Shown piece by piece: positions 1-53,700 of a stretch of 53,700 bases of DNA; within the stretch, counting starts at the first letter, position 1; every line of letters begins with the position of its first letter. Below the pieces are notes generated by a model. The model had not been told where the DNA came from. It made no database searches and was given only the letters and a program-made list of their open reading frames with translations. The position numbers and the translations under genes are program-made. Origin of the DNA: a virus; the IMG/VR virus record IMGVR_UViG_3300013136_000004, positions 1 through 53,700 of that record; one strand, written 5' to 3'.

Positions 1-25
1 AACGCATGGTGAAAAGGATACGCTC

Positions 26-337
26 ATGATAGACACTAATGGGAAAATGTCAGCGGGAGTGCGGATTAGCTGGACGGTCATATTTTCTGCCCTTTTGGTA
101 ATGATAGGCTCAGTTATCGGTTACAACCTAAGTGAGACACGGGCGGTTTCTGACAAGTTAAGCGCAAAATGTGACATCTTGCAGAACACAAAACTTGACT
201 CAGTAATTTACTGGGATGAGCATCGTAGGCTACAGGACTATATAGCCAAGGAACTCACAGACATAAAAAGCGGGCAACGAGAGTTGCAAAAAATGCTGGT
301 GGATGCACTGCAAGTAAAACCAATGGCGAGGCGATGA
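26..337 (+). CDS. small membrane-anchored protein, function unknown
   Basis: This 103-residue protein has one strong hydrophobic segment at about residues 14-33, followed by a charged, helical C-terminal half that could form a coiled coil. The topology (short N-terminus, one membrane helix, soluble tail) resembles phage i-spanins or small inner-membrane accessory proteins, but no diagnostic motif is visible. Its stop overlaps the ATG of the next short gene (ATGA). The lysis genes lie 4.5 kb downstream, so a lysis role is only a possibility. Confidence 0.6.
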   Translation: MIDTNGKMSAGVRISWTVIFSALLVMIGSVIGYNLSETRAVSDKLSAKCDILQNTKLDSVIYWDEHRRLQDYIAKELTDIKSGQRELQKMLVDALQVKPMARR

Positions 338-435
338 TGAACATTGACTGGTATCTGTTCAGTTTATATACCACTCGTTACATGATGGGGCAATGGTATA
401 TTGATGTTCCTCGATATAATTTACCTGAGCATTGA
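334..435 (+). CDS. very short hypothetical protein (33 aa)
   Basis: The ATG overlaps the stop of the preceding gene in an ATGA arrangement, which suggests translational coupling. The product is aromatic-rich (several Trp and Tyr) with two Met-Met pairs and no recognisable domain. Support is only the overlap and the fact that it fills the gap between neighbours. Confidence 0.35.
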   Translation: MMNIDWYLFSLYTTRYMMGQWYIDVPRYNLPEH

Positions 436-468
436 GAAGCTAATTGTGGTGTTAGATAAGAGGTGCAA

Positions 469-717
469 ATGAAACAGTTTGTCATAGCAAATTTTGGAAA
501 AGCCTCAAGCTCATTCAGCCAATGGAGTGTAATGGAATCACAACCAGAAGCACCAAATATAAGGACCTGTTATAATACACAAATATGCAGCAAATGTGGC
601 TGTAATATTATGGGAACGATTACTTATTATAGAAATGGTCAGCCTATTTGTCATTCCTGTGCGTTTCCACCGCTTTATCAACCAAGCTACTGTCCACACT
701 GCGGAGGACAATTATAA
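469..717 (+). CDS. small zinc-ribbon protein
   Basis: The 82-residue product has two Cys pairs in its middle (CSKCGC, CHSC) and a C-terminal CPHCGG, so one or two zinc knuckles are likely. I chose the ATG at 469 because AGAGG lies five bases upstream; a GTG two codons earlier is in frame but poorly placed. The 3' end, from the YQPSYCPHCGGQL codons to the TAATG junction, is repeated almost exactly at 2070-2118, so the gene belongs to a duplicated segment. DNA- or protein-binding is the usual role of such ribbons; none can be assigned here. Confidence 0.65.
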   Translation: MKQFVIANFGKASSSFSQWSVMESQPEAPNIRTCYNTQICSKCGCNIMGTITYYRNGQPICHSCAFPPLYQPSYCPHCGGQL

Positions 718-784
718 TGTGCTGGAAAAGACATTTAGCATTATTAATATGGCACAACGTGAGATAAACCAGGTAATAACATAG
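717..784 (+). pseudogene. deletion remnant of a paralogue of the 2116-2781 gene
   Basis: Immediately after the TAATG junction the sequence keeps only the first few bases and the last approximately 13 codons of the downstream papain-like gene. In one frame, 742-784 encodes INMAQREINQVIT followed by a stop; the intact gene ends INMTQREIKQVIT. About 600 bases of the middle are missing and the start and end are no longer in one frame, so no functional product is expected. Confidence 0.55.
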
Positions 785-792
785 GAGGTTTT

Positions 793-1260
793 ATGCTGAA
801 AACTGTAGTAACTATATGGATGTTAATCTCAGTAATATGGTGTTCTTTCTGCTTCGGAATGGAAGTAAAGACAAGGGCATTATCTAATGATATTACTCTT
901 GGATGGGACCATGATGGTATTAATGTAACTGGATTTGAAATAGAAATGGGAACAGTAATAGGAGGTCCTTATCCTACTAAGTTTACTGTCCCGGGGGCTA
1001 CTACAAGAACTTATCCTATCGTAAACTTCTGGGTAACTTTTACGGGAAACAAATATTGCTTTAGGGCTTATGCTGTAAACAGCACTATGAAAAGTGCTCC
1101 AAGTAATGAGGCTTGTTGCACCAGACCTACTACTACAACTACATCAGTTATTCCGACCACGACAACGACAAGCATACCGACTACTACGAGCAGCATTCCG
1201 ACTACGACTACAACGAGTATCCATGTACCAACTGCACCAACTAACATAAGGATTTACTAA
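793..1260 (+). CDS. secreted fibronectin-III-like protein with Thr-rich tail
   Basis: A TAGGAGG site sits seven bases before the ATG. Residues 1-22 form a signal peptide (hydrophobic, small residues before about position 22). Residues about 25-110 look like one fibronectin type III-like beta sandwich (ITLGWDHDG and later KYCFRAYAVN are typical strand patterns), with a paired Cys near the end. Residues 112-148 are a Thr/Ser/Pro/Ile low-complexity linker. The next gene has the same architecture, so the two are probably paralogous exported or virion-surface proteins, for example for adhesion. Function is inferred from fold only. Confidence 0.6.
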   Translation: MLKTVVTIWMLISVIWCSFCFGMEVKTRALSNDITLGWDHDGINVTGFEIEMGTVIGGPYPTKFTVPGATTRTYPIVNFWVTFTGNKYCFRAYAVNSTMKSAPSNEACCTRPTTTTTSVIPTTTTTSIPTTTSSIPTTTTTSIHVPTAPTNIRIY

Positions 1261-1261
1261 T

Positions 1262-1663
1262 ATGAATATAACTTGTATGCGTTGGTCTATTTTCTTAGCT
1301 TTAATATTTTGGGTATTTACTATTGCAGTATGTTTTGGGCAAACCACTACTGCACCAGTAACTACTACCGTAGTAGCTAAGGGTAAAACAGTATTTATAG
1401 GGTGGCAGCACACCAATTCCAATCCTGATAATTACGTTTATACTGTCCATTATGAAGAAATAAGAAATATGACTCAGTGTCACTATTCTTCCAGATTTAA
1501 ACTTGATATACAGGTTGACGGTAGGACATTTGACGCTATCTGTGATTGGTGTGCTGTATTTGGTGGGCTTCCAATGGCTATTAAAATTAAAGCACATGAT
1601 AAAAGAACTGGGTTAGATAGCCCGTGGTCAAGTGAAGTTTCGTATCAAGGAGGTTGTCCATAA
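1262..1663 (+). CDS. secreted beta-sandwich protein, paralogue of upstream gene
   Basis: Begins two bases after the previous stop, with AAGGA nine bases upstream. Residues 1-26 form a signal peptide with a hydrophobic core ending in CFGQ. A short Thr-rich stretch (TTTAPVTTT) precedes a beta-rich domain with FIGWQHTNS and AIKIKAHDK segments typical of fibronectin III-like folds, and four or five Cys that could form disulfides after export. It lacks the long Thr-rich tail of its neighbour. The role is unknown; exported adhesion or decoration is a guess. Confidence 0.55.
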   Translation: MNITCMRWSIFLALIFWVFTIAVCFGQTTTAPVTTTVVAKGKTVFIGWQHTNSNPDNYVYTVHYEEIRNMTQCHYSSRFKLDIQVDGRTFDAICDWCAVFGGLPMAIKIKAHDKRTGLDSPWSSEVSYQGGCP

Positions 1664-2025
1664 TGGGAGTTTTATCCGCAATCTCTACGGATGAATTATT
1701 AGAAATGGTTGCAAAAGAAGGGAATGTAAATCGTGCAGCTAAAAAACTTGGAGTCCATCCTAACGGAATTTATGCACGAATAAAAAATCATGAGAGTAAG
1801 AAGATATTACCAATAGGAGTACCTCTTGCCAATGCAATAGAACAAGAGCATTTTAATCGATATAAACTGGAAATAGATTTTACAGACGATTCCGACCTTT
1901 ACCATATAGTTTTAGAAGTAGCTAACAAACAAAGAAGAAGCATGGAGGAACAGATAAAGTATATCCTTGAATTCTATCTGATTAATGGGGGAGGTGGAAT
2001 ATTTAATGGTAAAGAAAAAATGTGA
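1663..2025 (+). CDS. HTH plus ribbon-helix-helix-like regulator
   Basis: AAGGAGG lies nine bases before the ATG at 1663; a TTG three codons upstream is a poorer choice. Residues about 8-42 read as a Fis/TyrR-type helix-turn-helix (NVNRAAKKLGVHPNGIYARI). The C-terminal 45 residues (DDSDLYHIVLEVANKQRRS, then MEEQIKYILEFYL) match the ribbon-helix-helix pattern of Arc-like proteins. A clear homologue with the same two-part layout is encoded at 42500-42928, and a stand-alone RHH protein at 13611-13814. A DNA-binding regulator is likely; the target is unknown. Confidence 0.6.
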   Translation: MGVLSAISTDELLEMVAKEGNVNRAAKKLGVHPNGIYARIKNHESKKILPIGVPLANAIEQEHFNRYKLEIDFTDDSDLYHIVLEVANKQRRSMEEQIKYILEFYLINGGGGIFNGKEKM

Positions 2026-2116
2026 ATTTGGGAAAATTTCAATTAGTAGGGCAAAAGTAAACAGGATGATGATTTATCAACCAAACTACTGCCCACACTG
2101 CGGAGGACAGTTATAA
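2006..2116 (+). CDS. short zinc-ribbon protein, truncated paralogue of 469-717
   Basis: The 36-residue frame opens with GGAGGTGG about nine bases before ATG 2006 and ends in a TAATG overlap with the next gene. Its last 13 residues (YQPNYCPHCGGQL) are nearly identical to the end of the 469-717 product, and the DNA matches over roughly 47 bases with three differences. The N-terminal half is unrelated and Lys-rich, so this looks like the tail of the duplicated zinc-ribbon gene joined to new upstream sequence. Confidence 0.45.
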   Translation: MVKKKCEFGKISISRAKVNRMMIYQPNYCPHCGGQL

Positions 2117-2781
2117 TGTCCACATGGTTCTGTTCAAAAACTAAAGCCGATTGTGATAGACAAACAGCAGCATTAAAAAGAGAAATTAATGATTATAAAA
2201 CATGGGCTGCTATTCTTCAGGCTGATCAAGCTAAAGTGAAGGCAGAACTTGCACAAGCCAACGCACGTATAGATGACCATTATAAATTCATGTCTGAAGG
2301 GCTCCCGTCAATGGCTGAAATGGTAGCGGATGGTCGAGCCAAGAAGTTTGAGACGTATCAGTTCCAGAGACAGTACACCAAGCAGACGGGAAGGACACTG
2401 ACATCGAGCCAACCTTTATCCGGAGATACCACAAAAACTCACTGGATAGACTGCGGGTATAATAACTGGCGGCTTCCCCGTGATGTGTTTATGCAGATAG
2501 TAGCGAAGAGTAGGGTTGACCGTTTTAAATATGTCTGTGTAGCTGGCGAAAATAATAGACCGTTTATCTGCAATGACTTTGCCTATGCCTTCTTTGGGGA
2601 AATGCAGTCGGGTCCATGGTGGGATTGCTTTATTGGTTGTGTGTTTATAACAAATCCCGGACATCGGGTCAATATGGTTTGGTTTACTGGAGAAGAACAA
2701 CTTCAACTGTTTGAGCCACAGGCAGACTACCTTTTCCCGATTAACATGACACAACGTGAAATTAAACAGGTGATAACCTAA
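2116..2781 (+). CDS. coiled-coil protein with papain-like (MOA-type) C-terminal domain
   Basis: Residues about 10-58 are a charged helical coiled coil. Residues about 108-205 carry a pattern I associate with phage proteins related to the protease domain of the lectin MOA: ICNDFA (Cys152 as candidate nucleophile), a GHRVN segment (His183) and LFEPQ (Glu200/Gln202), in the papain-like order Cys-His-acid. A cysteine protease or transglutaminase-like fold is therefore plausible. The product ends INMTQREIKQVIT; the same end survives as a remnant at 742-784. No signal peptide. Substrate unknown; virion or lysis-associated roles are possible given the location upstream of lysis genes. Confidence 0.5.
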   Translation: MSTWFCSKTKADCDRQTAALKREINDYKTWAAILQADQAKVKAELAQANARIDDHYKFMSEGLPSMAEMVADGRAKKFETYQFQRQYTKQTGRTLTSSQPLSGDTTKTHWIDCGYNNWRLPRDVFMQIVAKSRVDRFKYVCVAGENNRPFICNDFAYAFFGEMQSGPWWDCFIGCVFITNPGHRVNMVWFTGEEQLQLFEPQADYLFPINMTQREIKQVIT

Positions 2782-2884
2782 AATACTATAGCTGATTTTT
2801 CAATACCAATAAGAACTGGACCAGCTCAAATAAACTGTCAAACAGACGATAACCATATAATCCCGAAGCAATAGGGAGAATAAA

Positions 2885-3700
2885 ATGCAAAAGTATGCAT
2901 ATCTTCAAGGTGTAAACCTCTATAACAACGGAAACAATCTAAGAGGATGTGTTAACGATTGCGTTGATATCCGAGATAGAATGGTACAAAAATATAAAGT
3001 CCAGCCAGATAATATCCGTATGTTAACAGATTATAGAGCTACTACGAAGGCAGAACTGGAACATCTTGATTGGTTGATAGCTTGTTGTAGTTCTACAGAA
3101 CAGGATTACTTAATATTTCAAAACAGTTCTCACGGAACGAACTTTAGAATACGAGATACTGGTGGAAATCTTAATCCGTGGTTATCCGATGTAATATGTC
3201 CAAGTGATTTTGATTGGGATAAGAACTTTATTTCTGCCGAGATGCTTCATGAAAAATTCGATAAGATACCGCCTAATACTACACTATTTTTTATTAGCGA
3301 TAGTTGTTGTTCAGGAAATCTGGTGAAGGCTTTTTCTCAAATTGATTCTATCCCAAGAAGAATGATACCTCCTGAAGATATCCAATCAAGAAGTATTGGT
3401 CAAAAGATGATGAACAATTCGTTACAGAATTATGTGTCTAAAATTGATTCAGTTAATATAATTTTTCTTTCCGGATGCCAGTCAGATCAAACTTCTTCGG
3501 ATGCATTTATTAACGGTAGATACAATGGGGCACTGACAGCAGGGTTGAAGACTGTAATAGATAATATTCCAGAAGTACATTACCTAATGGCACATCAAGA
3601 AATACATAAATATCTAAATGAAAATGGATTCGACCAGGAACCAGAACTGAAAGCGAGAGAAGCTCTGTTAAGTAGTATGATATTTGGGGGAGTAGAATGA
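2885..3700 (+). CDS. caspase-like cysteine protease (metacaspase/orthocaspase, peptidase C14)
   Basis: Near the N-terminus (residues 9-27) is the typical caspase-fold opening with LRGCVNDC. The catalytic His is in SSHGT (His83) and the catalytic Cys in SDSCCSGN (Cys141 or Cys142), matching the HG and D-x-C-x-S-G motifs of C14 proteases. At 271 residues it is a single p20/p10-like unit with no prodomain or membrane segment. Metacaspases cleave after Arg/Lys, so activity on host or phage proteins is predicted, not shown. A GGGAG site precedes the ATG. Its stop overlaps the downstream HAD gene, so the two are probably co-translated. Confidence 0.8.
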   Translation: MQKYAYLQGVNLYNNGNNLRGCVNDCVDIRDRMVQKYKVQPDNIRMLTDYRATTKAELEHLDWLIACCSSTEQDYLIFQNSSHGTNFRIRDTGGNLNPWLSDVICPSDFDWDKNFISAEMLHEKFDKIPPNTTLFFISDSCCSGNLVKAFSQIDSIPRRMIPPEDIQSRSIGQKMMNNSLQNYVSKIDSVNIIFLSGCQSDQTSSDAFINGRYNGALTAGLKTVIDNIPEVHYLMAHQEIHKYLNENGFDQEPELKAREALLSSMIFGGVE

Positions 3701-4143
3701 TGCGCATTGCAGTAGATTTTGACGAAACTCTTACAGCTGGTAATCACTCGATTCACAATTACTTGGAGATGGAGCCTAATATTACAACGATTAATAAAGT
3801 AAATGAATCGTATGATCTGGGTAACGAAATATTTATTTACACTACAAGAAAACACATCGAACATGACAGTCTAATAGACTGGTTAGACGATAACGGAGTA
3901 AAATACGATCATCTTGAGTGCGGAAAACTCATGGCTGATATGTATATCGACAATAATAGTCGTAAAGTTTCCGAAGACTGGAGTTTTAATACTTCAAAAC
4001 CGATGACTCCAAGCGGGTGGAAACCAGACACAGTTACTGATGTATACGATGGTTTCTATCTCAAGATCAACATAACTGCAGTCATGCTTACTTGGAAAAA
4101 AATTAAAGCATGGCTCAAAAACAGAAAAGGAGAGCGAGTATGA
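3700..4143 (+). CDS. HAD-superfamily hydrolase
   Basis: The N-terminus reads RIAVDFDETL, the DxDxT nucleophile motif of HAD phosphatases. IYTTRK fits motif II (T/S) and GKLMADMYIDNN fits the later Lys and Asp motifs. About 147 residues is close to short HAD proteins such as 5'(3')-deoxyribonucleotidase-like or polynucleotide phosphatase-like phage enzymes. Two ATGs are in frame (3697 and 3700); GGGGGAG is better spaced for 3700. The C-terminal 30 residues contain a hydrophobic, Lys-rich helix that may be amphipathic. Substrate not identifiable. Confidence 0.7.
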   Translation: MRIAVDFDETLTAGNHSIHNYLEMEPNITTINKVNESYDLGNEIFIYTTRKHIEHDSLIDWLDDNGVKYDHLECGKLMADMYIDNNSRKVSEDWSFNTSKPMTPSGWKPDTVTDVYDGFYLKINITAVMLTWKKIKAWLKNRKGERV

Positions 4144-4676
4144 AGAAAATTGTAGTGTTGTTTGCTTTACTGGCTATCGTATGTAGTGGGTGTAATTCAC
4201 CTACTACTCCACCTCCACCTCCTGAAAACGGAGTTTTCGTCCCAAGTCCTCTGCTAACAAAAGCTGTTAACTTAGGGTGTACTACCACAAAGTTTTTTAT
4301 GACAGTGCACTCGTACTGGGGATTTGTAAGACCTTTTATCCCTGCAAATGTTACTTCAATTGCAGTTCCTGCGATCAACTTATTCAAGGCAGGTCTCCGT
4401 TCTTACAACGATGCAATTATTGCCTGTTACAACAATAAAAAAGACCCAACTAACTTCGAGCAGCTTGAGAAGGACCTGTTGGCATTAAAAGAATCTGTCA
4501 TGCCGATTATACAGGAGATAATGACTTTGATTAATAGTAACAAGCCTTCCGATACAACAGTTAATGCTACTAAAGAGATGAAGGCAACAATGGAATCAAA
4601 AGCAATGTTTTCATGTACGATAGATGAACTCATCAATATGAATGATAAGTTAAAAACATTACCTGACATTTCTTAA
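4140..4676 (+). CDS. predicted lipoprotein
   Basis: The ATG overlaps the HAD stop (ATGA) and is preceded by AAAGGAG. Residues 1-18 are a lipoprotein signal peptide with lipobox-like VCSGC. The mature part starts with a Pro-rich spacer (PTTPPPPPE), then about 140 residues of mainly helical sequence. Such proteins are anchored to the periplasmic or outer face of the membrane. Lying just upstream of the holin-like and endolysin genes, it could be a spanin component or a superinfection-exclusion lipoprotein; I cannot decide which. Confidence 0.6.
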   Translation: MKKIVVLFALLAIVCSGCNSPTTPPPPPENGVFVPSPLLTKAVNLGCTTTKFFMTVHSYWGFVRPFIPANVTSIAVPAINLFKAGLRSYNDAIIACYNNKKDPTNFEQLEKDLLALKESVMPIIQEIMTLINSNKPSDTTVNATKEMKATMESKAMFSCTIDELINMNDKLKTLPDIS

Positions 4677-4692
4677 TAGATAGGTGACTACG

Positions 4693-5037
4693 ATGGAAGA
4701 GAGTGCAAAATTATTATTTGATACAAGATTAATTATTGTAGCGTTTTTCGTGAATATTCTTGTGGAAGTTTTTAAAAGAATAACTCCGGATAAAAAAATA
4801 TATGACCCGAGAATATTCCTTGTGCTCTTTTCCATCACCCTATCGTTGATAAAATGTTATATCTATAAATATTGTACTGCTGAAAATGTTTTCATGGAAA
4901 TAGTTATTACTGCAATAATAGCTTCCGGAATGTATGAAATAGGATGGAAGCATCTTCTTAAATTTTTTATAAGTAAATTTCTTCCTAAAGATATTATTGA
5001 AGAAACTACAGTTGAAGAAAATAAGGAAACAAAATAA
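4693..5037 (+). CDS. holin-like membrane protein
   Basis: About 114 residues with three hydrophobic segments (roughly 10-28, 38-57 and 68-85) and a charged, Glu/Lys-rich C-terminal tail, the layout of many phage holins. I chose ATG 4693 with AGGTG eight bases upstream; a GTG three codons earlier is in frame. It ends one base into the ATG of the endolysin gene, and holin-endolysin adjacency is the main support for the call. Holins form the membrane lesion that times lysis. Confidence 0.6.
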   Translation: MEESAKLLFDTRLIIVAFFVNILVEVFKRITPDKKIYDPRIFLVLFSITLSLIKCYIYKYCTAENVFMEIVITAIIASGMYEIGWKHLLKFFISKFLPKDIIEETTVEENKETK

Positions 5038-5426
5038 TGGGTAGTTTAGTTCCAGAACAGCATAAATTTGTTATGGATTTAATATTACTTTTTAATGAAA
5101 TAGATAAGCAGGGGCTTTTTATTTCCCCAAGAGAACTACGCAGAAATAATGACCCTCTTCCTTGCATATATTGTGGTGGGATAAATACTGTTCAAAAAAT
5201 GCTTGTTAAAAAAGGTGTTTCTTGGACGTTTAACAGCAGGCATCTTAATTCACTTGCTATTGATATTGTTATCTTCAAAAAAGAAGATGATTCATATAAA
5301 TTAATTAATGCTGACGATTATAAACCTTTTGGTGATTACTGGGAAAGTTTGTCAAAGGAAAACATTCACTCCTTGAGAAAAGGATGGGATGTTAAAGATG
5401 TTTATCACTTTGAAAGAAGGATATAG
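5037..5426 (+). CDS. endolysin, M15-type (L-Ala-D-Glu / VanY-like) peptidase
   Basis: The zinc site of peptidase family M15 is visible: SRH (His69), seven residues before Asp76 in AIDI, and a C-terminal DVYHFE (His124), the SxHxxxxAxD...DxxHF arrangement of phage T5-type endolysins. Length (129 aa) fits a single catalytic domain. There is no signal peptide, so export would depend on the holin encoded immediately upstream with a one-base overlap. A CIYC pair at residues 43-46 is unusual for this family. Confidence 0.75.
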   Translation: MGSLVPEQHKFVMDLILLFNEIDKQGLFISPRELRRNNDPLPCIYCGGINTVQKMLVKKGVSWTFNSRHLNSLAIDIVIFKKEDDSYKLINADDYKPFGDYWESLSKENIHSLRKGWDVKDVYHFERRI

Positions 5427-5429
5427 ACA

Positions 5430-6245
5430 ATGAAAATAGGAACTACTCTTTACAGTACAAATTCAACGTATAACGGAAAATGGACAGAAATAGCTGAAAA
5501 ATGTGATTGGCTTGTTTCTTCTGTTGTAAATTATAACAGTGCCATCACAAGTGCTCCAAGTGCTACGCTACTTTATAGAACATTTGGAAGTTTATCTATG
5601 ACTGTTCCGACAACTAAAACAAATGCATGGGGGGATATTGATTCAGGTATGATATTTCCTGATAAAGATACCTCGAATGATTCTGAGGATACTACGACAT
5701 TAAGTGAACATAGATACATAATGAACTTGAGTGACCCTGATTATGTAGCGAATAAAATAACAGAACTTGATTATATCTATGCCAATTATTCTCTTTTTGC
5801 TGGATTTATTATTGATATACTTCCATATGAAGCAACCACATTGACATGGAATATATCTACTGCAAACAAAACTTATTATAGGCAACTTGTTCAAGCGTTT
5901 CTTCTACAAATTCAATATGAATTTTCCAGCAAAATAATTATCCCTAATTGTTATCCAATTACAAGTAGCCCTGTCGGTGACTATTCACTCGCTAAAATAG
6001 CAAGTGGGGAAATGCAAGAATGGAGAGTTGGTTCTGATAGTATGGATTGGTCTGAATTATTATCATATTTAGTAAACCATATTACATATTGTCCAACGAA
6101 ATATTTCTTTTTGTATTGTACAACAGCAACAGATATATCTGCACAAAATAATAGGGATTTATTTAGAGTTATGGGAAATAAATCTGAATATCTTGTACTA
6201 TTAACTGATATGTTTGATACTGATGCACTTGAAGAAGTTCCTTGA
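5430..6245 (+). CDS. putative TIM-barrel glycoside-hydrolase-like protein
   Basis: The 271-residue protein alternates hydrophobic strands with helices. It has a core pattern reminiscent of glycoside-hydrolase-like (GHL15-type) proteins: LFAGFIIDI (strand ending in Asp), a helix, KIIIPNCYP (strand), then SGEMQEWRV (strand with acidic residues). There is no signal peptide. The family match is weak by eye. Between the endolysin and the connector genes it could be a tail-associated polysaccharide-degrading protein. Starts four bases after the endolysin stop with AGAAGGA upstream. Confidence 0.4.
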   Translation: MKIGTTLYSTNSTYNGKWTEIAEKCDWLVSSVVNYNSAITSAPSATLLYRTFGSLSMTVPTTKTNAWGDIDSGMIFPDKDTSNDSEDTTTLSEHRYIMNLSDPDYVANKITELDYIYANYSLFAGFIIDILPYEATTLTWNISTANKTYYRQLVQAFLLQIQYEFSSKIIIPNCYPITSSPVGDYSLAKIASGEMQEWRVGSDSMDWSELLSYLVNHITYCPTKYFFLYCTTATDISAQNNRDLFRVMGNKSEYLVLLTDMFDTDALEEVP

Positions 6246-6264
6246 GTGCTAAAGGAGAAATAAA

Positions 6265-7479
6265 ATGGCTATCGTGTCTAATGATGAAATGCTTACTTAT
6301 CTTGGAATTTCAAATCCGTATTTTATCATAACATCTGTCAATGACGCATTAGTGTTCAGAGTATCTGTGACAAACACTCCCATCGACATTCCTGATGGAA
6401 CATATGGTGCGACCGAATTGTGTGCGGCTGTAAAATCATGCCTCGATACGGCTTTCACTCCTCTAACATTCACAGTTTCATACGACTCAGATACTTGTAA
6501 ATTTACTATAACTCCTTCTGCTGGAACTCTTGCCTATATCAACACAGGCTCTGATGGAGGATATACTCTCGGATTTACTCAGGACCATACAGCTGCCACC
6601 TCTCTTACAAGTGACATAGAGGCAGGAGCGCAGAATTCTGTTCTTCTTTCTATTAGAGATGCAGCAGAGGAATATGTGCAGAATGTATATTGCAGGAGAA
6701 ACTTCGAACTCACAAGTTACAAAGAAAGATATGACGGGAAAGGAACCAGAACTCTTACTCTGAAGAATGCTCCTGTCGTCTCCCTCACGAAGCTCTCTAT
6801 AGGAACAGTTGATGTTGTAAAAGTTTGCAATACTTCTTCTTATACCTCCTCCACTGTTTCTGTTTCATCTACAGGTCTCAATCTCATGAAAGATGATGTT
6901 GTCGATTCTTCTATTGTCTTTCTAACTTATGACACAATAGGAAAAGTTGTAAATGCAATTAACGCACTCGGAAACTCATGGAGTGCATCATCTCTCTGTA
7001 GCATCTATGATAATTATAAGTCGACAGAGCTCATTGACATGATGGGAGCAAATTGCATTGATAGTAACTGGGTATATCTCCAGGTCCCAGACAAGCCCGA
7101 GGATACATTTGATGTCTATGCAGAAAGAGGGCAAATAGTTCTACCGGGACGGAGTGATTCTCTCTTGAGAGATGCTCGCGCAATGGCTGTAAACTATGAA
7201 GATAACCCTCATTGGGATTCATATTGTAATTTAGTGTTCCCGACAGGGAATAGAAATATCTTTGTGAATTACACTGCCGGATACACATCTGCCAATATGC
7301 CCGCTGACTTGAAGCTTGCAATAAAAATAATAACGAAGACGCTCTACGGGGCAACAATGCAGGATACATTCGGAGTGAGGAATTACTCAGTTGACAGAAT
7401 TTCGATGACTCTGGATGATTCTGAGATTCCAATGGAAGCAAAAACAATTCTCAATAGATACAGGAAGACATTGATATGA
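6265..7479 (+). CDS. head-tail connector (gp6-like adaptor) with inserted beta domain
   Basis: The N-terminal SNDEMLTYLGI and the segments around 128-150 (RDAAEEYVQNVYCRRNFE) and the C-terminus (MPADLKLAIKIITKTLYG, then LNRYRK) match the helical DNA-packaging adaptor family that docks under the portal. At 404 residues it is about twice the usual length because residues about 20-125 hold an inserted beta-rich domain (IPDGTYGATELCAAV, then FTVSYDSDTCKFTIT, then LGF) of a type often seen in virus structural proteins. A second insertion lies around 180-240. It overlaps the next head-closure gene by four bases. Confidence 0.6.
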   Translation: MAIVSNDEMLTYLGISNPYFIITSVNDALVFRVSVTNTPIDIPDGTYGATELCAAVKSCLDTAFTPLTFTVSYDSDTCKFTITPSAGTLAYINTGSDGGYTLGFTQDHTAATSLTSDIEAGAQNSVLLSIRDAAEEYVQNVYCRRNFELTSYKERYDGKGTRTLTLKNAPVVSLTKLSIGTVDVVKVCNTSSYTSSTVSVSSTGLNLMKDDVVDSSIVFLTYDTIGKVVNAINALGNSWSASSLCSIYDNYKSTELIDMMGANCIDSNWVYLQVPDKPEDTFDVYAERGQIVLPGRSDSLLRDARAMAVNYEDNPHWDSYCNLVFPTGNRNIFVNYTAGYTSANMPADLKLAIKIITKTLYGATMQDTFGVRNYSVDRISMTLDDSEIPMEAKTILNRYRKTLI

Positions 7480-7802
7480 GCATGATTGGACCTTCTTCAA
7501 CTCTCTATCTTCAAAAATTTTCCTCGACTGTTAATTCAGAAGGAGGAGTTGAAGATGCATGGGCTACCGTTGCTTCTCTCACAGGAGTCATTCAGAAACT
7601 CGAAGGGAAGGAAGCTCTTGATGCTCTTGGATTGAAAGTTGTCTCAACTCATATGTTCTATCTGAAATATCCCTTTATGAAATATTCCATAACGGAACAG
7701 GATAGATTTATCCTTGGAAGCAGGATTTTCAATATCAGAGAGATAATAAATCCAGGAGAGCAGAATTGGTTTTTAGAAATTAAATTACAAGAAATAAAAT
7801 AA
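7476..7802 (+). CDS. head-tail joining / head closure protein
   Basis: This 108-residue, beta-rich protein has the layout of SPP1 gp16 / HK97 gp7-like head closure proteins: an N-terminal strand, TVASLTGVIQKLEGKE, FYLKYPF, ITEQDRFILGSRIFNIREI, and a terminal strand. Such proteins follow the adaptor gene in most siphophages, as here. It is the last gene before a terminator and the first early promoter, so it closes the structural and lysis transcription unit. Confidence 0.6.
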   Translation: MSMIGPSSTLYLQKFSSTVNSEGGVEDAWATVASLTGVIQKLEGKEALDALGLKVVSTHMFYLKYPFMKYSITEQDRFILGSRIFNIREIINPGEQNWFLEIKLQEIK

Positions 7803-7833
7803 GAAAAAAATAAAAAAAATTGAAAAAAATATC

Positions 7834-7862
7834 ATGGGACTAATTTTAGTCCCATTTTTATT
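7834..7862 (+). terminator. Rho-independent terminator
   Basis: A nine-base-pair stem (7834-7842 with 7847-7855) and four-base loop is followed at once by TTTTTATT. It lies 31 bases after the head-closure stop and just before the first early promoter, so it separates late from early transcription. Confidence 0.75.
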
Positions 7863-7949
7863 GACTAAAAAAATTTTATAAAAATTAAAAATAATGGTTG
7901 ACAAAGGTTTTAAAATATCCTACAATATTATTAATTTTAAAAATTAATC
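7861..7949 (+). promoter_or_regulatory. early promoter copy 1 (TTGACA-17-TACAAT)
   Basis: TTGACA at 7898-7903 and TACAAT at 7921-7926 are separated by 17 bases. The whole block from TTGACTAAAA at 7861 to AAATTAAT recurs at 9770 and 11314 with only a few changes, including the AT-rich stretch upstream of -35 that could act as an UP element. It drives the small early genes starting at 7965. Confidence 0.85.
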
Positions 7950-7964
7950 TTATTGGAGGAGAAG

Positions 7965-8171
7965 ATGAAATCGCTCCCATTCAAAAAAACACATTCTTTC
8001 AAATGCACATTCTGCGGAAGGTCTCATAGAGTAAAAATATTTCCAGATTGCCCGAGACAGAAATTTGACAAGGAGTGCGAATGCGGAGCAATATGCGAGG
8101 CCGAGGCAGAAACGATTTCGAGAAACAATCAGATTCATATTTCCAAGTTCACATTTCAGTGGGCCAGATAA
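7965..8171 (+). CDS. small Cys-rich zinc-binding protein
   Basis: First gene after early promoter copy 1, with GGAGG upstream of the ATG at 7965. The product has CTFCGR and CECGAIC clusters (residues about 14-17 and 34-38) typical of a zinc knuckle, in 68 residues. Early phage proteins of this size often bind host proteins or DNA; no specific function is visible. Confidence 0.6.
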   Translation: MKSLPFKKTHSFKCTFCGRSHRVKIFPDCPRQKFDKECECGAICEAEAETISRNNQIHISKFTFQWAR

Positions 8172-8242
8172 AGATTTTTTCAAGTAACTGACGAAGACAA
8201 AATTTGGATTCAGTAACAACTAACTACAAGGAGACCCAGACA

Positions 8243-8668
8243 ATGATGGTATCAAAAGAAAGCTTAATTTTTTTCGAAGAGCTGGCAAAGAAGCAAACAA
8301 GAATCTTTCCGGATGCATGCGACTCCGGATACCTCCTCAACTCTCCAGAAGAAAAAGCTCTCATCCGGGCGCACCTCTGCAAGCTGATGGCGACATATAA
8401 ATACGTCGCAAAGACCCACCCGATGCGCTCATCCGACTCACACAAAGAAGTAGTCATCGGAATTCCGGTCGAGGAAGAGAATAAGAGAATGTTCGGAATC
8501 GAGCTGACAGTCTCCTATCTTTCTCACAAGAAACTTGAGTGGATAGATGTTTTCATTCAGAGAAAAGACCTTGGAAGAGGGGATGCAGATTTCTTTCAGC
8601 CGGAAGAGGTCTTTTGGAAACTCTATAAACTCGGTCGTTGCGAAGAATTCAAAATTTCTACATTCTAA
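8243..8668 (+). CDS. hypothetical early protein
   Basis: AAGGAG lies nine bases before ATG 8243 (a second ATG follows directly). The 141-residue product is mixed alpha/beta with no recognised motif; the C-terminal half (IGIPVEEENKRMFGIELTVSYL and onward) looks like a small beta sheet. It belongs to the early operon from the 7898 promoter. Confidence 0.55.
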   Translation: MMVSKESLIFFEELAKKQTRIFPDACDSGYLLNSPEEKALIRAHLCKLMATYKYVAKTHPMRSSDSHKEVVIGIPVEEENKRMFGIELTVSYLSHKKLEWIDVFIQRKDLGRGDADFFQPEEVFWKLYKLGRCEEFKISTF

Positions 8669-8679
8669 GGAGAAGAAAA

Positions 8680-8916
8680 ATGATTCAACACACCGGAGCA
8701 ACAATAACAAGGGGAAGGGCTATCAAGCTTGAGGGAATGAAGATGACGTTCGAGTGCAAAAACGGACATATCCAGTCAACAGATTACTCGAAACAATCCA
8801 TATCTCCCCAAGGAGTCGAATTTCTTTTCTCACATTATCAGAAAGGTCTCTCGCTCTTTTGCAGAGAGTGCAAGAAAGATATCATCATCGAGAAGAAGAG
8901 AAAGAGAACGATATGA
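8680..8916 (+). CDS. small zinc-ribbon-like early protein
   Basis: TAAGGAG lies about ten bases before ATG 8680. The 78-residue product has one Cys-Gly/His pair (CKNGH) and one CREC pair about 36 residues apart, followed by a very basic tail (EKKRKRT). A zinc ribbon with nucleic-acid-binding tail is likely. The stop overlaps the next start (ATGA). Confidence 0.55.
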   Translation: MIQHTGATITRGRAIKLEGMKMTFECKNGHIQSTDYSKQSISPQGVEFLFSHYQKGLSLFCRECKKDIIIEKKRKRTI

Positions 8917-9143
8917 GCTCCATCAGATGTGAAGCGAAAATATTCGACGAATTCGTCGAATGCGATTTAATATTCGTTAGATGCCCGAGAAGCAAAGTCG
9001 AAGGAAGCAGATATTGCTTCCTTCACAAAACCTGTACTCACTCCCCCGTCGAAGTAGAGAAGAAGGGAGAGAAAAAAATCGTCTGCTCAATCTGCGGAGT
9101 AGAAATTTCAAGTCATCTATTAAGAGGAAGGAGAAAAAAATGA
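8913..9143 (+). CDS. small Cys/His-rich early protein
   Basis: Starts in an ATGA overlap with the preceding gene. The 76-residue product contains C, C, C and HKTC residues in a CRCP..YCFLH..C..H pattern and then CSICGV, suggesting two zinc-binding loops. Related Cys/His spacing (CRNKVVKDGYCMIHH) occurs in the 10554-10841 product, so the two may share an N-terminal zinc module. Confidence 0.55.
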   Translation: MSSIRCEAKIFDEFVECDLIFVRCPRSKVEGSRYCFLHKTCTHSPVEVEKKGEKKIVCSICGVEISSHLLRGRRKK

Positions 9144-9580
9144 ATCCACGTCTTACAATCACAGAGATAAATCTCATGTCAGAGACAAGAATAAAAGTCA
9201 AAGAGGCATTTCGCCAGCTCAGAAAAGAAGGGTTCATCGCAAGAGCGAATCATCTCTGCTGCTCAAATTGTGCCGGATACAATTTAACAGAGAAGGCGAC
9301 GGAAGATGTTGAATTAGGGAAAAAGAAAAAAGAAGAAATCAAAGGATGTGTCTTCTGGCACAACCAAGACGATGAAAGCTTCAACAGAAGAGGGATTTTA
9401 TTCCTCTCTTTCGGAAATCTTCATTCACAACAGATAGGAGATATCGGAATTGGAACCCTCGAAGTCGGAAAGAGAGTTGTCGAGGTATTGAGAGAAAAAG
9501 GGCTCGATGTTGAGTGGCCTGAAGATACATCAATTAGAATCGAAGTCTTTGCCTTCAGGAGATTGAACGATGCCGCCTGA
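9140..9580 (+). CDS. DUF6891-type protein
   Basis: ATG 9140 overlaps the previous stop and follows AAGGAG. The 146-residue product shows the hallmarks I associate with the DUF6891 family: AFRQLRKEGFIARANHLCCSNC, GCVFWHNQDD, ILFLSFG and VGKRVVEVLREKGLDVEW. The paired Cys and the HxQD segment are conserved in that family, which has no established function. It is found in bacteria and phages. Confidence 0.65.
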   Translation: MNPRLTITEINLMSETRIKVKEAFRQLRKEGFIARANHLCCSNCAGYNLTEKATEDVELGKKKKEEIKGCVFWHNQDDESFNRRGILFLSFGNLHSQQIGDIGIGTLEVGKRVVEVLREKGLDVEWPEDTSIRIEVFAFRRLNDAA

Positions 9581-9737
9581 AAACTTAGGGATTGTCTGGT
9601 ACAAAGGTCAATTTCGATATGCAATCTCAATCAAAGAACTCAAGAGAGAAAGATTCGAAGCAGTTCTTGTAAGCAGGAAAAAAATAATTATTAAGAAGGA
9701 AGAAATCAAACGAATGCCGAAAAAAAATTTTTCATAA
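9570..9737 (+). CDS. small basic protein (55 aa)
   Basis: This short frame starts inside the end of the previous gene (11-base overlap) and ends just before the second early promoter. The product is beta-rich at first (GIVWYKGQFRYAISI), then Lys/Arg-rich. Its position and clean frame support it; the ribosome binding site (GGAGA) is fair. Confidence 0.5.
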   Translation: MPPENLGIVWYKGQFRYAISIKELKRERFEAVLVSRKKIIIKKEEIKRMPKKNFS

Positions 9738-9769
9738 AAAATAAAATACCATTTCCAGTCCCGTCATTA

Positions 9770-9858
9770 TTGACTAAAAAAATTTTATAAAAATTAAAAA
9801 TAATGGTTGACAAAGGTTTTAAAATATGCTATAATATTATTAAATTTAAAAATTAATA
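9770..9858 (+). promoter_or_regulatory. early promoter copy 2 (TTGACA-17-TATAAT, perfect consensus)
   Basis: TTGACA at 9807-9812 and TATAAT at 9830-9835 with a 17-base spacer is an exact sigma70 consensus. The flanking AT-rich block matches copies 1 and 3; copies 2 and 3 also share about 40 bases upstream (AAATACCATTTCCAGTCCCG). It drives the genes from 9887. Confidence 0.88.
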
Positions 9859-9886
9859 TGTCGATGTTGCATAGGGAGAATCAGAT

Positions 9887-10357
9887 ATGATGCCATTTAT
9901 CCACGATGACGGAGGAAGAGCAGAAGCAGGGTATAAAGGGCTCGCAAACGATTGCGTTGTCAGAGCCATCGCTATCGCATCCGGACTACCCTACCAGGAA
10001 GTATATGACGCAATTAACTCTCTCAGCCTTAAAGAGAGAGTAACCAAATCGATGCAGCGCCGCTCCTCTTCTCGAGAAGGAGTCTATAAGAAGACCTACG
10101 AAAAATATCTTTTCTCTCTCGGATGGAAGTGGACTCCTACAATGAAAATCGGCTCAGGGTGTAAGGTCCATCTCACAGAAGGAGAATTGCCTGGAGGGAG
10201 AATCATCTGTCGACTCTCAAGACACATTACTGCGGTAATCGATGGAGTAATACACGACAATCACAACCCACAGAGAGAGACTCACGTCGTCGATGGCTGT
10301 GGCAACGTAAGTATACAGAAACGATGTGTCTACGGATACTGGTCGAAGGAGCAATGA
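9887..10357 (+). CDS. conserved phage protein, papain-like cysteine protease fold candidate
   Basis: The product has GYKGLANDCVVRAIAIASG near residues 15-33 (Cys as candidate nucleophile), then GGRIICRLSRHITAVIDG (His) and IHDNHNP (Asp/Asn), ending RCVYGYW. This Cys-His-Asp order with an RAIA helix after the Cys is typical of papain-like folds and of a family common in phages. First gene behind promoter copy 2, so expressed early; a role in remodelling host proteins is possible but unproven. Confidence 0.6.
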   Translation: MMPFIHDDGGRAEAGYKGLANDCVVRAIAIASGLPYQEVYDAINSLSLKERVTKSMQRRSSSREGVYKKTYEKYLFSLGWKWTPTMKIGSGCKVHLTEGELPGGRIICRLSRHITAVIDGVIHDNHNPQRETHVVDGCGNVSIQKRCVYGYWSKEQ

Positions 10358-10359
10358 AG

Positions 10360-10551
10360 ATGAAATTCAAAAAGGGGCAGACCTATAGAGCAGCCATCCA
10401 AGGAATGAATATATACAAGATACACATTCTTGCCGTCATCGAAGGAATGGTTGTTTACAGATGGTATGGGCGTCACAAACAATGGTGGCACTATTCAATT
10501 GAAACAAAAGAAATGGTAGAGTTTTTTATCAAGAATGCAAAAGGAGAATAG
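10360..10551 (+). CDS. small hypothetical early protein
   Basis: AAGGAG lies eight bases before ATG 10360; an ATG two codons upstream is too close to it. The 63-residue product is beta-rich with Trp/Tyr clusters (VVYRWYGRHKQWWHYS), suggesting a small SH3-like or OB-like fold. Function unknown. Confidence 0.55.
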   Translation: MKFKKGQTYRAAIQGMNIYKIHILAVIEGMVVYRWYGRHKQWWHYSIETKEMVEFFIKNAKGE

Positions 10552-10553
10552 AA

Positions 10554-10841
10554 ATGATAGAAGGGAGATGTAAAAAGAACGTATCTACTGATGGATGGCA
10601 CCGGCATCAATGTCGCAACAAAGTTGTAAAAGATGGCTATTGTATGATTCACCATCCCGATTCAGAAAATAGGAGAGCAGAGAAGTCTGAAAAACTCGAG
10701 GAAGAAAAAAGGCAGAAGCATCCTCTCTTTCTGGCAATGAAAAAAGTTCAAGAACTCTCAATAGAGAATAAAATTCTCAAAGAGAGGATAGAACAACTCG
10801 AATCTCAACTCAAATTATCAAAGGAGAATGAAAATGATTGA
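10554..10841 (+). CDS. zinc-finger plus coiled-coil early protein
   Basis: Residues 5-34 contain a CRKK-like C, HRHQCRNK and YCMIHH pattern, a plausible zinc module. Residues 50-93 form a leucine-rich coiled coil (ELSIENKILKERIEQLESQL), so the protein probably dimerises. Starts two bases after the previous stop with AAAGGAG upstream. Confidence 0.6.
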   Translation: MIEGRCKKNVSTDGWHRHQCRNKVVKDGYCMIHHPDSENRRAEKSEKLEEEKRQKHPLFLAMKKVQELSIENKILKERIEQLESQLKLSKENEND

Positions 10842-10923
10842 CGGGCAAGAATTTCTCGTCGTGTTTCTTTTCGTGGCACTCTTAATAATCGCAAAGACCT
10901 GGTGGGATACGAGGAAGAGATGA
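10834..10923 (+). CDS. small membrane protein (29 aa)
   Basis: Overlaps the previous gene by eight bases, with AAGGAG eight bases upstream of ATG 10834. The product is one membrane helix (FLVVFLFVALLIIAKTWW) and a basic end. Similar one-helix mini-proteins occur at 13264, 42928, 43991 and 46817. Confidence 0.5.
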   Translation: MIDGQEFLVVFLFVALLIIAKTWWDTRKR

Positions 10924-11078
10924 AAAAGTATATATTTCATTTGAGTAGATATAGGAAGAGGAGTTTCGAGAACAAGAGAGTCGAAGTACTTGCTGATAGC
11001 TTTCTCGAAGCAATCTCCTCGGTCAAAGTCGAATTTCCATATTTCGAAATAAATATGGCCTGGCCTGAATGGAGATAA
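10920..11078 (+). CDS. small hypothetical protein (52 aa)
   Basis: The ATG overlaps the preceding stop (ATGA) and the gene ends just before the next ATG at 11081. The basic N-terminal half (HLSRYRKRSFENKRVEV) followed by a helix resembles small phage DUF1653-like or host-modulator proteins, but there is no clear match. Confidence 0.5.
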   Translation: MKKYIFHLSRYRKRSFENKRVEVLADSFLEAISSVKVEFPYFEINMAWPEWR

Positions 11079-11080
11079 GG

Positions 11081-11266
11081 ATGAACTACTTCTGCCCCTC
11101 CTGCAAGAAAGAGCTAAGAGCAGTTCCAGATTGGCTCAACACAAGAAGAACCGATAGAGAAGAGCTCTCAGAATACGAAGTCTTCTTCGAATACACAGAC
11201 CCGGACAGAAGAATATGGAGGACGATTTATAAATGTTCTGGCTGTGGAGCAGAAGGAGAAATTTAA
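11081..11266 (+). CDS. zinc-ribbon protein
   Basis: The 61-residue product begins MNYFCPSCKKE and ends CSGCGAEGE, a classic four-Cys zinc ribbon with a charged loop between. GGAGATAAGG provides the ribosome binding site. It ends just before promoter copy 3. Confidence 0.6.
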   Translation: MNYFCPSCKKELRAVPDWLNTRRTDREELSEYEVFFEYTDPDRRIWRTIYKCSGCGAEGEI

Positions 11267-11313
11267 AATTTATTTTCATAAAAAATAAAATACCATTTCC
11301 AGTCCCGTCATTA

Positions 11314-11402
11314 TTGACTAAAAAAATTTTATAAAAATTAAAAATAATGGTTGACAAAGGTTTTAAAATATCCTACAATATTATTAAATTTAAAAATTAA
11401 TG
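11314..11402 (+). promoter_or_regulatory. early promoter copy 3 (TTGACA-17-TACAAT)
   Basis: TTGACA at 11351-11356 and TACAAT at 11374-11379 are 17 bases apart. The block is a near copy of those at 7861 and 9770, and its upstream part from about 11273 matches copy 2. It drives the genes from 11421. Confidence 0.85.
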
Positions 11403-11420
11403 TCAACCAAGGAGGATAAA

Positions 11421-11729
11421 ATGAAAGAGTACAAAGTCTATTATCAGAAAGACCCTCACTTCCATCTTCCGGGAACAATCTACTCTTTGGACAAAATCGA
11501 AAACACCCACGTCTATCTCGGAACCGTAATAGCAAAAGACATCGAAAAAGTTTTCATCGAAATGCAAGGTGAAGTCTGGTCGCCAAGAGGAGAAGCTCGT
11601 CCCTTCATCGAGGCAGCAGGATTATACCATACCTCGATGAGCGTCGGCGATATCGTCGAGACAGAAGACGGATTCTTTTCATGCGGAACCTTTGGATGGG
11701 AATTCTTAGGAGAAAGGAGAAGAATATGA
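11421..11729 (+). CDS. hypothetical early protein with TSMSVGD motif
   Basis: AAGGAGG precedes ATG 11421 by seven bases; an in-frame ATG at 11400 lies before it and is less likely. The C-terminal third contains YHTSMSVGDIVETEDGFFSC then FGWEFL, a motif found in YodL-like and related phage or plasmid proteins where SVGD recurs. I do not know a biochemical function for it. Confidence 0.6.
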   Translation: MKEYKVYYQKDPHFHLPGTIYSLDKIENTHVYLGTVIAKDIEKVFIEMQGEVWSPRGEARPFIEAAGLYHTSMSVGDIVETEDGFFSCGTFGWEFLGERRRI

Positions 11730-11965
11730 CAGAGAGATATTGGGAATATCCAAGAGACACAAGAAGATTCGCCTTTCAGCCCGGCGACAAGATTGTCGGC
11801 AAAGGGAAATATGCAGGGAAAGAAGGAACCATCGTCGAAATAAGAGTCAGGGTGAAAGAGTCCTGGAAAAAATTCCGTGACACTTACTACACAGTCGAAC
11901 TCAAAGGCGGGAAGAGAATAGTAATGCAAGGCGGAAACGGATTGAGAAAGGCAGAAAATGCTTAA
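11726..11965 (+). CDS. small KOW-like protein
   Basis: ATGA overlap with the preceding gene and AAGGAG upstream. The 79-residue product contains GDKIVGKGKYAGKEGTIVEI, a KOW-like beta barrel as in NusG or ribosomal L24, followed by two more strands. RNA or polymerase binding would be typical of the fold, but this is inference. Confidence 0.55.
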   Translation: MTERYWEYPRDTRRFAFQPGDKIVGKGKYAGKEGTIVEIRVRVKESWKKFRDTYYTVELKGGKRIVMQGGNGLRKAENA

Positions 11966-12125
11966 CACTTGCCTCTTCAGATGTAATGAATGCGGCTATC
12001 TTGTCAGTCTCTCACAGTGTAGAATCGAAAGCGAGGGCAAGGGGATTGAGAAAGAGAGCTATTACGTTCACAACGGATGCGGCGGAACAATTTCCGTCAT
12101 AAAAGAAAAGGAGGAAAAGAAATGA
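11958..12125 (+). CDS. zinc-ribbon mini-protein (55 aa)
   Basis: Starts within the end of the previous gene and ends four bases into the next start. The product has CLFRCNECG near the N-terminus and HNGCGG near residue 41, so a zinc ribbon is likely. The Lys/Glu-rich tail is encoded by the GGAGG ribosome binding site of the next gene. Confidence 0.55.
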   Translation: MLNTCLFRCNECGYLVSLSQCRIESEGKGIEKESYYVHNGCGGTISVIKEKEEKK

Positions 12126-13171
12126 AGGGTTCATCTATCAACACACTGTGGCAAGAGGTAGAGAGAGTGGAACAGGCGAAGCAAGATTTCATCATCTCCT
12201 CACAGTCTCTCTCGATGGTCGAGCAGGAAGAACTTCCACTCCTGGACATCCCCTCTATCGGAAAGTTCGGTCTCACAGAACACGCTCATCTGCAGATGGC
12301 GGAGAGGCTCCAAATTCCGAAGAAGTATTACGACCGGATGAGGACAGAGGCTCCTGACCTTCTGTGCCTCAACGTCAATCAGTGGCTGAAGAAGCCAGAA
12401 TCCGAGAAGCGCCTGGTTCGCACCTTGGACGGAAGAGTCCGGGCTATTCTATCGGACCGGTATCGTCCATACGATAATTACCCGGTTGCGCTTGGCGTAA
12501 TGGAAGGTCTGAAGGGCATCGAAGACCTGGAAATCCAATCTGCTAACCTGACAGATACAAATCTTTACATCCAGGTCGTTTCTCCTCGAATCCAGGACAT
12601 GGTGAAAGTAAACGACATCGTTCAAGCCGGCATCATGGTTTCAAATTCAGAAATCGGACTCGGTGCTGTCCGAGTAGAACCTCTCGTCTGGCGCCTCAAA
12701 TGTCTTAACGGAATGGTTCTTTCTGAAACTCTCCGGAAAGCCCATATCGGCAGAAAACTTGGAGAAGATGGATATGTCGATACAAAATACTTTCAGCAGG
12801 AAACCATTGCCGCTGATATGAAGGCGTTCATGATGACGGTCAGAGATATGGTGAAGGCTGCTGTCTCAGACGTCTCTCTCTTCCAGGCAGGAGTTGAGAA
12901 GCTGAAGGTTGCTTCTGGAATCCCAATTTCCGGAAAACTGGAAAGCGTTATCGAAAATGTTACAACTCGCTTCTCTTTCTCGGCGGACGAGAAAGACCAG
13001 ATGTTCAAGAATCTGATTTCAGATGGAGACTTGACTCGGTGGGGACTCGCAAACGCCATCACAGCAGTCGGCAGAGAAGTCGAAAATGCAGATAGAGCGG
13101 CATTCTTGGAAAGGACTGGCGGAAACATAATCGAGCTTTCGGAGAAAGACTGGAGTGTAATCAATAATTAG
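12122..13171 (+). CDS. DUF932 phage/plasmid-like protein
   Basis: The 349-residue protein matches the DUF932 family: an early HAHLQMAERLQIPKKYYDRM segment, LVRTLDGRVRAILSDRYRPYDN in the middle, and GIMVSNSEIGLGAVRVEPLVWRL as the conserved core. The family is common on phages and plasmids, often near replication genes, and has no firmly established function. GGAGG lies nine bases before the ATG. It is the last gene of the early block before a hairpin. Codon usage looks somewhat richer in G+C than its neighbours. Confidence 0.75.
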   Translation: MKGSSINTLWQEVERVEQAKQDFIISSQSLSMVEQEELPLLDIPSIGKFGLTEHAHLQMAERLQIPKKYYDRMRTEAPDLLCLNVNQWLKKPESEKRLVRTLDGRVRAILSDRYRPYDNYPVALGVMEGLKGIEDLEIQSANLTDTNLYIQVVSPRIQDMVKVNDIVQAGIMVSNSEIGLGAVRVEPLVWRLKCLNGMVLSETLRKAHIGRKLGEDGYVDTKYFQQETIAADMKAFMMTVRDMVKAAVSDVSLFQAGVEKLKVASGIPISGKLESVIENVTTRFSFSADEKDQMFKNLISDGDLTRWGLANAITAVGREVENADRAAFLERTGGNIIELSEKDWSVINN

Positions 13172-13177
13172 TTTTGC

Positions 13178-13241
13178 GAAGCGGGAGGGTCTCAATCGCA
13201 AGGCAGACAGGGGCATCTCTAACCCGTTAGCCTCCCGCTTC
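13178..13241 (+). ncRNA. long-stem structured RNA element or terminator
   Basis: An 11-bp perfect stem (GAAGCGGGAGG at 13178-13188 with its complement at 13231-13241) closes a 42-base loop that can itself pair (GGG with CCC). TTCTTTTC follows, so it may simply terminate the early operon. The large ordered loop and similar elements at 16664, 40335 and 42060 make a structured leader possible. Confidence 0.5.
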
Positions 13242-13263
13242 TTCTTTTCAAAAAGGACGAGAA

Positions 13264-13371
13264 ATGACTCAAGAAGAAATAGCCATAGTTATATTTGTAT
13301 TTGTAGCAGGTTGGATAGCAGGTAATTTGAATGGAAGGAGGGAAAATGAAAAATCAAAAAGAATCAAATGA
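13264..13371 (+). CDS. one-helix membrane mini-protein (35 aa)
   Basis: AAAGGACGAG precedes ATG 13264. The product (MTQEEIAIVIFVFVAGW, then a basic tail) has one membrane helix. A truncated near copy sits at 43050-43100, where the Trp17 TGG is replaced by TGA. It overlaps the next gene by 26 bases. Confidence 0.55.
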   Translation: MTQEEIAIVIFVFVAGWIAGNLNGRRENEKSKRIK

Positions 13372-13519
13372 AGAGCTCGAAAAAATCCTTGCAGAGCTCA
13401 AGGAATGCAACATAATCAAAACACAATCTGACTACGCAGTCCTCTCTTCTGCCCTTTCAAGAGCCTTCGGATATGGATTTCGATTTGGCCTTGAGCAGAA
13501 GATAAGCGCCTCTATATGA
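13346..13519 (+). CDS. small helical protein (57 aa)
   Basis: GGAGG lies just before ATG 13346, inside the end of the preceding mini-gene. The product is helical and acidic at first, then ends in an aromatic-rich helix (LSRAFGYGFRFGLEQK). No known family. Confidence 0.5.
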   Translation: MKNQKESNEELEKILAELKECNIIKTQSDYAVLSSALSRAFGYGFRFGLEQKISASI

Positions 13520-13548
13520 AAGAAAATTGATAATATTAAAAAAATAAC

Positions 13549-13577
13549 TTGACATTTTAAAAAATTTATCATAAAAT
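13549..13577 (+). promoter_or_regulatory. sigma70-type promoter (TTGACA-17-TAAAAT)
   Basis: TTGACA at 13549-13554 and TAAAAT at 13572-13577 with a 17-base spacer, in an AT-rich gap before the RHH gene and the replication operon. It is unrelated to the three repeated early promoters outside the hexamers. Confidence 0.75.
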
Positions 13578-13610
13578 TCTTATATATTATAAAAGAAAGG
13601 AGGTGATGAG

Positions 13611-13814
13611 ATGAGATATACAGCACTTGAGAGGAGCTCTCCTGATGCCAAAAAGATAGTTGTTAGTACATATCTTAACAAGGAAGTTGCAGAAGAAATG
13701 TTTAAGGAAGCTCAGAAACAGAATCGGTCAATGGCAGCGCAGATTTCCTTTGTCTGCAAATGCTGGTTAGAGAAGAAAAGGGAACAAGAGAAAGAAACAG
13801 AGATTGATTCCTAA
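13611..13814 (+). CDS. ribbon-helix-helix regulator
   Basis: The 67-residue product has KKIVVSTYLNKEVAEEMFKEAQKQNRS, a beta strand plus two helices in the Arc/MetJ/CopG arrangement, and ends in a charged tail. AAAGGAGG precedes the ATG. It is first in the operon behind the 13549 promoter and could autoregulate it. The RHH part resembles the C-terminal halves of the 1663 and 42500 products (KQRRSMEEQI versus KQNRSMAAQI). Confidence 0.65.
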   Translation: MRYTALERSSPDAKKIVVSTYLNKEVAEEMFKEAQKQNRSMAAQISFVCKCWLEKKREQEKETEIDS

Positions 13815-13838
13815 CTATCATTTAAGGAGGGACGAGAA

Positions 13839-14249
13839 ATGGTATTACCGGAAGCATATTCGAAGTATAATTATCTTACTGCCTGCAACCTCATGACAGG
13901 GAGAGGAGAAATTACATATGAAGAATTTCCTGCTGATGAGATAGAGGCAGCCAATACAATCGTTTTAGAAGATGAGAAAACTCCTGAGAATATCCTCTTC
14001 AGAAAGAGCGCACTCGATACTCTTTCTGAAGAGGCTCAGAAGGTTATTGAATTGATTCTTGATGCACCAGAGCAGTTGATGGCGTATGCCTCTACTCTTG
14101 ATGGTTCATACCATTCTCCTAAATACAAGAAGGGCAAAAAAGTAAGTCTAACAAACGTCGAGTTTTATATCCGAGATAACTGGAAATGGAAATGGGAACA
14201 AATCTGGAGCACAACCAAAGAAATAAGACGCGCCGTCAGTCTGCTATAA
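13839..14249 (+). CDS. putative sigma-like/HTH protein
   Basis: Residues about 60-80 (LDTLSEEAQKVIELILDAP) resemble the start of sigma region 4, and the C-terminus (VEFYIRDNWKWKWEQIWSTTKEIRRAV) looks like a DNA-binding helix pair found in phage sigma-like proteins. There is no region 2. It could act as an anti-sigma, a co-sigma or a replication-associated HTH protein. AAGGAGG precedes the ATG. Confidence 0.4.
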   Translation: MVLPEAYSKYNYLTACNLMTGRGEITYEEFPADEIEAANTIVLEDEKTPENILFRKSALDTLSEEAQKVIELILDAPEQLMAYASTLDGSYHSPKYKKGKKVSLTNVEFYIRDNWKWKWEQIWSTTKEIRRAVSLL

Positions 14250-14292
14250 AACATGATAGCACCGGCGAGATTTAATTGTGCAGGTAGAGAAA

Positions 14293-15702
14293 ATGAAGAT
14301 TGATATAATCTCACCTGTATTTTGCCATACAAGTGATTACAAGCGTCTACAACCAGCTCTTCAATATCAAAAAGAGTATTGGAGAAAGAAGCAATATTCA
14401 AAAGAGCAATGTTTCTATCTTTCAAGTCTTGTTGATTCTAAAGGGATATTTCTAAGAGGCCTTCTTCCTCGAGCAATCGAATATCTCAAGAATGAAAATA
14501 TTCCTTTTGAGGTTATAGGTGGAGGACCAGAAAAATTTCTCGAATATAGAATTCCATCTGAATTATCCGGTCTCCAGGCAAGAGATTATCAGATAGATGC
14601 AGTCGAAAAAATATTCTATCACAAGAGAGGTGTGATAGTGGTTGTTACCGGAGGAGGAAAAACCTTCATTGCAGCTCTTGCTATTAAATCCATTGTTGGC
14701 TACAGACCGAAAGTTCTCTTTCTCTGCAATACTATCGGACTCCTTCGACAAACAACAACAAAATTCAAAGAATACGGAATCAACAACATCTGCTCAATAG
14801 GTGAAGGGAAAAAAGAGATAACAGCAGATGTTGTCGTCTCAACAATCCAGAGCTTCGCTCGATTAGATGTTGAGTCTCTGAAAGACCACTTCGACATGAT
14901 AATTGTGGATGAAGCTCATCATGTAAGGATGTTTGATGGCGTTTGGACAAAGGTTCTCTCAGGTCTCAACGCTCTCTACAGAATAGGGCTTACAGCAACT
15001 CCTCCTTTAAATGAAGAAGGAGTTCTCTGTCTTGAAGGCCATATTGGTCCTATCATCTCAGAGATGATGCATCCTGAGGCGATTTCAAGAAAAATAATTG
15101 TAAATGTATTTCTCAATTTGATAAAAATACCTTATAATAATGATATCGCACAACTAAAGAATTACAAGGATGTTTACAGGCAAGGAATCGTCGAGGATTA
15201 TCTCTACAATAAAATTGTTGTGGAGGAAGTTAAGAGACTCTCAGACATCGGGCTCACGTCTTTAATCTATGTTTCACAGATTAACCACCTTCTCAAAATA
15301 CAAGCACTTTTAAATAGATATGAAATCCCCTCTTCTCCTGTTTACGGAAATGTGTCAGGAGAAGAAAGAGAAAAAATTAGAATCAGTCTTCACAGAAAAG
15401 AAATAATGGCAGTTGTAGCAACGACTGCCTGGAAAGAAGGAATCGACATCCCCTCTCTCAATAATATTAGTCTTGCCGCTCAAGGAAAAGACGAGATTGC
15501 TCTTCTTCAAAATATAGGAAGAGGTGTAAGAAGAGATGAAGGGAAAACTGAATTGATTCTTACTGATTTCTTCAATCCATCCCAGTACTATCTTGTGAAG
15601 CATTTTGGCGAAAGACTTTCTCTCTATTTCGAAAGAGGATGGATTGGAAAAGAATTTGAAAAATCTTATCGACAAAATCCCTCTCCTGATAGAAAACTTT
15701 GA
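14293..15702 (+). CDS. superfamily 2 DNA helicase (UvsW/RadD-like)
   Basis: The 469-residue protein has the full SF2 set: a Q-like QARDYQIDAV, Walker A VVTGGGKTF, VDEAHH (DEAH box), LTATPP (motif III), VVATTAWKEGIDIP (motif V) and QNIGRGVRR (motif VI). The N-terminal approximately 95 residues resemble the UvsW-like accessory domain. Such phage helicases remodel recombination and origin structures. An in-frame GTG at 14278 is an alternative start. Codons 273-283 contain an embedded promoter-like sequence (15110-15138). The 3' end overlaps the primase gene. Confidence 0.85.
   Translation: MKIDIISPVFCHTSDYKRLQPALQYQKEYWRKKQYSKEQCFYLSSLVDSKGIFLRGLLPRAIEYLKNENIPFEVIGGGPEKFLEYRIPSELSGLQARDYQIDAVEKIFYHKRGVIVVVTGGGKTFIAALAIKSIVGYRPKVLFLCNTIGLLRQTTTKFKEYGINNICSIGEGKKEITADVVVSTIQSFARLDVESLKDHFDMIIVDEAHHVRMFDGVWTKVLSGLNALYRIGLTATPPLNEEGVLCLEGHIGPIISEMMHPEAISRKIIVNVFLNLIKIPYNNDIAQLKNYKDVYRQGIVEDYLYNKIVVEEVKRLSDIGLTSLIYVSQINHLLKIQALLNRYEIPSSPVYGNVSGEEREKIRISLHRKEIMAVVATTAWKEGIDIPSLNNISLAAQGKDEIALLQNIGRGVRRDEGKTELILTDFFNPSQYYLVKHFGERLSLYFERGWIGKEFEKSYRQNPSPDRKL
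15110..15138 (+). promoter_or_regulatory. internal promoter of the TTCTCA-17-TATAAT class
   Basis: Within the helicase coding sequence, TTCTCA at 15110 and TATAAT at 15133-15138 stand 17 bases apart. All but one of the 29 bases match the promoter-like element before queD at 19700-19728. It could transcribe the primase and initiator genes separately from the helicase. Confidence 0.5.
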
Positions 15703-16585
15703 TATCTTTTCTTTCCTCGATACCAATTCCATAGATTACTCTACAAAAGGAAAAAACATAGGACGAGGGTGGATTGGCCTTGACTGTCCTTTCTGTGGAG
15801 ATTCATCTAATCATTTTGGATGGAATTTAAAGCAAAAGAACTATAGTTGCTGGGTTTGCGGAGAAAAAGGAAACACAATAGTTCTCATCAGAAGACTTCT
15901 CAAGTGTGGGTTTTATGATGCGCTCGAAGTTCTTTCATCTCATCAATCAGCTAAATTAATTATTGATGATGATATTCCTCTTGTTCCTCACGGAACAAAC
16001 ATTATTCCTTCTCAGGCAACAAAAGGACTTCTTCCTCGACATCGAGAATATCTAATAGAAAGAAATTTCAATCCAGATGAGATAGAAGAAAAATATCATC
16101 TCTATAGCTGTCATACATACGGTTTTTATAAGCATTCAATTATCATTCCGATAATCTATAATCGAGAAATTGTCTCCTTCACATCCCGAGATATAACAGG
16201 AATGAGGCCGAGCAGATATATTTCTTGTCCTCTCGATAAATCTATCATCTCAATAAAAGAAACACTCTATGGAATAGATGAGGTGAACGAATCTTGCGTT
16301 GTAGTTGAGGGTCCATTTGATAAATGGAGAATAGGAGATGGAGTGGTTGCCTCAATGAGTAAAGTAATCACTCGAAAACAGATTCTTCAGCTGATAGAAA
16401 AAAAAGTTAAAAATATTTTTATTCTTTTTGACTCAGAAGCGAAGGTGAGAGCAAATTACACAGCTAATCTACTTTCATTGACTGGACAATTTAAGTCTGT
16501 AGAAATTCTTGATATTGATTGCGAAGAACCTGAGTTCTTAAGCAAAGAAGATGTTGATTATATAAGAAAAGAATTTATTTTTTAG
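15644..16585 (+). CDS. DnaG-like primase (zinc finger + TOPRIM)
   Basis: An N-terminal zinc finger (CPFCGDSSNHF then CWVCGEKGN) is followed by TOPRIM motifs: VVVEGPFDKWR (catalytic Glu) and NIFILFDSEA (metal-binding Asp/Glu). It synthesises RNA primers for replication. No ATG is available near the start; I chose TTG 15644, which has AAGAGG five bases upstream. TTG 15605 is also in frame, and either start overlaps the helicase gene. At about 313 residues it is short for DnaG and lacks an obvious DnaB-binding domain, like other phage primases. Confidence 0.8.
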   Translation: MEKNLKNLIDKIPLLIENFDIFSFLDTNSIDYSTKGKNIGRGWIGLDCPFCGDSSNHFGWNLKQKNYSCWVCGEKGNTIVLIRRLLKCGFYDALEVLSSHQSAKLIIDDDIPLVPHGTNIIPSQATKGLLPRHREYLIERNFNPDEIEEKYHLYSCHTYGFYKHSIIIPIIYNREIVSFTSRDITGMRPSRYISCPLDKSIISIKETLYGIDEVNESCVVVEGPFDKWRIGDGVVASMSKVITRKQILQLIEKKVKNIFILFDSEAKVRANYTANLLSLTGQFKSVEILDIDCEEPEFLSKEDVDYIRKEFIF

Positions 16586-16595
16586 AACATTAAAA

Positions 16596-16789
16596 TCTTG
16601 TTTATTTATACAAGAAGAACAGCATTAAGTTGATTATTTTAACCGGCCGACCAAGACATATTGAAGCCTTTTTGAAGGTGGGTAGAGATACTTTAGATGC
16701 TGCTCTTCTTTATTCACCAAAGTAGATTTGAGTTTTCCTTGGTCGGCAAACTCAATTTCTACCCACCTTCAAAAAGGCTTTTTTATTTT
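16596..16789 (+). ncRNA. pseudoknotted structured RNA / regulatory leader
   Basis: Nothing codes between 16586 and 16806. A 23-bp perfect stem (16664-16686 with 16758-16780) encloses a 71-base loop. In that loop, an 8-bp hairpin (16728-16735 with 16748-16755) displays CTTGGTCGGC, which is exactly complementary to 16646-16655 upstream of the big stem. A second loop segment (16697-16710) pairs 13 of 14 bases with 16612-16625. An upstream hairpin (16596-16601 with 16610-16615) competes with that pairing, so alternative folds are possible. TTTTTTATTTTT follows the stem, as in a terminator. The initiator gene starts 26 bases later. Confidence 0.65.
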
Positions 16790-16806
16790 TCAAAATAGGA
16801 GGCTCT

Positions 16807-18159
16807 ATGGAATCTGACCATCTCTACTCCTCTCAACAAGAAGAGGACCCAGATGTAGCATTTGCAAGAGAAATAGGAAAATGCTACATCAAGTACTTCA
16901 ACATCCCCATCGAAATCTACAAAGACAAAAGACTCACAGCAAATGAAAAATTCCTCTATGCACTCATAAATCTCCTCGATAATGAAAGAGGCTGCTTCGC
17001 AAGTAACCAGAGATTGGCAGATGATTTAGGCCTCTCAATTGATGTTGTTTCGACAGGAGTTGCAAAGCTTGGGAGATTAGGATATGTGAAAAAAACGAGC
17101 TTCGATGGAAGAAATAGAGTGATGAGAGTGATGTGGAAAGGAGGAAAATTGCCTCATCCTCCCGATGAAGAGAGTATGAGGCATACGGAGAAGAGCGGGA
17201 ACAGTATCGAGAGAAGGGAGGGAACAGTACCCGTAGAAGAGCGGGAACAGTATCGAGAGAAGGGAGGGAACAGTATTCTCTCTTCGGCAGGACATATAAA
17301 TATAAATGATGAATATAATGTTAATACTATTTCTTCTTCGAAGAATATTACATATTCTTCTCAAAAAGAAATAGAGGAGGTTCCTTCGGAACCCACCGTT
17401 CTCCCTACCAAGGTTTCTCTTCTAAAACAAAAGCAGGAAGAAAAAAGAAAAGAAGCTGCTCAGCAATCAAAGCCTGCTCAGATACAAATATCAGATGATG
17501 AAAAGAAAATTGTCGAGTACTGGGAAAGTCTTGGATTGCATAAAACTGCTCGCGATACAAAAACTTTCGCCGACTCGATAAGGAGCCTCAGAAAAATCTT
17601 GCGAGGAACTCTTTTCAAAGGATGCACCTATACACTCGATGATATGAAAACATCAATTGTGAATTTTTCTCTTTCTGCCTTTGATGAAATGTATGAGCCA
17701 TCAAATCCTGAGCAAAAGAAGAGAATTAGTAAGATGAGCTTTTCAGACTTTCTCTACAATCCTTTCTCAAAATCAGAAAGAAGTTTTTTTCTCATCTATC
17801 TCAATTCACCAAAACAATCAACAAGAGTAGTCGAAGATAAATTTCCGGAGCTAACAAAAACATTCAAGAAAATCTACGAGGAGAAATTGCTCGGAGACAT
17901 TCATCCTTCGTATTCAGAGTCAGAGGAAAGTTGCTTCCGACTCTCAGCGATACGTACAAATGAATTCTTCTCCAAGCACCGAGGGAAGATGAACTCCATT
18001 CTTGTAAGGACACCAAAAGACCTTGCAGGAATGGTTGTAGAATCAGTCCTTGAAGATAAAGGAGATATGAGTATCACTCCTGCCTGGTTATGCTCGAACA
18101 CAACTTTCAATCGAAGACTTCCGACATATTTGACTGAGCAAAACGTAATCGAGGGATAA
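16807..18159 (+). CDS. replication initiator with winged helix (phage O / HTH_36-like)
   Basis: Residues about 18-105 form a winged-helix domain (LTANEKFLYALINLLDNERGCFASNQRLADDLG and onward), as in phage replication initiators. Residues 110-215 are a low-complexity linker whose codons contain four 10-base iterons at exact 23-base spacing, followed by AT-rich DNA. Residues 225-450 form a helical C-terminal domain that may bind the helicase encoded next. The layout matches lambda O, whose gene carries the origin. TAGGAGG precedes the ATG. The next gene, two bases downstream, is the DnaB-like helicase. Confidence 0.7.
   Translation: MESDHLYSSQQEEDPDVAFAREIGKCYIKYFNIPIEIYKDKRLTANEKFLYALINLLDNERGCFASNQRLADDLGLSIDVVSTGVAKLGRLGYVKKTSFDGRNRVMRVMWKGGKLPHPPDEESMRHTEKSGNSIERREGTVPVEEREQYREKGGNSILSSAGHININDEYNVNTISSSKNITYSSQKEIEEVPSEPTVLPTKVSLLKQKQEEKRKEAAQQSKPAQIQISDDEKKIVEYWESLGLHKTARDTKTFADSIRSLRKILRGTLFKGCTYTLDDMKTSIVNFSLSAFDEMYEPSNPEQKKRISKMSFSDFLYNPFSKSERSFFLIYLNSPKQSTRVVEDKFPELTKTFKKIYEEKLLGDIHPSYSESEESCFRLSAIRTNEFFSKHRGKMNSILVRTPKDLAGMVVESVLEDKGDMSITPAWLCSNTTFNRRLPTYLTEQNVIEG
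17190..17360 (+). other. predicted replication origin: iterons plus AT-rich unwinding element
   Basis: GGGAACAGTA occurs at 17197, 17220, 17243 and 17266, each exactly 23 bases after the last. A 40-base block is repeated identically at 17190-17229 and 17236-17275. Next comes about 80 bases of AT-rich DNA (17286-17360). Iterons inside an initiator gene followed by an AT-rich element is the architecture of the lambda origin. Confidence 0.7.
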
Positions 18160-18160
18160 A

Positions 18161-19687
18161 ATGTCCGTTAGACGAAGAAAAATCGATACCTATATTGAAG
18201 AGCTCATCATTACAGGAATGATTGTCTCAACGGAGTTTATGAAGAGCATTGTCGGAATCATGGCTCCAGAAATTTTTGAGGTTGATTTTGTTAAGAGGGT
18301 ATCGAGGTGGTGTATCGATTACTTCTCGGAATACAAATCCTCTCCGAAGGAATCAATTCAGCATATCTTCAACATCGAATCGTCGAAAATCTCAGATGAA
18401 GAAAAAGAAATAATTAGAAATTTTCTCAATAGCCTCTCAGAAAAATATGAATCTTTTGAAGGGCAAATCAACGACCAATACCTCACAGACAAGGCAATCC
18501 AGTACATTAAGAAGAGAAAGTTGAAGCTCACATCTGAAAAAGTCTCCTCATACCTTGAACTCGATATGGTTGATGCAGCGGAGGATGAATTCAGCTCTTA
18601 CAAAAAGGTAATTGCCGAGACGGCCTCCTGGGTAAATCCATTTGAGAAGGAATATGTCAAGAAAATCTTTTCAGAGTACAACGACGAGAAATATCATCTT
18701 TTTAAGCTTCCGGGTGCGTTAGGGGAGGTGACAGGGTGGTTTGAAAGAGAGAATCTCATCGGAATTATTGCTCCAATGAAAAGGTATAAGAGCTGGATTT
18801 TAGAGGAGATTGCAATCCAGGGGATTCTTGAGAAGAGAAAAGTTGTTCTTTTCTCTCTCGAAATGAGTGCAAGAAAAATCTCGCAAAGAATTTACAGAAG
18901 GCTGACAGGGCTTGCGAAGAAAGAAACTGGGAACTATCTCTATCCGGTATTTGATTGCCTCGAAAATCAAGATGGGTCTTGCTCAAAACAGATAAGAAAA
19001 AACAAATCATCTCTCGTGAAATCATTAGATGAGGAGCTTCCGAAGTGGCAGCCAGAACTCGAATATGAAGCCTGCTCTCTTTGTAGAGGGACGAGGGATT
19101 TCCGACTCGGATTCTGGTGGATGAATAGAAGGGTTGAGAAAATAAAATACTCAACCACAAAGCCAATAATTGATGCACTTGTCAAGATGTACGGAGACAA
19201 TTTTCGAATCTTTTCATATCCTGCTTTTTCTGCAAACTTCTCGAGGATGAAAAGAGACCTGGAAAAATTAGAGGTTGTTGAGGGATTTCATGGCGACATT
19301 CTCCTTTATGATTACGCAGAAATATTTGGAGACGAATCCGGAGATAATGGAGATGAAAGGTCGAAAATCGATAAAAGATGGAAAATGCTGAAAGGGCAAG
19401 GAGACGAGAAACACGCATGCGTTGTCACTGTCAGTCAGACAGGAGAGAAGAAGTCTCTCGATAAGAAAATTCTTCAACAGTCAGACGCTGCGGGAGATGT
19501 AAGAAAAAATGCTCATGTTGACAAGATGTATACCATAAATCAGACTCCAGAGGAAAAAAGAAGAGGGGTTTTCAGATTCGGAGTAGTGGCAGACAGAGAT
19601 GAAGGATTCGATTCTCTCTCAAGTTGCTATGTACTCCAGCAGCTCGATGTTGGGCAGATTGCTCTCGACTCGGAAATTTTAAGATAA
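18161..19687 (+). CDS. DnaB-like replicative helicase with degenerate P-loop
   Basis: The C-terminal two thirds follow the DnaB/RecA-like order: GIIAPMKRYKSW in the Walker A position, VVLFSLEMSARKISQRIYRRLTG (DnaB motif 1a), DILLYDYAEIF (Walker B-like) and CVVTVSQTG (sensor). The P-loop keeps Lys and Ser but has lost the usual glycines. An insertion of about 90 residues between the two core motifs contains two Cys pairs (CLENQDGSC, CSLCRG) and may bind zinc. Gene order (initiator, helicase) supports the assignment. It should unwind DNA at the fork with the phage primase. Confidence 0.7.
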   Translation: MSVRRRKIDTYIEELIITGMIVSTEFMKSIVGIMAPEIFEVDFVKRVSRWCIDYFSEYKSSPKESIQHIFNIESSKISDEEKEIIRNFLNSLSEKYESFEGQINDQYLTDKAIQYIKKRKLKLTSEKVSSYLELDMVDAAEDEFSSYKKVIAETASWVNPFEKEYVKKIFSEYNDEKYHLFKLPGALGEVTGWFERENLIGIIAPMKRYKSWILEEIAIQGILEKRKVVLFSLEMSARKISQRIYRRLTGLAKKETGNYLYPVFDCLENQDGSCSKQIRKNKSSLVKSLDEELPKWQPELEYEACSLCRGTRDFRLGFWWMNRRVEKIKYSTTKPIIDALVKMYGDNFRIFSYPAFSANFSRMKRDLEKLEVVEGFHGDILLYDYAEIFGDESGDNGDERSKIDKRWKMLKGQGDEKHACVVTVSQTGEKKSLDKKILQQSDAAGDVRKNAHVDKMYTINQTPEEKRRGVFRFGVVADRDEGFDSLSSCYVLQQLDVGQIALDSEILR

Positions 19688-19699
19688 TCAAAGAAAAAA

Positions 19700-19728
19700 T
19701 TCTCAATTTGATAAAAATGCCTTATAAT
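19700..19728 (+). promoter_or_regulatory. TTCTCA-17-TATAAT promoter before the deazaguanine cassette
   Basis: TTCTCAATTTG begins at 19700 and TATAAT is at 19723-19728. The same 23-base offset occurs at 31393, 35771, 42159, 46221 and 15110. It lies 20 bases before queD and within the only gap between replication and modification genes. Confidence 0.7.
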
Positions 19729-19748
19729 TCTTGTGAAGGAGAAAAATA

Positions 19749-20135
19749 ATGATTTCTATTACGCGGAAATTCGAGTTTCATTCTGCCCACTATCTTCCAA
19801 ATTACGATGGAAAATGTTCCCGCCAGCATGGTCACACCTATATTCTCGAAGTTGAAGTTGCAGGAAAGATAAAAGCCCAAGGTCCAAAAACAGGAATGAT
19901 AATGGACTTCGGTGAGTTGAAAATATCGGTCGATAAGGTTGTTATAGAAAAATTAGACCATGAGCTCCTCAACGATGTATGGGAAAATCCAACAGCAGAG
20001 GTTATGGTTGAAGATATCGCAATAATGCTTCTTCCTTTCCTTCCTGGTCTTGTAAGAGTGAGATTATACGAAACAACTAACAGCTATGCCGAATGGAGAA
20101 AAGATGAAAGTTTTGAGCGTATTTCGAAGCATTAA
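19749..20135 (+). CDS. queD: QueD, 6-carboxy-5,6,7,8-tetrahydropterin synthase
   Basis: Converts 7,8-dihydroneopterin triphosphate to 6-carboxytetrahydropterin in the preQ0 pathway. The zinc ligands and catalytic Cys are clear: FHSAH (His14), KCSRQHGHTY (Cys23, His27, His29), plus KLDHELLND with the catalytic His and the terminal RLYET Glu. The length (128 aa) is normal. AAGGAG precedes the ATG and a promoter sits at 19700. The gene overlaps queE by 32 bases. Confidence 0.92.
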   Translation: MISITRKFEFHSAHYLPNYDGKCSRQHGHTYILEVEVAGKIKAQGPKTGMIMDFGELKISVDKVVIEKLDHELLNDVWENPTAEVMVEDIAIMLLPFLPGLVRVRLYETTNSYAEWRKDESFERISKH

Positions 20136-20781
20136 TGGAGAAGTAAATCGAAGCCTCCAGGGCTCGATGGCGACATTTGTCAGGTTTGCAGGATGTCCTT
20201 TCAGATGTTCATACTGTGATACAAGGAGGGCGCAAAAGAAAGATTCTGGAAGAATTATGACCGTCGATGAAATCGTCAATTCTATTATTGCTGAAGGATG
20301 CGAAAATGTCACTCTTACCGGAGGGGACCCTCTCTATCAATCTCAAGATGATTTAAAGTACCTTCTTAGGGAGCTGACAGAGAAGAGATGCTTTAAAGTT
20401 TCAATTGAGACGAATGGATTTTTCTCTGTCGAGCCCTATGAGGAATTCAGATTCGATGTTTCATTCGTAATGGATTATAAGCTGAAAGGCTCAGGGATGG
20501 ATGGGCATATGAAGGACGAGAATTTCGTTCCTTTATGGAAAAATGATTTTATTAAATTTGTCATTACAAGCATTGCGGATTATTCTCAAGCAAAGGAGGT
20601 GATGAGGCGGCTTAGACTTCAAGGATGCGAAGCGAAGTTTGCATTTAGTCCTTGCCATGGAGGGAAATTTGATGCTGCGAAATTGATAGAAGAGATGAAG
20701 AATGACAGAATCACAGACTGTATAGTTAATCTTCAAATCCATAAGTATATATGGCCGGAAGCCGGCGAGAAAGAGGTCTAA
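20104..20781 (+). CDS. queE: QueE, 7-carboxy-7-deazaguanine synthase (radical SAM)
   Basis: Radical-SAM enzyme for the ring contraction that makes 7-carboxy-7-deazaguanine. The cluster motif is CPFRCSYC (Cys31, Cys35, Cys38), with GG at LTGGDP for SAM binding and IETNG typical of QueE. The N-terminus (SINGEV) carries the substrate-binding region. GGAGAAAAG precedes ATG 20104 inside the end of queD. The length of 225 aa is typical. Confidence 0.92.
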   Translation: MKVLSVFRSINGEVNRSLQGSMATFVRFAGCPFRCSYCDTRRAQKKDSGRIMTVDEIVNSIIAEGCENVTLTGGDPLYQSQDDLKYLLRELTEKRCFKVSIETNGFFSVEPYEEFRFDVSFVMDYKLKGSGMDGHMKDENFVPLWKNDFIKFVITSIADYSQAKEVMRRLRLQGCEAKFAFSPCHGGKFDAAKLIEEMKNDRITDCIVNLQIHKYIWPEAGEKEV

Positions 20782-20782
20782 G

Positions 20783-21229
20783 ATGTCAGTGATTGTAGAT
20801 GTGAAGATAAATGGTGGAACATATTACTTGGGAGAATCTCCTGAGGAAATTTTCAAAGCACTTATTTCGATTTTTGATTTTACTGGAAAATATCAATTCT
20901 CTCCTCTCGAAACATTAAAGGGCAATTTTATTGAAATTTGTGAAATGGCAAAAGAGAATTTCATTGAACTAAAGAAAAGCCCACTTGTCACAAATCCGGA
21001 ACTCACAAAAGAATATCGAAAATGGCAGATGAAGATGGATAGGTTCATTGCGAGATTTCAATCGATTCAGAGTGTAGAGGAGTTTCATCAAAAGTTTTTC
21101 GATATGCTTCTCTCATTTGAAAACCTTTCTCCTCTTCACGGATTTGGTGCTAAAAATAAGTGGGGAGATAAGCTCTATGGAGACCCGGAGAGAAAACTTC
21201 TTTCAAAAATGGGAGGAAAAATTGAATGA
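20783..21229 (+). CDS. unknown protein in the deazaguanine operon
   Basis: A 148-residue, mostly helical protein with no recognised motif, placed between queE and queC and overlapping queC by four bases. The start is one base after the queE stop, so it is very likely co-translated. Conserved-looking features are a short beta hairpin at the N-terminus (VDVKINGGTYYLG) and a GFGAKNKWGDKLYGD segment near the C-terminus. Position suggests a role linked to modified-base synthesis or use, but nothing in the sequence shows it. Confidence 0.55.
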   Translation: MSVIVDVKINGGTYYLGESPEEIFKALISIFDFTGKYQFSPLETLKGNFIEICEMAKENFIELKKSPLVTNPELTKEYRKWQMKMDRFIARFQSIQSVEEFHQKFFDMLLSFENLSPLHGFGAKNKWGDKLYGDPERKLLSKMGGKIE

Positions 21230-21915
21230 GAAATTTAGATGAAAAAAGAGCAATTGTTTTATTGTCGGGCGGGCAGGATTCTGCAACCTGTCTCTCTATT
21301 GCGATGAAGACATTCATCGAGGTCCATACTGTAAGCTTCTACTACGGACAGAGGCATAAGCTGGAGCTTGAGAAGGCGAAGAAATTGAGCGAAATAGCAG
21401 GAGCGAAATCTCACGCAGTTGTCGATATTGCGGGACTCTTCTCTCAGGTGACAGAATCTTCATTGATGGATTCAAATTCGGATATTTCTGAGAAATGCAA
21501 ATTTGATGATTCTGTCCCTGCATCATTTGTTCCGTTTCGAAATCTTTTCTTCATTTCATCTGCTGCCGCCATTGCGTATAGAAAAGGGATAGCGAATCTC
21601 ATGACAGGGGTATGTTCCACTGATTTCTCAGGATATTTTGACTGCAGAGACGTCTTTATCAAGGCAGCGAATGTGGCGATTTCTCTTGCTGGAGATTGCA
21701 ATCTTGATATCCACACTCCTCTCATGTGGCTCACAAAGGCAGAGACTGTCCTTCTTATGGCGAGACTGGAAACATTCGAATGGTATGAGCACACTCTTAC
21801 CTGCTATGAAGGAAAAGAGCCTCCATGTGGCGTCTGTCCTGCCTGTAAGTTGAGAGCAAAGGGATTCGAGGAGGCTGGACTCATGGACCCGTTAATTCTA
21901 AAATTCGAGGAGTAA
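21226..21915 (+). CDS. queC: QueC, 7-cyano-7-deazaguanine (preQ0) synthase
   Basis: ATP-dependent conversion of 7-carboxy-7-deazaguanine to preQ0. The PP-loop is LSGGQDSATC (residues 13-22). The FVPFRN motif and the C-terminal zinc cluster (CYEGKEPPCGVCPACKLR) are typical. The length of 229 aa is standard. Starts in an ATGA overlap with the preceding unknown gene and ends one base before the next ATG. Confidence 0.93.
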   Translation: MRNLDEKRAIVLLSGGQDSATCLSIAMKTFIEVHTVSFYYGQRHKLELEKAKKLSEIAGAKSHAVVDIAGLFSQVTESSLMDSNSDISEKCKFDDSVPASFVPFRNLFFISSAAAIAYRKGIANLMTGVCSTDFSGYFDCRDVFIKAANVAISLAGDCNLDIHTPLMWLTKAETVLLMARLETFEWYEHTLTCYEGKEPPCGVCPACKLRAKGFEEAGLMDPLILKFEE

Positions 21916-21916
21916 G

Positions 21917-22849
21917 ATGAGGAAAAAACATTATTATACATGGGACGAATTCAATGATGATTGTGTTGAGCTCTCGAGAGTGATTTCGAATTCTGGGGTT
22001 CGAGGAAAAGTTTCTGGAATTTATGGAGTCCCTAATGGCGGAAATCTTCTTGCTGACAGGCTGAGTAGATTGCTCTCACTTGAAAAGGTCCACAGAGCTT
22101 TCGCTGATTCTCCGGGAGTTCTTGTTGTTGACGATATAATTGATTCCGGAGAAACAAGAAGGAGATTTCCTTACAATCATTTTGTCTCTATTCACATAAG
22201 ACCCGAAGTCGAAAATTCCTTTGAAAAAACCCTTTGTCTTCGAGTAGAGGATAGATGGGTGTGTTATCCGTGGGAGAAAGAAGAGGAGAATAAAGGAGAA
22301 GATATCGTCAGGAGGATGCTCGAATTCATCGGAGAAAATCTGAATCGTCCAGGGCTGAGAGAAACTCCGGAGAGAGTTGTCAAGATGTGGGAAGAGGTGT
22401 TCGAGGGATATGATAAGAATAAATTTCCGAAGATAACGACAATTAACAACGGAGAAGACGGAATACTCTACCACGACATGATAATTGATAGTGGGTATTT
22501 TTTCTCACACTGCGAGCATCATGTCGTTCCCTTCTTTGGAAAATTCAGCTTCGGGTACATCCCCGACAAGGTCTTGATTGGGGCAAGTAAGATATCGAGA
22601 GTGATTGATTTCTATTCTCACAAACTCCAGATAGCCGAAAGGCTCGTTCATGAAATAGTAGATTGCATGCAAGAAACACTTTCTCCGAAAGGATTGATAT
22701 TGATAATGAGCGGAAGGCATCTCTGCAAGGAAATGAGAGGAGTGAAAAAATTCGATTCTCCTTTCGAGGTGATAGCTGTAAGGGGATGCTTTTCAACAAA
22801 TAAAGACGGATGCAAAGATGAATTCATGTCAAGAATTCAAAGGAGATAA
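21917..22849 (+). CDS. folE: phosphoribosyltransferase-GTP cyclohydrolase I (FolE) fusion
   Basis: Residues 1-115 form a type I phosphoribosyltransferase domain with the PRPP loop VLVVDDIIDSGET at 68-80. Residues 125-305 are GTP cyclohydrolase I: GLRETPERVVKMW, the zinc site SHCEHH (Cys199, His202) with Cys270 in GRHLCKEM, and SKISRVIDFYSHKLQIAERL. FolE makes dihydroneopterin triphosphate, the QueD substrate. The transferase could salvage a purine base to the nucleotide that becomes GTP; that link is inference. A single reading frame with no break supports a real fusion. Confidence 0.88.
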   Translation: MRKKHYYTWDEFNDDCVELSRVISNSGVRGKVSGIYGVPNGGNLLADRLSRLLSLEKVHRAFADSPGVLVVDDIIDSGETRRRFPYNHFVSIHIRPEVENSFEKTLCLRVEDRWVCYPWEKEEENKGEDIVRRMLEFIGENLNRPGLRETPERVVKMWEEVFEGYDKNKFPKITTINNGEDGILYHDMIIDSGYFFSHCEHHVVPFFGKFSFGYIPDKVLIGASKISRVIDFYSHKLQIAERLVHEIVDCMQETLSPKGLILIMSGRHLCKEMRGVKKFDSPFEVIAVRGCFSTNKDGCKDEFMSRIQRR

Positions 22850-22852
22850 GTT

Positions 22853-23296
22853 ATGGGAAGACTTTTCGGGAGAATTGTGATGACCGATTTAGCAGCAAAG
22901 ACATTTATCTTGATGTCGGTGGTTAGACCTCCTTTTCGATTTCCATCTCATTGGTTCAAGATATCTCTTGCGAGAGTTATGAATCCTGAAATGACAGATG
23001 ATGAGATAAAAAAAGAGTTTTTTGATAAAGGAAATGCGAAATTCGGCGACACGCTGAGGACGTTTTCAGACCCGAGAATTGGAGCATTCCGGGAAATTTC
23101 TAAAGGAAAATATATTTATGAAAATATTGTAACTCGAGGAATGCTTAGAAAATTCAAGGAAATCTACAAAGAGAAAAAGGATATAGGAAGATTTTTAAAA
23201 TCAAAGGAGAAAATGAATGAAAAAAGACAAGACAAATCATCTCAAAAGTCTCGGCGCAAAGAAAACAATCTACAAGCTCGGCGGGCCGAATACTAA
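22853..23296 (+). CDS. unknown basic protein in the deazaguanine operon
   Basis: 147 residues, strongly basic towards the end (KSSQKSRRKENNLQARRAEY), with an N-terminal hydrophobic part around 10-35. It starts three bases after the folE fusion and its end overlaps queF by 80 bases in another frame. No family recognised. The Lys/Arg-rich tail suggests nucleic-acid contact. The overlap with queF is unusually long for this genome, so the true end or the queF start could differ. Confidence 0.5.
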   Translation: MGRLFGRIVMTDLAAKTFILMSVVRPPFRFPSHWFKISLARVMNPEMTDDEIKKEFFDKGNAKFGDTLRTFSDPRIGAFREISKGKYIYENIVTRGMLRKFKEIYKEKKDIGRFLKSKEKMNEKRQDKSSQKSRRKENNLQARRAEY

Positions 23297-24665
23297 AATT
23301 CTCGAGACATTCGAGAATAAGTTTCAGTTGAGGGAATATCGAATTCTCTTCCGGACAAATGAATTTTCTTCTCTTTGCGTTTCCGGAGATACTTTGATGG
23401 ATATTTCTCGCAACGAAGAAAAATATCCTGATGGAATCCCTATAAAAGATTTGGTGGGGACTGAGGGTATTATTTTCGGATTTGATTTAGAGACAAGAGA
23501 ACCAGTTGCGAGAAAATATCACTCTGTAAGAAAAACAAGAGAAGATGCTTCTGTCGTGAAAATCAATCTTGAGCACTTGCACTGCAGCGGAAAAGAAGGA
23601 GACGACCATATAACTCGAATCCCGAAAGAGATTGTAGTGACTCCAGACCATCCGGTTCTAATATCGACGGGGTGGGGAAAGACTTCTTGGATATTGGCTT
23701 CGGAGCTGGAGCCGGGGATGAGGTTAGTAGCTGACCAGAAATCTTTCGATTGTATTCGAGGAAAGGCTCGTCACAGACTCATAATGGAATGCTTTCTCGG
23801 GAGATATCTCGAGGATGAGCTGATTCACCACAAAGACCATTGCCATTTTAATAATGAAATTGAAAATCTTGAAATAAAAAATCAGTCTTCTCATTTCAGT
23901 CATCACCAATCAATGAAATATGGATATTCTTCGTCTCTTCCTTCGGTAGAAGAGCTCATCGAAATGTACAATTCCGGAGAAAATTTTAATTCATTAGCTA
24001 AAAAATTCAAGTGCGATTTTTCAACAATTGAATCGAGAATTGGACATCTGGTTGACAAAAGAACTCAGAAAGAATCTCTTTTGGCCAAGCCTGAGAGCAT
24101 TATTCATAGAAAATTGATGAAAGAGTGCTCTCAATATTATCAGAGAGGATATACTATTCTTGAGCTCTCTGAGTTCTACGGAGTTGATGGAACGACAATC
24201 TCTCAATGGATTATTAAATCAGGAGGAAAAGTTCGAACTTCTCTCGAAACAAAAGATTTTCGAAAAAGAGTTTCCGAGCTACCTTCTCTTAATCATCGAG
24301 TTGTTTCCGTTGAGCCTCATGGAAGGCAAGATGTATACAATCTCGAGGTCGAGGACATAGAAAACTTTTTTGGAAATGGAGTAGTGCTTCATAATTGCCC
24401 AAAAACCGGCCAACCGGATTTCGCCTCCATCGAGATAGAATATATCCCGAGAAAGAAGTGCATCGAATCAAAATCTCTCAAACTCTATCTCTTTTCCTAT
24501 AGAGGCCACGGCTCATTCATGGAGACGATAACCAATAAAATCCTCGAAGACCTGGTTGATACTTGTGACCCTCTCTGGATGAAGGTTGTAGGAAGCTTCA
24601 ATGCTCGTGGGGGAATTACAACTGACGTCGTCGCAGAATATCACTCAAAGGAGTATCGGCCGTGA
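23217..24665 (+). CDS. queF: QueF, preQ0 reductase, interrupted by an intein
   Basis: Exteins: residues 1-53 and 394-482 together make a 142-residue unimodular QueF, the NADPH-dependent reductase of preQ0 to preQ1. The joined active site would read EFSSL-CPKTGQPDF, whose Cys is the thioimide-forming nucleophile; the ESKSLKLYLFSYR and HGSF segments (substrate and NADPH contacts) are in the C-extein. The intein starts at Cys54, so the enzyme is inactive until splicing. AAAGGAG lies seven bases before ATG 23217. Having QueF predicts a preQ1-type base in DNA rather than preQ0. Confidence 0.9.
   Translation: MKKDKTNHLKSLGAKKTIYKLGGPNTKILETFENKFQLREYRILFRTNEFSSLCVSGDTLMDISRNEEKYPDGIPIKDLVGTEGIIFGFDLETREPVARKYHSVRKTREDASVVKINLEHLHCSGKEGDDHITRIPKEIVVTPDHPVLISTGWGKTSWILASELEPGMRLVADQKSFDCIRGKARHRLIMECFLGRYLEDELIHHKDHCHFNNEIENLEIKNQSSHFSHHQSMKYGYSSSLPSVEELIEMYNSGENFNSLAKKFKCDFSTIESRIGHLVDKRTQKESLLAKPESIIHRKLMKECSQYYQRGYTILELSEFYGVDGTTISQWIIKSGGKVRTSLETKDFRKRVSELPSLNHRVVSVEPHGRQDVYNLEVEDIENFFGNGVVLHNCPKTGQPDFASIEIEYIPRKKCIESKSLKLYLFSYRGHGSFMETITNKILEDLVDTCDPLWMKVVGSFNARGGITTDVVAEYHSKEYRP
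23376..24395 (+). mobile_element. intein with HNH homing endonuclease domain in queF
   Basis: 340 residues beginning CVSGDTLMD (block A), with VVTPDHPVLIS (block B, TxxH) and ending YNLEVEDIENFFGNGVVLHN before the +1 Cys (blocks F and G). Between them, ELIHHKDHCHFNNEIENLEI and the following SHFSHHQSM match an HNH-type endonuclease core. A helix-turn-helix-like stretch (FNSLAKKFKCDFSTIESRI; ILELSEFYGVDGTTISQWI) may recognise DNA. All splicing residues are present, so autosplicing is expected and homing to intein-less queF alleles is plausible. Confidence 0.9.
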
Positions 24666-25630
24666 ACGAAGTTACGATGTATTTTGCGGGATGTTGGGAT
24701 GGGAAGGCATCTCCGGAAGAGTATGAGATAGGAGTGAGAAATAAGCTCTGCTCATTCGTCTATCCGAAACAATTCGAGAGCTGGATGGATGTCTCTGGGG
24801 ACACACCTGGAAAAGTATTAATTGATTCAGGCGCCTTCTCTGCCTGGAATAAAGGCGACCAGATTGACTTCGAAAAATATATTAGATATTGCCACGGAGC
24901 AATATCTGAAGGAGAGAAGAGAAACAAGATAGTGAGAGTTGTCAATCTCGATGTCATTCCTGGAAAGAAAGGCGAGACGATAAATCTCAACTCTTCTGTG
25001 AAGAAAGAGGACAAGGCAATAATTGAAAAAGCGGCAGAGGATGGATATAAAAACCTCTGCCGATTTCTCGAGGATGGAATTACTCCGATACATGTCTTTC
25101 ACCAAGGAGAGCATTTCAAATGGCTCGACAAGATGGTTGAGAAGACAGATTATATTGGAATCTCTCCTGCAAACGACGTTCCTCCTGACCAGAAGAAGCT
25201 CTGGATGGATAGAGCATTTTCATATCTTGCGAAAAATAATATCAAGGTGAAGACTCATGGGTTTGCTGTTTTCGGTTCATCTATGATTCTTGAATTTCCT
25301 TGGACAAGCTGCGATGCCGCTACATGGAGAATTGCTGCCGGATTCGGATGTGCGTATTTCCCTGTCGGAGGATACAAGAATCCAGATTTCTCAAAGCCTC
25401 CTGTCGTTGTGAAGATTTCAGATAAACAGACAACAAAAGAGCAGTTTCAATTTTATGGAATCTTCGAAGAAGAGCTCCAGGAGACAGGGTATACTTTCGA
25501 AAAGCTCTCAACAACATGGGAGGAGAGATGTAGGGCAAATATGAAATTCTTCTTGCATCTCGAAAAATGGATAAATGAGAAGAAGAAGACTCTGACATTT
25601 AAACCGAAGAGTAGTATTTTTAGTATGTGA
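24662..25630 (+). CDS. dpdA: DpdA-like DNA 7-deazaguanine transglycosylase (TGT-related)
   Basis: The 322-residue protein has the phage DpdA pattern: VLIDSGAFSAWNKG, VVNLDVIPG, ITPIHVFHQGE, YIGISPAND and KTHGFAVFGS, the same strands and acidic residues as tRNA-guanine transglycosylases (a TIM barrel). In other phages DpdA exchanges guanine in DNA for preQ0 or preQ1. The GTG start overlaps the queF stop and has AAGGAG eight bases upstream. It closes the cassette, as expected for the inserting enzyme. Confidence 0.82.
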   Translation: MNEVTMYFAGCWDGKASPEEYEIGVRNKLCSFVYPKQFESWMDVSGDTPGKVLIDSGAFSAWNKGDQIDFEKYIRYCHGAISEGEKRNKIVRVVNLDVIPGKKGETINLNSSVKKEDKAIIEKAAEDGYKNLCRFLEDGITPIHVFHQGEHFKWLDKMVEKTDYIGISPANDVPPDQKKLWMDRAFSYLAKNNIKVKTHGFAVFGSSMILEFPWTSCDAATWRIAAGFGCAYFPVGGYKNPDFSKPPVVVKISDKQTTKEQFQFYGIFEEELQETGYTFEKLSTTWEERCRANMKFFLHLEKWINEKKKTLTFKPKSSIFSM

Positions 25631-25640
25631 AAGGAGAATC

Positions 25641-26657
25641 ATGGAATTTGATGTTAAAGAGCTTGTGAGAACTCTTAAAATGGTGATGCCTGGATTAGGA
25701 GGAAAATCTGTTATTGAGCAGGCAAATCACTTCGTTTTTACGCCGAAAAGAATTGTGACATTCAACGACCAGATATGTGTCTCCCACCCATTTCCGTGCG
25801 GAGACATAACTCCCTTCTCTGCTCCATCGGACGAGCTCTTCTCGATTCTTTCCGGAATAAAAGAAGAGGAGATAGAAGTCACTATTTCAGAAGGAAAGAT
25901 GAAAATAGAGACTGAATCGACAACAGCTGAAATTTCGATAAAGGAGGAAGGACATATCTTCTCAAACATCAAATTCTTAGACGATATTGAGATTACAGTT
26001 CGAGAGGAGATTCCAGAAGGATTCATCGAAGGAGTAAAGCTCTGCCTCTTTTCTGTCTCGAGGGATATTACCAGGGGATTTCTGAGCTGTGTAAGCATAA
26101 ATGAGGATTCGGTTCTTTCATCTGACGACTGTAGAATAAGTTGGTACAAGATGAAAGGAAAGATGAGGTCTGTTCTTATTCCTCTCGTCTCTGCATCGAA
26201 GCTTATCCAGTATGAAGTGAAGCAATTCATTATCGATTCTTCTTGGATTCACTTTTTTACAGAAGATAATGTTGTTTTCAGCTCAAGAATTCTTTCGGAT
26301 GAATTTCCTGAGTGTGCGGAGGCTTTCGAAGTCGAAGGAGTCAATCTCTCATTGCCGAAAGAGATGAAGGATGCCATAACATCGACATCTATATTCTCTG
26401 AAGGAATGACGGAGCTCGACAGGGTTATTTCGATAGATGTTAAAAAAGGAAAGATTTCTTGCAAGTCTGAGAATCAGACAGGAAAGCTCATAAAGAAAAT
26501 GAAAATAGATTACGATGGACCTGAGTTTTCATTCTATGCAAATCCCTTCTTCATGTCTCAGGTTCTCGAGCATTTAACTAAAATCACAGTCGGAAAATCA
26601 AAAGCTCTCTTTTCTTCTGGCTCATTTCTTCATGTCATGGCGCTTCCAGTAGAGTAG
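25641..26657 (+). CDS. DNA polymerase sliding clamp (DnaN-like)
   Basis: 338 residues of regularly spaced strands and helices compatible with three clamp domains, ending FSSGSFLHVMALPVE, like the C-terminus of bacterial beta clamps. Sequence identity with DnaN is low by eye. The gene lies directly before the polymerase (one base between genes) and the clamp loader follows, which supports the call. It would tether the polymerase through clamp-binding motifs. Confidence 0.65.
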   Translation: MEFDVKELVRTLKMVMPGLGGKSVIEQANHFVFTPKRIVTFNDQICVSHPFPCGDITPFSAPSDELFSILSGIKEEEIEVTISEGKMKIETESTTAEISIKEEGHIFSNIKFLDDIEITVREEIPEGFIEGVKLCLFSVSRDITRGFLSCVSINEDSVLSSDDCRISWYKMKGKMRSVLIPLVSASKLIQYEVKQFIIDSSWIHFFTEDNVVFSSRILSDEFPECAEAFEVEGVNLSLPKEMKDAITSTSIFSEGMTELDRVISIDVKKGKISCKSENQTGKLIKKMKIDYDGPEFSFYANPFFMSQVLEHLTKITVGKSKALFSSGSFLHVMALPVE

Positions 26658-29600
26658 ATGAATAACGAAAATTACGTCCATCTTCACGTTCATAATGAAT
26701 ACTCATATCTTGACGGTCTCGGCTCGGCCAAGCAATGGGCAAAGAAGGCAAAAGGGATGGGATTCAAATCTCTTGCCTTAACGAATCACGGAAATGTAGC
26801 AGGAGTGATAAAGTGGCAAGAGGCTTGTCTTGAGGAAGGGATTTCTCCGATAATTGGATGTGAGATGTATATAGTTGAGAATATCAAGAAGAAAGAAAAA
26901 AATGAGGAGAGAAAGCACATAACGATTCTTGTCAAGAACGAATCAGGCTGGAAAAATCTCCTCACTATGCTCACGATAGCAAACACTGAAGGATTCTACT
27001 ATAAGCCGAGAATAGACCCTCAAATTCTTTGTGAGGATTTAGAGGGAATTGTTATTATGACTGCGTGCCATAACGGATTTATCTCTACAGAATGGGGTGC
27101 CTCTCTTCTCGGAAAGCTCGGAAGACTTTTACCGAAAGATTGTCTTGCGTTTGAGGTGATGCCTTTAAAGGCAAGATTTCAGGAGAGATATAATTCTCTT
27201 GTTTTATCAATGAGAGAATCGTTGAGGGATGTAAGAGATATTCCTGTTGTTCTCACAAATGATTGCCACTATGTCAATTCAGATGATGCGACTGCTCAGG
27301 AAACAATGCTCTCTATTCAATCGAATGCGAAATGGACAGACAAAGATAGATGGAAATTCGATACGGATGAATTGTTTCTAAAGAGTGCAAATCAGATGAA
27401 AATAGCTTGCTCGAGGACTCTCAATCTTCAGGGAGATGAATTTATAGAGAACTCTCTAAGGATAGCAGAGCAGTGCAATTCATTTAGAATAAAAAGTCTT
27501 TCTGTTAATCTTCCTGACCCGAAATCGAAAAATGGAGCTCTCACAGAAGAAGACTTTTTGAGAATAGTCGATGAAGGATATCTCGAAAAAATATGGCAGA
27601 AGGTTCCAGATGAAAAGCCTTACATGAAGAGACTCCGAGAGGAAATCGACCTTCTCAAGAAAAAAGGATTCATAAAATATTTTCTAATTGTTTGGGAAAT
27701 TGTAAATTGGTGTAAAGAAAATAATATCATGATTGGTCCAGGAAGAGGGTCTGTTGGAGGAAGCATTGTTGCATATCTGATGGGGATAACGATGGTAGAC
27801 CCTCTCAGATACAATCTTCTTTTCTGGAGATTTACAAGTCCTGACAGGAATGACTTGCCAGATATCGATATTGATTTTGAAGATTCAAAAAGGCACCTTG
27901 TATTTGAGCACATAAGAGAGCTATATGGAAAATATAATGTCGCATCCGTTAGTACTTTCATGTATCTGAAAGGAAGGTCTGTAATAAGAGATGTCGGACG
28001 AGTATTTGACTTGCCTTCAAAGGATGTAGATGAATTTGCAAAATCTCTTGAATATACAAAAGTTGACACGGACATCTTAAAATCATCATTTGATGAGACA
28101 TCTGAAGGAAGAGATTTTGCAAAAAAATATCCTCTCCAGTCTGATATAGCAATGAGGCTTGAAGGAAACATACGAGGAACGGGCACTCATGCTGCTGCTT
28201 GTGTTATTTCAGAGGATGATTTAAGAGAAGGAAAGAGAGGAAATCTTATCTACTGCAAAGGAGGAGAACTTGCTGTCTGCTGGGAAAAAGACGATGCAGA
28301 GAAAATGGGATTGATGAAGATGGATATTCTTGGACTCAATGCTCTCTCTGTATTTTCGGAAGCGAACAGGCTCATTGCACTGAATGGAAAGCCTGAGATA
28401 ATCTTCCACAAAATTCCTCTCGATGACAAGAAAATCCTCAAAAGGTTCGCTCAAGGCGATACTTCTGGTTGCTTTCAATTCAACTCTCATGGAATTACAA
28501 AGCTCTGTAAAGACATGAGAGTATCAAGCTTCGAGGACCTCGTTGCGATAAATGCTCTCTATCGACCTGGAACACTGAGGAGTGGAATGGTCGATAAATT
28601 TGTTATGAGAAGGAGAGGGAAAGAAAAGTGGGAGCCTATACATTCTATTGTTGAGAAAATAACAAAAGATACCCACGGAATCATCGTCTATCAAGAGCAG
28701 CTCATGCTTGCGCTCTACGAGCTCGCAGGGCTTTCATGGACGACAATAGAGAAGATAAGAAAGGTTGTCGGAAAATCGAAAGGATTGGAGGCATTCAATA
28801 GATTCAAAGAAGAATTTGTCAAAGGATGCGAAGAAAAAGGGACTTTGTCGAGGAAACAGGCAGAAGATTTTTTCGACGAAATGAATAATTTCGGCGCGTA
28901 TGGATTTAATCGTAGCCACGCCGTTGAATACACGATGATTGGGTACTGGTGCATGTATTTTAAGCACTACTTTCCAAATGAATTCTATTCTGCTTCTCTC
29001 TCATACGGAAGCGAAGGGAAGAAGGAAGAGATAGTGGAGGAAGTATATGCATCGGGATTGAAAATAAAACTTCCGAAAGTAGGAATCAGCCATTCAAAGC
29101 TCTGGATTGTGAAAGGGGATGAAATTTACTGTCCATTTATCGAAGTTAAAGGGCTTGGTGAAAAACAGAGTGAAAGAATCTTTCGAGGAGATATAGGAGA
29201 AAAAATAAGAACTGTAGAGAGGAAGAAAAAAGAGGAACCGCAAGGTCCGAAGATAAAAGGATTTTTCTCTCAGAAAAAAGAAGAGCCTGTGAAGAAAAAA
29301 GAAGTAAAGGTGATGGAGGGTGGAAACTCTCTCAACTCTCTTCTTCAGAAAATGCATTCCTTTGAGCCAGATTATGAACCTTCGTTTGATGAATTGATGG
29401 AATTGAGCGGATTATTTTCTTTCTCTCTCTTGAAAGAAGACCTGAGAAAGAAAGAATTGAAGCTTAGAAAGATAAGCTATCGAGACGAATCTGTAAGCAA
29501 GTGTAATGATTGTCCTTTAAGAGAATTCGCAAGAGCACCTGTTCTTCCATCTCTCGGAAGATATAATATTGCAATCATCGGAGAATCTCCAGGAAGGGAT

Positions 29601-30053
29601 GAAGACAGAGAAGGAATTGGATTCATTGGAGACTCCGGTGGGCTTCTATGGGAAGAATGCTACAAGCATGGAATAAAAAGAGAATATTGTCATGTGACAA
29701 ATGTCTATAAATGCTTTCCAGGTTCCTCGAAAGAAAAATATGATTTAACGAAGACGAAAATGTGCTGGAAGCATTTAGATAAAGAGCTTAAAGAGCTGAA
29801 TCCTGGAGTCGCTCTCGGGATAGGAAATTCATGCGTTCATTTCTTCGAAAATAAGACATCCGGAATATACGATTTGAGCGGAACTGCAAAGTGGAGCTTT
29901 AAGTATGGCTGCTGGATTTGCTATTGTATTCATCCTGCCTCTCTTTTATATGGGCAGGAAAAAGATAAGAAAGAGAAATGGAGAGAAGGGATAAAAACAT
30001 TTGCACAGAAAGTTTCAGTTCTTATGATGAGAAAGGAGGAGGGGCTGATATGA
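26658..30053 (+). CDS. DNA polymerase III alpha fused to a family 4-like uracil-DNA glycosylase
   Basis: PHP domain at the N-terminus (VHLHVHNEYSYLDGLGS, residues 7-23). The polymerase core follows: GPGRGSVGGSIVAYLMGIT, the catalytic PDIDIDFEDSKR near 401, DTSGCFQF and the helix-hairpin-helix-like VKGLGEKQSERI near 833-844. A charged linker (840-940) leads into a C-terminal domain with CNDCPL (Cys949, Cys952), IGESPGRDEDREGIGFIGDSGGLLW, TNVYKCFP and CIHPASLL, the motifs of Fe-S family 4/5 uracil-DNA glycosylases. The OB and tau-binding domains of DnaE are absent. One uninterrupted frame. Confidence 0.88.
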   Translation: MNNENYVHLHVHNEYSYLDGLGSAKQWAKKAKGMGFKSLALTNHGNVAGVIKWQEACLEEGISPIIGCEMYIVENIKKKEKNEERKHITILVKNESGWKNLLTMLTIANTEGFYYKPRIDPQILCEDLEGIVIMTACHNGFISTEWGASLLGKLGRLLPKDCLAFEVMPLKARFQERYNSLVLSMRESLRDVRDIPVVLTNDCHYVNSDDATAQETMLSIQSNAKWTDKDRWKFDTDELFLKSANQMKIACSRTLNLQGDEFIENSLRIAEQCNSFRIKSLSVNLPDPKSKNGALTEEDFLRIVDEGYLEKIWQKVPDEKPYMKRLREEIDLLKKKGFIKYFLIVWEIVNWCKENNIMIGPGRGSVGGSIVAYLMGITMVDPLRYNLLFWRFTSPDRNDLPDIDIDFEDSKRHLVFEHIRELYGKYNVASVSTFMYLKGRSVIRDVGRVFDLPSKDVDEFAKSLEYTKVDTDILKSSFDETSEGRDFAKKYPLQSDIAMRLEGNIRGTGTHAAACVISEDDLREGKRGNLIYCKGGELAVCWEKDDAEKMGLMKMDILGLNALSVFSEANRLIALNGKPEIIFHKIPLDDKKILKRFAQGDTSGCFQFNSHGITKLCKDMRVSSFEDLVAINALYRPGTLRSGMVDKFVMRRRGKEKWEPIHSIVEKITKDTHGIIVYQEQLMLALYELAGLSWTTIEKIRKVVGKSKGLEAFNRFKEEFVKGCEEKGTLSRKQAEDFFDEMNNFGAYGFNRSHAVEYTMIGYWCMYFKHYFPNEFYSASLSYGSEGKKEEIVEEVYASGLKIKLPKVGISHSKLWIVKGDEIYCPFIEVKGLGEKQSERIFRGDIGEKIRTVERKKKEEPQGPKIKGFFSQKKEEPVKKKEVKVMEGGNSLNSLLQKMHSFEPDYEPSFDELMELSGLFSFSLLKEDLRKKELKLRKISYRDESVSKCNDCPLREFARAPVLPSLGRYNIAIIGESPGRDEDREGIGFIGDSGGLLWEECYKHGIKREYCHVTNVYKCFPGSSKEKYDLTKTKMCWKHLDKELKELNPGVALGIGNSCVHFFENKTSGIYDLSGTAKWSFKYGCWICYCIHPASLLYGQEKDKKEKWREGIKTFAQKVSVLMMRKEEGLI

Positions 30054-30196
30054 GAAGTACAATCCTATTTATATCGGGGATTATTCTTGTCCTCAAAGGA
30101 TTTGAGCCTCAGGGATGGGCAATCGTGATTTTCGGAATTTTCGGGATGATTACTGGCTATTTCTACTCTATAATGAAAAAGAAAGGACCACAATGA
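30050..30196 (+). CDS. small two-helix membrane protein (48 aa)
   Basis: Starts in an ATGA overlap with the polymerase gene (GGAGGGG upstream) and overlaps the clamp loader start the same way. Two hydrophobic segments (about 3-17 and 21-40) with Gly-rich turns. A membrane protein inside a replisome operon is unexpected; function unknown. Confidence 0.55.
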   Translation: MRSTILFISGIILVLKGFEPQGWAIVIFGIFGMITGYFYSIMKKKGPQ

Positions 30197-31122
30197 AAAT
30201 GCATCCTCTTCATATAAGATATAGGCCGAAATCTTTCGATGAAGTTATCGGAAATGAAGGAGTAGTTGAATCTCTCATTGGTCTTTTTTCGAGAAAGGAC
30301 GGGGTTCCTCATTCCTTCCTTTTTACAGGTCCTTCAGGGTGCGGAAAGACAACTCTTGCGAGGGTAATTGGAGGAGAGATAGATTGTGACCCAGCGGAAT
30401 TCTTCGAGATAAATTCAAGTGAGGCAAGAGGAATCGACACAATAAGAGATATTATAAATAAGTGCTCTTTCTCTCCAATGTATGGAAAATCGAAAATATA
30501 TCTTTTAGACGAGTGTCACAAGCTAACAAGTGATGCTCAAAACGCATTGCTGAAAATCCTCGAAGATACTCCTTCTCATGTATTCTTTATTCTTTGCACA
30601 ACTGACCCGGATAAGGTGATAAAGACGATAAAGAATCGTTGTCATTGCTTCTCAGTTTCAACTCTTCAGAGAGCGAAAATTCTCAGGCTCTTGAAAGGAG
30701 TTCTTCAAAAGGAAAATGCAGAAGTTGACATCTCAGTTCTCCAGAAGATATGTGAGTGTTGTGAAGGAAGCCCAAGGCAAGCTCTTGTCATGCTTGACCA
30801 GGTAATGGATATTGGAGACAAGGAAATTGCACTTCAGACGATAATTGATTTAACGATAAATGATGTTGTTATAACAGATGTCTGCAAGGCGGTATTGGAA
30901 GGTAAGAGCTGGGAGTATATAGCGAATCTCTTAAAAGGGATAGATGATGACCCGGAGAAAGTAAGATATGCCGTCTTGACATATATGAGTAAGGTCCTTC
31001 TAAATGGAGGGGCTGGGAATATGAAAGCTCTGAAGACAATCTCTATCTTTCGTGATACCTGGATGTATTCCGGAAAAGCTGCGATGATAGAGTCTTTCTT
31101 CTATGCTTGTCAAAAAGAATAA
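30193..31122 (+). CDS. clamp loader subunit (DnaX / RFC-like AAA+ ATPase)
   Basis: Opens with HIRYRPKSFDEVIGNEGVV, typical of gamma/tau subunits. Walker A is FTGPSGCGKTT, Walker B is IYLLDECHKLT, with the sensor and arginine-finger region ILEDTPSHVFFILCTTDPDKV and the SRC-like KNRCHCFS. The length of 309 aa covers the AAA+ and collar domains without a tau extension. It loads the clamp encoded upstream. The ATG overlaps the preceding stop. Confidence 0.88.
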   Translation: MKMHPLHIRYRPKSFDEVIGNEGVVESLIGLFSRKDGVPHSFLFTGPSGCGKTTLARVIGGEIDCDPAEFFEINSSEARGIDTIRDIINKCSFSPMYGKSKIYLLDECHKLTSDAQNALLKILEDTPSHVFFILCTTDPDKVIKTIKNRCHCFSVSTLQRAKILRLLKGVLQKENAEVDISVLQKICECCEGSPRQALVMLDQVMDIGDKEIALQTIIDLTINDVVITDVCKAVLEGKSWEYIANLLKGIDDDPEKVRYAVLTYMSKVLLNGGAGNMKALKTISIFRDTWMYSGKAAMIESFFYACQKE

Positions 31123-31145
31123 CCAATAAAAAAGGAGGAAAGGAA

Positions 31146-31388
31146 ATGTCAATTATTGCGAAATACAAGACAGAGGCAGGAGAATTACAAGTTCTCGAGA
31201 CCAAGACGAGATATGGAACTCGTTACTACTGGAGAACGACATCAAGAAATGGAGAGGAGATAGGGAGAAATAGTGAAAATTACGAGAGGCTTCAAGGATG
31301 TCTCAGGAGCCTCAGAGCCGAGATAAAGATAATAGGGAATCTTCCCTCGATTGAGGAAATCGCTTGTGACATGGGAATAAAATTATAA
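31146..31388 (+). CDS. small hypothetical protein, DUF1508-like
   Basis: AAGGAGG and AAAGG lie just before ATG 31146. The 80-residue product has strands and a helix in the order YKTEAGELQVLETKTRYG, YYWRTTSRNGEEIGRNSENY, LQGCLRSLRAEIK, which recalls the YegP/DUF1508 fold. No function is assigned. It is the last gene before the 31393 promoter. Confidence 0.5.
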   Translation: MSIIAKYKTEAGELQVLETKTRYGTRYYWRTTSRNGEEIGRNSENYERLQGCLRSLRAEIKIIGNLPSIEEIACDMGIKL

Positions 31389-31392
31389 ATAA

Positions 31393-31421
31393 TTCTCAAT
31401 TTCAGAAAAAGAATATATAAT
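31393..31421 (+). promoter_or_regulatory. TTCTCA-17-TATAAT promoter before the recombination genes
   Basis: TTCTCAATTTC begins at 31393 and TATAAT is at 31416-31421, the same offset as the other class members. The intervening bases keep the AGAAAAAGAATA-type extension. It lies 32 bases before the 31454 gene. Confidence 0.7.
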
Positions 31422-31453
31422 CATAATATCAAAATATAGACCAGGGAAATCTC

Positions 31454-31969
31454 ATGGAATACAACTATAAAAAAGAGCTGGAGATAGACATCTATAATCT
31501 CGACAAGGAGCTTGAGAGGCAGTCAGTTCTTTTCATGAAATATGCAGAGGCAGAAGTTGATGCTTCAGATGAAAGAGATAGAAAGAAAAGAGCGCTTGAT
31601 GTTTTAAGAGCGGACCTCGACAAGGAAATTCGCTCCAAAGACCCGAAAAAATACGGAATAGAGAAGTTCACAGAAGCTGCAATTGCCGGGTTGATATTGA
31701 CAGATGAGAGATATAAAGCAGCCGAACTTGAATTTCTTGAAAAGAATAAGCGGACAAAGCTTCTTGGTTCTGCAAAGGAAGCATTTGAACAGAGAAAGCG
31801 AATGATAGAGAAGCTTGTCGACTTATATATCTCAGGGGTATATTCTGTCCCGAGACAGAGAAAAAGCGAGGATGCAAAAGAAGGAACTGCTTCACATAAA
31901 GAAAATCTCAAAACAGGTGCAACAGCAGACCGCTTAGAAGAAAGCAGAAGGAGGAAAGAAAATGCCTAA
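31454..31969 (+). CDS. conserved coiled-coil recombination-associated protein (UvsY-like position)
   Basis: 171 residues, helical throughout. The N-terminal half (IDIYNLDKELERQSVLFMKYAEAEVDA, RDRKKRALDVLRADLDKEIR) and central KYGIEKFTEAAIAGLI, then RKRMIEKLVDLYISGVYS, are a pattern that recurs in phage proteins encoded next to SSB and RecA genes. The spot and helical nature suggest a recombination mediator that loads RecA/UvsX on SSB-coated DNA, as UvsY does, but this is inference. The C-terminal 30 residues are a disordered charged tail. Confidence 0.5.
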   Translation: MEYNYKKELEIDIYNLDKELERQSVLFMKYAEAEVDASDERDRKKRALDVLRADLDKEIRSKDPKKYGIEKFTEAAIAGLILTDERYKAAELEFLEKNKRTKLLGSAKEAFEQRKRMIEKLVDLYISGVYSVPRQRKSEDAKEGTASHKENLKTGATADRLEESRRRKENA

Positions 31970-32981
31970 GTTTGACAGAGAAAAAGCACGAAAGGACCTT
32001 CAGAGGAGACATCAAGAGTCTCACGAAAGAATGGGAGGAGAGCAGTCATATAAGTATTTCAAGACCGACGTCGATATCCCCTTCTTCAAGGCAACAATAA
32101 CCAAAAACAAGCCTCACATCATCGACATCATCCCTTATCTCGCAGGAAAAAATCCGCCCCAGGTGAGTCAGAAGAATGTCATTCGTCCAAACGACCCGAT
32201 GTATGTCTCGGAAGTCTTCGTCCATCAAAATATCGGGCCGTCAGGGGACAAGTGGTTTCTCTGCCTGGCAAAGAATTTCGGATTGCCTTGTCCCGTCTGC
32301 GAAGATATCGCAGAGATGGAGCGGGAAGGAAAAGAGTACGATGATTATGCGGATATCGCTCCGAAGAGCAGATGCGCATACAATGTCGTTTGCTACGACG
32401 ATGCGACAGAGGAGAAGAAAGGGATTCAAATCTGGGAAGTCTCTCGAAAATATTCGGAAGACATTCTTCAGAAAATCTCTCGCTCCGGGAGAACAGGCGG
32501 AGTGGTCTTCTATGCCGATACAGATGTCGGACAGTCGATTGAATTCGATGTTGCAGATGACAAATATCGGACGATTTCTGGTCACCGCCTGGTTCCGAGA
32601 GATTACAAAATATCGGACGAGATAATTGACAAAGCATTCTGTCTTGATGAAATCCTTCACGTTCCGACATATGAGGAAATTGCCGAATGCCACTTCGGAA
32701 AGAAAAAGGCAGATGCTCCGGCACCTGAAAAAGAAGATGACGTTCCGATGAGTCCTACTCGGACAGAATCTCCGAAAGCCCCGGAGCCTGAGAAGGAAAA
32801 AGAGTCAGAAAATAAGTGCCCGGACGGCGGAACTTTCGGAGTCGACATCGATAAGAGGAATGCCTGTGGAGGCGGGACTTGCAAAAAATATCTCCTTTGT
32901 GAGGAAGAGATGGTAAAGCTCGAAGAAAAACGACTCCGGGACAGAATGGCCGCTCGAGAAGCTCGGAACCAGGAGAAGTAA
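31962..32981 (+). CDS. gp32-like single-stranded DNA-binding protein
   Basis: 339 residues with a T4 gp32-like zinc site in the N-terminal third (KNFGLPCPVC, Cys pairs), a basic N-terminus (KFDREKARKDLQRRHQ) and an OB-fold region up to residue 220. Residues 245-285 are a Pro/Glu/Lys-rich linker, followed by a second Cys cluster (CPDGGTFG, CGGGTCKKYLLC). It coats ssDNA during replication and recombination. Overlaps the upstream gene by eight bases and abuts recA directly. Confidence 0.7.
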   Translation: MPKFDREKARKDLQRRHQESHERMGGEQSYKYFKTDVDIPFFKATITKNKPHIIDIIPYLAGKNPPQVSQKNVIRPNDPMYVSEVFVHQNIGPSGDKWFLCLAKNFGLPCPVCEDIAEMEREGKEYDDYADIAPKSRCAYNVVCYDDATEEKKGIQIWEVSRKYSEDILQKISRSGRTGGVVFYADTDVGQSIEFDVADDKYRTISGHRLVPRDYKISDEIIDKAFCLDEILHVPTYEEIAECHFGKKKADAPAPEKEDDVPMSPTRTESPKAPEPEKEKESENKCPDGGTFGVDIDKRNACGGGTCKKYLLCEEEMVKLEEKRLRDRMAAREARNQEK

Positions 32982-34061
32982 ATGGAAGAGAGTACCGCAA
33001 GTATTGCTCGACAGGTAGAAGAGGAGTCGAAGAAAAAAGTTAAGACTTCGACTCCTCTCTCGCTCACAACAGGCTCCGTCATGTTAAATCTTGCTCTTTC
33101 TGACAGGAGCGATGCAGGAGTAGATTCTGGGACATTTGTCAATATAGTAGGAGACCATAGTGCCGGAAAAACATTCCTTCTCTGGCACATGTTCGCAGAG
33201 GCTGCCTACAACAAGGCATTCGATAAATACGATATCTACTACGATGAGCCTGAGGTTTCTCTTAAAATAAACATTCCTCTTCTTTTCGGAGAAAAAGTTG
33301 AGAAAAGAGTAAAGAGGAGCATTTGTTCGTATACCGTTCAAGATTTTCACGACAACGTCATGACTCTTGCTCAAAAAGGAAAGCCCTTTATTCTCGGACT
33401 CGATAGTTGGGATGGATTGACAAGCGATGAGGAGATAAAGAAGGAGGCGAAGAAGGGCGGATATATGACCGAGGGAGCCACTGTCAGCGGCCGTATATTT
33501 AGAAAGGCGATGAGCAAGATTTCTGAAACAAATTCATATCTGATTGTTATCTCACAGACAAGAGATAATATTGGAGTGATGTTTGGACCCTCAAAGACTC
33601 GCTCCGGCGGGAATGCGATGCACTTCTGGAATTCACACGAATTGTGGATGGCAGTTGCTTCTCACATGAAGCGAACATACAGGAGCAAAGAGATTGACGT
33701 CGGAATCAATGCTCGTGTCGCAGTAAAGAAAAATAAATTGACCGGAAAGTTGAGAGAGGCTGAATTTCCAATCTACTTCGATTTCGGGATAGACGATATT
33801 ACTTCGATGATTAACTGGATGGTTTCGTGGAAATTCTGGACCGTTGAGACGATAGAAGAGACTGGAGATGATGGAAAGCCGAAAAAAGTCAAAGGAGCTA
33901 TCGATACGAAAGGCGATTTCATATCTGCGAAAATCGGAGATTTGATTTCTCATATAGAATCGCAAAAGCTCGTTCCGAAGCTCACAGAGATTGTTTCTTC
34001 TCGATGGAGAGAGATAGAAGATGCTATCTCTACCGGAAGAAAAAATAAGTACCAGGAGTAG
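32982..34061 (+). CDS. RecA/UvsX-type recombinase
   Basis: Walker A is VGDHSAGKTF (residues 56-65). FILGLDSWDGL is the Walker B strand and YLIVISQTRDNIGVMFGPSKTRSGGNAMHFWNS holds the L1/L2 loop region in the RecA order. The length of 359 aa is close to bacterial RecA. It forms nucleoprotein filaments for strand exchange. The catalytic Glu after Walker A and the C-terminal regulatory region look shortened compared with RecA, more like phage UvsX. Begins directly after the SSB stop. Confidence 0.85.
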   Translation: MEESTASIARQVEEESKKKVKTSTPLSLTTGSVMLNLALSDRSDAGVDSGTFVNIVGDHSAGKTFLLWHMFAEAAYNKAFDKYDIYYDEPEVSLKINIPLLFGEKVEKRVKRSICSYTVQDFHDNVMTLAQKGKPFILGLDSWDGLTSDEEIKKEAKKGGYMTEGATVSGRIFRKAMSKISETNSYLIVISQTRDNIGVMFGPSKTRSGGNAMHFWNSHELWMAVASHMKRTYRSKEIDVGINARVAVKKNKLTGKLREAEFPIYFDFGIDDITSMINWMVSWKFWTVETIEETGDDGKPKKVKGAIDTKGDFISAKIGDLISHIESQKLVPKLTEIVSSRWREIEDAISTGRKNKYQE

Positions 34062-34076
34062 GGATTTGAAATAAAA

Positions 34077-34271
34077 ATGAGCTTTGAAAGAGACGTCACA
34101 TTTACAGGGAAGATAGTTAGGAAGACGGCACTCGCTATTCTTTTCTCTCCGGAAGATAGAGAGGAAGAAATCTGGCTTCCTAATTCTCAAATTCAAATAG
34201 ATGGAATAGACGGGAATATTTTCGAAATAACAATTCCTGTCTGGCTTGCATTAGAAAAAGATTTGATTTAA
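34077..34271 (+). CDS. small conserved phage protein
   Basis: 64 residues with a single beta-barrel-like pattern (DVTFTGKIVRKTALAILFS, EEEIWLPNSQIQI, FEITIPVWLALEKDLI), a type common in phage replication regions where the WLPKSQI segment recurs. The ribosome binding site is weak, so coupling to recA (15 bases upstream) is possible. A run of ten T follows the stop and may help termination. Confidence 0.6.
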   Translation: MSFERDVTFTGKIVRKTALAILFSPEDREEEIWLPNSQIQIDGIDGNIFEITIPVWLALEKDLI

Positions 34272-34321
34272 TTTTTTTTTAAACTCTTCTTTTTCTCATG
34301 TATAGTTATGTTTAGAGGAAG

Positions 34322-35164
34322 ATGATAATAATAGTTGATAGCCACTCAATCGGTCATATGCTTAAGCACAAGCTCTTCGGATTAACGTATGGGGAGAAGC
34401 AGACAGGGATTGTGTTTGGTTTTTTTCGGAATATTCTTTCTCTTTCAACTAAATACTACGGGGCCAAGTTTGTCTTTGTTTGGGATTCTCAGCATAGTAT
34501 CAGAAAGAAAATGTATTCTAAATATAAGGCGAGATATAAGAAAGAGCAGACGGCAGAAGAAATACTAATCGATAGTGCCACATTCAGACAATTTTTGAAG
34601 CTTAGAACTTTATATCTTCCTCTCTGCGGATTTAGAAATATTTTTTATTCTCACGGATACGAGGCAGATGACATAATAGCATCAATTATTAAAAGAGAAA
34701 AAAACGAGGCGTTTCTTATCGTCTCAAAAGACAATGATTTGCTTCAGCTTCTTTCTTCTACAGTCAAGATGTATTTTGTAGATAAGAAAGAAGAATATGG
34801 AGAGAAAGAATTTGTTAGAGATAGAGGAATAGTGCCGGAGCAATGGATAGACGTAAAATCTATTGCAGGGTGCACTTCCGATACAGTTCCTGGAATAAAA
34901 GGAGTAGGAGAAGAGACAGCGATAAAATATCTCAGAGGAGAGCTTCCTTCTCATTATAAATCTTATTCGTCCATCGTTGACGGAAAGGATGTGATAGAGA
35001 GAAATAGAGCGCTTGTAAGTCTTCCTCTTGAAGGATGTCCTGAGTTTAGAATACAAGAGGACAATCTTTCATTTGCAGGGTTTGAGGAAATTTCGAGGTC
35101 TCTTGGATTCAATTCGTTTCTAAATGACAGGAAGTGGAAGAGGTTCTTTTCTAAAAGCTTGTGA
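34322..35164 (+). CDS. 5'-3' exonuclease / flap endonuclease (Pol I N-terminal type)
   Basis: The N-terminus MIIIVDSHS carries the first metal-binding Asp, VFVWDSQHSIRKKMYSKYKARYK the substrate-threading Arg/Lys, GYEADDIIAS the second acidic pair, VSKDNDLLQL the third, and CTSDTVPGIKGVGEETA the helix-3-turn-helix. It removes RNA primers and flaps at Okazaki fragments. At 280 aa it is a stand-alone exonuclease like T5 D15 or T4 RNase H. AGAGGAAG precedes the ATG. Confidence 0.88.
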   Translation: MIIIVDSHSIGHMLKHKLFGLTYGEKQTGIVFGFFRNILSLSTKYYGAKFVFVWDSQHSIRKKMYSKYKARYKKEQTAEEILIDSATFRQFLKLRTLYLPLCGFRNIFYSHGYEADDIIASIIKREKNEAFLIVSKDNDLLQLLSSTVKMYFVDKKEEYGEKEFVRDRGIVPEQWIDVKSIAGCTSDTVPGIKGVGEETAIKYLRGELPSHYKSYSSIVDGKDVIERNRALVSLPLEGCPEFRIQEDNLSFAGFEEISRSLGFNSFLNDRKWKRFFSKSL

Positions 35165-35185
35165 GCGGAGGAAGATTGATAAGAG

Positions 35186-35764
35186 GTGGATAAAGAAGCG
35201 ATTTCGAGAACAACAGTACTGATATGTAGATATAAATCTGCTAAAACAGATTTACAAAAAAGTCAAATACGAAACATATTGTTCGATGAATTAGCGCCAT
35301 ACCTGGAAAGATGGGTTGGAGCAGCTCTAAAGAAAAAAGGGCAATTTCTTGAATCGACAGAATTTGTTTCATTCATGTGGGATTGCTTTCTTTTTTGCCT
35401 TGATAGATTCAATGAGGAGAAGAAAATCCCAATTCCTCAGCACTTCTATCGATATATTGTTTATTGTGTCCTGACAAAGATTGTGAGCGAAAACCATACT
35501 CCTGATTTCGAGGAGTATGTCGACGAGAAAGAATATACGGATGAAGGAGGAGAGGATGTTAGACTCTTCTTTTCTGAGATTTCCGAGTTTCGCTCTCGAC
35601 TATCTGAAAACTACAAAATAATATTTGATGATGCTCTTCTAAGCATGAATCCTGAAAGAAAGAATAGAATGAAGAGACAAGAAGAGAGCTTTACATCTTA
35701 CTATAAATACTGTGAGGCGAAAAATATTTATAAGCAGGTCATCGAATATTTCTTGAGTAGATAA
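35186..35764 (+). CDS. putative phage sigma-like factor
   Basis: 192 residues, helical. Residues about 15-95 (ILFDELAPYLERWVGAALKKKGQFLES, FVSFMWDCFLFCLDRFNE, HFYRYIVYCVLTKIVSE) follow the helix spacing of sigma region 2, and residues 130-190 could be a region 4-like part (RLSENYKIIFDDALLSMNPERK). The match is by pattern only. If real it is a candidate reader of the TTCTCA promoter class, one copy of which lies seven bases after its stop. The start is GTG 35186 with GGAGG 14 bases upstream. Confidence 0.4.
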   Translation: MDKEAISRTTVLICRYKSAKTDLQKSQIRNILFDELAPYLERWVGAALKKKGQFLESTEFVSFMWDCFLFCLDRFNEEKKIPIPQHFYRYIVYCVLTKIVSENHTPDFEEYVDEKEYTDEGGEDVRLFFSEISEFRSRLSENYKIIFDDALLSMNPERKNRMKRQEESFTSYYKYCEAKNIYKQVIEYFLSR

Positions 35765-35770
35765 AAATAT

Positions 35771-35799
35771 TTCTCAATTTCTAAATAAGAATATATAAT
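35771..35799 (+). promoter_or_regulatory. TTCTCA-17-TATAAT promoter before sbcC/sbcD genes
   Basis: TTCTCAATTTC begins at 35771 and TATAAT is at 35794-35799. The transcript would start near 35806 and carry the hairpin leader at 35845-35943. Confidence 0.7.
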
Positions 35800-35844
35800 G
35801 AAAATGTAGATAAATAAATTGACCGATATTTTTATATGATGAGG

Positions 35845-35943
35845 AAGGAGGAAGATATGAAGTAGTCCATAGAAGCTGGGGCGGAGAATTCTCGTCCCTA
35901 ATCCCCCACTGTCTCCGTCCCGGCTTCTCTTCATGTCAATCTC
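35845..35943 (+). promoter_or_regulatory. leader with strong RBS, 2-codon mini-ORF and long hairpin
   Basis: AAGGAGG (35845-35851) is followed five bases later by ATG AAG TAG. That ATGAAG pairs with CTTCAT at 35929-35934, and 35871-35887 pairs with 35912-35928 (17 bp with two G-U pairs). The rad50-half gene starts at ATG 35944 with no ribosome binding site of its own. Folding the hairpin would bring the strong site within 14 unpaired bases of that ATG. Confidence 0.55.
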
Positions 35944-37179
35944 ATGTTAGGAAAGATATCTTCGACTAATTTTCAAAGCCATCTCAACACAGAAATAAAT
36001 CTCTCTCCTGGAGTGAATGTTATAAAGGGGCAATCAAATTCCGGAAAGAGTTCTATTGTAAGATTCCTCAGATGGGCAATTCTTAATCGACCTTCAGGAT
36101 TCGGGTTCAAGAGCAATTTTTCAAATCCTTCTGATGTAACTTCCGTTGATATTTCTTTCCTCGATTCTTCTCATCACGTTGAGAGAGAAAGAGACAACAA
36201 GCAAAATAGATATGTTATTTCTCGACAAGGAAAAGATGGATTTTACGACAATGAGGAATTTGAGGCTTTAAGAGGAGATGTCCCCAGAGAGATTTCAGAT
36301 GTTCTGATGATGGATGAGAGAAATATTAGCTGTCAGCATGACGGGTATTTTCTTCTGAATGATAGTGCAGGAGATGTTGCAAAGAAATTGAATTCCGTTG
36401 TCGGACTCGATATTATAGACAGAATGATATCGGACGTCTCTTCTTCTATCTCAAGTCTCTCTCGTGATGTGAAAACATCTGAGCTTGCGATTTCAGCTCT
36501 CGAAGAGGACGTCAAAGGATATGGATGGGTCGATAAAATTGCTCCTTTGATGAAAAAAGTTGAAAAAGGAATAGAAGAAATTCTCTCCATTCAAATCAAA
36601 AAAGATGAGATGGCAAGAATCATCTCTCTTGCTAAAGAATATAAAGAGAAGATTGCTAAATGTGAAGGGCTTCTCGAGGCAGAAAAAAATGTCCGAAGAA
36701 TAGAAGATTTGTTATCTCTCATAGATGTCGAGGAGATGACAAGGAAGAAGATGATAGAAATAGTAGGGAATTTAAAATCACAGAAGAAAAATTCAGATTT
36801 GTGCACTAAATTCCTTCTTTCTGAAAAGAAGTATAATTTATTGATAAAAAACTCAAACAAAATCATTTCTCTTGAAGAAGAAGTTTCAAAGATAAAAACA
36901 CTTTATTTTCAAATTATAGATGCAAGAACTAAATCTAAACTCCTCGATGAATTTCTTAAAAAAGAGAAGAAGTACTCTTCATGTCTCGAGCTTGCTTGTA
37001 GAGTAGATTTCATTGAGAAGGAAAGAAATCTCCTTTCATCTTTCTGTGAAAAAATTAGTGGGCTAAGAGATGAGAAGGAAGTTCTTGAGAAAAAAGAAAA
37101 GATGCTGGAAAGGAAATTCAAGGAATCATTTCCCGATATCTGTCCTCTTTGCGGAACAAATCTTTTGGAGAAGAAGTGA
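35944..37179 (+). CDS. Rad50/SbcC N-terminal half (Walker A, coiled coil, zinc hook)
   Basis: Walker A is GQSNSGKSS (residues 29-37) after an ABC-ATPase N-terminus (MLGKISSTNFQSHLNTEINL). A DERNISCQHDGYFLLNDSAGD Q-loop-like segment sits near 120-140. From residue 150 to 395 the protein is coiled coil, ending with CPLCG (Cys400, Cys403), the zinc hook, just before the stop. The signature motif and Walker B are missing because the other half is encoded at 38487-39098. With the SbcD-like nuclease between them, the two halves should form the gp46/gp47-type recombination exonuclease. Confidence 0.85.
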   Translation: MLGKISSTNFQSHLNTEINLSPGVNVIKGQSNSGKSSIVRFLRWAILNRPSGFGFKSNFSNPSDVTSVDISFLDSSHHVERERDNKQNRYVISRQGKDGFYDNEEFEALRGDVPREISDVLMMDERNISCQHDGYFLLNDSAGDVAKKLNSVVGLDIIDRMISDVSSSISSLSRDVKTSELAISALEEDVKGYGWVDKIAPLMKKVEKGIEEILSIQIKKDEMARIISLAKEYKEKIAKCEGLLEAEKNVRRIEDLLSLIDVEEMTRKKMIEIVGNLKSQKKNSDLCTKFLLSEKKYNLLIKNSNKIISLEEEVSKIKTLYFQIIDARTKSKLLDEFLKKEKKYSSCLELACRVDFIEKERNLLSSFCEKISGLRDEKEVLEKKEKMLERKFKESFPDICPLCGTNLLEKK

Positions 37180-37352
37180 TGGCTCCAGTAATATTTAGCT
37201 TCCAGATAAGATGCCCGAAATGTGGAAATTTTGGTTCTACTTATTCTTCTTCAGATTTCGCTGTTCTTTTGAGAGGAGAGGAAATTCAAGCATATTTCCC
37301 GTGCTGTGGATATTTCAGATTTCAAATAAAAGCGAAGAAAGGGAAGGGATGA
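37179..37352 (+). CDS. zinc-ribbon mini-protein (57 aa)
   Basis: Starts in a TGATG overlap with the zinc-hook gene. The product has RCPKCGN and FPCCGYF Cys pairs about 32 residues apart, so a zinc ribbon is likely. It overlaps the nuclease gene by four bases. A small partner of the Rad50/Mre11 complex is possible. Confidence 0.6.
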   Translation: MAPVIFSFQIRCPKCGNFGSTYSSSDFAVLLRGEEIQAYFPCCGYFRFQIKAKKGKG

Positions 37353-38251
37353 AAATACTTATCTGCGGAGACCTCCATCTCAGAGATACTGCTCCTTCAA
37401 GTAGAGTGGATGATTTCTCCCTTGCACAGGCACTAAAAGTTAAATTCATTCTTGAAACTTCAAAAAAATATGCAGCTCTGGTCGTTTTTCCTGGAGATGT
37501 ATTTGATAGCTTTAGAATATCTCATAGACTTCTTGCAAATTATTCTTGTCTTTTTTCGTCATGCTCATATCTTAAATTTTCTGTCTATGGACAACATGAC
37601 ATGAGATATCATTCTCTTGATTTTAGCAATACTCCTCTTAATGTAATGGCAAAATCAAATATGGTGATTGTTCTTGGAAAATCTCCTTTTAGAACTTCTA
37701 ACGGTGTTGATTTCTATGGAGCTTCTTGGGGAGAGGAGATTCCGAAAATCCGCGATGAGAAAAAATTCAATGTTCTTGTTATTCATAAGATGATTGTCTC
37801 TGAAAAAATATGGGAAGGGCAGGAGAATTTTGAATATGCAGGAAAATTCCTTCGCTCACTCAAATATGATTTGATTATAAGTGGAGATAATCATAAGACA
37901 ATAATCCAGGAAGAGAGAGGAGGAAGATTTCTTTTCAATATGGGCTCTGTAATGAGAATGGGGATTGACCAGATAGATTTTGAGCCAAGCATTGCTATCT
38001 TCGATACTGAATCGAGAACATACGAAAAAATTAATCTTCCGATATCTCCTGGAATCGATGTATTCGACATGGGAGTTGTAGACGAAAGAAAGAAAAATAA
38101 AGAGCTTGAATCTTTCGTTTCCGGATTAAAAAATCCCGACAAGATTGATTTCGATTTCGTTGCTAATCTAAAGAGGAAGATGGAAGAGGATGATATCCCT
38201 CTATCTGTCAAATTGATAATAGGAGAATCTCTCGAAAGGATTTCAAAATGA
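37349..38251 (+). CDS. SbcD/Mre11-type nuclease (gp47-like)
   Basis: Metallophosphoesterase motifs are in order: GDLHLRD (residues 7-13), VFPGDVFD (47-53), YGQHDMR (GNHE/D motif with Gln for Asn), VLVIHKM, and ISGDNHK. The length of 300 aa fits phage SbcD proteins with a short C-terminal ATPase-binding region. It processes DNA ends together with the split Rad50 halves that flank it. GGAAGGG precedes the ATG. Gln in place of the usual Asn in the third motif is notable but seen in some phage homologues. Confidence 0.85.
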   Translation: MKILICGDLHLRDTAPSSRVDDFSLAQALKVKFILETSKKYAALVVFPGDVFDSFRISHRLLANYSCLFSSCSYLKFSVYGQHDMRYHSLDFSNTPLNVMAKSNMVIVLGKSPFRTSNGVDFYGASWGEEIPKIRDEKKFNVLVIHKMIVSEKIWEGQENFEYAGKFLRSLKYDLIISGDNHKTIIQEERGGRFLFNMGSVMRMGIDQIDFEPSIAIFDTESRTYEKINLPISPGIDVFDMGVVDERKKNKELESFVSGLKNPDKIDFDFVANLKRKMEEDDIPLSVKLIIGESLERISK

Positions 38252-38493
38252 GCACATCTGATATCATCAAAGATTTAGAATCTCTCAAAGAGAAGCTCGA
38301 AAAGACAAAATCTGAAAAGGAAAGAGCAGAAGGTTCATATCAAACTCTTATGAGTCAACTAAAAAAAGAGTTTGGATTCTCATCCATCGAGGAAGCAGAA
38401 AATGCAATTGCTCAACTCGAAGATGAGAAGTCTAAGAAAGAAAAACTCCTCGAAAAAGAATATTCAGAGCTCAAGGAATCATTCCAGTGGTAG
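38248..38493 (+). CDS. coiled-coil segment protein of the split Rad50 system
   Basis: 81 residues that are almost entirely coiled coil (DLESLKEKLEKTKSEKERAEGS; EEAENAIAQLEDEKSKKEKLLEKEYSEL). The ATG overlaps the nuclease stop and the TAG overlaps the start of the C-terminal Rad50 half. It may be a separate piece of the coiled-coil arm, or a third subunit. Confidence 0.6.
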   Translation: MSTSDIIKDLESLKEKLEKTKSEKERAEGSYQTLMSQLKKEFGFSSIEEAENAIAQLEDEKSKKEKLLEKEYSELKESFQW

Positions 38494-39098
38494 ATGTAAA
38501 ACAATTCGAGATAATGAAAGACTCATTCGTCGAGACTATTGCCAGAAAAAAGGCAAAAGTTGAACAGCTCTCTTCTGAAAAAGAGAAGCTACAATCGATA
38601 AAAGAGAAGCTGGAAAGTTCTCAAAAGGCAAGAGAGATAGTAGTAGCAGTTGGCCAGCAGACGCAGCAGAAACTTGAATACCACATTACGAACCTTGGGA
38701 ACATGGCGCTCCTTGCTGTAATCCCCAACTCGCCGGCCTTCTCGGTAAGATTTGAGGTTAGGCGGAACCAGACTGAATGTGATTTATTTCTTGATGATAT
38801 GAAGCCAACAGATGCCTATGGAGGAGGAGCTCTCGATATCCTCTCTTTTGCTCTGAGAATTGCCTATTGGTCTCTGAAAAAAAATAGGCCAACATTTGTC
38901 CTGGATGAGCCGTTTAAGTTTTTGAGTGCAGATTTGCAGAGTAGGGCGTCGGAGATGATAAAGGAAGTTTCCGAGAGTCTTGGACTGCAGATTTTAATGG
39001 TATCCCACCAAGAAGATATTAATATAAATGCGGACAGGACATTTCTCGTGAGAAAAGCAGGAAAAATATCAAAAGTAAAGGAGGTCGGTAATGAGTAA
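38487..39098 (+). CDS. Rad50/SbcC C-terminal half (signature, Walker B)
   Basis: Residues 10-60 are a short coiled coil. Then come the ABC signature region DAYGGGALDILSFALRIAYWSL (about 109-130), Walker B TFVLDEPFKFLS (136-147), a D-loop and the H-loop/switch His in ILMVSHQEDI. There is no Walker A, which is supplied by the 35944 product. The start is uncertain: GTG 38487 overlaps the previous stop, and ATG 38514 is also in frame. Confidence 0.82.
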   Translation: MVDVKQFEIMKDSFVETIARKKAKVEQLSSEKEKLQSIKEKLESSQKAREIVVAVGQQTQQKLEYHITNLGNMALLAVIPNSPAFSVRFEVRRNQTECDLFLDDMKPTDAYGGGALDILSFALRIAYWSLKKNRPTFVLDEPFKFLSADLQSRASEMIKEVSESLGLQILMVSHQEDININADRTFLVRKAGKISKVKEVGNE

Positions 39099-39227
39099 AA
39101 AGATTGAGTTAGGCTCAAAAGTAGAGGATAAAACAGGGTTTATCGAATCTCAAAAAGAAAAAATTTACTAAATGAAGATGTTGTTTTTCTTGAGAGGATG
39201 AAAGAATGCGAGGAGGAAAAGAAATAG
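39091..39227 (+). pseudogene. small gene with a -1 frame break
   Basis: AAAGGAGG precedes ATG 39091. The first frame gives 26 residues (SKKIELGSKVEDKTGFIESQKEK) and stops at TAA 39169. The -1 frame after the A-rich run at 39149-39163 continues coding-like with NEDVVFLERMKECEEEKK to TAG 39225. Either a one-base indel has broken the gene or a -1 frameshift joins the parts to about 45 residues. The LGSKVEDK opening resembles small phage proteins of about 60-80 residues. Confidence 0.4.
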
Positions 39228-39796
39228 GCAACGAGCACGAAAGAGAAGTCTGCTATCTTCTCAGTAAATGGTTTTCTTACAGAAAAGATGACGGACTGTT
39301 CTGGCGCTCGGATACAAGTGGCGGAAGAGCTACATCGAAGAGCAAAAAAGGAATAATTGAGCCTGATTTGTTCGGAGATATAACTCATCGAAAGCCGGAA
39401 GGAAGGCCTCTTATCAAGCTGATTCTTCTCGAGGCTAAGAAAGGATATACCCATGATACAAATCCTCTTGAGTTTTTCGAAAATACAAAGACGACAAATC
39501 TTCTTTATATTCACTGGACTCAAGCAGAGAGAGACAGAGAGATTGCTGGAAGAAAATATTCATGGCTGATATTTGGAAGAAAAAGGAAGAGAATCCTTCT
39601 GATGTTCGATTATCAGTTCTTCTGCGATTGTGAACCAGAGAATGGAGAATACGAAGGGCAGAGATTGAGAATTCTCGATGAAAGAAGAGGGTTGAGTCTT
39701 GTTATTGTTGATTTCAAGAAATTTCTTGAGTACCTTGACCCTATGACAATTCATTCGCTTGGAGGTTCAAATGATTTTTTTCGTGAAGAGACATGA
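39206..39796 (+). CDS. PD-(D/E)xK-type nuclease candidate
   Basis: GNEHEREVCYLL gives the conserved Glu helix, LFWRSDTSGGRATSKSKKG and IEPDLFGDI hold the Asp, and ILLEAKKGY is the ExK motif. This is the usual arrangement of phage restriction-endonuclease-like proteins and Holliday junction resolvases. The 196 aa product follows the Rad50/Mre11 genes, which fits a recombination or repair role. GAGAGG lies eight bases before the ATG. It overlaps the next gene by 26 bases. Confidence 0.6.
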   Translation: MRGGKEIGNEHEREVCYLLSKWFSYRKDDGLFWRSDTSGGRATSKSKKGIIEPDLFGDITHRKPEGRPLIKLILLEAKKGYTHDTNPLEFFENTKTTNLLYIHWTQAERDREIAGRKYSWLIFGRKRKRILLMFDYQFFCDCEPENGEYEGQRLRILDERRGLSLVIVDFKKFLEYLDPMTIHSLGGSNDFFREET

Positions 39797-40127
39797 GAAG
39801 AAAATAAGAAGAGAGGAAACTGCTCGAATTCTGTCTGAGCAGTTCGCAGGAGATGTGAAGGTTCATTCAAGGATATGCGCAAATTGCGATTATGTATATT
39901 CTGATTACTTCAACGGGCTCGAATGCCCAAGGTGCACGAGCAATTCGACAATGAAAGTAATTGAATTGAAAGAATCTGATTCTCTTCTCTCAACAAGAAA
40001 ATCGTCGTGGCCTTTCAATCCGGAGAGCAATTTGATTGTCAAGAAGATTTTATCGAGGGAGCTTCCAAAAAAATACTTTCAGCCCCTTCTTCTCGATATT
40101 TCAAGAAAGGAGGTTCTTGTACAATGA
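39771..40127 (+). CDS. zinc-ribbon protein
   Basis: GGAGG lies seven bases before ATG 39771. After a basic N-terminus (KRHEKKIRREE) the product has CANCDYVYSDYFNGLECPRC, a four-Cys zinc ribbon, then a 60-residue tail without a known fold. The stop overlaps the next start. Confidence 0.6.
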   Translation: MIFFVKRHEKKIRREETARILSEQFAGDVKVHSRICANCDYVYSDYFNGLECPRCTSNSTMKVIELKESDSLLSTRKSSWPFNPESNLIVKKILSRELPKKYFQPLLLDISRKEVLVQ

Positions 40128-40324
40128 AAAAGATACTTCTCTTCGTTATTCTCGCGTTATCATGTGGAGGCTGCGGTCTGCTGGCAGCTAATCCGAGAGG
40201 GTATATGTACCCCTACCCTCAGCCTTACCCTTGCGTCTACCCCTGTGAGCAGTCGAATGATGGGTATTATATTTACCGCACGGAAAGAGTTAACCAGAAA
40301 CAAGAAAAGATAGAACAGCAATGA
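40124..40324 (+). CDS. small lipoprotein candidate, Pro/Tyr-rich
   Basis: Overlaps the previous gene (ATGA) with AAAGGAGG upstream. Residues 1-20 form a signal peptide with a lipobox-like LSCGGC, and residues 25-45 are Pro/Tyr-rich (YMYPYPQPYPCVYPC). A short Pro-rich lipoprotein resembles an o-spanin (Rz1), but the partner and location relative to the endolysin do not support this strongly. Confidence 0.5.
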   Translation: MKKILLFVILALSCGGCGLLAANPRGYMYPYPQPYPCVYPCEQSNDGYYIYRTERVNQKQEKIEQQ

Positions 40325-40451
40325 GGAGAATGTTATATTGGGAGGTTATCATCCACCGCCAACGAATTTGCTGGGGATAAGAAGGACAATAGGCGAAACA
40401 ATAAGCCTGGCTGATGTCTGAGGGGACTCCATTGCCCTCCCAATATTTATT
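40324..40451 (+). ncRNA. leader with RBS, 16-codon ORF and multibranched RNA fold
   Basis: GAGGAG at 40324 serves a 16-codon frame (40330-40380). An 11-bp stem (40335-40345 with 40436-40446) closes a multibranched structure that includes TTATC/GATAA (40346-40350 with 40376-40380) and AGGC/GCCT (40391-40394 with 40405-40408). The downstream gene begins at 40452 without its own ribosome binding site, five bases after the stem. The layout parallels 35845-35943. Confidence 0.55.
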
Positions 40452-40682
40452 ATGAGAAAATCTATCTTTGATTGCGAAGTCTGTCGAGACACTCATATCG
40501 TCCTCTATGTGTACGATATAGTGAGAAACAAGATTGTCTCAAGATATGAACCTTGTAGGGCATGTCAGAAGAAAGGAGGTGAGAACTCAACCATAACCAA
40601 ATCCACAAAGGAGGACACTGACTATGAGAAAGATATTCATAGCCTGTGCCATTCTGATGTCGCTAATGGCTGGCTACATTAA
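40452..40682 (+). CDS. small Cys-pair protein
   Basis: 76 residues starting MRKSIFDCEVCRD with a second pair in PCRACQKKGG, so a DnaJ-like zinc knuckle (CxxC repeated) is likely. The ATG has no Shine-Dalgarno sequence; it sits right after a long hairpin with a strong site on the far side. The 3' end overlaps the next gene by 59 bases in another frame, so the last 20 residues may reflect sequence shared with that gene's signal peptide. Confidence 0.45.
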   Translation: MRKSIFDCEVCRDTHIVLYVYDIVRNKIVSRYEPCRACQKKGGENSTITKSTKEDTDYEKDIHSLCHSDVANGWLH

Positions 40683-41016
40683 TTCAGAAGGTGCAGAAAT
40701 AAAGTTCAAAGCAAGAATTAGTTTTTGTAATTGGAATGATAAAAGTCAATGCCCGAATAAATTAACAGCATCGGGGAAAAGGCCGAGAGATGGTTACTGC
40801 GCAGCTTCTAAAGATATTATCGAAAAGTTCAATCTTCAGTACGGCCAGCCCCTCTATATTCGTGGCTATGGACGAGTTGAGCTCCAATGCAAGACTGGCA
40901 ATTTTGTTACCAAGAATGGGAAAAAGTACCCTATTAAAAACACTCTTGATATATACAAGGCTAAAAATGTCATGCGCTGTTGGACAACCGAAGTTACCAT
41001 AGCAGAATGGGAATAA
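40624..41016 (+). CDS. secreted 3D-domain / RlpA-like protein
   Basis: AAAGGAGG lies ahead of ATG 40624. Residues 1-23 are a signal peptide (MRKIFIACAILMSLMAGYINSEGA). The mature part contains DGYCAASKDI, GQPLYIRGYGRVELQC, and NTLDIYKAKNVMRCWTTEVTIAEW, the strand pattern of 3D (three-Asp) and RlpA-like double-psi beta barrels, where PLYIRGYG and LDIY are conserved. These act on or bind peptidoglycan. About 107 mature residues with four Cys. Possibly a late lysis or exclusion factor. Confidence 0.6.
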   Translation: MRKIFIACAILMSLMAGYINSEGAEIKFKARISFCNWNDKSQCPNKLTASGKRPRDGYCAASKDIIEKFNLQYGQPLYIRGYGRVELQCKTGNFVTKNGKKYPIKNTLDIYKAKNVMRCWTTEVTIAEWE

Positions 41017-41020
41017 AATT

Positions 41021-41395
41021 ATGTATATAGAAATTCCATGGATTTCATTTCCGGATAGGACAACAAGAGAGAGTCTTGATAGAATTGAGCTATCTCTTAC
41101 AGTTCTGCTGAATCTGTATGAAAGTTTGCAGATTCAAGTAGATGAAATCAAAAGAAAGGAGGAAAAACTTATGGCTTCAGTAGAAGAACTTCAGACAACT
41201 CTGGATGGAATCGCGGCGGATGCAGCTATCATAGTGCAGACAGAAGCAGAGCAGCTTGCCACGATTGCCGCGCTGAAAGAGCAGATTGCTTCCGGGACTC
41301 CTGTCTCTCAGGAGCAGCTCGATGCAATGGCTGTGAAGGCGCAGGGAATCAAAGAAAAACTCGACGCGATTGCGGCACCAGCTCCGCCGGCATAA
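41021..41395 (+). CDS. helical protein with an internal start
   Basis: 124 residues, helical and Ala/Glu-rich, ending in APAPPA. ATG 41021 lacks a good ribosome binding site. An in-frame ATG at 41171 has AAAGGAGG ten bases upstream, so a 74-residue short form (MASVEELQTTLDGIAADAA and onward) is likely made, perhaps mainly. The first 50 residues (PDRTTRESLDRIELSLTVLLNL) look coding and helical too. Confidence 0.5.
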   Translation: MYIEIPWISFPDRTTRESLDRIELSLTVLLNLYESLQIQVDEIKRKEEKLMASVEELQTTLDGIAADAAIIVQTEAEQLATIAALKEQIASGTPVSQEQLDAMAVKAQGIKEKLDAIAAPAPPA

Positions 41396-41422
41396 CGAAA
41401 CATTGCTCAAATGTATAGTGGA

Positions 41423-41457
41423 AATCCACGGGCAGAGATGCCCGTGGATTGTTTAAG
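41423..41457 (+). terminator. hairpin, possible terminator
   Basis: An 11-bp perfect stem (41423-41433 with 41440-41450) with a six-base loop is followed by GTTT, a weak U tract. It lies 27 bases after the previous gene. An open frame from ATG 41411 would run through it, but ATG 41465 is a better start. Confidence 0.45.
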
Positions 41458-41464
41458 AGAATCA

Positions 41465-41623
41465 ATGAAAGATTCAATTGTAGAGACAATCAATGCTTCT
41501 TGTGGAATAATGGATGTGACATTCTCTGAAAGAGATGGAACTCTGATAATACAGACAAGCAATGGTCATATGAAAATTATCCCTGTAAATACAAACGAAG
41601 TATGGATTGAAATTGTGAAATAG
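41465..41623 (+). CDS. small hypothetical protein (52 aa)
   Basis: A beta-rich mini-protein (GIMDVTFSERDGTLIIQTSNGHMKIIPVNTNEVWIEIVK). The start is uncertain: ATG 41465 after the hairpin has a weak AAGAG, and ATG 41411 before the hairpin is in frame but has no site. AAATAGGAGAAAATAATG follows for the next gene. Confidence 0.45.
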   Translation: MKDSIVETINASCGIMDVTFSERDGTLIIQTSNGHMKIIPVNTNEVWIEIVK

Positions 41624-41632
41624 GAGAAAATA

Positions 41633-42058
41633 ATGTGCCCGCACGATAATGTAATGTGGATTGCAATATCTCAAGGAGAATACAATCTTATCTGCTCCGA
41701 TTGCGGATTTGTTTTTGATATCAGGTCAAATAATCTCCCTTCAGAGGGGATTGGGATTCCATTCAAGAATATTTTTTATAGAGATTCAGAAAAGAAAGAG
41801 GAGTCTCAGCTTATCGAAGTTAGAGATATATTTCTTCGCTCAGAAAAAGGATTCATCAGAATGAGCGAGATTGAATCTTTTTCTACTTTCTACGATTTAA
41901 AGGAAGTAAGATGGTTATTATCGGCTAAAATGAAAGGAGGAGAGCTCCACAAATTTCGTCCTGAATTCACAGATACAAATTATACAGCCGAAAGAGCTCT
42001 TGAAAGACTGAAGGAATTTTTAGAGAAAAATGGATGTCAGATAGTTGAATCAATCTAA
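41633..42058 (+). CDS. hypothetical protein with N-terminal zinc ribbon
   Basis: TAGGAG lies before ATG 41633. Residues 2-24 contain CPHDN and CSDCGF, a partial zinc ribbon. The rest is helical and charged, with AERALERLKEFLEKNGC near the end. No known family; last gene before the structured element at 42060. Confidence 0.5.
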   Translation: MCPHDNVMWIAISQGEYNLICSDCGFVFDIRSNNLPSEGIGIPFKNIFYRDSEKKEESQLIEVRDIFLRSEKGFIRMSEIESFSTFYDLKEVRWLLSAKMKGGELHKFRPEFTDTNYTAERALERLKEFLEKNGCQIVESI

Positions 42059-42059
42059 C

Positions 42060-42158
42060 ATTTATGGCCCACGGAAAATAAAACATTAACCACTAATTGT
42101 TTATGTTCATGGTCAATGACTCTTATTTTGTACAACCGTGGGCCATAAATTTGTTTTT
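42060..42158 (+). ncRNA. long-stem structured RNA or terminator
   Basis: A 15-bp perfect stem (42060-42074 with 42136-42150) encloses 61 bases that can pair further (AAAATAA 42075-42081 with TTATTTT 42123-42129). TTTGTTTTTTT follows, so it can terminate. The next promoter begins inside that U tract. Confidence 0.55.
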
Positions 42159-42187
42159 TTCTCAATTTCGGAAAAGTAATATATAAT
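42159..42187 (+). promoter_or_regulatory. TTCTCA-17-TATAAT promoter before the UxxC gene
   Basis: TTCTCAATTTC begins at 42159 and TATAAT is at 42182-42187. It is the only promoter candidate for the thioredoxin-like gene at 42216 and the accessory genes behind it. Confidence 0.7.
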
Positions 42188-42215
42188 ATTTACATACACA
42201 ACAAAGGAGAATATA

Positions 42216-42503
42216 ATGATAAAGCTTTTCGTCAAGTATAAAGGGCATATAAAGTGAATTGCATGCGAAGAAGCAGTTCAGCTTCTTCCATTTATTAAAG
42301 AAGAAGATAGGCGTATATACCCTGTCGATTCATCAGATTTAGATGAAGCAAGAGAAGTCCTTACTGAAATGGCTTGGTATCAGTTAGTAGATAAAGGAAA
42401 AGATGGTGTAGTTCCTATTCTTGTAATAGATAAAAATGACAATAATTTTACGGCTGAAAAATACTTCGGACAAGATGTTATTGATAAATTGAAAAATCTA
42501 TGA
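42216..42503 (+). CDS. thioredoxin-fold selenoprotein candidate (in-frame TGA, U-x-x-C)
   Basis: AAAGGAG precedes ATG 42216. Codon 14 is TGA (42255-42257). Reading through it gives a 95-residue thioredoxin/glutaredoxin-like protein: strand IKLFVKYK, active-site loop GHIK-TGA-IAC, helix EEAVQLLPFI, strand RRIYPVDSS, helix, VVPILVID (cis-Pro strand) and helix. The TGA takes the place of the first redox Cys, giving U-x-x-C. A hairpin of bacterial SECIS type starts ten bases later. The frame ends in an ATGA overlap with the next gene, which supports the full-length product. A nonsense mutation is the alternative. Confidence 0.65.
42267..42288 (+). promoter_or_regulatory. SECIS-like hairpin after the in-frame TGA
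   Basis: An 8-bp perfect stem (GAAGAAGC 42267-42274 with GCTTCTTC 42281-42288) has a six-base loop AGTTCA with G at its second position. The loop G is 18 bases after the TGA. Bacterial SECIS elements have a G among the first two loop bases and lie about 16-37 bases after the codon. Confidence 0.6.
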
Positions 42504-42928
42504 TTTTAAAACAAAAATTTATAAAGTCTCCTGCTGATGAAGAACAAAAAAAGATAGAAGTTCAAACAGCTATAGAAGAAGGAAAAACTATTAAAGAAAT
42601 ATCTTCTATATATGGGGTTAATCAAAATACAATTTCATACTTTATAAGAAAACATAATTTAATACCTCCAAGGGTATCAAGAATGTCATTAAGACGTGCC
42701 TTAGATATAGAAAAAAATGAAAGAAAATTACATTCTATACCTTCAATAAAAGAATATGATAATGAACCAACAGAACTTTTAACAAAACAAGTTCTATTAG
42801 ATTTTACTAAAGACCGTGAATTATATGATTTAATTGTTACTGTGGCTGAAAAGCAACGTCGTTCCATAGAGGAGCAAATAAAACATATTATTGAATTTTA
42901 TATATTGAAAATGGAGGATAATAGATAA
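42500..42928 (+). CDS. HTH plus ribbon-helix-helix-like regulator, paralogue of 1663-2025
   Basis: ATGA overlap with the thioredoxin-like gene. Residues 15-55 give an HTH (EEGKTIKEISSIYGVNQNTISYFIRKHNL), and the C-terminus (DRELYDLIVTVAEKQRRSIEEQIKHIIEFYIL) aligns residue by residue with the end of the 1663 product. An Arg/Lys-rich linker joins the parts. A DNA-binding regulator of the accessory region is lik likely. No own ribosome binding site is visible, so it depends on translation of the gene before it, including readthrough of the TGA. Confidence 0.6.
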   Translation: MILKQKFIKSPADEEQKKIEVQTAIEEGKTIKEISSIYGVNQNTISYFIRKHNLIPPRVSRMSLRRALDIEKNERKLHSIPSIKEYDNEPTELLTKQVLLDFTKDRELYDLIVTVAEKQRRSIEEQIKHIIEFYILKMEDNR

Positions 42929-43032
42929 TGTTTTGGCATGGTTTAATTATAGGGCTATTTATTGGTTCTTGTTTTGGTATGGTTGGTTTAGCTATATGTA
43001 TTTCTTGGTCTAAACAAGATGAAAATGAGTAA
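42928..43032 (+). CDS. one-helix membrane mini-protein (34 aa)
   Basis: The ATG overlaps the previous stop (TAATG) and GGAGG lies upstream. The product (MFWHGLIIGLFIGSCFGMVGLAICISW) is one long hydrophobic helix with Gly spacing and an acidic end. Confidence 0.5.
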   Translation: MFWHGLIIGLFIGSCFGMVGLAICISWSKQDENE

Positions 43033-43049
43033 TCCAGAAAAGGAGAAAA

Positions 43050-43100
43050 ATGAATCAAGAAGAAATAGCTTTAGTGATATTTGTTTTTATCGCCGGATGA
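43050..43100 (+). pseudogene. truncated copy of the 13264 membrane mini-gene
   Basis: AAAGGAG precedes ATG 43050. The 16 codons (MNQEEIALVIFVFIAG) match residues 1-16 of the 13264 product, then TGA stands where that gene has TGG (Trp17). Beyond the TGA the similarity ends. The next gene begins just downstream, so a recombination join is likely. Confidence 0.45.
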
Positions 43101-43131
43101 AATATCCAGACTGCAAAAAGAGGTTGTTTAT

Positions 43132-43461
43132 ATGCAAATAGTATCAGACATAGGCAGATGCAGGAAACTCAAAGAAAGCGGGTTTCCACAAAAGAATACC
43201 ATAGCCTATTATGTTGGAGAGATTCTTCAATATGAACCCGGATGGTATCATAAAGATTTTTTTACCGCAGCCCCTACAGTCGAGGAAATGGTGGAGTGGC
43301 TTGCGGAAAATTCAAAATATGAGGGGTTTAGTTTCGAGATTAACGAAGAAGGATTCTTGTTTGAGATTTATGATACTGATTATAAAGGGTTTCAAGCAGA
43401 CACACTATCAAATGCCATGGCTGACATGGTGCTGTGGGTGCTGGAGAAGGAGAAAGTATGA
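43132..43461 (+). CDS. hypothetical protein
   Basis: AGAGG lies nine bases before ATG 43132; the frame is open upstream to 43081 without a good start. The 109-residue product has a helix, a strand-rich centre (FSFEINEEGFLFEIYDTD) and an amphipathic C-terminal helix (LSNAMADMVLWVLEKEK). It resembles phage DUF551/DUF2591-like small proteins only in general layout. Confidence 0.5.
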   Translation: MQIVSDIGRCRKLKESGFPQKNTIAYYVGEILQYEPGWYHKDFFTAAPTVEEMVEWLAENSKYEGFSFEINEEGFLFEIYDTDYKGFQADTLSNAMADMVLWVLEKEKV

Positions 43462-43625
43462 AAGTACAAGAATTAAAAGATAAACTGAAAGAAGGTACTC
43501 CAGAAACAGAGGTTGAAGTAATGTTTTGGGATGGGAGAAATGCAAACGTATATAATGTTTGTGGAGTTTCATGTAAAGTAGAGAACGGCAAGATTGTTAT
43601 TTTCTGTGATAAGGTTTTACGATAG
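43458..43625 (+). CDS. small hypothetical protein (55 aa)
   Basis: ATGA overlap, GGAGAAGGAG upstream. The N-terminal helix KVQELKDKLKEGTPETEVEV followed by two strands resembles small phage proteins with an L-x-G-x-P-D-x-V-V pattern (DUF4926-like). Function unknown. Confidence 0.5.
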   Translation: MKVQELKDKLKEGTPETEVEVMFWDGRNANVYNVCGVSCKVENGKIVIFCDKVLR

Positions 43626-43648
43626 GGATGGTGGGAGAAGGAGTTAAA

Positions 43649-43990
43649 ATGACCGAACTTAAACCAGAATTTAAGAAGTGGCTCACCGAAGAAATACTGG
43701 GTGAGTGCTTGCATAAGTTTAAGTTGCCTAATAAGCTTGGGGGAAACTACTGTATAAAGTGCAGTAAGTTTATTCCATACATTATTAACCGTTCCTTCAC
43801 CACATGGCAAGACTATGGGGATGTGGTGAATGCATTACAGATTTCATCATTACAGATTTCATCAAAGTATAATTTTGAGGAAATACTGTCGTGGATGATG
43901 AATAAACAACTTCATTATTTAAGTGAAATGTTAATGGTAAGTTCTTTCTTTCTTGCGTTGCAAGAGTGGTGGGAACAGGAGGGGAAATAA
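43649..43990 (+). CDS. paralogue A of a four-member tandem family
   Basis: 113 residues. Starts MTELKPEFKKWLTEEILGEC, has a Cys pair (CIKC) in the middle, then RSFTTWQDYGDVVNAL and ends LQEWWEQEGK. The same start, WxDYGDV and LQEWW blocks occur in the products at 44304, 44791 and 45126. A small zinc finger with helices is likely. The QISSLQISS stretch is an internal 12-base duplication. GGAGAAGGAG precedes the ATG. Confidence 0.55.
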   Translation: MTELKPEFKKWLTEEILGECLHKFKLPNKLGGNYCIKCSKFIPYIINRSFTTWQDYGDVVNALQISSLQISSKYNFEEILSWMMNKQLHYLSEMLMVSSFFLALQEWWEQEGK

Positions 43991-44089
43991 GTGTGGAACT
44001 TTTATAAACTAATATTAGTTATGATATTGGGGACAATAGCTTTGATTCCTATTGTTTGCTTGATTTTAATAGCGTTATCTTTTTTATGA
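43991..44089 (+). CDS. one-helix membrane mini-protein (32 aa)
   Basis: GTG start directly after the previous stop, with GAGGGG upstream. The product is a single hydrophobic helix (LILVMILGTIALIPIVCLILIALSF). Support is the position and ribosome binding site only. Confidence 0.4.
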   Translation: MWNFYKLILVMILGTIALIPIVCLILIALSFL

Positions 44090-44100
44090 AGGAGGAGAAA

Positions 44101-44307
44101 ATGATAACACAAAAAGAAAAAGAATTAATGGAAAAGTACACACAGGTTTGCCATGTAGGAAACAATAAATATATCGGTGTTTTTTATAGTGACCATGAAA
44201 ATTTTAATATTGTTCTGTGCAAAGAAACGGATAAAAAAACAGCACAATCATTCTGTGAGAAATTCTCTGTTTCGTTGTACCGTGTTTTAAAAAGTGAGGG
44301 GAAATGA
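44101..44307 (+). CDS. small hypothetical protein (68 aa)
   Basis: AAGGAGGAG precedes ATG 44101. Mixed alpha/beta, with two Cys (QVCHVGNNKYIG, LCKETDKKTAQSFCEKF). The stop overlaps the next start. Unknown family. Confidence 0.5.
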   Translation: MITQKEKELMEKYTQVCHVGNNKYIGVFYSDHENFNIVLCKETDKKTAQSFCEKFSVSLYRVLKSEGK

Positions 44308-44609
44308 CCGAACTTAAACCAGAATTTAAGAAGTGGCTCACCAAAGAAATACTGGGTGAATGCTGGCACACAGTTACAGGAATATGTTGGAAATGTAAAA
44401 AATATATCGGTTTACCTTATAGTCGTTCTTTCACAACATGGCAAGACTATGGGGATGTGGTTACTGCCCTTCAATTATCATCTAAGTATAATTTTGAGGA
44501 GATACTGTCTTGGATGATGAATAACTATTTTCGTTATTTAAGTGAAACGCCCAATGTGAATAACTTTTTTAGCGCACTTCAAGAGTGGTTGGAGAAGGAG
44601 GGAAAATGA
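44304..44609 (+). CDS. paralogue B of the tandem family
   Basis: 101 residues; starts MTELKPEFKKWLTKEILGECWH, has CWKCKKY, SRSFTTWQDYGDVVTAL, FEEILSWMMN and LQEWLEKEGK. Closest to paralogue A in the C-terminal half. ATGA overlap with the gene before and after. Confidence 0.55.
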   Translation: MTELKPEFKKWLTKEILGECWHTVTGICWKCKKYIGLPYSRSFTTWQDYGDVVTALQLSSKYNFEEILSWMMNNYFRYLSETPNVNNFFSALQEWLEKEGK

Positions 44610-44794
44610 CTGAACTATCTAAAAAGGTCAAAGATAAAATGCTCAGGTCAAGATTATCGACATGGGTAATAACGGGGAATGACCTGTGCTATATGGAAGA
44701 TAAGCCTGTCCCTGAATGGGCGAAGAGCCTTAAAACTCGTATTATGGAAGCACTTATTATTTATGGGGACAAGATAAGGAAGGAGTGGAAATGA
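44606..44794 (+). CDS. small hypothetical protein (62 aa)
   Basis: Sits between paralogues B and C, with GGAGAAGGAGG upstream. Starts MTELSKKVKDKMLRSRLSTW and ends DKIRKEWK; apart from the first four residues it is not related to the paralogues. Helical and basic. Confidence 0.5.
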   Translation: MTELSKKVKDKMLRSRLSTWVITGNDLCYMEDKPVPEWAKSLKTRIMEALIIYGDKIRKEWK

Positions 44795-45129
44795 GCGAAA
44801 TTAAACCAGAATTTAAGAAGTGGCTCACCGAAAAAGTGCTTGGTGAGTGTTGTCATGAGATAGAATGGGATGGAGAACCGGGATATATATGTGTAAAATG
44901 CAGAAAACATTCTATGAATGGAGTACTAACAAACCGCACCTTCGATAACTGGAAGGACTATGGGGATGTGATTGAAGGATTTAAAATGGCAGAAAAAAAT
45001 AAAGTCTTGTTTAAAAAGTTTTTAATGTGGCAACGTGATTTTCATGAAATGTCTATGTTAGATGTATTTACTGACAAAGACCTATTTTTCACCACGCTTC
45101 AAGAATGGTGGGAGAAGGAGTGGAAATGA
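44791..45129 (+). CDS. paralogue C of the tandem family
   Basis: 112 residues; starts MSEIKPEFKKWLTEKVLGECCHE, has CVKCRK, NRTFDNWKDYGDVIEGF and ends DKDLFFTTLQEWWEKEWK. The first 20 and last 20 residues are nearly identical to paralogue D; the centres differ, as if shuffled. Confidence 0.55.
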   Translation: MSEIKPEFKKWLTEKVLGECCHEIEWDGEPGYICVKCRKHSMNGVLTNRTFDNWKDYGDVIEGFKMAEKNKVLFKKFLMWQRDFHEMSMLDVFTDKDLFFTTLQEWWEKEWK

Positions 45130-45485
45130 GCGAAATTAAACCAGAATTTAAGAAGTGGCTCACCGAAAAAGTGCTTGGTGAGTGTTGTCATGAAAAGAAA
45201 AAAGGGGGAAGATATTACTGTTCATGTAACTATGGAACAAACGAACTGCAAGACCTAACCAGACATATAGAAACTTGTAACCGCACCTTCGATAACTGGA
45301 AGGACTATGGGGATGTGGTGACTGCTATGAAAGAGAAAACACATCTTCCTTGGGAAACTTTCTTTATCTGGTTATTAGATAATAAAAATTTAGTAGATAC
45401 CAAATTAGAAGCTATGAATTTTATAACAGACAAAGACCTATTCTTCACCACGCTTCAAGAATGGTGGGAGAAGGAGTGGAAATGA
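45126..45485 (+). CDS. paralogue D of the tandem family
   Basis: 119 residues; same ends as paralogue C, with a different central Cys/His part (YYCSCNYGTNELQDLTRHIETC) that looks like a C2HC-type zinc finger. NRTFDNWKDYGDVVTAM is conserved. ATGA overlap on both sides. The DNA of the shared ends is also nearly identical, so duplication is recent or under gene conversion. Confidence 0.55.
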   Translation: MSEIKPEFKKWLTEKVLGECCHEKKKGGRYYCSCNYGTNELQDLTRHIETCNRTFDNWKDYGDVVTAMKEKTHLPWETFFIWLLDNKNLVDTKLEAMNFITDKDLFFTTLQEWWEKEWK

Positions 45486-45673
45486 AGATGTATTTTTCTT
45501 TGATATTAGGATGGATTGTGGCCATAATAATACTAACCTCTACGGGAAATAGATGGACATCGGGGGGAGTTGTATTTCAGTTGCTACTATTACTTATCTA
45601 CTTAATAATAGCAGCATACCAAGAGCCGCCAAGCATGAGGTTGAGAAGAAGGAAAAAAGAAAAATATGTTTAA
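45482..45673 (+). CDS. two-helix membrane mini-protein (63 aa)
   Basis: Starts in an ATGA overlap. Two hydrophobic segments (4-18 and 27-46) and a basic tail (RLRRRKKEKYV), so a small inner-membrane protein is likely. Function unknown. Confidence 0.5.
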   Translation: MKMYFSLILGWIVAIIILTSTGNRWTSGGVVFQLLLLLIYLIIAAYQEPPSMRLRRRKKEKYV

Positions 45674-45685
45674 AGAGAGTAGAAA

Positions 45686-45922
45686 ATGACTGGCCAAGAA
45701 AAGCAAGTAGAAGATAAACTTGTCTCTCTTTACGAGAGCCTTTCAGGAGAATACAAAAAGGTAGCAGAAGCACTTAAAAAATCTTTATCAGGAGAGATTT
45801 CAAAAGAAGAATCACTGGAAGAATTTGATAGAAGAGCAGAAAATATAAAAGAGATAAATGTCAAGATTGATGAAATATTAAAAGTATTCAGGAGGACAGA
45901 AGATGAATCAGGTAGAGCTTAA
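45686..45922 (+). CDS. small helical protein
   Basis: 78 residues, charged and helical (EKQVEDKLVSLYESLSGEYKKVAEALKK; ENIKEINVKIDEILKVFRR), probably a coiled coil. The 3' end overlaps the next gene by 20 bases. Confidence 0.5.
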   Translation: MTGQEKQVEDKLVSLYESLSGEYKKVAEALKKSLSGEISKEESLEEFDRRAENIKEINVKIDEILKVFRRTEDESGRA

Positions 45923-46214
45923 TGAATTTTTAGAACAGCATCAGAACATAGAGTGGGGAGAAGAAGAGACAGGTCAAGCACTATTATTCAGAAACGAAAA
46001 TCTTCCCTGGTATCAAGAAGATAAAAATCGAGCAACAAGAGTGACTATCGAAAAACTCTCACAACTCACTCATTCTGAGCTATACGATGCAATCAATAAA
46101 GGATTAGATGTAGACCACATAACAAGGGTGACAGGATACTTCTCGAAAATAAAAGGATGGAACAATGGAAAGCTCGGAGAGCTGAAAGACAGGAAAAGAG
46201 AAAGAGAATTATAA
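45903..46214 (+). CDS. small protein with NrdD-like C-terminal motif
   Basis: 103 residues. The C-terminal 35 residues, GLDVDHITRVTGYFSKIKGWNNGKLGELKDRKR, match the pattern at the end of class III anaerobic ribonucleotide reductases (a GY...WN.GK..E..DR segment), but the catalytic barrel is absent. Short stand-alone proteins of this type occur in phages and bacteria and are often annotated as reductase by similarity; enzymatic activity is not expected here. GGAGG precedes the ATG. Confidence 0.5.
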   Translation: MNQVELNEFLEQHQNIEWGEEETGQALLFRNENLPWYQEDKNRATRVTIEKLSQLTHSELYDAINKGLDVDHITRVTGYFSKIKGWNNGKLGELKDRKREREL

Positions 46215-46220
46215 AAATAT

Positions 46221-46249
46221 TTCTCAATTTCGGAAAATGAATATATAAT
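46221..46249 (+). promoter_or_regulatory. TTCTCA-17-TATAAT promoter before the 46260 gene block
   Basis: TTCTCAATTTC begins at 46221 and TATAAT is at 46244-46249. The spacer is nearly the same as at 42159 (CGGAAAA). It lies 11 bases before the next ATG. Confidence 0.7.
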
Positions 46250-46259
46250 AATCTTGAAG

Positions 46260-46388
46260 ATGAAAAAGCCGGAACAAATCTGCAAAGGAGATAATCGATT
46301 CTACAAGAAGTTTCTAAAAAGAATTCGAAACAGGCAAATTAGAAAAGGAAAAATTCGTCCGCGCCAATACAGAGGATATTCGCTATGA
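46260..46388 (+). CDS. small basic protein (42 aa)
   Basis: ATG 46260 lies only about 11 bases after the -10 box, so the transcript leader would be very short and translation may be near-leaderless. The product is very basic (KKFLKRIRNRQIRKGKIRPRQYRG). Its TGA overlaps the next ATG, which supports it. Confidence 0.45.
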   Translation: MKKPEQICKGDNRFYKKFLKRIRNRQIRKGKIRPRQYRGYSL

Positions 46389-46603
46389 TGGGAGATTCGT
46401 ACGAAAAGATGAAATCCGACAGAGAGCTTTTGAATAGGCAGTTGAAGAATTATCTAAGAGGAAGACCTATCTGCTGCTCAAAATGCAATCTGAGACTGGG
46501 AGTCAGCTACAAAGACGGAAAAGGAATAGAGAGAGGCTTGACTTCAGTTAAGAGGAAAGATAAATACTACTGCCAGTACTGTGCTCCTCGGCCTGAGAGA
46601 TAA
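46385..46603 (+). CDS. small zinc-ribbon protein
   Basis: Overlaps the previous gene (ATGA). The 72-residue product has CCSKCNLRLG and YYCQYCAPR Cys pairs about 31 residues apart and a helical N-terminus, so a zinc ribbon is likely. Confidence 0.55.
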   Translation: MMGDSYEKMKSDRELLNRQLKNYLRGRPICCSKCNLRLGVSYKDGKGIERGLTSVKRKDKYYCQYCAPRPER

Positions 46604-46604
46604 T

Positions 46605-46802
46605 ATGAACGCAGAAAAAGTATTGGACGAATCAAAACTTGTAATTGAATTTCTCCTCAAGGAGAGAAAAATGAAACCGGATGAGGCGGCCTCTGTTCTT
46701 ACTGTTTCAGCATTTGCGATAAATGAAATGATAAACCAAGAAACCCGAAAAGAAATGACAAAACAGATGCTCTTGAATATTTTCAATTCCGGAGGAAGAT
46801 AA
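46605..46802 (+). CDS. small helical protein (65 aa)
   Basis: Starts one base after the previous stop with GAGAG upstream. Helical, with a possible HTH (LKERKMKPDEAASVLTVSAFAINEMI). Unknown function. Confidence 0.5.
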   Translation: MNAEKVLDESKLVIEFLLKERKMKPDEAASVLTVSAFAINEMINQETRKEMTKQMLLNIFNSGGR

Positions 46803-46816
46803 TTACATAGAGGAAT

Positions 46817-46978
46817 ATGGAAACTTGGATAATAGCTTCTGGTTTTTCTATTATGTTAATATTACTTTTTATAGGTATATTTTCTCATATCTATGAATGG
46901 TGGATAGAAAAAAGAAAAGAAGAATATCATAAAGAAGGGATGTGGCAAGGATATAGAGATTTTAAAGATAAATATTGA
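46817..46978 (+). CDS. one-helix membrane mini-protein (53 aa)
   Basis: AGAGGA precedes ATG 46817. An N-terminal hydrophobic helix (IIASGFSIMLILLFIGIFSH) is followed by a charged cytoplasmic-type tail. Fifth small membrane protein of this kind in the window. Confidence 0.5.
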   Translation: METWIIASGFSIMLILLFIGIFSHIYEWWIEKRKEEYHKEGMWQGYRDFKDKY

Positions 46979-46998
46979 TATAAAGAGAAAGGAGAAAG

Positions 46999-47400
46999 AT
47001 GAGCCTATATAACATCATCAATGGAGCAAGTCCTGCCTGCTTTTTTATTCTCCCGATGCTGGGGAAGCATCCAGATGAATATCCGAGATTTAGAGATTGC
47101 TTCATAGGGGAGAATAAAAGAAAAAAGACAATAGATGTCTATACTCGAGTCGGAGGAGGAAATCGAAATTGCGGATACGGAGAAGAAGAGCTATATAAGC
47201 ATCCAAATTTCATATCGACATTCGATGACGATTCCGATTCAACATACGCCACTTATAGATTTTCTGTCCCTGAAAAATGGAAGAAGGATTTCTCAAAAAT
47301 AATAAACGGAAGACTGAAGGAAATCTCAATCGAATACAAGAGCGAGATATATAGAGTCTTTCCTAAACTGAAAGATAAATTGGACATATTCAACAAATAG
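46999..47400 (+). CDS. conserved phage protein of unknown function
   Basis: AAAGGAG precedes ATG 46999. The 133-residue product has PACFFILPMLGKHPDEYPRFRDCFI, IDVYTRVGGGNR, STFDDDSDSTYATYRFSVPEKWKKDF and VFPKLKDKL, a set I recognise as recurring in phage genomes without assigned function. The TRVGGGNR and DDDSDSTYATY segments are probably functional, perhaps in nucleotide or metal binding. Confidence 0.6.
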   Translation: MSLYNIINGASPACFFILPMLGKHPDEYPRFRDCFIGENKRKKTIDVYTRVGGGNRNCGYGEEELYKHPNFISTFDDDSDSTYATYRFSVPEKWKKDFSKIINGRLKEISIEYKSEIYRVFPKLKDKLDIFNK

Positions 47401-47413
47401 AAAGGAGAAATCG

Positions 47414-48181
47414 ATGGCTGAATTACATGAACTGCTTGCAGTAGAAGGAAGTAAACAAGGGATTGCTCAGAAGATAATTGATGAGGCAATAGTTACATTC
47501 ACTAAGAAAATGGAGCACTTCACAGGTCATCGCAAAACACTTAATATGTTTGCCGATGAAGATAAAAATCAGGAAGATGCCTGCACAGAAATAAAAGAGA
47601 TGGTCACAACCGTTCCTGATAAATTGGCTTACGCTGTTGATTCAATCAAAGACTGGCTGGATGTTACTTTCCAGAAAGAAAAATCAAACCAGAACGCAAA
47701 GGCAAACATCGAAATCGACGATGTTTTGTTAGCAGTTGATTGCCCGGCCACTTTCCTTCTCGGGCTTGAAACAAAGAAGCTCTTGGACATTCGACGTATG
47801 TTTGAAGTCGTTCCTACTCTCCAGCCTGGAATCAAATGGGAGAAAGACCCGCAGATGGGAGAGAATGTTTACAGGGCTGAAAATGCTGTTAAGACAACAA
47901 AAACAAAAAAGACAGCACAGAGCAAGATTCTTGTTCCTGCGACAAAAGAACATCCTGCACAGATAGAAAAGTGGAATGAGGATATCGTTGTCGGCATGTA
48001 TACTGAAGAGAAGTGGAGCGGTATGATAACTCCGGCTGAGAAGTCTGCTATACTTGGAAGGATAGACAAGCTGCTCCAAGCGTGCAAACAGGCAAGAATG
48101 AGAGCAAATAAAACAGAAGCAGTGAAAGATAAGATTGCAGATAGATTATTCAAATATATTATCAAAGGAGAATTGTACTAA
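47414..48181 (+). CDS. conserved phage protein (DUF7873-like)
   Basis: AAAGGAG precedes ATG 47414. The 255-residue product is helical at both ends with VLLAVDCPATFLLGLETKKLLDIR and VPTLQPGIKWEKDPQMG in the middle, a pattern I associate with the DUF7873 family of phage proteins. A Lys/Thr-rich linker (VKTTKTKKTAQSK) divides it. No known function. Confidence 0.55.
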   Translation: MAELHELLAVEGSKQGIAQKIIDEAIVTFTKKMEHFTGHRKTLNMFADEDKNQEDACTEIKEMVTTVPDKLAYAVDSIKDWLDVTFQKEKSNQNAKANIEIDDVLLAVDCPATFLLGLETKKLLDIRRMFEVVPTLQPGIKWEKDPQMGENVYRAENAVKTTKTKKTAQSKILVPATKEHPAQIEKWNEDIVVGMYTEEKWSGMITPAEKSAILGRIDKLLQACKQARMRANKTEAVKDKIADRLFKYIIKGELY

Positions 48182-48210
48182 AAAATTAAGATTTTCAAAT
48201 GAGGAATGAG

Positions 48211-48630
48211 ATGAGTAGAATAGTTATCAAACAGCATTATGTTACATTTTTCAGCCCTGGTACTTTTATGGCAGAAACAACTACAAAAAGAATATCTCGA
48301 TGGAACATAAAAGAAGCCGTGGAAATGTCACACCATATAACAGAAAGATACAATTCTCATCCATACTGTTTTAAATTTAGTACCCGTGGAAGAACAGAAG
48401 ATGAGATTGATAGCAGGGAATTAAAAACATCTAAACGTTTTTATCTTGGAGGAACAGTTTTATCTCTGAAAGAAATAAAGAATCGTGGTCTTGAAAAAGA
48501 CAGAATATTAATGTCAAACATGGAAGACAATGGTTGGGATAAAATTGTTGAATCATGTACGCCGTGGAAATGGTGTCAGCCTTTATATAAAGGAGACGTT
48601 GTCTTAGACATGGAGAAGTACAGATTATGA
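48211..48630 (+). CDS. conserved phage protein of unknown function
   Basis: I chose ATG 48211 (GAATGAG upstream); 48199 is in frame. The 139-residue product (VTFFSPGTFMAETTTKRISRWNIKEAVEM; FKFSTRGRTEDEIDSRELKTSKRFYLGGTV; MEDNGWDKIVES; PWKWCQPLYKGD) belongs to a family found in many phages. Strand-rich; no catalytic motif visible. Confidence 0.6.
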   Translation: MSRIVIKQHYVTFFSPGTFMAETTTKRISRWNIKEAVEMSHHITERYNSHPYCFKFSTRGRTEDEIDSRELKTSKRFYLGGTVLSLKEIKNRGLEKDRILMSNMEDNGWDKIVESCTPWKWCQPLYKGDVVLDMEKYRL

Positions 48631-48647
48631 AAGGAGAAGTATAAAAT

Positions 48648-48726
48648 TAGGGCAGCTTTGTTGTTGCTGTTGTTGTTAAAAGTTGCGTCTGAACCGCAAC
48701 GATGTGAAGTTTATCTTTTTGCCCTA
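48648..48726 (+). ncRNA. structured RNA segment upstream of the permuted tRNA
   Basis: No gene fits 48631-49008. A 7-bp stem (TAGGGCA 48648-48654 with TGCCCTA 48720-48726) encloses a 6-bp hairpin (GTTGCG/CGCAAC with a seven-base loop at 48682-48700). It may be part of the processing context of the permuted tRNA that follows. A TGAGTCCAA stretch at 48737 faintly recalls the P7 strand of group I introns. Confidence 0.35.
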
Positions 48727-48772
48727 TATTTTCATCTGAGTCCAACATCTATAGTTGGTGGGTTGGCCGAAG

Positions 48773-48861
48773 TTAAAATCCCAAATAAGGGTTCAATTCC
48801 CTTCTCGTCCTCCAATAAAACATACGGACGAGTGGTCTAATGGGAAGGCGGGGAGAATTTT
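48773..48861 (+). tRNA. candidate circularly permuted tRNA
   Basis: The 3' half comes first: TCCC (48779-48782, anticodon-stem strand), a T-arm with AAGGG-TTCAATT-CCCTT (48787-48803), acceptor strand CTCGTCC (48804-48810), T73 and CCA. After a nine-to-ten base spacer comes the 5' half: GGACGAG (48826-48832, all seven pairs with CTCGTCC), T8, a D-arm GTCT-AATGGGA-AGGC with A14, G18-G19 and A21, G26, then GGGA (48851-48854), which pairs with TCCC. The anticodon loop is not clear; TTAAAA before TCCC would give TTA or TAA. No ordinary partner for either half exists nearby. Confidence 0.55.
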
Positions 48862-48955
48862 AAGTAATGAGCTAATTCATTCAACAACATAGACAAAGAC
48901 GATACATGATGCAATTGAAATATCACTTGAAATGATATTAGATAATCATGAACCG

Positions 48956-48990
48956 AAAGGGGAGAACACGGATAGGTTCTCCCCTTTTCA
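48956..48990 (+). terminator. Rho-independent terminator
   Basis: A 12-bp perfect stem (48956-48967 with 48976-48987) and eight-base loop, ending in TTTT and followed by CATTTTC. It ends the RNA-rich interval. Confidence 0.8.
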
Positions 48991-49008
48991 TTTTCAAAGG
49001 ATGAAGCA

Positions 49009-49122
49009 ATGAAAGAGAGACAAGAGTTGTGGTGTCACAACTGCAATAAGAACGTATGCAATAGGAGGCACAAGGGAAGCCTGGCTGAACATAACATACA
49101 ACTACTCGATTTATTTCTATAA
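49009..49122 (+). CDS. short zinc-knuckle protein, probably truncated
   Basis: AAAGG lies eight bases before ATG 49009. The 37-residue product has CHNCNKNVC, a zinc knuckle, but its C-terminal third (SLAEHNIQLLDLFL) is an out-of-frame reading of the gene remnant that follows, so the natural end of this gene has been lost. Confidence 0.4.
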   Translation: MKERQELWCHNCNKNVCNRRHKGSLAEHNIQLLDLFL

Positions 49123-49330
49123 GTATATAGATAAAGAGAAAGGGATTTGATTTCTATACGGAAAAACAGGAAAGGAAAGCATTCCGATACTGGAAAACGC
49201 AATAAGCAAACTGAAAGACGACAACGAGGAGGACTACTGGAGAGCAACAGAAGGCAACGCAAAGAGAGCATTAATGAATCTACTCTTAATTGCAAGCATA
49301 AGACCTGACGGGATATGGGAAGGAGATTAA
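49076..49330 (+). pseudogene. phage protein gene with an in-frame TGA
   Basis: From 49076 one frame reads EAWLNITYNYSIYFYKYIDKEKGI, then TGA (49148), then FLYGKTGKESIPILENAI, DYWRATEGNAKRALMNLLLIA and RPDGIWEGD to TAA 49328. This is a family common in phages (ITYNYS...LYGKTG...WEGD). No start is visible in front. It is most simply a 5'-truncated copy with a nonsense change; there is no Cys context or clear SECIS-like hairpin as at 42255. Confidence 0.5.
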
Positions 49331-49504
49331 ATGAAAAGAGTATGCGAAATATGCAATAAGATAATAGATGAGAAAGACACAATAATAGTAACACCCAGCC
49401 AATATAGAGAATGCAAAGGGATAGGCAAACCAATACAGTATTGCTTTAGAGAAGACAACAGAGTAATATGTGAAAAGTGCTGTATAATAGGGAGAAAAGA
49501 ATGA
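49331..49504 (+). CDS. zinc-ribbon protein (57 aa)
   Basis: GGAGAT precedes ATG 49331. The product has CEICNK and CEKCC pairs with a middle YCFREDN, typical of small zinc ribbons. It overlaps the next gene by four bases. Confidence 0.55.
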   Translation: MKRVCEICNKIIDEKDTIIVTPSQYRECKGIGKPIQYCFREDNRVICEKCCIIGRKE

Positions 49505-49698
49505 TAGCAAAAGAAAGATACGACAGATATCAGAGATTGGCAAGACTATACGGAAGCATGAGCATGCTGTTCCTGACACTATCGAAGAATATAATACCTA
49601 CAGAGAAAGAAATAGAGGTATTTAAAAACAACTACAAAGAAGTAAATAGAATTATAAAAGAAATAAATGACGCAAATATAGAAGCGTTAAATAGATAA
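49501..49698 (+). CDS. small helical protein (65 aa)
   Basis: ATGA overlap, GGGAG upstream. Helical, with IEVFKNNYKEVNRIIKEIN near the end. It precedes an AT-rich gap of about 150 bases (49699-49846) that has a weak TTAACC-17-TATAAG promoter candidate and no other gene. Confidence 0.5.
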   Translation: MIAKERYDRYQRLARLYGSMSMLFLTLSKNIIPTEKEIEVFKNNYKEVNRIIKEINDANIEALNR

Positions 49699-49846
49699 AT
49701 GAATTATAGAAATAAATAAAATGAAAGAAAGAATGAGATAAGAAGAATAAGTAGTATAAGAGAAATACGTAGAGAAGAAGTATGTATATTTTAACCTCTT
49801 TTGTTTTGTTTTATATAAGTAGTAAAAAGTAGTTAGGAGGAAATGT

Positions 49847-50275
49847 ATGGATGTGAAAGATGTGAAAGGGAGAGCGAAAGGGAAGGGATTCCCTCCTGCA
49901 AGGGTGGTAGAGAGAGCCCTCTGGGAATCTGGTGGGTTCCTCTCAGCTGCTGCCGAACTGTTAGGTTGCGCACAATCCACCCTATCAGAAAGGGTAAAAA
50001 AGAACGACAGATTAGCGGCATGTTTGAAGCTTATCGAGGAGTCTTTTCTCGACCTTTCAGAGCATAAATTAGTACGCGCAATCAAAAATAACGAGGCATG
50101 GGCAATACAGTTCTATCTGCGCACAAAGGGTAAAGGAAGAGGATATGTAGAAGGCGGAAAGGGAGAACAGCGGGAAGAAACAGCTCCTATCTTCATACAT
50201 CAGCCAAGTGGAGGAGCGTTGCCAGTAGTAAAGACATACTCCACTCAGAGCAACGATGCTGTTAATGGTAAATAA
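49847..50275 (+). CDS. terS: terminase small subunit candidate
   Basis: TAGGAGG precedes ATG 49847. Residues about 20-60 hold a helix-turn-helix (VVERALWESGGFLSAAAELLGCAQSTLSERVKK), followed by LIEESFLDLSEHKLVRAIKNNEAWAIQFYLRTKGKGRGY, a helical core seen in many phage small terminases. The C-terminal 35 residues are disordered. It sits directly before a repeated palindrome and the large subunit gene. It would recognise the packaging site and guide the large subunit. Confidence 0.72.
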   Translation: MDVKDVKGRAKGKGFPPARVVERALWESGGFLSAAAELLGCAQSTLSERVKKNDRLAACLKLIEESFLDLSEHKLVRAIKNNEAWAIQFYLRTKGKGRGYVEGGKGEQREETAPIFIHQPSGGALPVVKTYSTQSNDAVNGK

Positions 50276-50280
50276 ATTTA

Positions 50281-50390
50281 ATACCCGGTATTAAAAAAGT
50301 TTATACCCGGTATTAAAAAAGTTTATACCCGGTATTAAAAAAGTTTATACCCGGTATTAAAAAAGTTTATACCCGGTATTAAAAAAGTTA
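50281..50390 (+). repeat. five tandem 22-bp repeats with an 11-base palindrome
   Basis: ATACCCGGTATTAAAAAAGT plus TT is repeated five times (50281, 50303, 50325, 50347, 50369). Each copy has the palindrome ATACC-C-GGTAT and an A tract. The 22-bp period is about two helical turns, so sites face one side of DNA. Located between the terminase genes, it is a packaging-site (pac) or operator candidate. Confidence 0.75.
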
Positions 50391-50449
50391 AGAAACAAAA
50401 GGAATTACGACGTCAAAGGAAACGTTATCTTAATAAAGTAGATTAAAGA

Positions 50450-52153
50450 ATGCCTATGCAAGAGCTAACATATAATAGTGGAGGAAAGAAAGGAAGACCA
50501 CTTGGATGGAGAAAAGATACCCATTCAAAGGAAGCTATTGCTAAGAAGAGAAGACTTGAGAATATATATACGAAGGAAACACTTGCTCAGATAGATAGAG
50601 AGAAAGATAGTAGTATAAGAGAAGAAGAGGGGAGAGAGAGTACCCCCCGGGGAGGTGGAGAATTTGCTCAAGGGGTGAGTGAGAGAGGGGTGGGGAGCCC
50701 CTCTCAAAATTCTTCTCACTCTGCTTCGACTTCTTCTCACTCTGAAAAAATCTCTCAACTGGATTCTGGTAATGATTCTGAAATTTTCTCTCCTGTTAAT
50801 ACACCACCTCCACAAAATTTTTCATCTTCTTCTATAGGTTATAAAAATGGTGGTTATTTTTTAAACCCTTCTGAAGCCTCTAATCTGATAAAGAAGAATG
50901 TTCCTGTAAAGACGATAAAGACAACCTCTGTCTTTGACGCAAATCTTTCATCTGACTCTAAGGTGATATGTGACAGGGGAGGTGCTCGCTCATCAAAATC
51001 CTACTCTATTGCGCAGCTCATAGTAGAGCGGTTTCTTGGAATTCCTGGTAGGAGGATTCTCATCGTTCGGAAGACCATGCCTTCGCTCCGTATCACCACA
51101 TTGCCTCTCATATATGAGACTTTAGATAATTATGGGTATAAGCAGAAGATAACGGAAGAGAAAGTTGCATTTAATATTTTATTTGGAAAAAGTTTGATTC
51201 ACTTCTCCTCTCTCGATGACCCGGAAAAGATTCACTCATCTGAATGGAATGACATCTGGATGGAGGAGGCAACAGAGTTTACATACGAGGATTTCATTAC
51301 TCTGAAGTTGCGCACATCTGCTCCTGATAAAGGCATCAGGAATCAATTGTTTCTGTCTTTCAATCCGATAGATGAGTATCACTGGATAAAATCGAATATT
51401 TTGGATGCACACGTTCCGGATTGCACAGAAATAGTGTCAAATTACAAGTGCAATCCTTTCTTGTCGGCTGATTATATTCAGACCTTGGAGGCGTTAAAAG
51501 ACCAGGACAGAAACTTTTACAGGATATTCGCTGAAGGAGAATGGGGTCGCCTGGAGCACGTTATCTACAAGAATTGGTATGAGACGGCGGACTTTTCTAT
51601 TCCTGTTTCTGGCGACAATACATTCTATGGACTGGATTTTGGGTTCAATTCGCCTACGTCTCTCGTCGAGGTACGCGTGGATGCGCGCCCGGGAGAGGCT
51701 TCTGCATGGCGGGTAGAGGCTAATGAGATAATATATGAGGCAGGGCTCACAAATTCTGCCCTCATTGAGAAGATGAAGGTTGTTATCCCAGAAGACAGAA
51801 GAAGAAAATTCATCTATCCTGATTGCGCAGAGCCTCAGAGGATAGAGGAATTGCGCTCTGCTGGGTTCCGGGTGGAGCCTGCAGAAAAGGATGTACTGGA
51901 CGGGATTGATTTCTGTAAACGCTTCAGAATCGGAATTACCTCAAATTCGATAAATGGACTGAAGGAGATAAGAGGCTATTCCTACAGAGTCGACAGGCAA
52001 GGGAAAGTCCTGGATGAGCCAGTCAAGTATAACGACCATTTCATCGACGCCTTCCGGTATGCTCTATATACGCACGGAAAGAAGTTTCTTGGAGGAAGGC
52101 CTCGAATTCGGTCATTCACAATCAAAGCAGATGGAGAGAAGGAGGAGAAATAA
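50450..52153 (+). CDS. terL: terminase large subunit
   Basis: ATPase motifs: VICDRGGARSSKSYS (Walker A-like, about 172-186), DIWMEEATEF (Walker B with catalytic Glu), LSFNPI (coupling motif). Nuclease motifs: FYGLDFGFNSPTSLV, KFIYPDCAEP and the C-terminal DHFIDAFRYALYT. It cuts and pumps DNA into the prohead through the portal. The first approximately 130 residues are a Ser-rich, low-complexity extension not needed for the fold. The RBS is poor near ATG 50450, and a later internal start is possible. Confidence 0.88.
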   Translation: MPMQELTYNSGGKKGRPLGWRKDTHSKEAIAKKRRLENIYTKETLAQIDREKDSSIREEEGRESTPRGGGEFAQGVSERGVGSPSQNSSHSASTSSHSEKISQLDSGNDSEIFSPVNTPPPQNFSSSSIGYKNGGYFLNPSEASNLIKKNVPVKTIKTTSVFDANLSSDSKVICDRGGARSSKSYSIAQLIVERFLGIPGRRILIVRKTMPSLRITTLPLIYETLDNYGYKQKITEEKVAFNILFGKSLIHFSSLDDPEKIHSSEWNDIWMEEATEFTYEDFITLKLRTSAPDKGIRNQLFLSFNPIDEYHWIKSNILDAHVPDCTEIVSNYKCNPFLSADYIQTLEALKDQDRNFYRIFAEGEWGRLEHVIYKNWYETADFSIPVSGDNTFYGLDFGFNSPTSLVEVRVDARPGEASAWRVEANEIIYEAGLTNSALIEKMKVVIPEDRRRKFIYPDCAEPQRIEELRSAGFRVEPAEKDVLDGIDFCKRFRIGITSNSINGLKEIRGYSYRVDRQGKVLDEPVKYNDHFIDAFRYALYTHGKKFLGGRPRIRSFTIKADGEKEEK

Positions 52154-52359
52154 TGTCTCACTTCTATCCAACGAAAGAAGAATTCTATAAGTTCCGGATG
52201 CTCGAGTATATCGAAGAAGGAGCGTCCTTTTATTCATACTATGGCAAGAGAGAACTTCTCAAGGAGATAGATTGTCTATACAAGACGCTTCTCGTTGACG
52301 GGGCTGTTCTCGTTCTATATCAAGGAGAAATGAGAGAGGTGAGGTGGATGAATATATGA
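52153..52359 (+). CDS. small protein between terminase and portal
   Basis: Overlaps the terL stop by one base and the portal start by four. 68 residues, acidic and helical first (YPTKEEFYKFRMLEYIEEGASFYSYYGKREL), then a strand pair. Unknown; the position suggests a packaging-associated small protein. Confidence 0.55.
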   Translation: MSHFYPTKEEFYKFRMLEYIEEGASFYSYYGKRELLKEIDCLYKTLLVDGAVLVLYQGEMREVRWMNI

Positions 52360-53700
52360 AAATATTTGGATACGATATCAGCGTGAGAAAATCTTCCCAG
52401 GAGTCCTATAAAGTACCCTTCTCTCGGACTCCTTTCCTTATGTACCCTTTTCAGTCTGAGATGAGACAGATTCCTCCGAATGACCCTTTTGCGCAGATAC
52501 AGAATTATGCCTCCTGGGTATATGTGTGTGCGAATAAAAATGCACAAGCTGTTGCATCTATCCCTCTGAGGATGTATATCGCAAAGCCGACTGCGAAAAC
52601 AAAAGTTATTGTTAGGACGAAAGAGGTATCGAAAGAGACATTGAAGTTTCTTTCATCTCAACCCTCAATTGCTCCGAAGATAAAAGGAGCAGATGAGATT
52701 GTCGAGGTGGCAGAGCATCCATTTCTCGATTTGATATCGAAAATGAATCCTCTCTCAAATCGATTCGATACGTTTGAGCTAACAGAACTTTTTATGGAGC
52801 TCACAGGCAATGGATATTGGTATATGCCGAGAGGCTCTCTCAATATACCGGACCAGATATGGTGTATGCCTTCACAAAATATGCAAGTTGTTCCTGCGAA
52901 AGAAGGAGGACTCATTAAAGGATATGTGTATAGGAAGGGAAATATCCTGATTCCTTATGAGCCGGACGAGATTGTCCATTTCAAGTTCCCAAATCCCTCG
53001 AATACATATTACGGCCATTCTCCTCTCTCATCCATTGGGCTGACAGTTAAATTGCTTGAGGCGATGGGACGGTTTGAGTTAGTATTGCTCGACAATATGG
53101 CTCGCCCGGATGGTGTTTTGCAGACAGACCAGTCCTTGACAGATGAGGAATTCGAAAGACTGAAAAGAGAATGGAAAGAAACATATGGCGGAGTAAATAA
53201 GGCTGGCCAAACCGCTATCCTGGAGAAAGGACTCACCTATAACGCTATTACAATGACGCCAAAGGATTTGAATTATCAGGCAGGACGAAAAATAAGTATG
53301 CAGGAAATTGCTGCCTGCTACGGAGTTCCTCTCTCAAAGCTCACAACAGATGATGTTAATAAAGCGAATGCAGAAGTTGGTGAGGTTCAGTATAAGCGAG
53401 ATACAATTTCGCCTCGTATGATAAGATTCCAAGAAAAATTGAATGAGAGAGTGATGCCTCTCTACGACGACAACGTGTTTTGCGCATTCGATAATCCGGT
53501 GCCTGAGGATAGGCAAGCGAGAATTATAGAAAGAGAGTCAAATTTAAGAAGCGGGTACTCCTGTGTCAATGAAGAAAGAGCTCTCGATGGGAGACGTCCA
53601 GTCGACTGGGGAGAGATTCCTATCATGCCGGTCGGAATGGTTCCTCTGGGGAGCGCTGCTCCTCCAGGCTCAGCGGGCCCGATTCCAGGGATGCCTGAAC
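52356..53700 (+). CDS. portal protein (HK97-like), partial
   Basis: The frame starts at ATG 52356 in an overlap with the previous stop and stays open to the window end, so the gene is cut at its 3' side. Visible motifs: FAQIQNYASWVYVCANKNAQAVASIPLRMY, LMELTGNGYWYMPR, PYEPDEIVHFKFPNPSNTYYGHSPL and NYQAGRKISMQEIAACYGVPLSKL, as in phage portals of the HK97/SPP1 group. It forms the ring through which the terminase packages DNA. Confidence 0.85.
   Translation, partial: MKIFGYDISVRKSSQESYKVPFSRTPFLMYPFQSEMRQIPPNDPFAQIQNYASWVYVCANKNAQAVASIPLRMYIAKPTAKTKVIVRTKEVSKETLKFLSSQPSIAPKIKGADEIVEVAEHPFLDLISKMNPLSNRFDTFELTELFMELTGNGYWYMPRGSLNIPDQIWCMPSQNMQVVPAKEGGLIKGYVYRKGNILIPYEPDEIVHFKFPNPSNTYYGHSPLSSIGLTVKLLEAMGRFELVLLDNMARPDGVLQTDQSLTDEEFERLKREWKETYGGVNKAGQTAILEKGLTYNAITMTPKDLNYQAGRKISMQEIAACYGVPLSKLTTDDVNKANAEVGEVQYKRDTISPRMIRFQEKLNERVMPLYDDNVFCAFDNPVPEDRQARIIERESNLRSGYSCVNEERALDGRRPVDWGEIPIMPVGMVPLGSAAPPGSAGPIPGMPE

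Follow-up and report, generated by a model that had tools for sequence, protein, structure and literature searches.

The window analysed (the whole 53.7-kb stretch of a virus record) carried genes for DNA polymerase III alpha, terminase, and primase/helicase as well as a 7-deazaguanine gene set, and it contained a plus-strand ORF in which TGA occupied codon 14 (Table 1). This ORF began at the ATG at 42216, with a good Shine-Dalgarno sequence ahead of it, and displayed 81 sense codons between the codon-14 TGA and a terminator TGA (42501–42503, codon 96) sharing bases with the start codon (ATG, 42500) of the following ORF; the in-frame TGA, the 81 further codons, and the ATGA overlap, all described in an earlier note on this DNA, were each confirmed in the sequence. 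When codons were scored by log-odds with the phage's own genes as training set, codons 15–95 gave +34.7 bits in the proposed frame, while the other two frames of the post-TGA stretch scored −43 and −68 bits; true phage genes of equal length gave a median of 24 bits and a 95th percentile of 32. The 81 codons after the TGA look no less like a gene than the true genes of the phage do, and this holds only in the proposed frame. A scan for TGA read-through genes gave one further plus-strand candidate (15596), which looked like an artefact of an upstream start picked for a primase-like ORF, plus weak minus-strand candidates.

Table 1. Positions of the features at the studied locus and of the related gene pair in phage L271
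Feature	Position	Strand	Description and basis
Promoter-like site	42159..42187	+	TTCTCA-17-TATAAT; consensus match only, 10/12
Shine-Dalgarno-like site	42203..42209	+	AAAGGAG, 5′ of ATG; sequence
Proposed seleno-glutaredoxin gene	42216..42503	+	95 residues, Sec at codon 14, UIAC active site, own stop TGA; frame, coding score, homologues with TGA or Cys
In-frame TGA, proposed Sec codon	42255..42257	+	Codon 14; sequence, same base in second contig, TGA at aligned codon in L181/L260 and L271
SECIS-like hairpin	42267..42288	+	8 bp, loop AGUUCA, G at loop position 2, 17 nt UGA-to-loop; folding, all constraints of published bSECIS model met
Pro67	42414..42416	+	Aligned with glutaredoxin cis-Pro; invariant in seven-sequence alignment
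Next gene	42500..42928	+	Helix-turn-helix protein, ATGA overlap; probably co-translated
Glutaredoxin and peroxiredoxin genes of L271	L271:6822-7591		Adjacent, overlapping; in-frame TGA at 6876 and 7211, each at catalytic Cys

A second IMG/VR assembly from another sample (3300013137_000043) represented the same virus, with 99.998% identity over 40 kb, and carried a TGA identical to that at codon 14, so a sequencing error at this codon is unlikely; contig 3300013123_000733 matched the window at 46.6–53.5 kb and did not reach the gene. TGA terminated 18 of the 51 large plus-strand ORFs of the phage, which bears out the earlier claim that in the rest of the window it acts as a normal stop, and TGG and Cys codons had normal usage; genome-wide recoding was therefore ruled out.

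Several other features of the window were recorded. Just upstream of the glutaredoxin-like gene, at 42060–42150, two perfectly complementary 15-nt arms (ATTTATGGCCCACGG / CCGTGGGCCATAAAT) separated by 61 nt preceded a T-rich tract; this inverted repeat folded at −33 kcal/mol (z=−5.6), matched no Rfam family, and might represent a terminator or small RNA. The 7-deazaguanine set (19749–24665) was composed of a QueD-like gene, a radical SAM (QueE-like) gene, QueC, GTP cyclohydrolase I, and a gene of the QueF type split by an intein bearing an HNH domain, and it suggests modified guanine in the phage DNA. The DNA polymerase III alpha (26658–30053) had a uracil-DNA glycosylase domain fused C-terminally, and the region 43647–45191 contained the same short stretches repeated several times in diverged form (75–93% identity), suggesting small tandem paralogues.

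Hairpin downstream of the in-frame TGA

The hairpin had the sequence GAAGAAGC-AGTTCA-GCTTCTTC, and its loop G lay 18 nt past the TGA. The published bSECIS model (PMC13188914, Fig. 2) specifies an apical loop of 3–9 nt, a stem of 4–16 bp, a G within loop positions 1–2 (usually then G or U), a UGA-to-loop distance of 16–37 nt, and an MFE of −7.5 kcal/mol or lower. The hairpin of the window met the conditions for (i) loop and stem size, with its 6-nt loop and 8-bp stem, (ii) G position, with its loop AGUUCA, (iii) spacing, with 17 nt from UGA to loop, and (iv) energy, with −10.3 kcal/mol alone and −13.1 for the 46-nt region. The earlier description of an 8-bp stem with loop AGTTCA and G as second loop base, 18 bases from the codon, was thus accurate, and no published constraint was violated. 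A hairpin as good followed 0.4% of all TGAs in the window, and comparison with synonymous recodings of the peptide gave p=0.043 (folding z=−3.5; the hairpin score used tolerated one mismatch per stem). Taken alone, the hairpin is only moderately unusual and constitutes weak evidence, and it also obtained a terminator-like score.

Phage homologues with TGA or Cys at the active site

Direct homology searches with the window protein gave only the twin virus, so relatives were collected via the polymerase: the resulting set comprised about 80 phage contigs related by polymerase, and DNA from many of them was translated into six-frame ORFs with TGA as a residue. The first set (1.6 Mb, 17,107 ORFs) was searched by phmmer without filters, and its best match was found in phage G057 (3300033145_000788): MTILMFVRPKGSL-U-LACEDARQLGW..., with TGA also at codon 14. 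The G057 homologue had 105 residues, overlapped the upstream ORF by ATGA, and sat between helicase-like and replication-like ORFs; the match had E=0.098 with U read as Cys, and the alignment of the two proteins reached Z=6.0 against shuffles with the U position masked. The polymerases of these two phages were only about 45% identical. The homologue was found only by the local phmmer search without filters, the earlier genome scans of the relatives having had no positive control and being too insensitive to count as absence, and enlargement of the set to 3.3 Mb gave no further family member.

A degenerate DNA pattern for U-x-A-C-E-[ED]-A, applied to all of IMG/VR, gave 26 stretches, which once translated showed a redox-like frame only in the twin of the window, in G057, and in a third phage, L271 (3300020055_000642), which carried the phage-type genes phrog_14168 nuclease and phrog_624. 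L271 encoded an 81-residue protein that clearly belonged to the glutaredoxins (PF00462, E=5e-9), the TGA again standing in place of the same Cys. This gene overlapped a second one whose product was a peroxiredoxin (Redoxin, E=2e-17; phrog_2281 "peroxyredoxin antioxidant", E=7e-46) and in which TGA replaced the codon of the peroxidatic Cys (TPIU, codon 50). The peroxiredoxin conformed to TxxU, a motif listed for Sec-peroxiredoxins (PMC13188914), though it belongs to another phage and not to the window; its closest phage relatives were cyanophage peroxiredoxins, and the cyanophage protein aligned with it (phrog_2281, 42% identity) had Cys at this position. The L271 pair represents two candidate selenoproteins in one phage, the peroxiredoxin being, by inference, the natural partner of the glutaredoxin, and chance or decay can hardly account for two different neighbouring redox enzymes that each carry UGA exactly at the catalytic Cys. 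A stricter motif ending in Q-L, again applied to all of IMG/VR, was found with TGA in three phages and with TGC/TGT in none. From this small number it is inferred that in the Sec forms the UGA and the sequence after it are apparently under a joint constraint; such a constraint would be expected if the stretch also forms the SECIS. Other matches were rejected: that in L203 (INLFYSSKGSMKUSQC) was a chance one with another frame open there, the weak Cys-type match in L034/L019 had the motif without glutaredoxin sequence behind it, and none of the three Sec-motif matches in genome contigs lay in a glutaredoxin-like frame.

At the column aligned with the UGA, Cys was present in the glutaredoxins of Roseobacter phage CRP-5, Caulobacter phage Cr30, Vibrio phage 11895-B1, and T4 (NrdC), and the earlier placement of the TGA at the first position of a C-x-x-C site agrees with these. 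The seven-sequence alignment had C/U14, C17, two Leu, and the cis-Pro as invariant residues, so that the pattern of glutaredoxin/thioredoxin-fold oxidoreductases, a C/UxxC with a helix after it and a distal cis-Pro, was fulfilled (C14, C17, P67). The Sec/Cys pair test was likewise met by the phage glutaredoxins with Cys at the UGA column, with the link made via the L271 homologue, and the homologue alignment that had been proposed as a check came out in favor of Sec: among the homologues found, the codon was TGA (two other phages) or Cys, and no other residue was encountered. The protein had been called thioredoxin-like, which was correct and could be refined, since it aligns with phage glutaredoxins. 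The L271 protein was clearly related to NrdC (Z=8.8), while the window protein gave Z=3.6 with L271 and only Z=1.5 with NrdC; this direct link to NrdC is not significant, and the glutaredoxin assignment of the window gene therefore depends on a similarity chain. The window protein had no match in Pfam, NCBIfam, or named PHROG families (a match to phrog_2670, E=0.008, was set aside, this family having no known function), and the PF00462 profile matched neither it nor the G057 protein. AlphaFold models reached pLDDT of just 48 and 44, and the result of the fold search on such a low-confidence model carries no meaning.

The hairpins following the TGAs of the other phage genes were variable: (i) that of the L271 peroxiredoxin (7 bp, loop AGGU, 18 nt, −7.6 to −9.8) met the full bSECIS model; (ii) that of the L271 glutaredoxin had 5 bp, loop AGUU, and just −4.4 to −5.9 for the hairpin alone; and (iii) that of G057 had a 3+3 bp stem with one mismatch, loop AGUUA, and −7.1 to −8.5, with a stronger competing fold pairing the UGA itself. 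The latter two fell short of some bSECIS constraints. Against synonymous recoding, p was 0.13 for G057, 0.065 for the L271 glutaredoxin, and 0.002 for the L271 peroxiredoxin, and the four phage-gene hairpins, that of the window included, jointly gave p=5e-4.

Proposed selenocysteine reading, alternatives, and implications

In the absence of protein data, the gene is with high likelihood a phage-borne seleno-glutaredoxin whose TGA is read as Sec; the homologues with TGA or Cys and the bSECIS constraints support the interpretation of codon 14 given in the earlier note. The nucleophilic active-site Cys of a phage glutaredoxin-type thiol oxidoreductase would have been replaced by selenocysteine: host SelB with Sec-tRNA-Sec would bind the stem-loop, the loop of which lies 17 nt past the UGA, Sec would be inserted at codon 14, and the codon-96 UGA would terminate translation normally. 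No tRNA was found in the window, and a search of five phage records, which may be incomplete, detected no selA, selB, or tRNA-Sec (selD was outside this search); the phage-record part of the sel-gene check suggested earlier was hereby run. Decoding must therefore come from the host, which is unidentified and whose competence, like Sec insertion itself, is inferred. The recognition of a SECIS by SelB can be specific to a lineage.

The U-I-A-C protein is predicted to serve as a fast thiol/selenol electron donor in infection. Two Cys relatives directly adjoined ribonucleotide reductase genes, and in T4 it is the reductase encoded by the phage that NrdC serves. As a search of the window detected no large chain of this enzyme, the protein would act on the reductase of the host or on a different thiol enzyme. 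The assignment of host ribonucleotide reductase as electron acceptor is an inference that is possible without being favored, and another thiol enzyme may take this role instead.

Four alternatives to Sec insertion were considered. The first is a pseudogene, namely a Cys-form glutaredoxin recently inactivated by a change of TGC/TGT to TGA, for which a single mutation would be enough; the two gene-bearing contigs are the same virus and hence offer no divergence from which selection could be judged. Such an origin is improbable given TGA at the exact same catalytic position in two other phages (one with a second such enzyme), frames that are all open beyond the TGA, the SECIS-like hairpin after it, and a motif whose Cys form was never found. 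Marginally less credible is read-through of the UGA as an ordinary amino acid (Trp, Cys, or Arg), leaky or due to a host suppressor and without selenium: UGA is the leakiest stop codon and the host is unidentified, but the phage has no tRNA and uses UGA as an ordinary stop elsewhere in its genome, and in three phages the UGA is confined to the catalytic Cys position of redox enzymes and accompanied by SECIS-like hairpins. A regulatory stop, by which a 13-residue leader matters or the UGA couples downstream translation to selenium supply, would suit the early position of the UGA, the terminator-like score of the hairpin, and a gene that opens a transcription unit with a promoter-like site; conservation of the 81 downstream codons as a redox protein, repeated downstream of codon 50 in L271, makes it highly unlikely. 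A sequencing or assembly error at the TGA can practically be discounted, since, although the window and its twin are both metagenome assemblies, the base was identical in these two IMG/VR contigs and the same codon recurred in two other phages.

Selenoprotein surveys have so far centred on cellular genomes, and standard gene callers truncate UGA-containing genes at the UGA. The proposed seleno-glutaredoxin resembles the bacterial one (PF00462, UxxC; PMC13188914) in belonging to a small thioredoxin-fold family, with Sec first in CxxC and the SECIS in the coding region; it differs in being phage-encoded with no Sec machinery seen in the phage and in being too diverged for the Pfam profile, which its L271 relative does match. 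With T4 NrdC and other phage glutaredoxins it shares a phage origin, the aligned active site, and the cis-Pro, and it differs in having UGA where these have Cys. Basilisk-like Bacillus phages also link phages to Sec decoding (PMC6145125), through a tRNA-Sec gene described as the first such gene in bacteriophages, whereas the present phage has a selenoprotein gene without that tRNA. Selenoproteins are known from eukaryotic viruses, and the GPX4-like one of Fowlpox virus (PMC8310308) is likewise a virus-borne Sec redox enzyme with the SECIS in the coding sequence; it comes from a eukaryotic virus, has a eukaryotic SECIS, and is of unrelated origin. In the literature searched, which left out most subscription papers, no report of a phage-encoded selenoprotein was found, and a 2026 review of the prokaryotic selenoproteome contained neither the word phage nor the word virus; priority is not claimed.

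As a broader proposition, considered reasonably likely, a seleno-redox module consisting of seleno-glutaredoxin and sometimes seleno-peroxiredoxin, with in-gene SECIS and a Sec-tied motif, recurs in phages of Sec-decoding bacteria, and the infection programme of these phages partly depends on host selenium and SelB. If true, the selenoproteins of this module would be the first to be recognised in bacterial viruses, and phages would carry selenoprotein genes together with SECIS elements; phage host range would be tied to Sec decoding, which may aid host prediction for uncultured phages, and phages would be a possible route for the spread of Sec and Cys enzyme forms.
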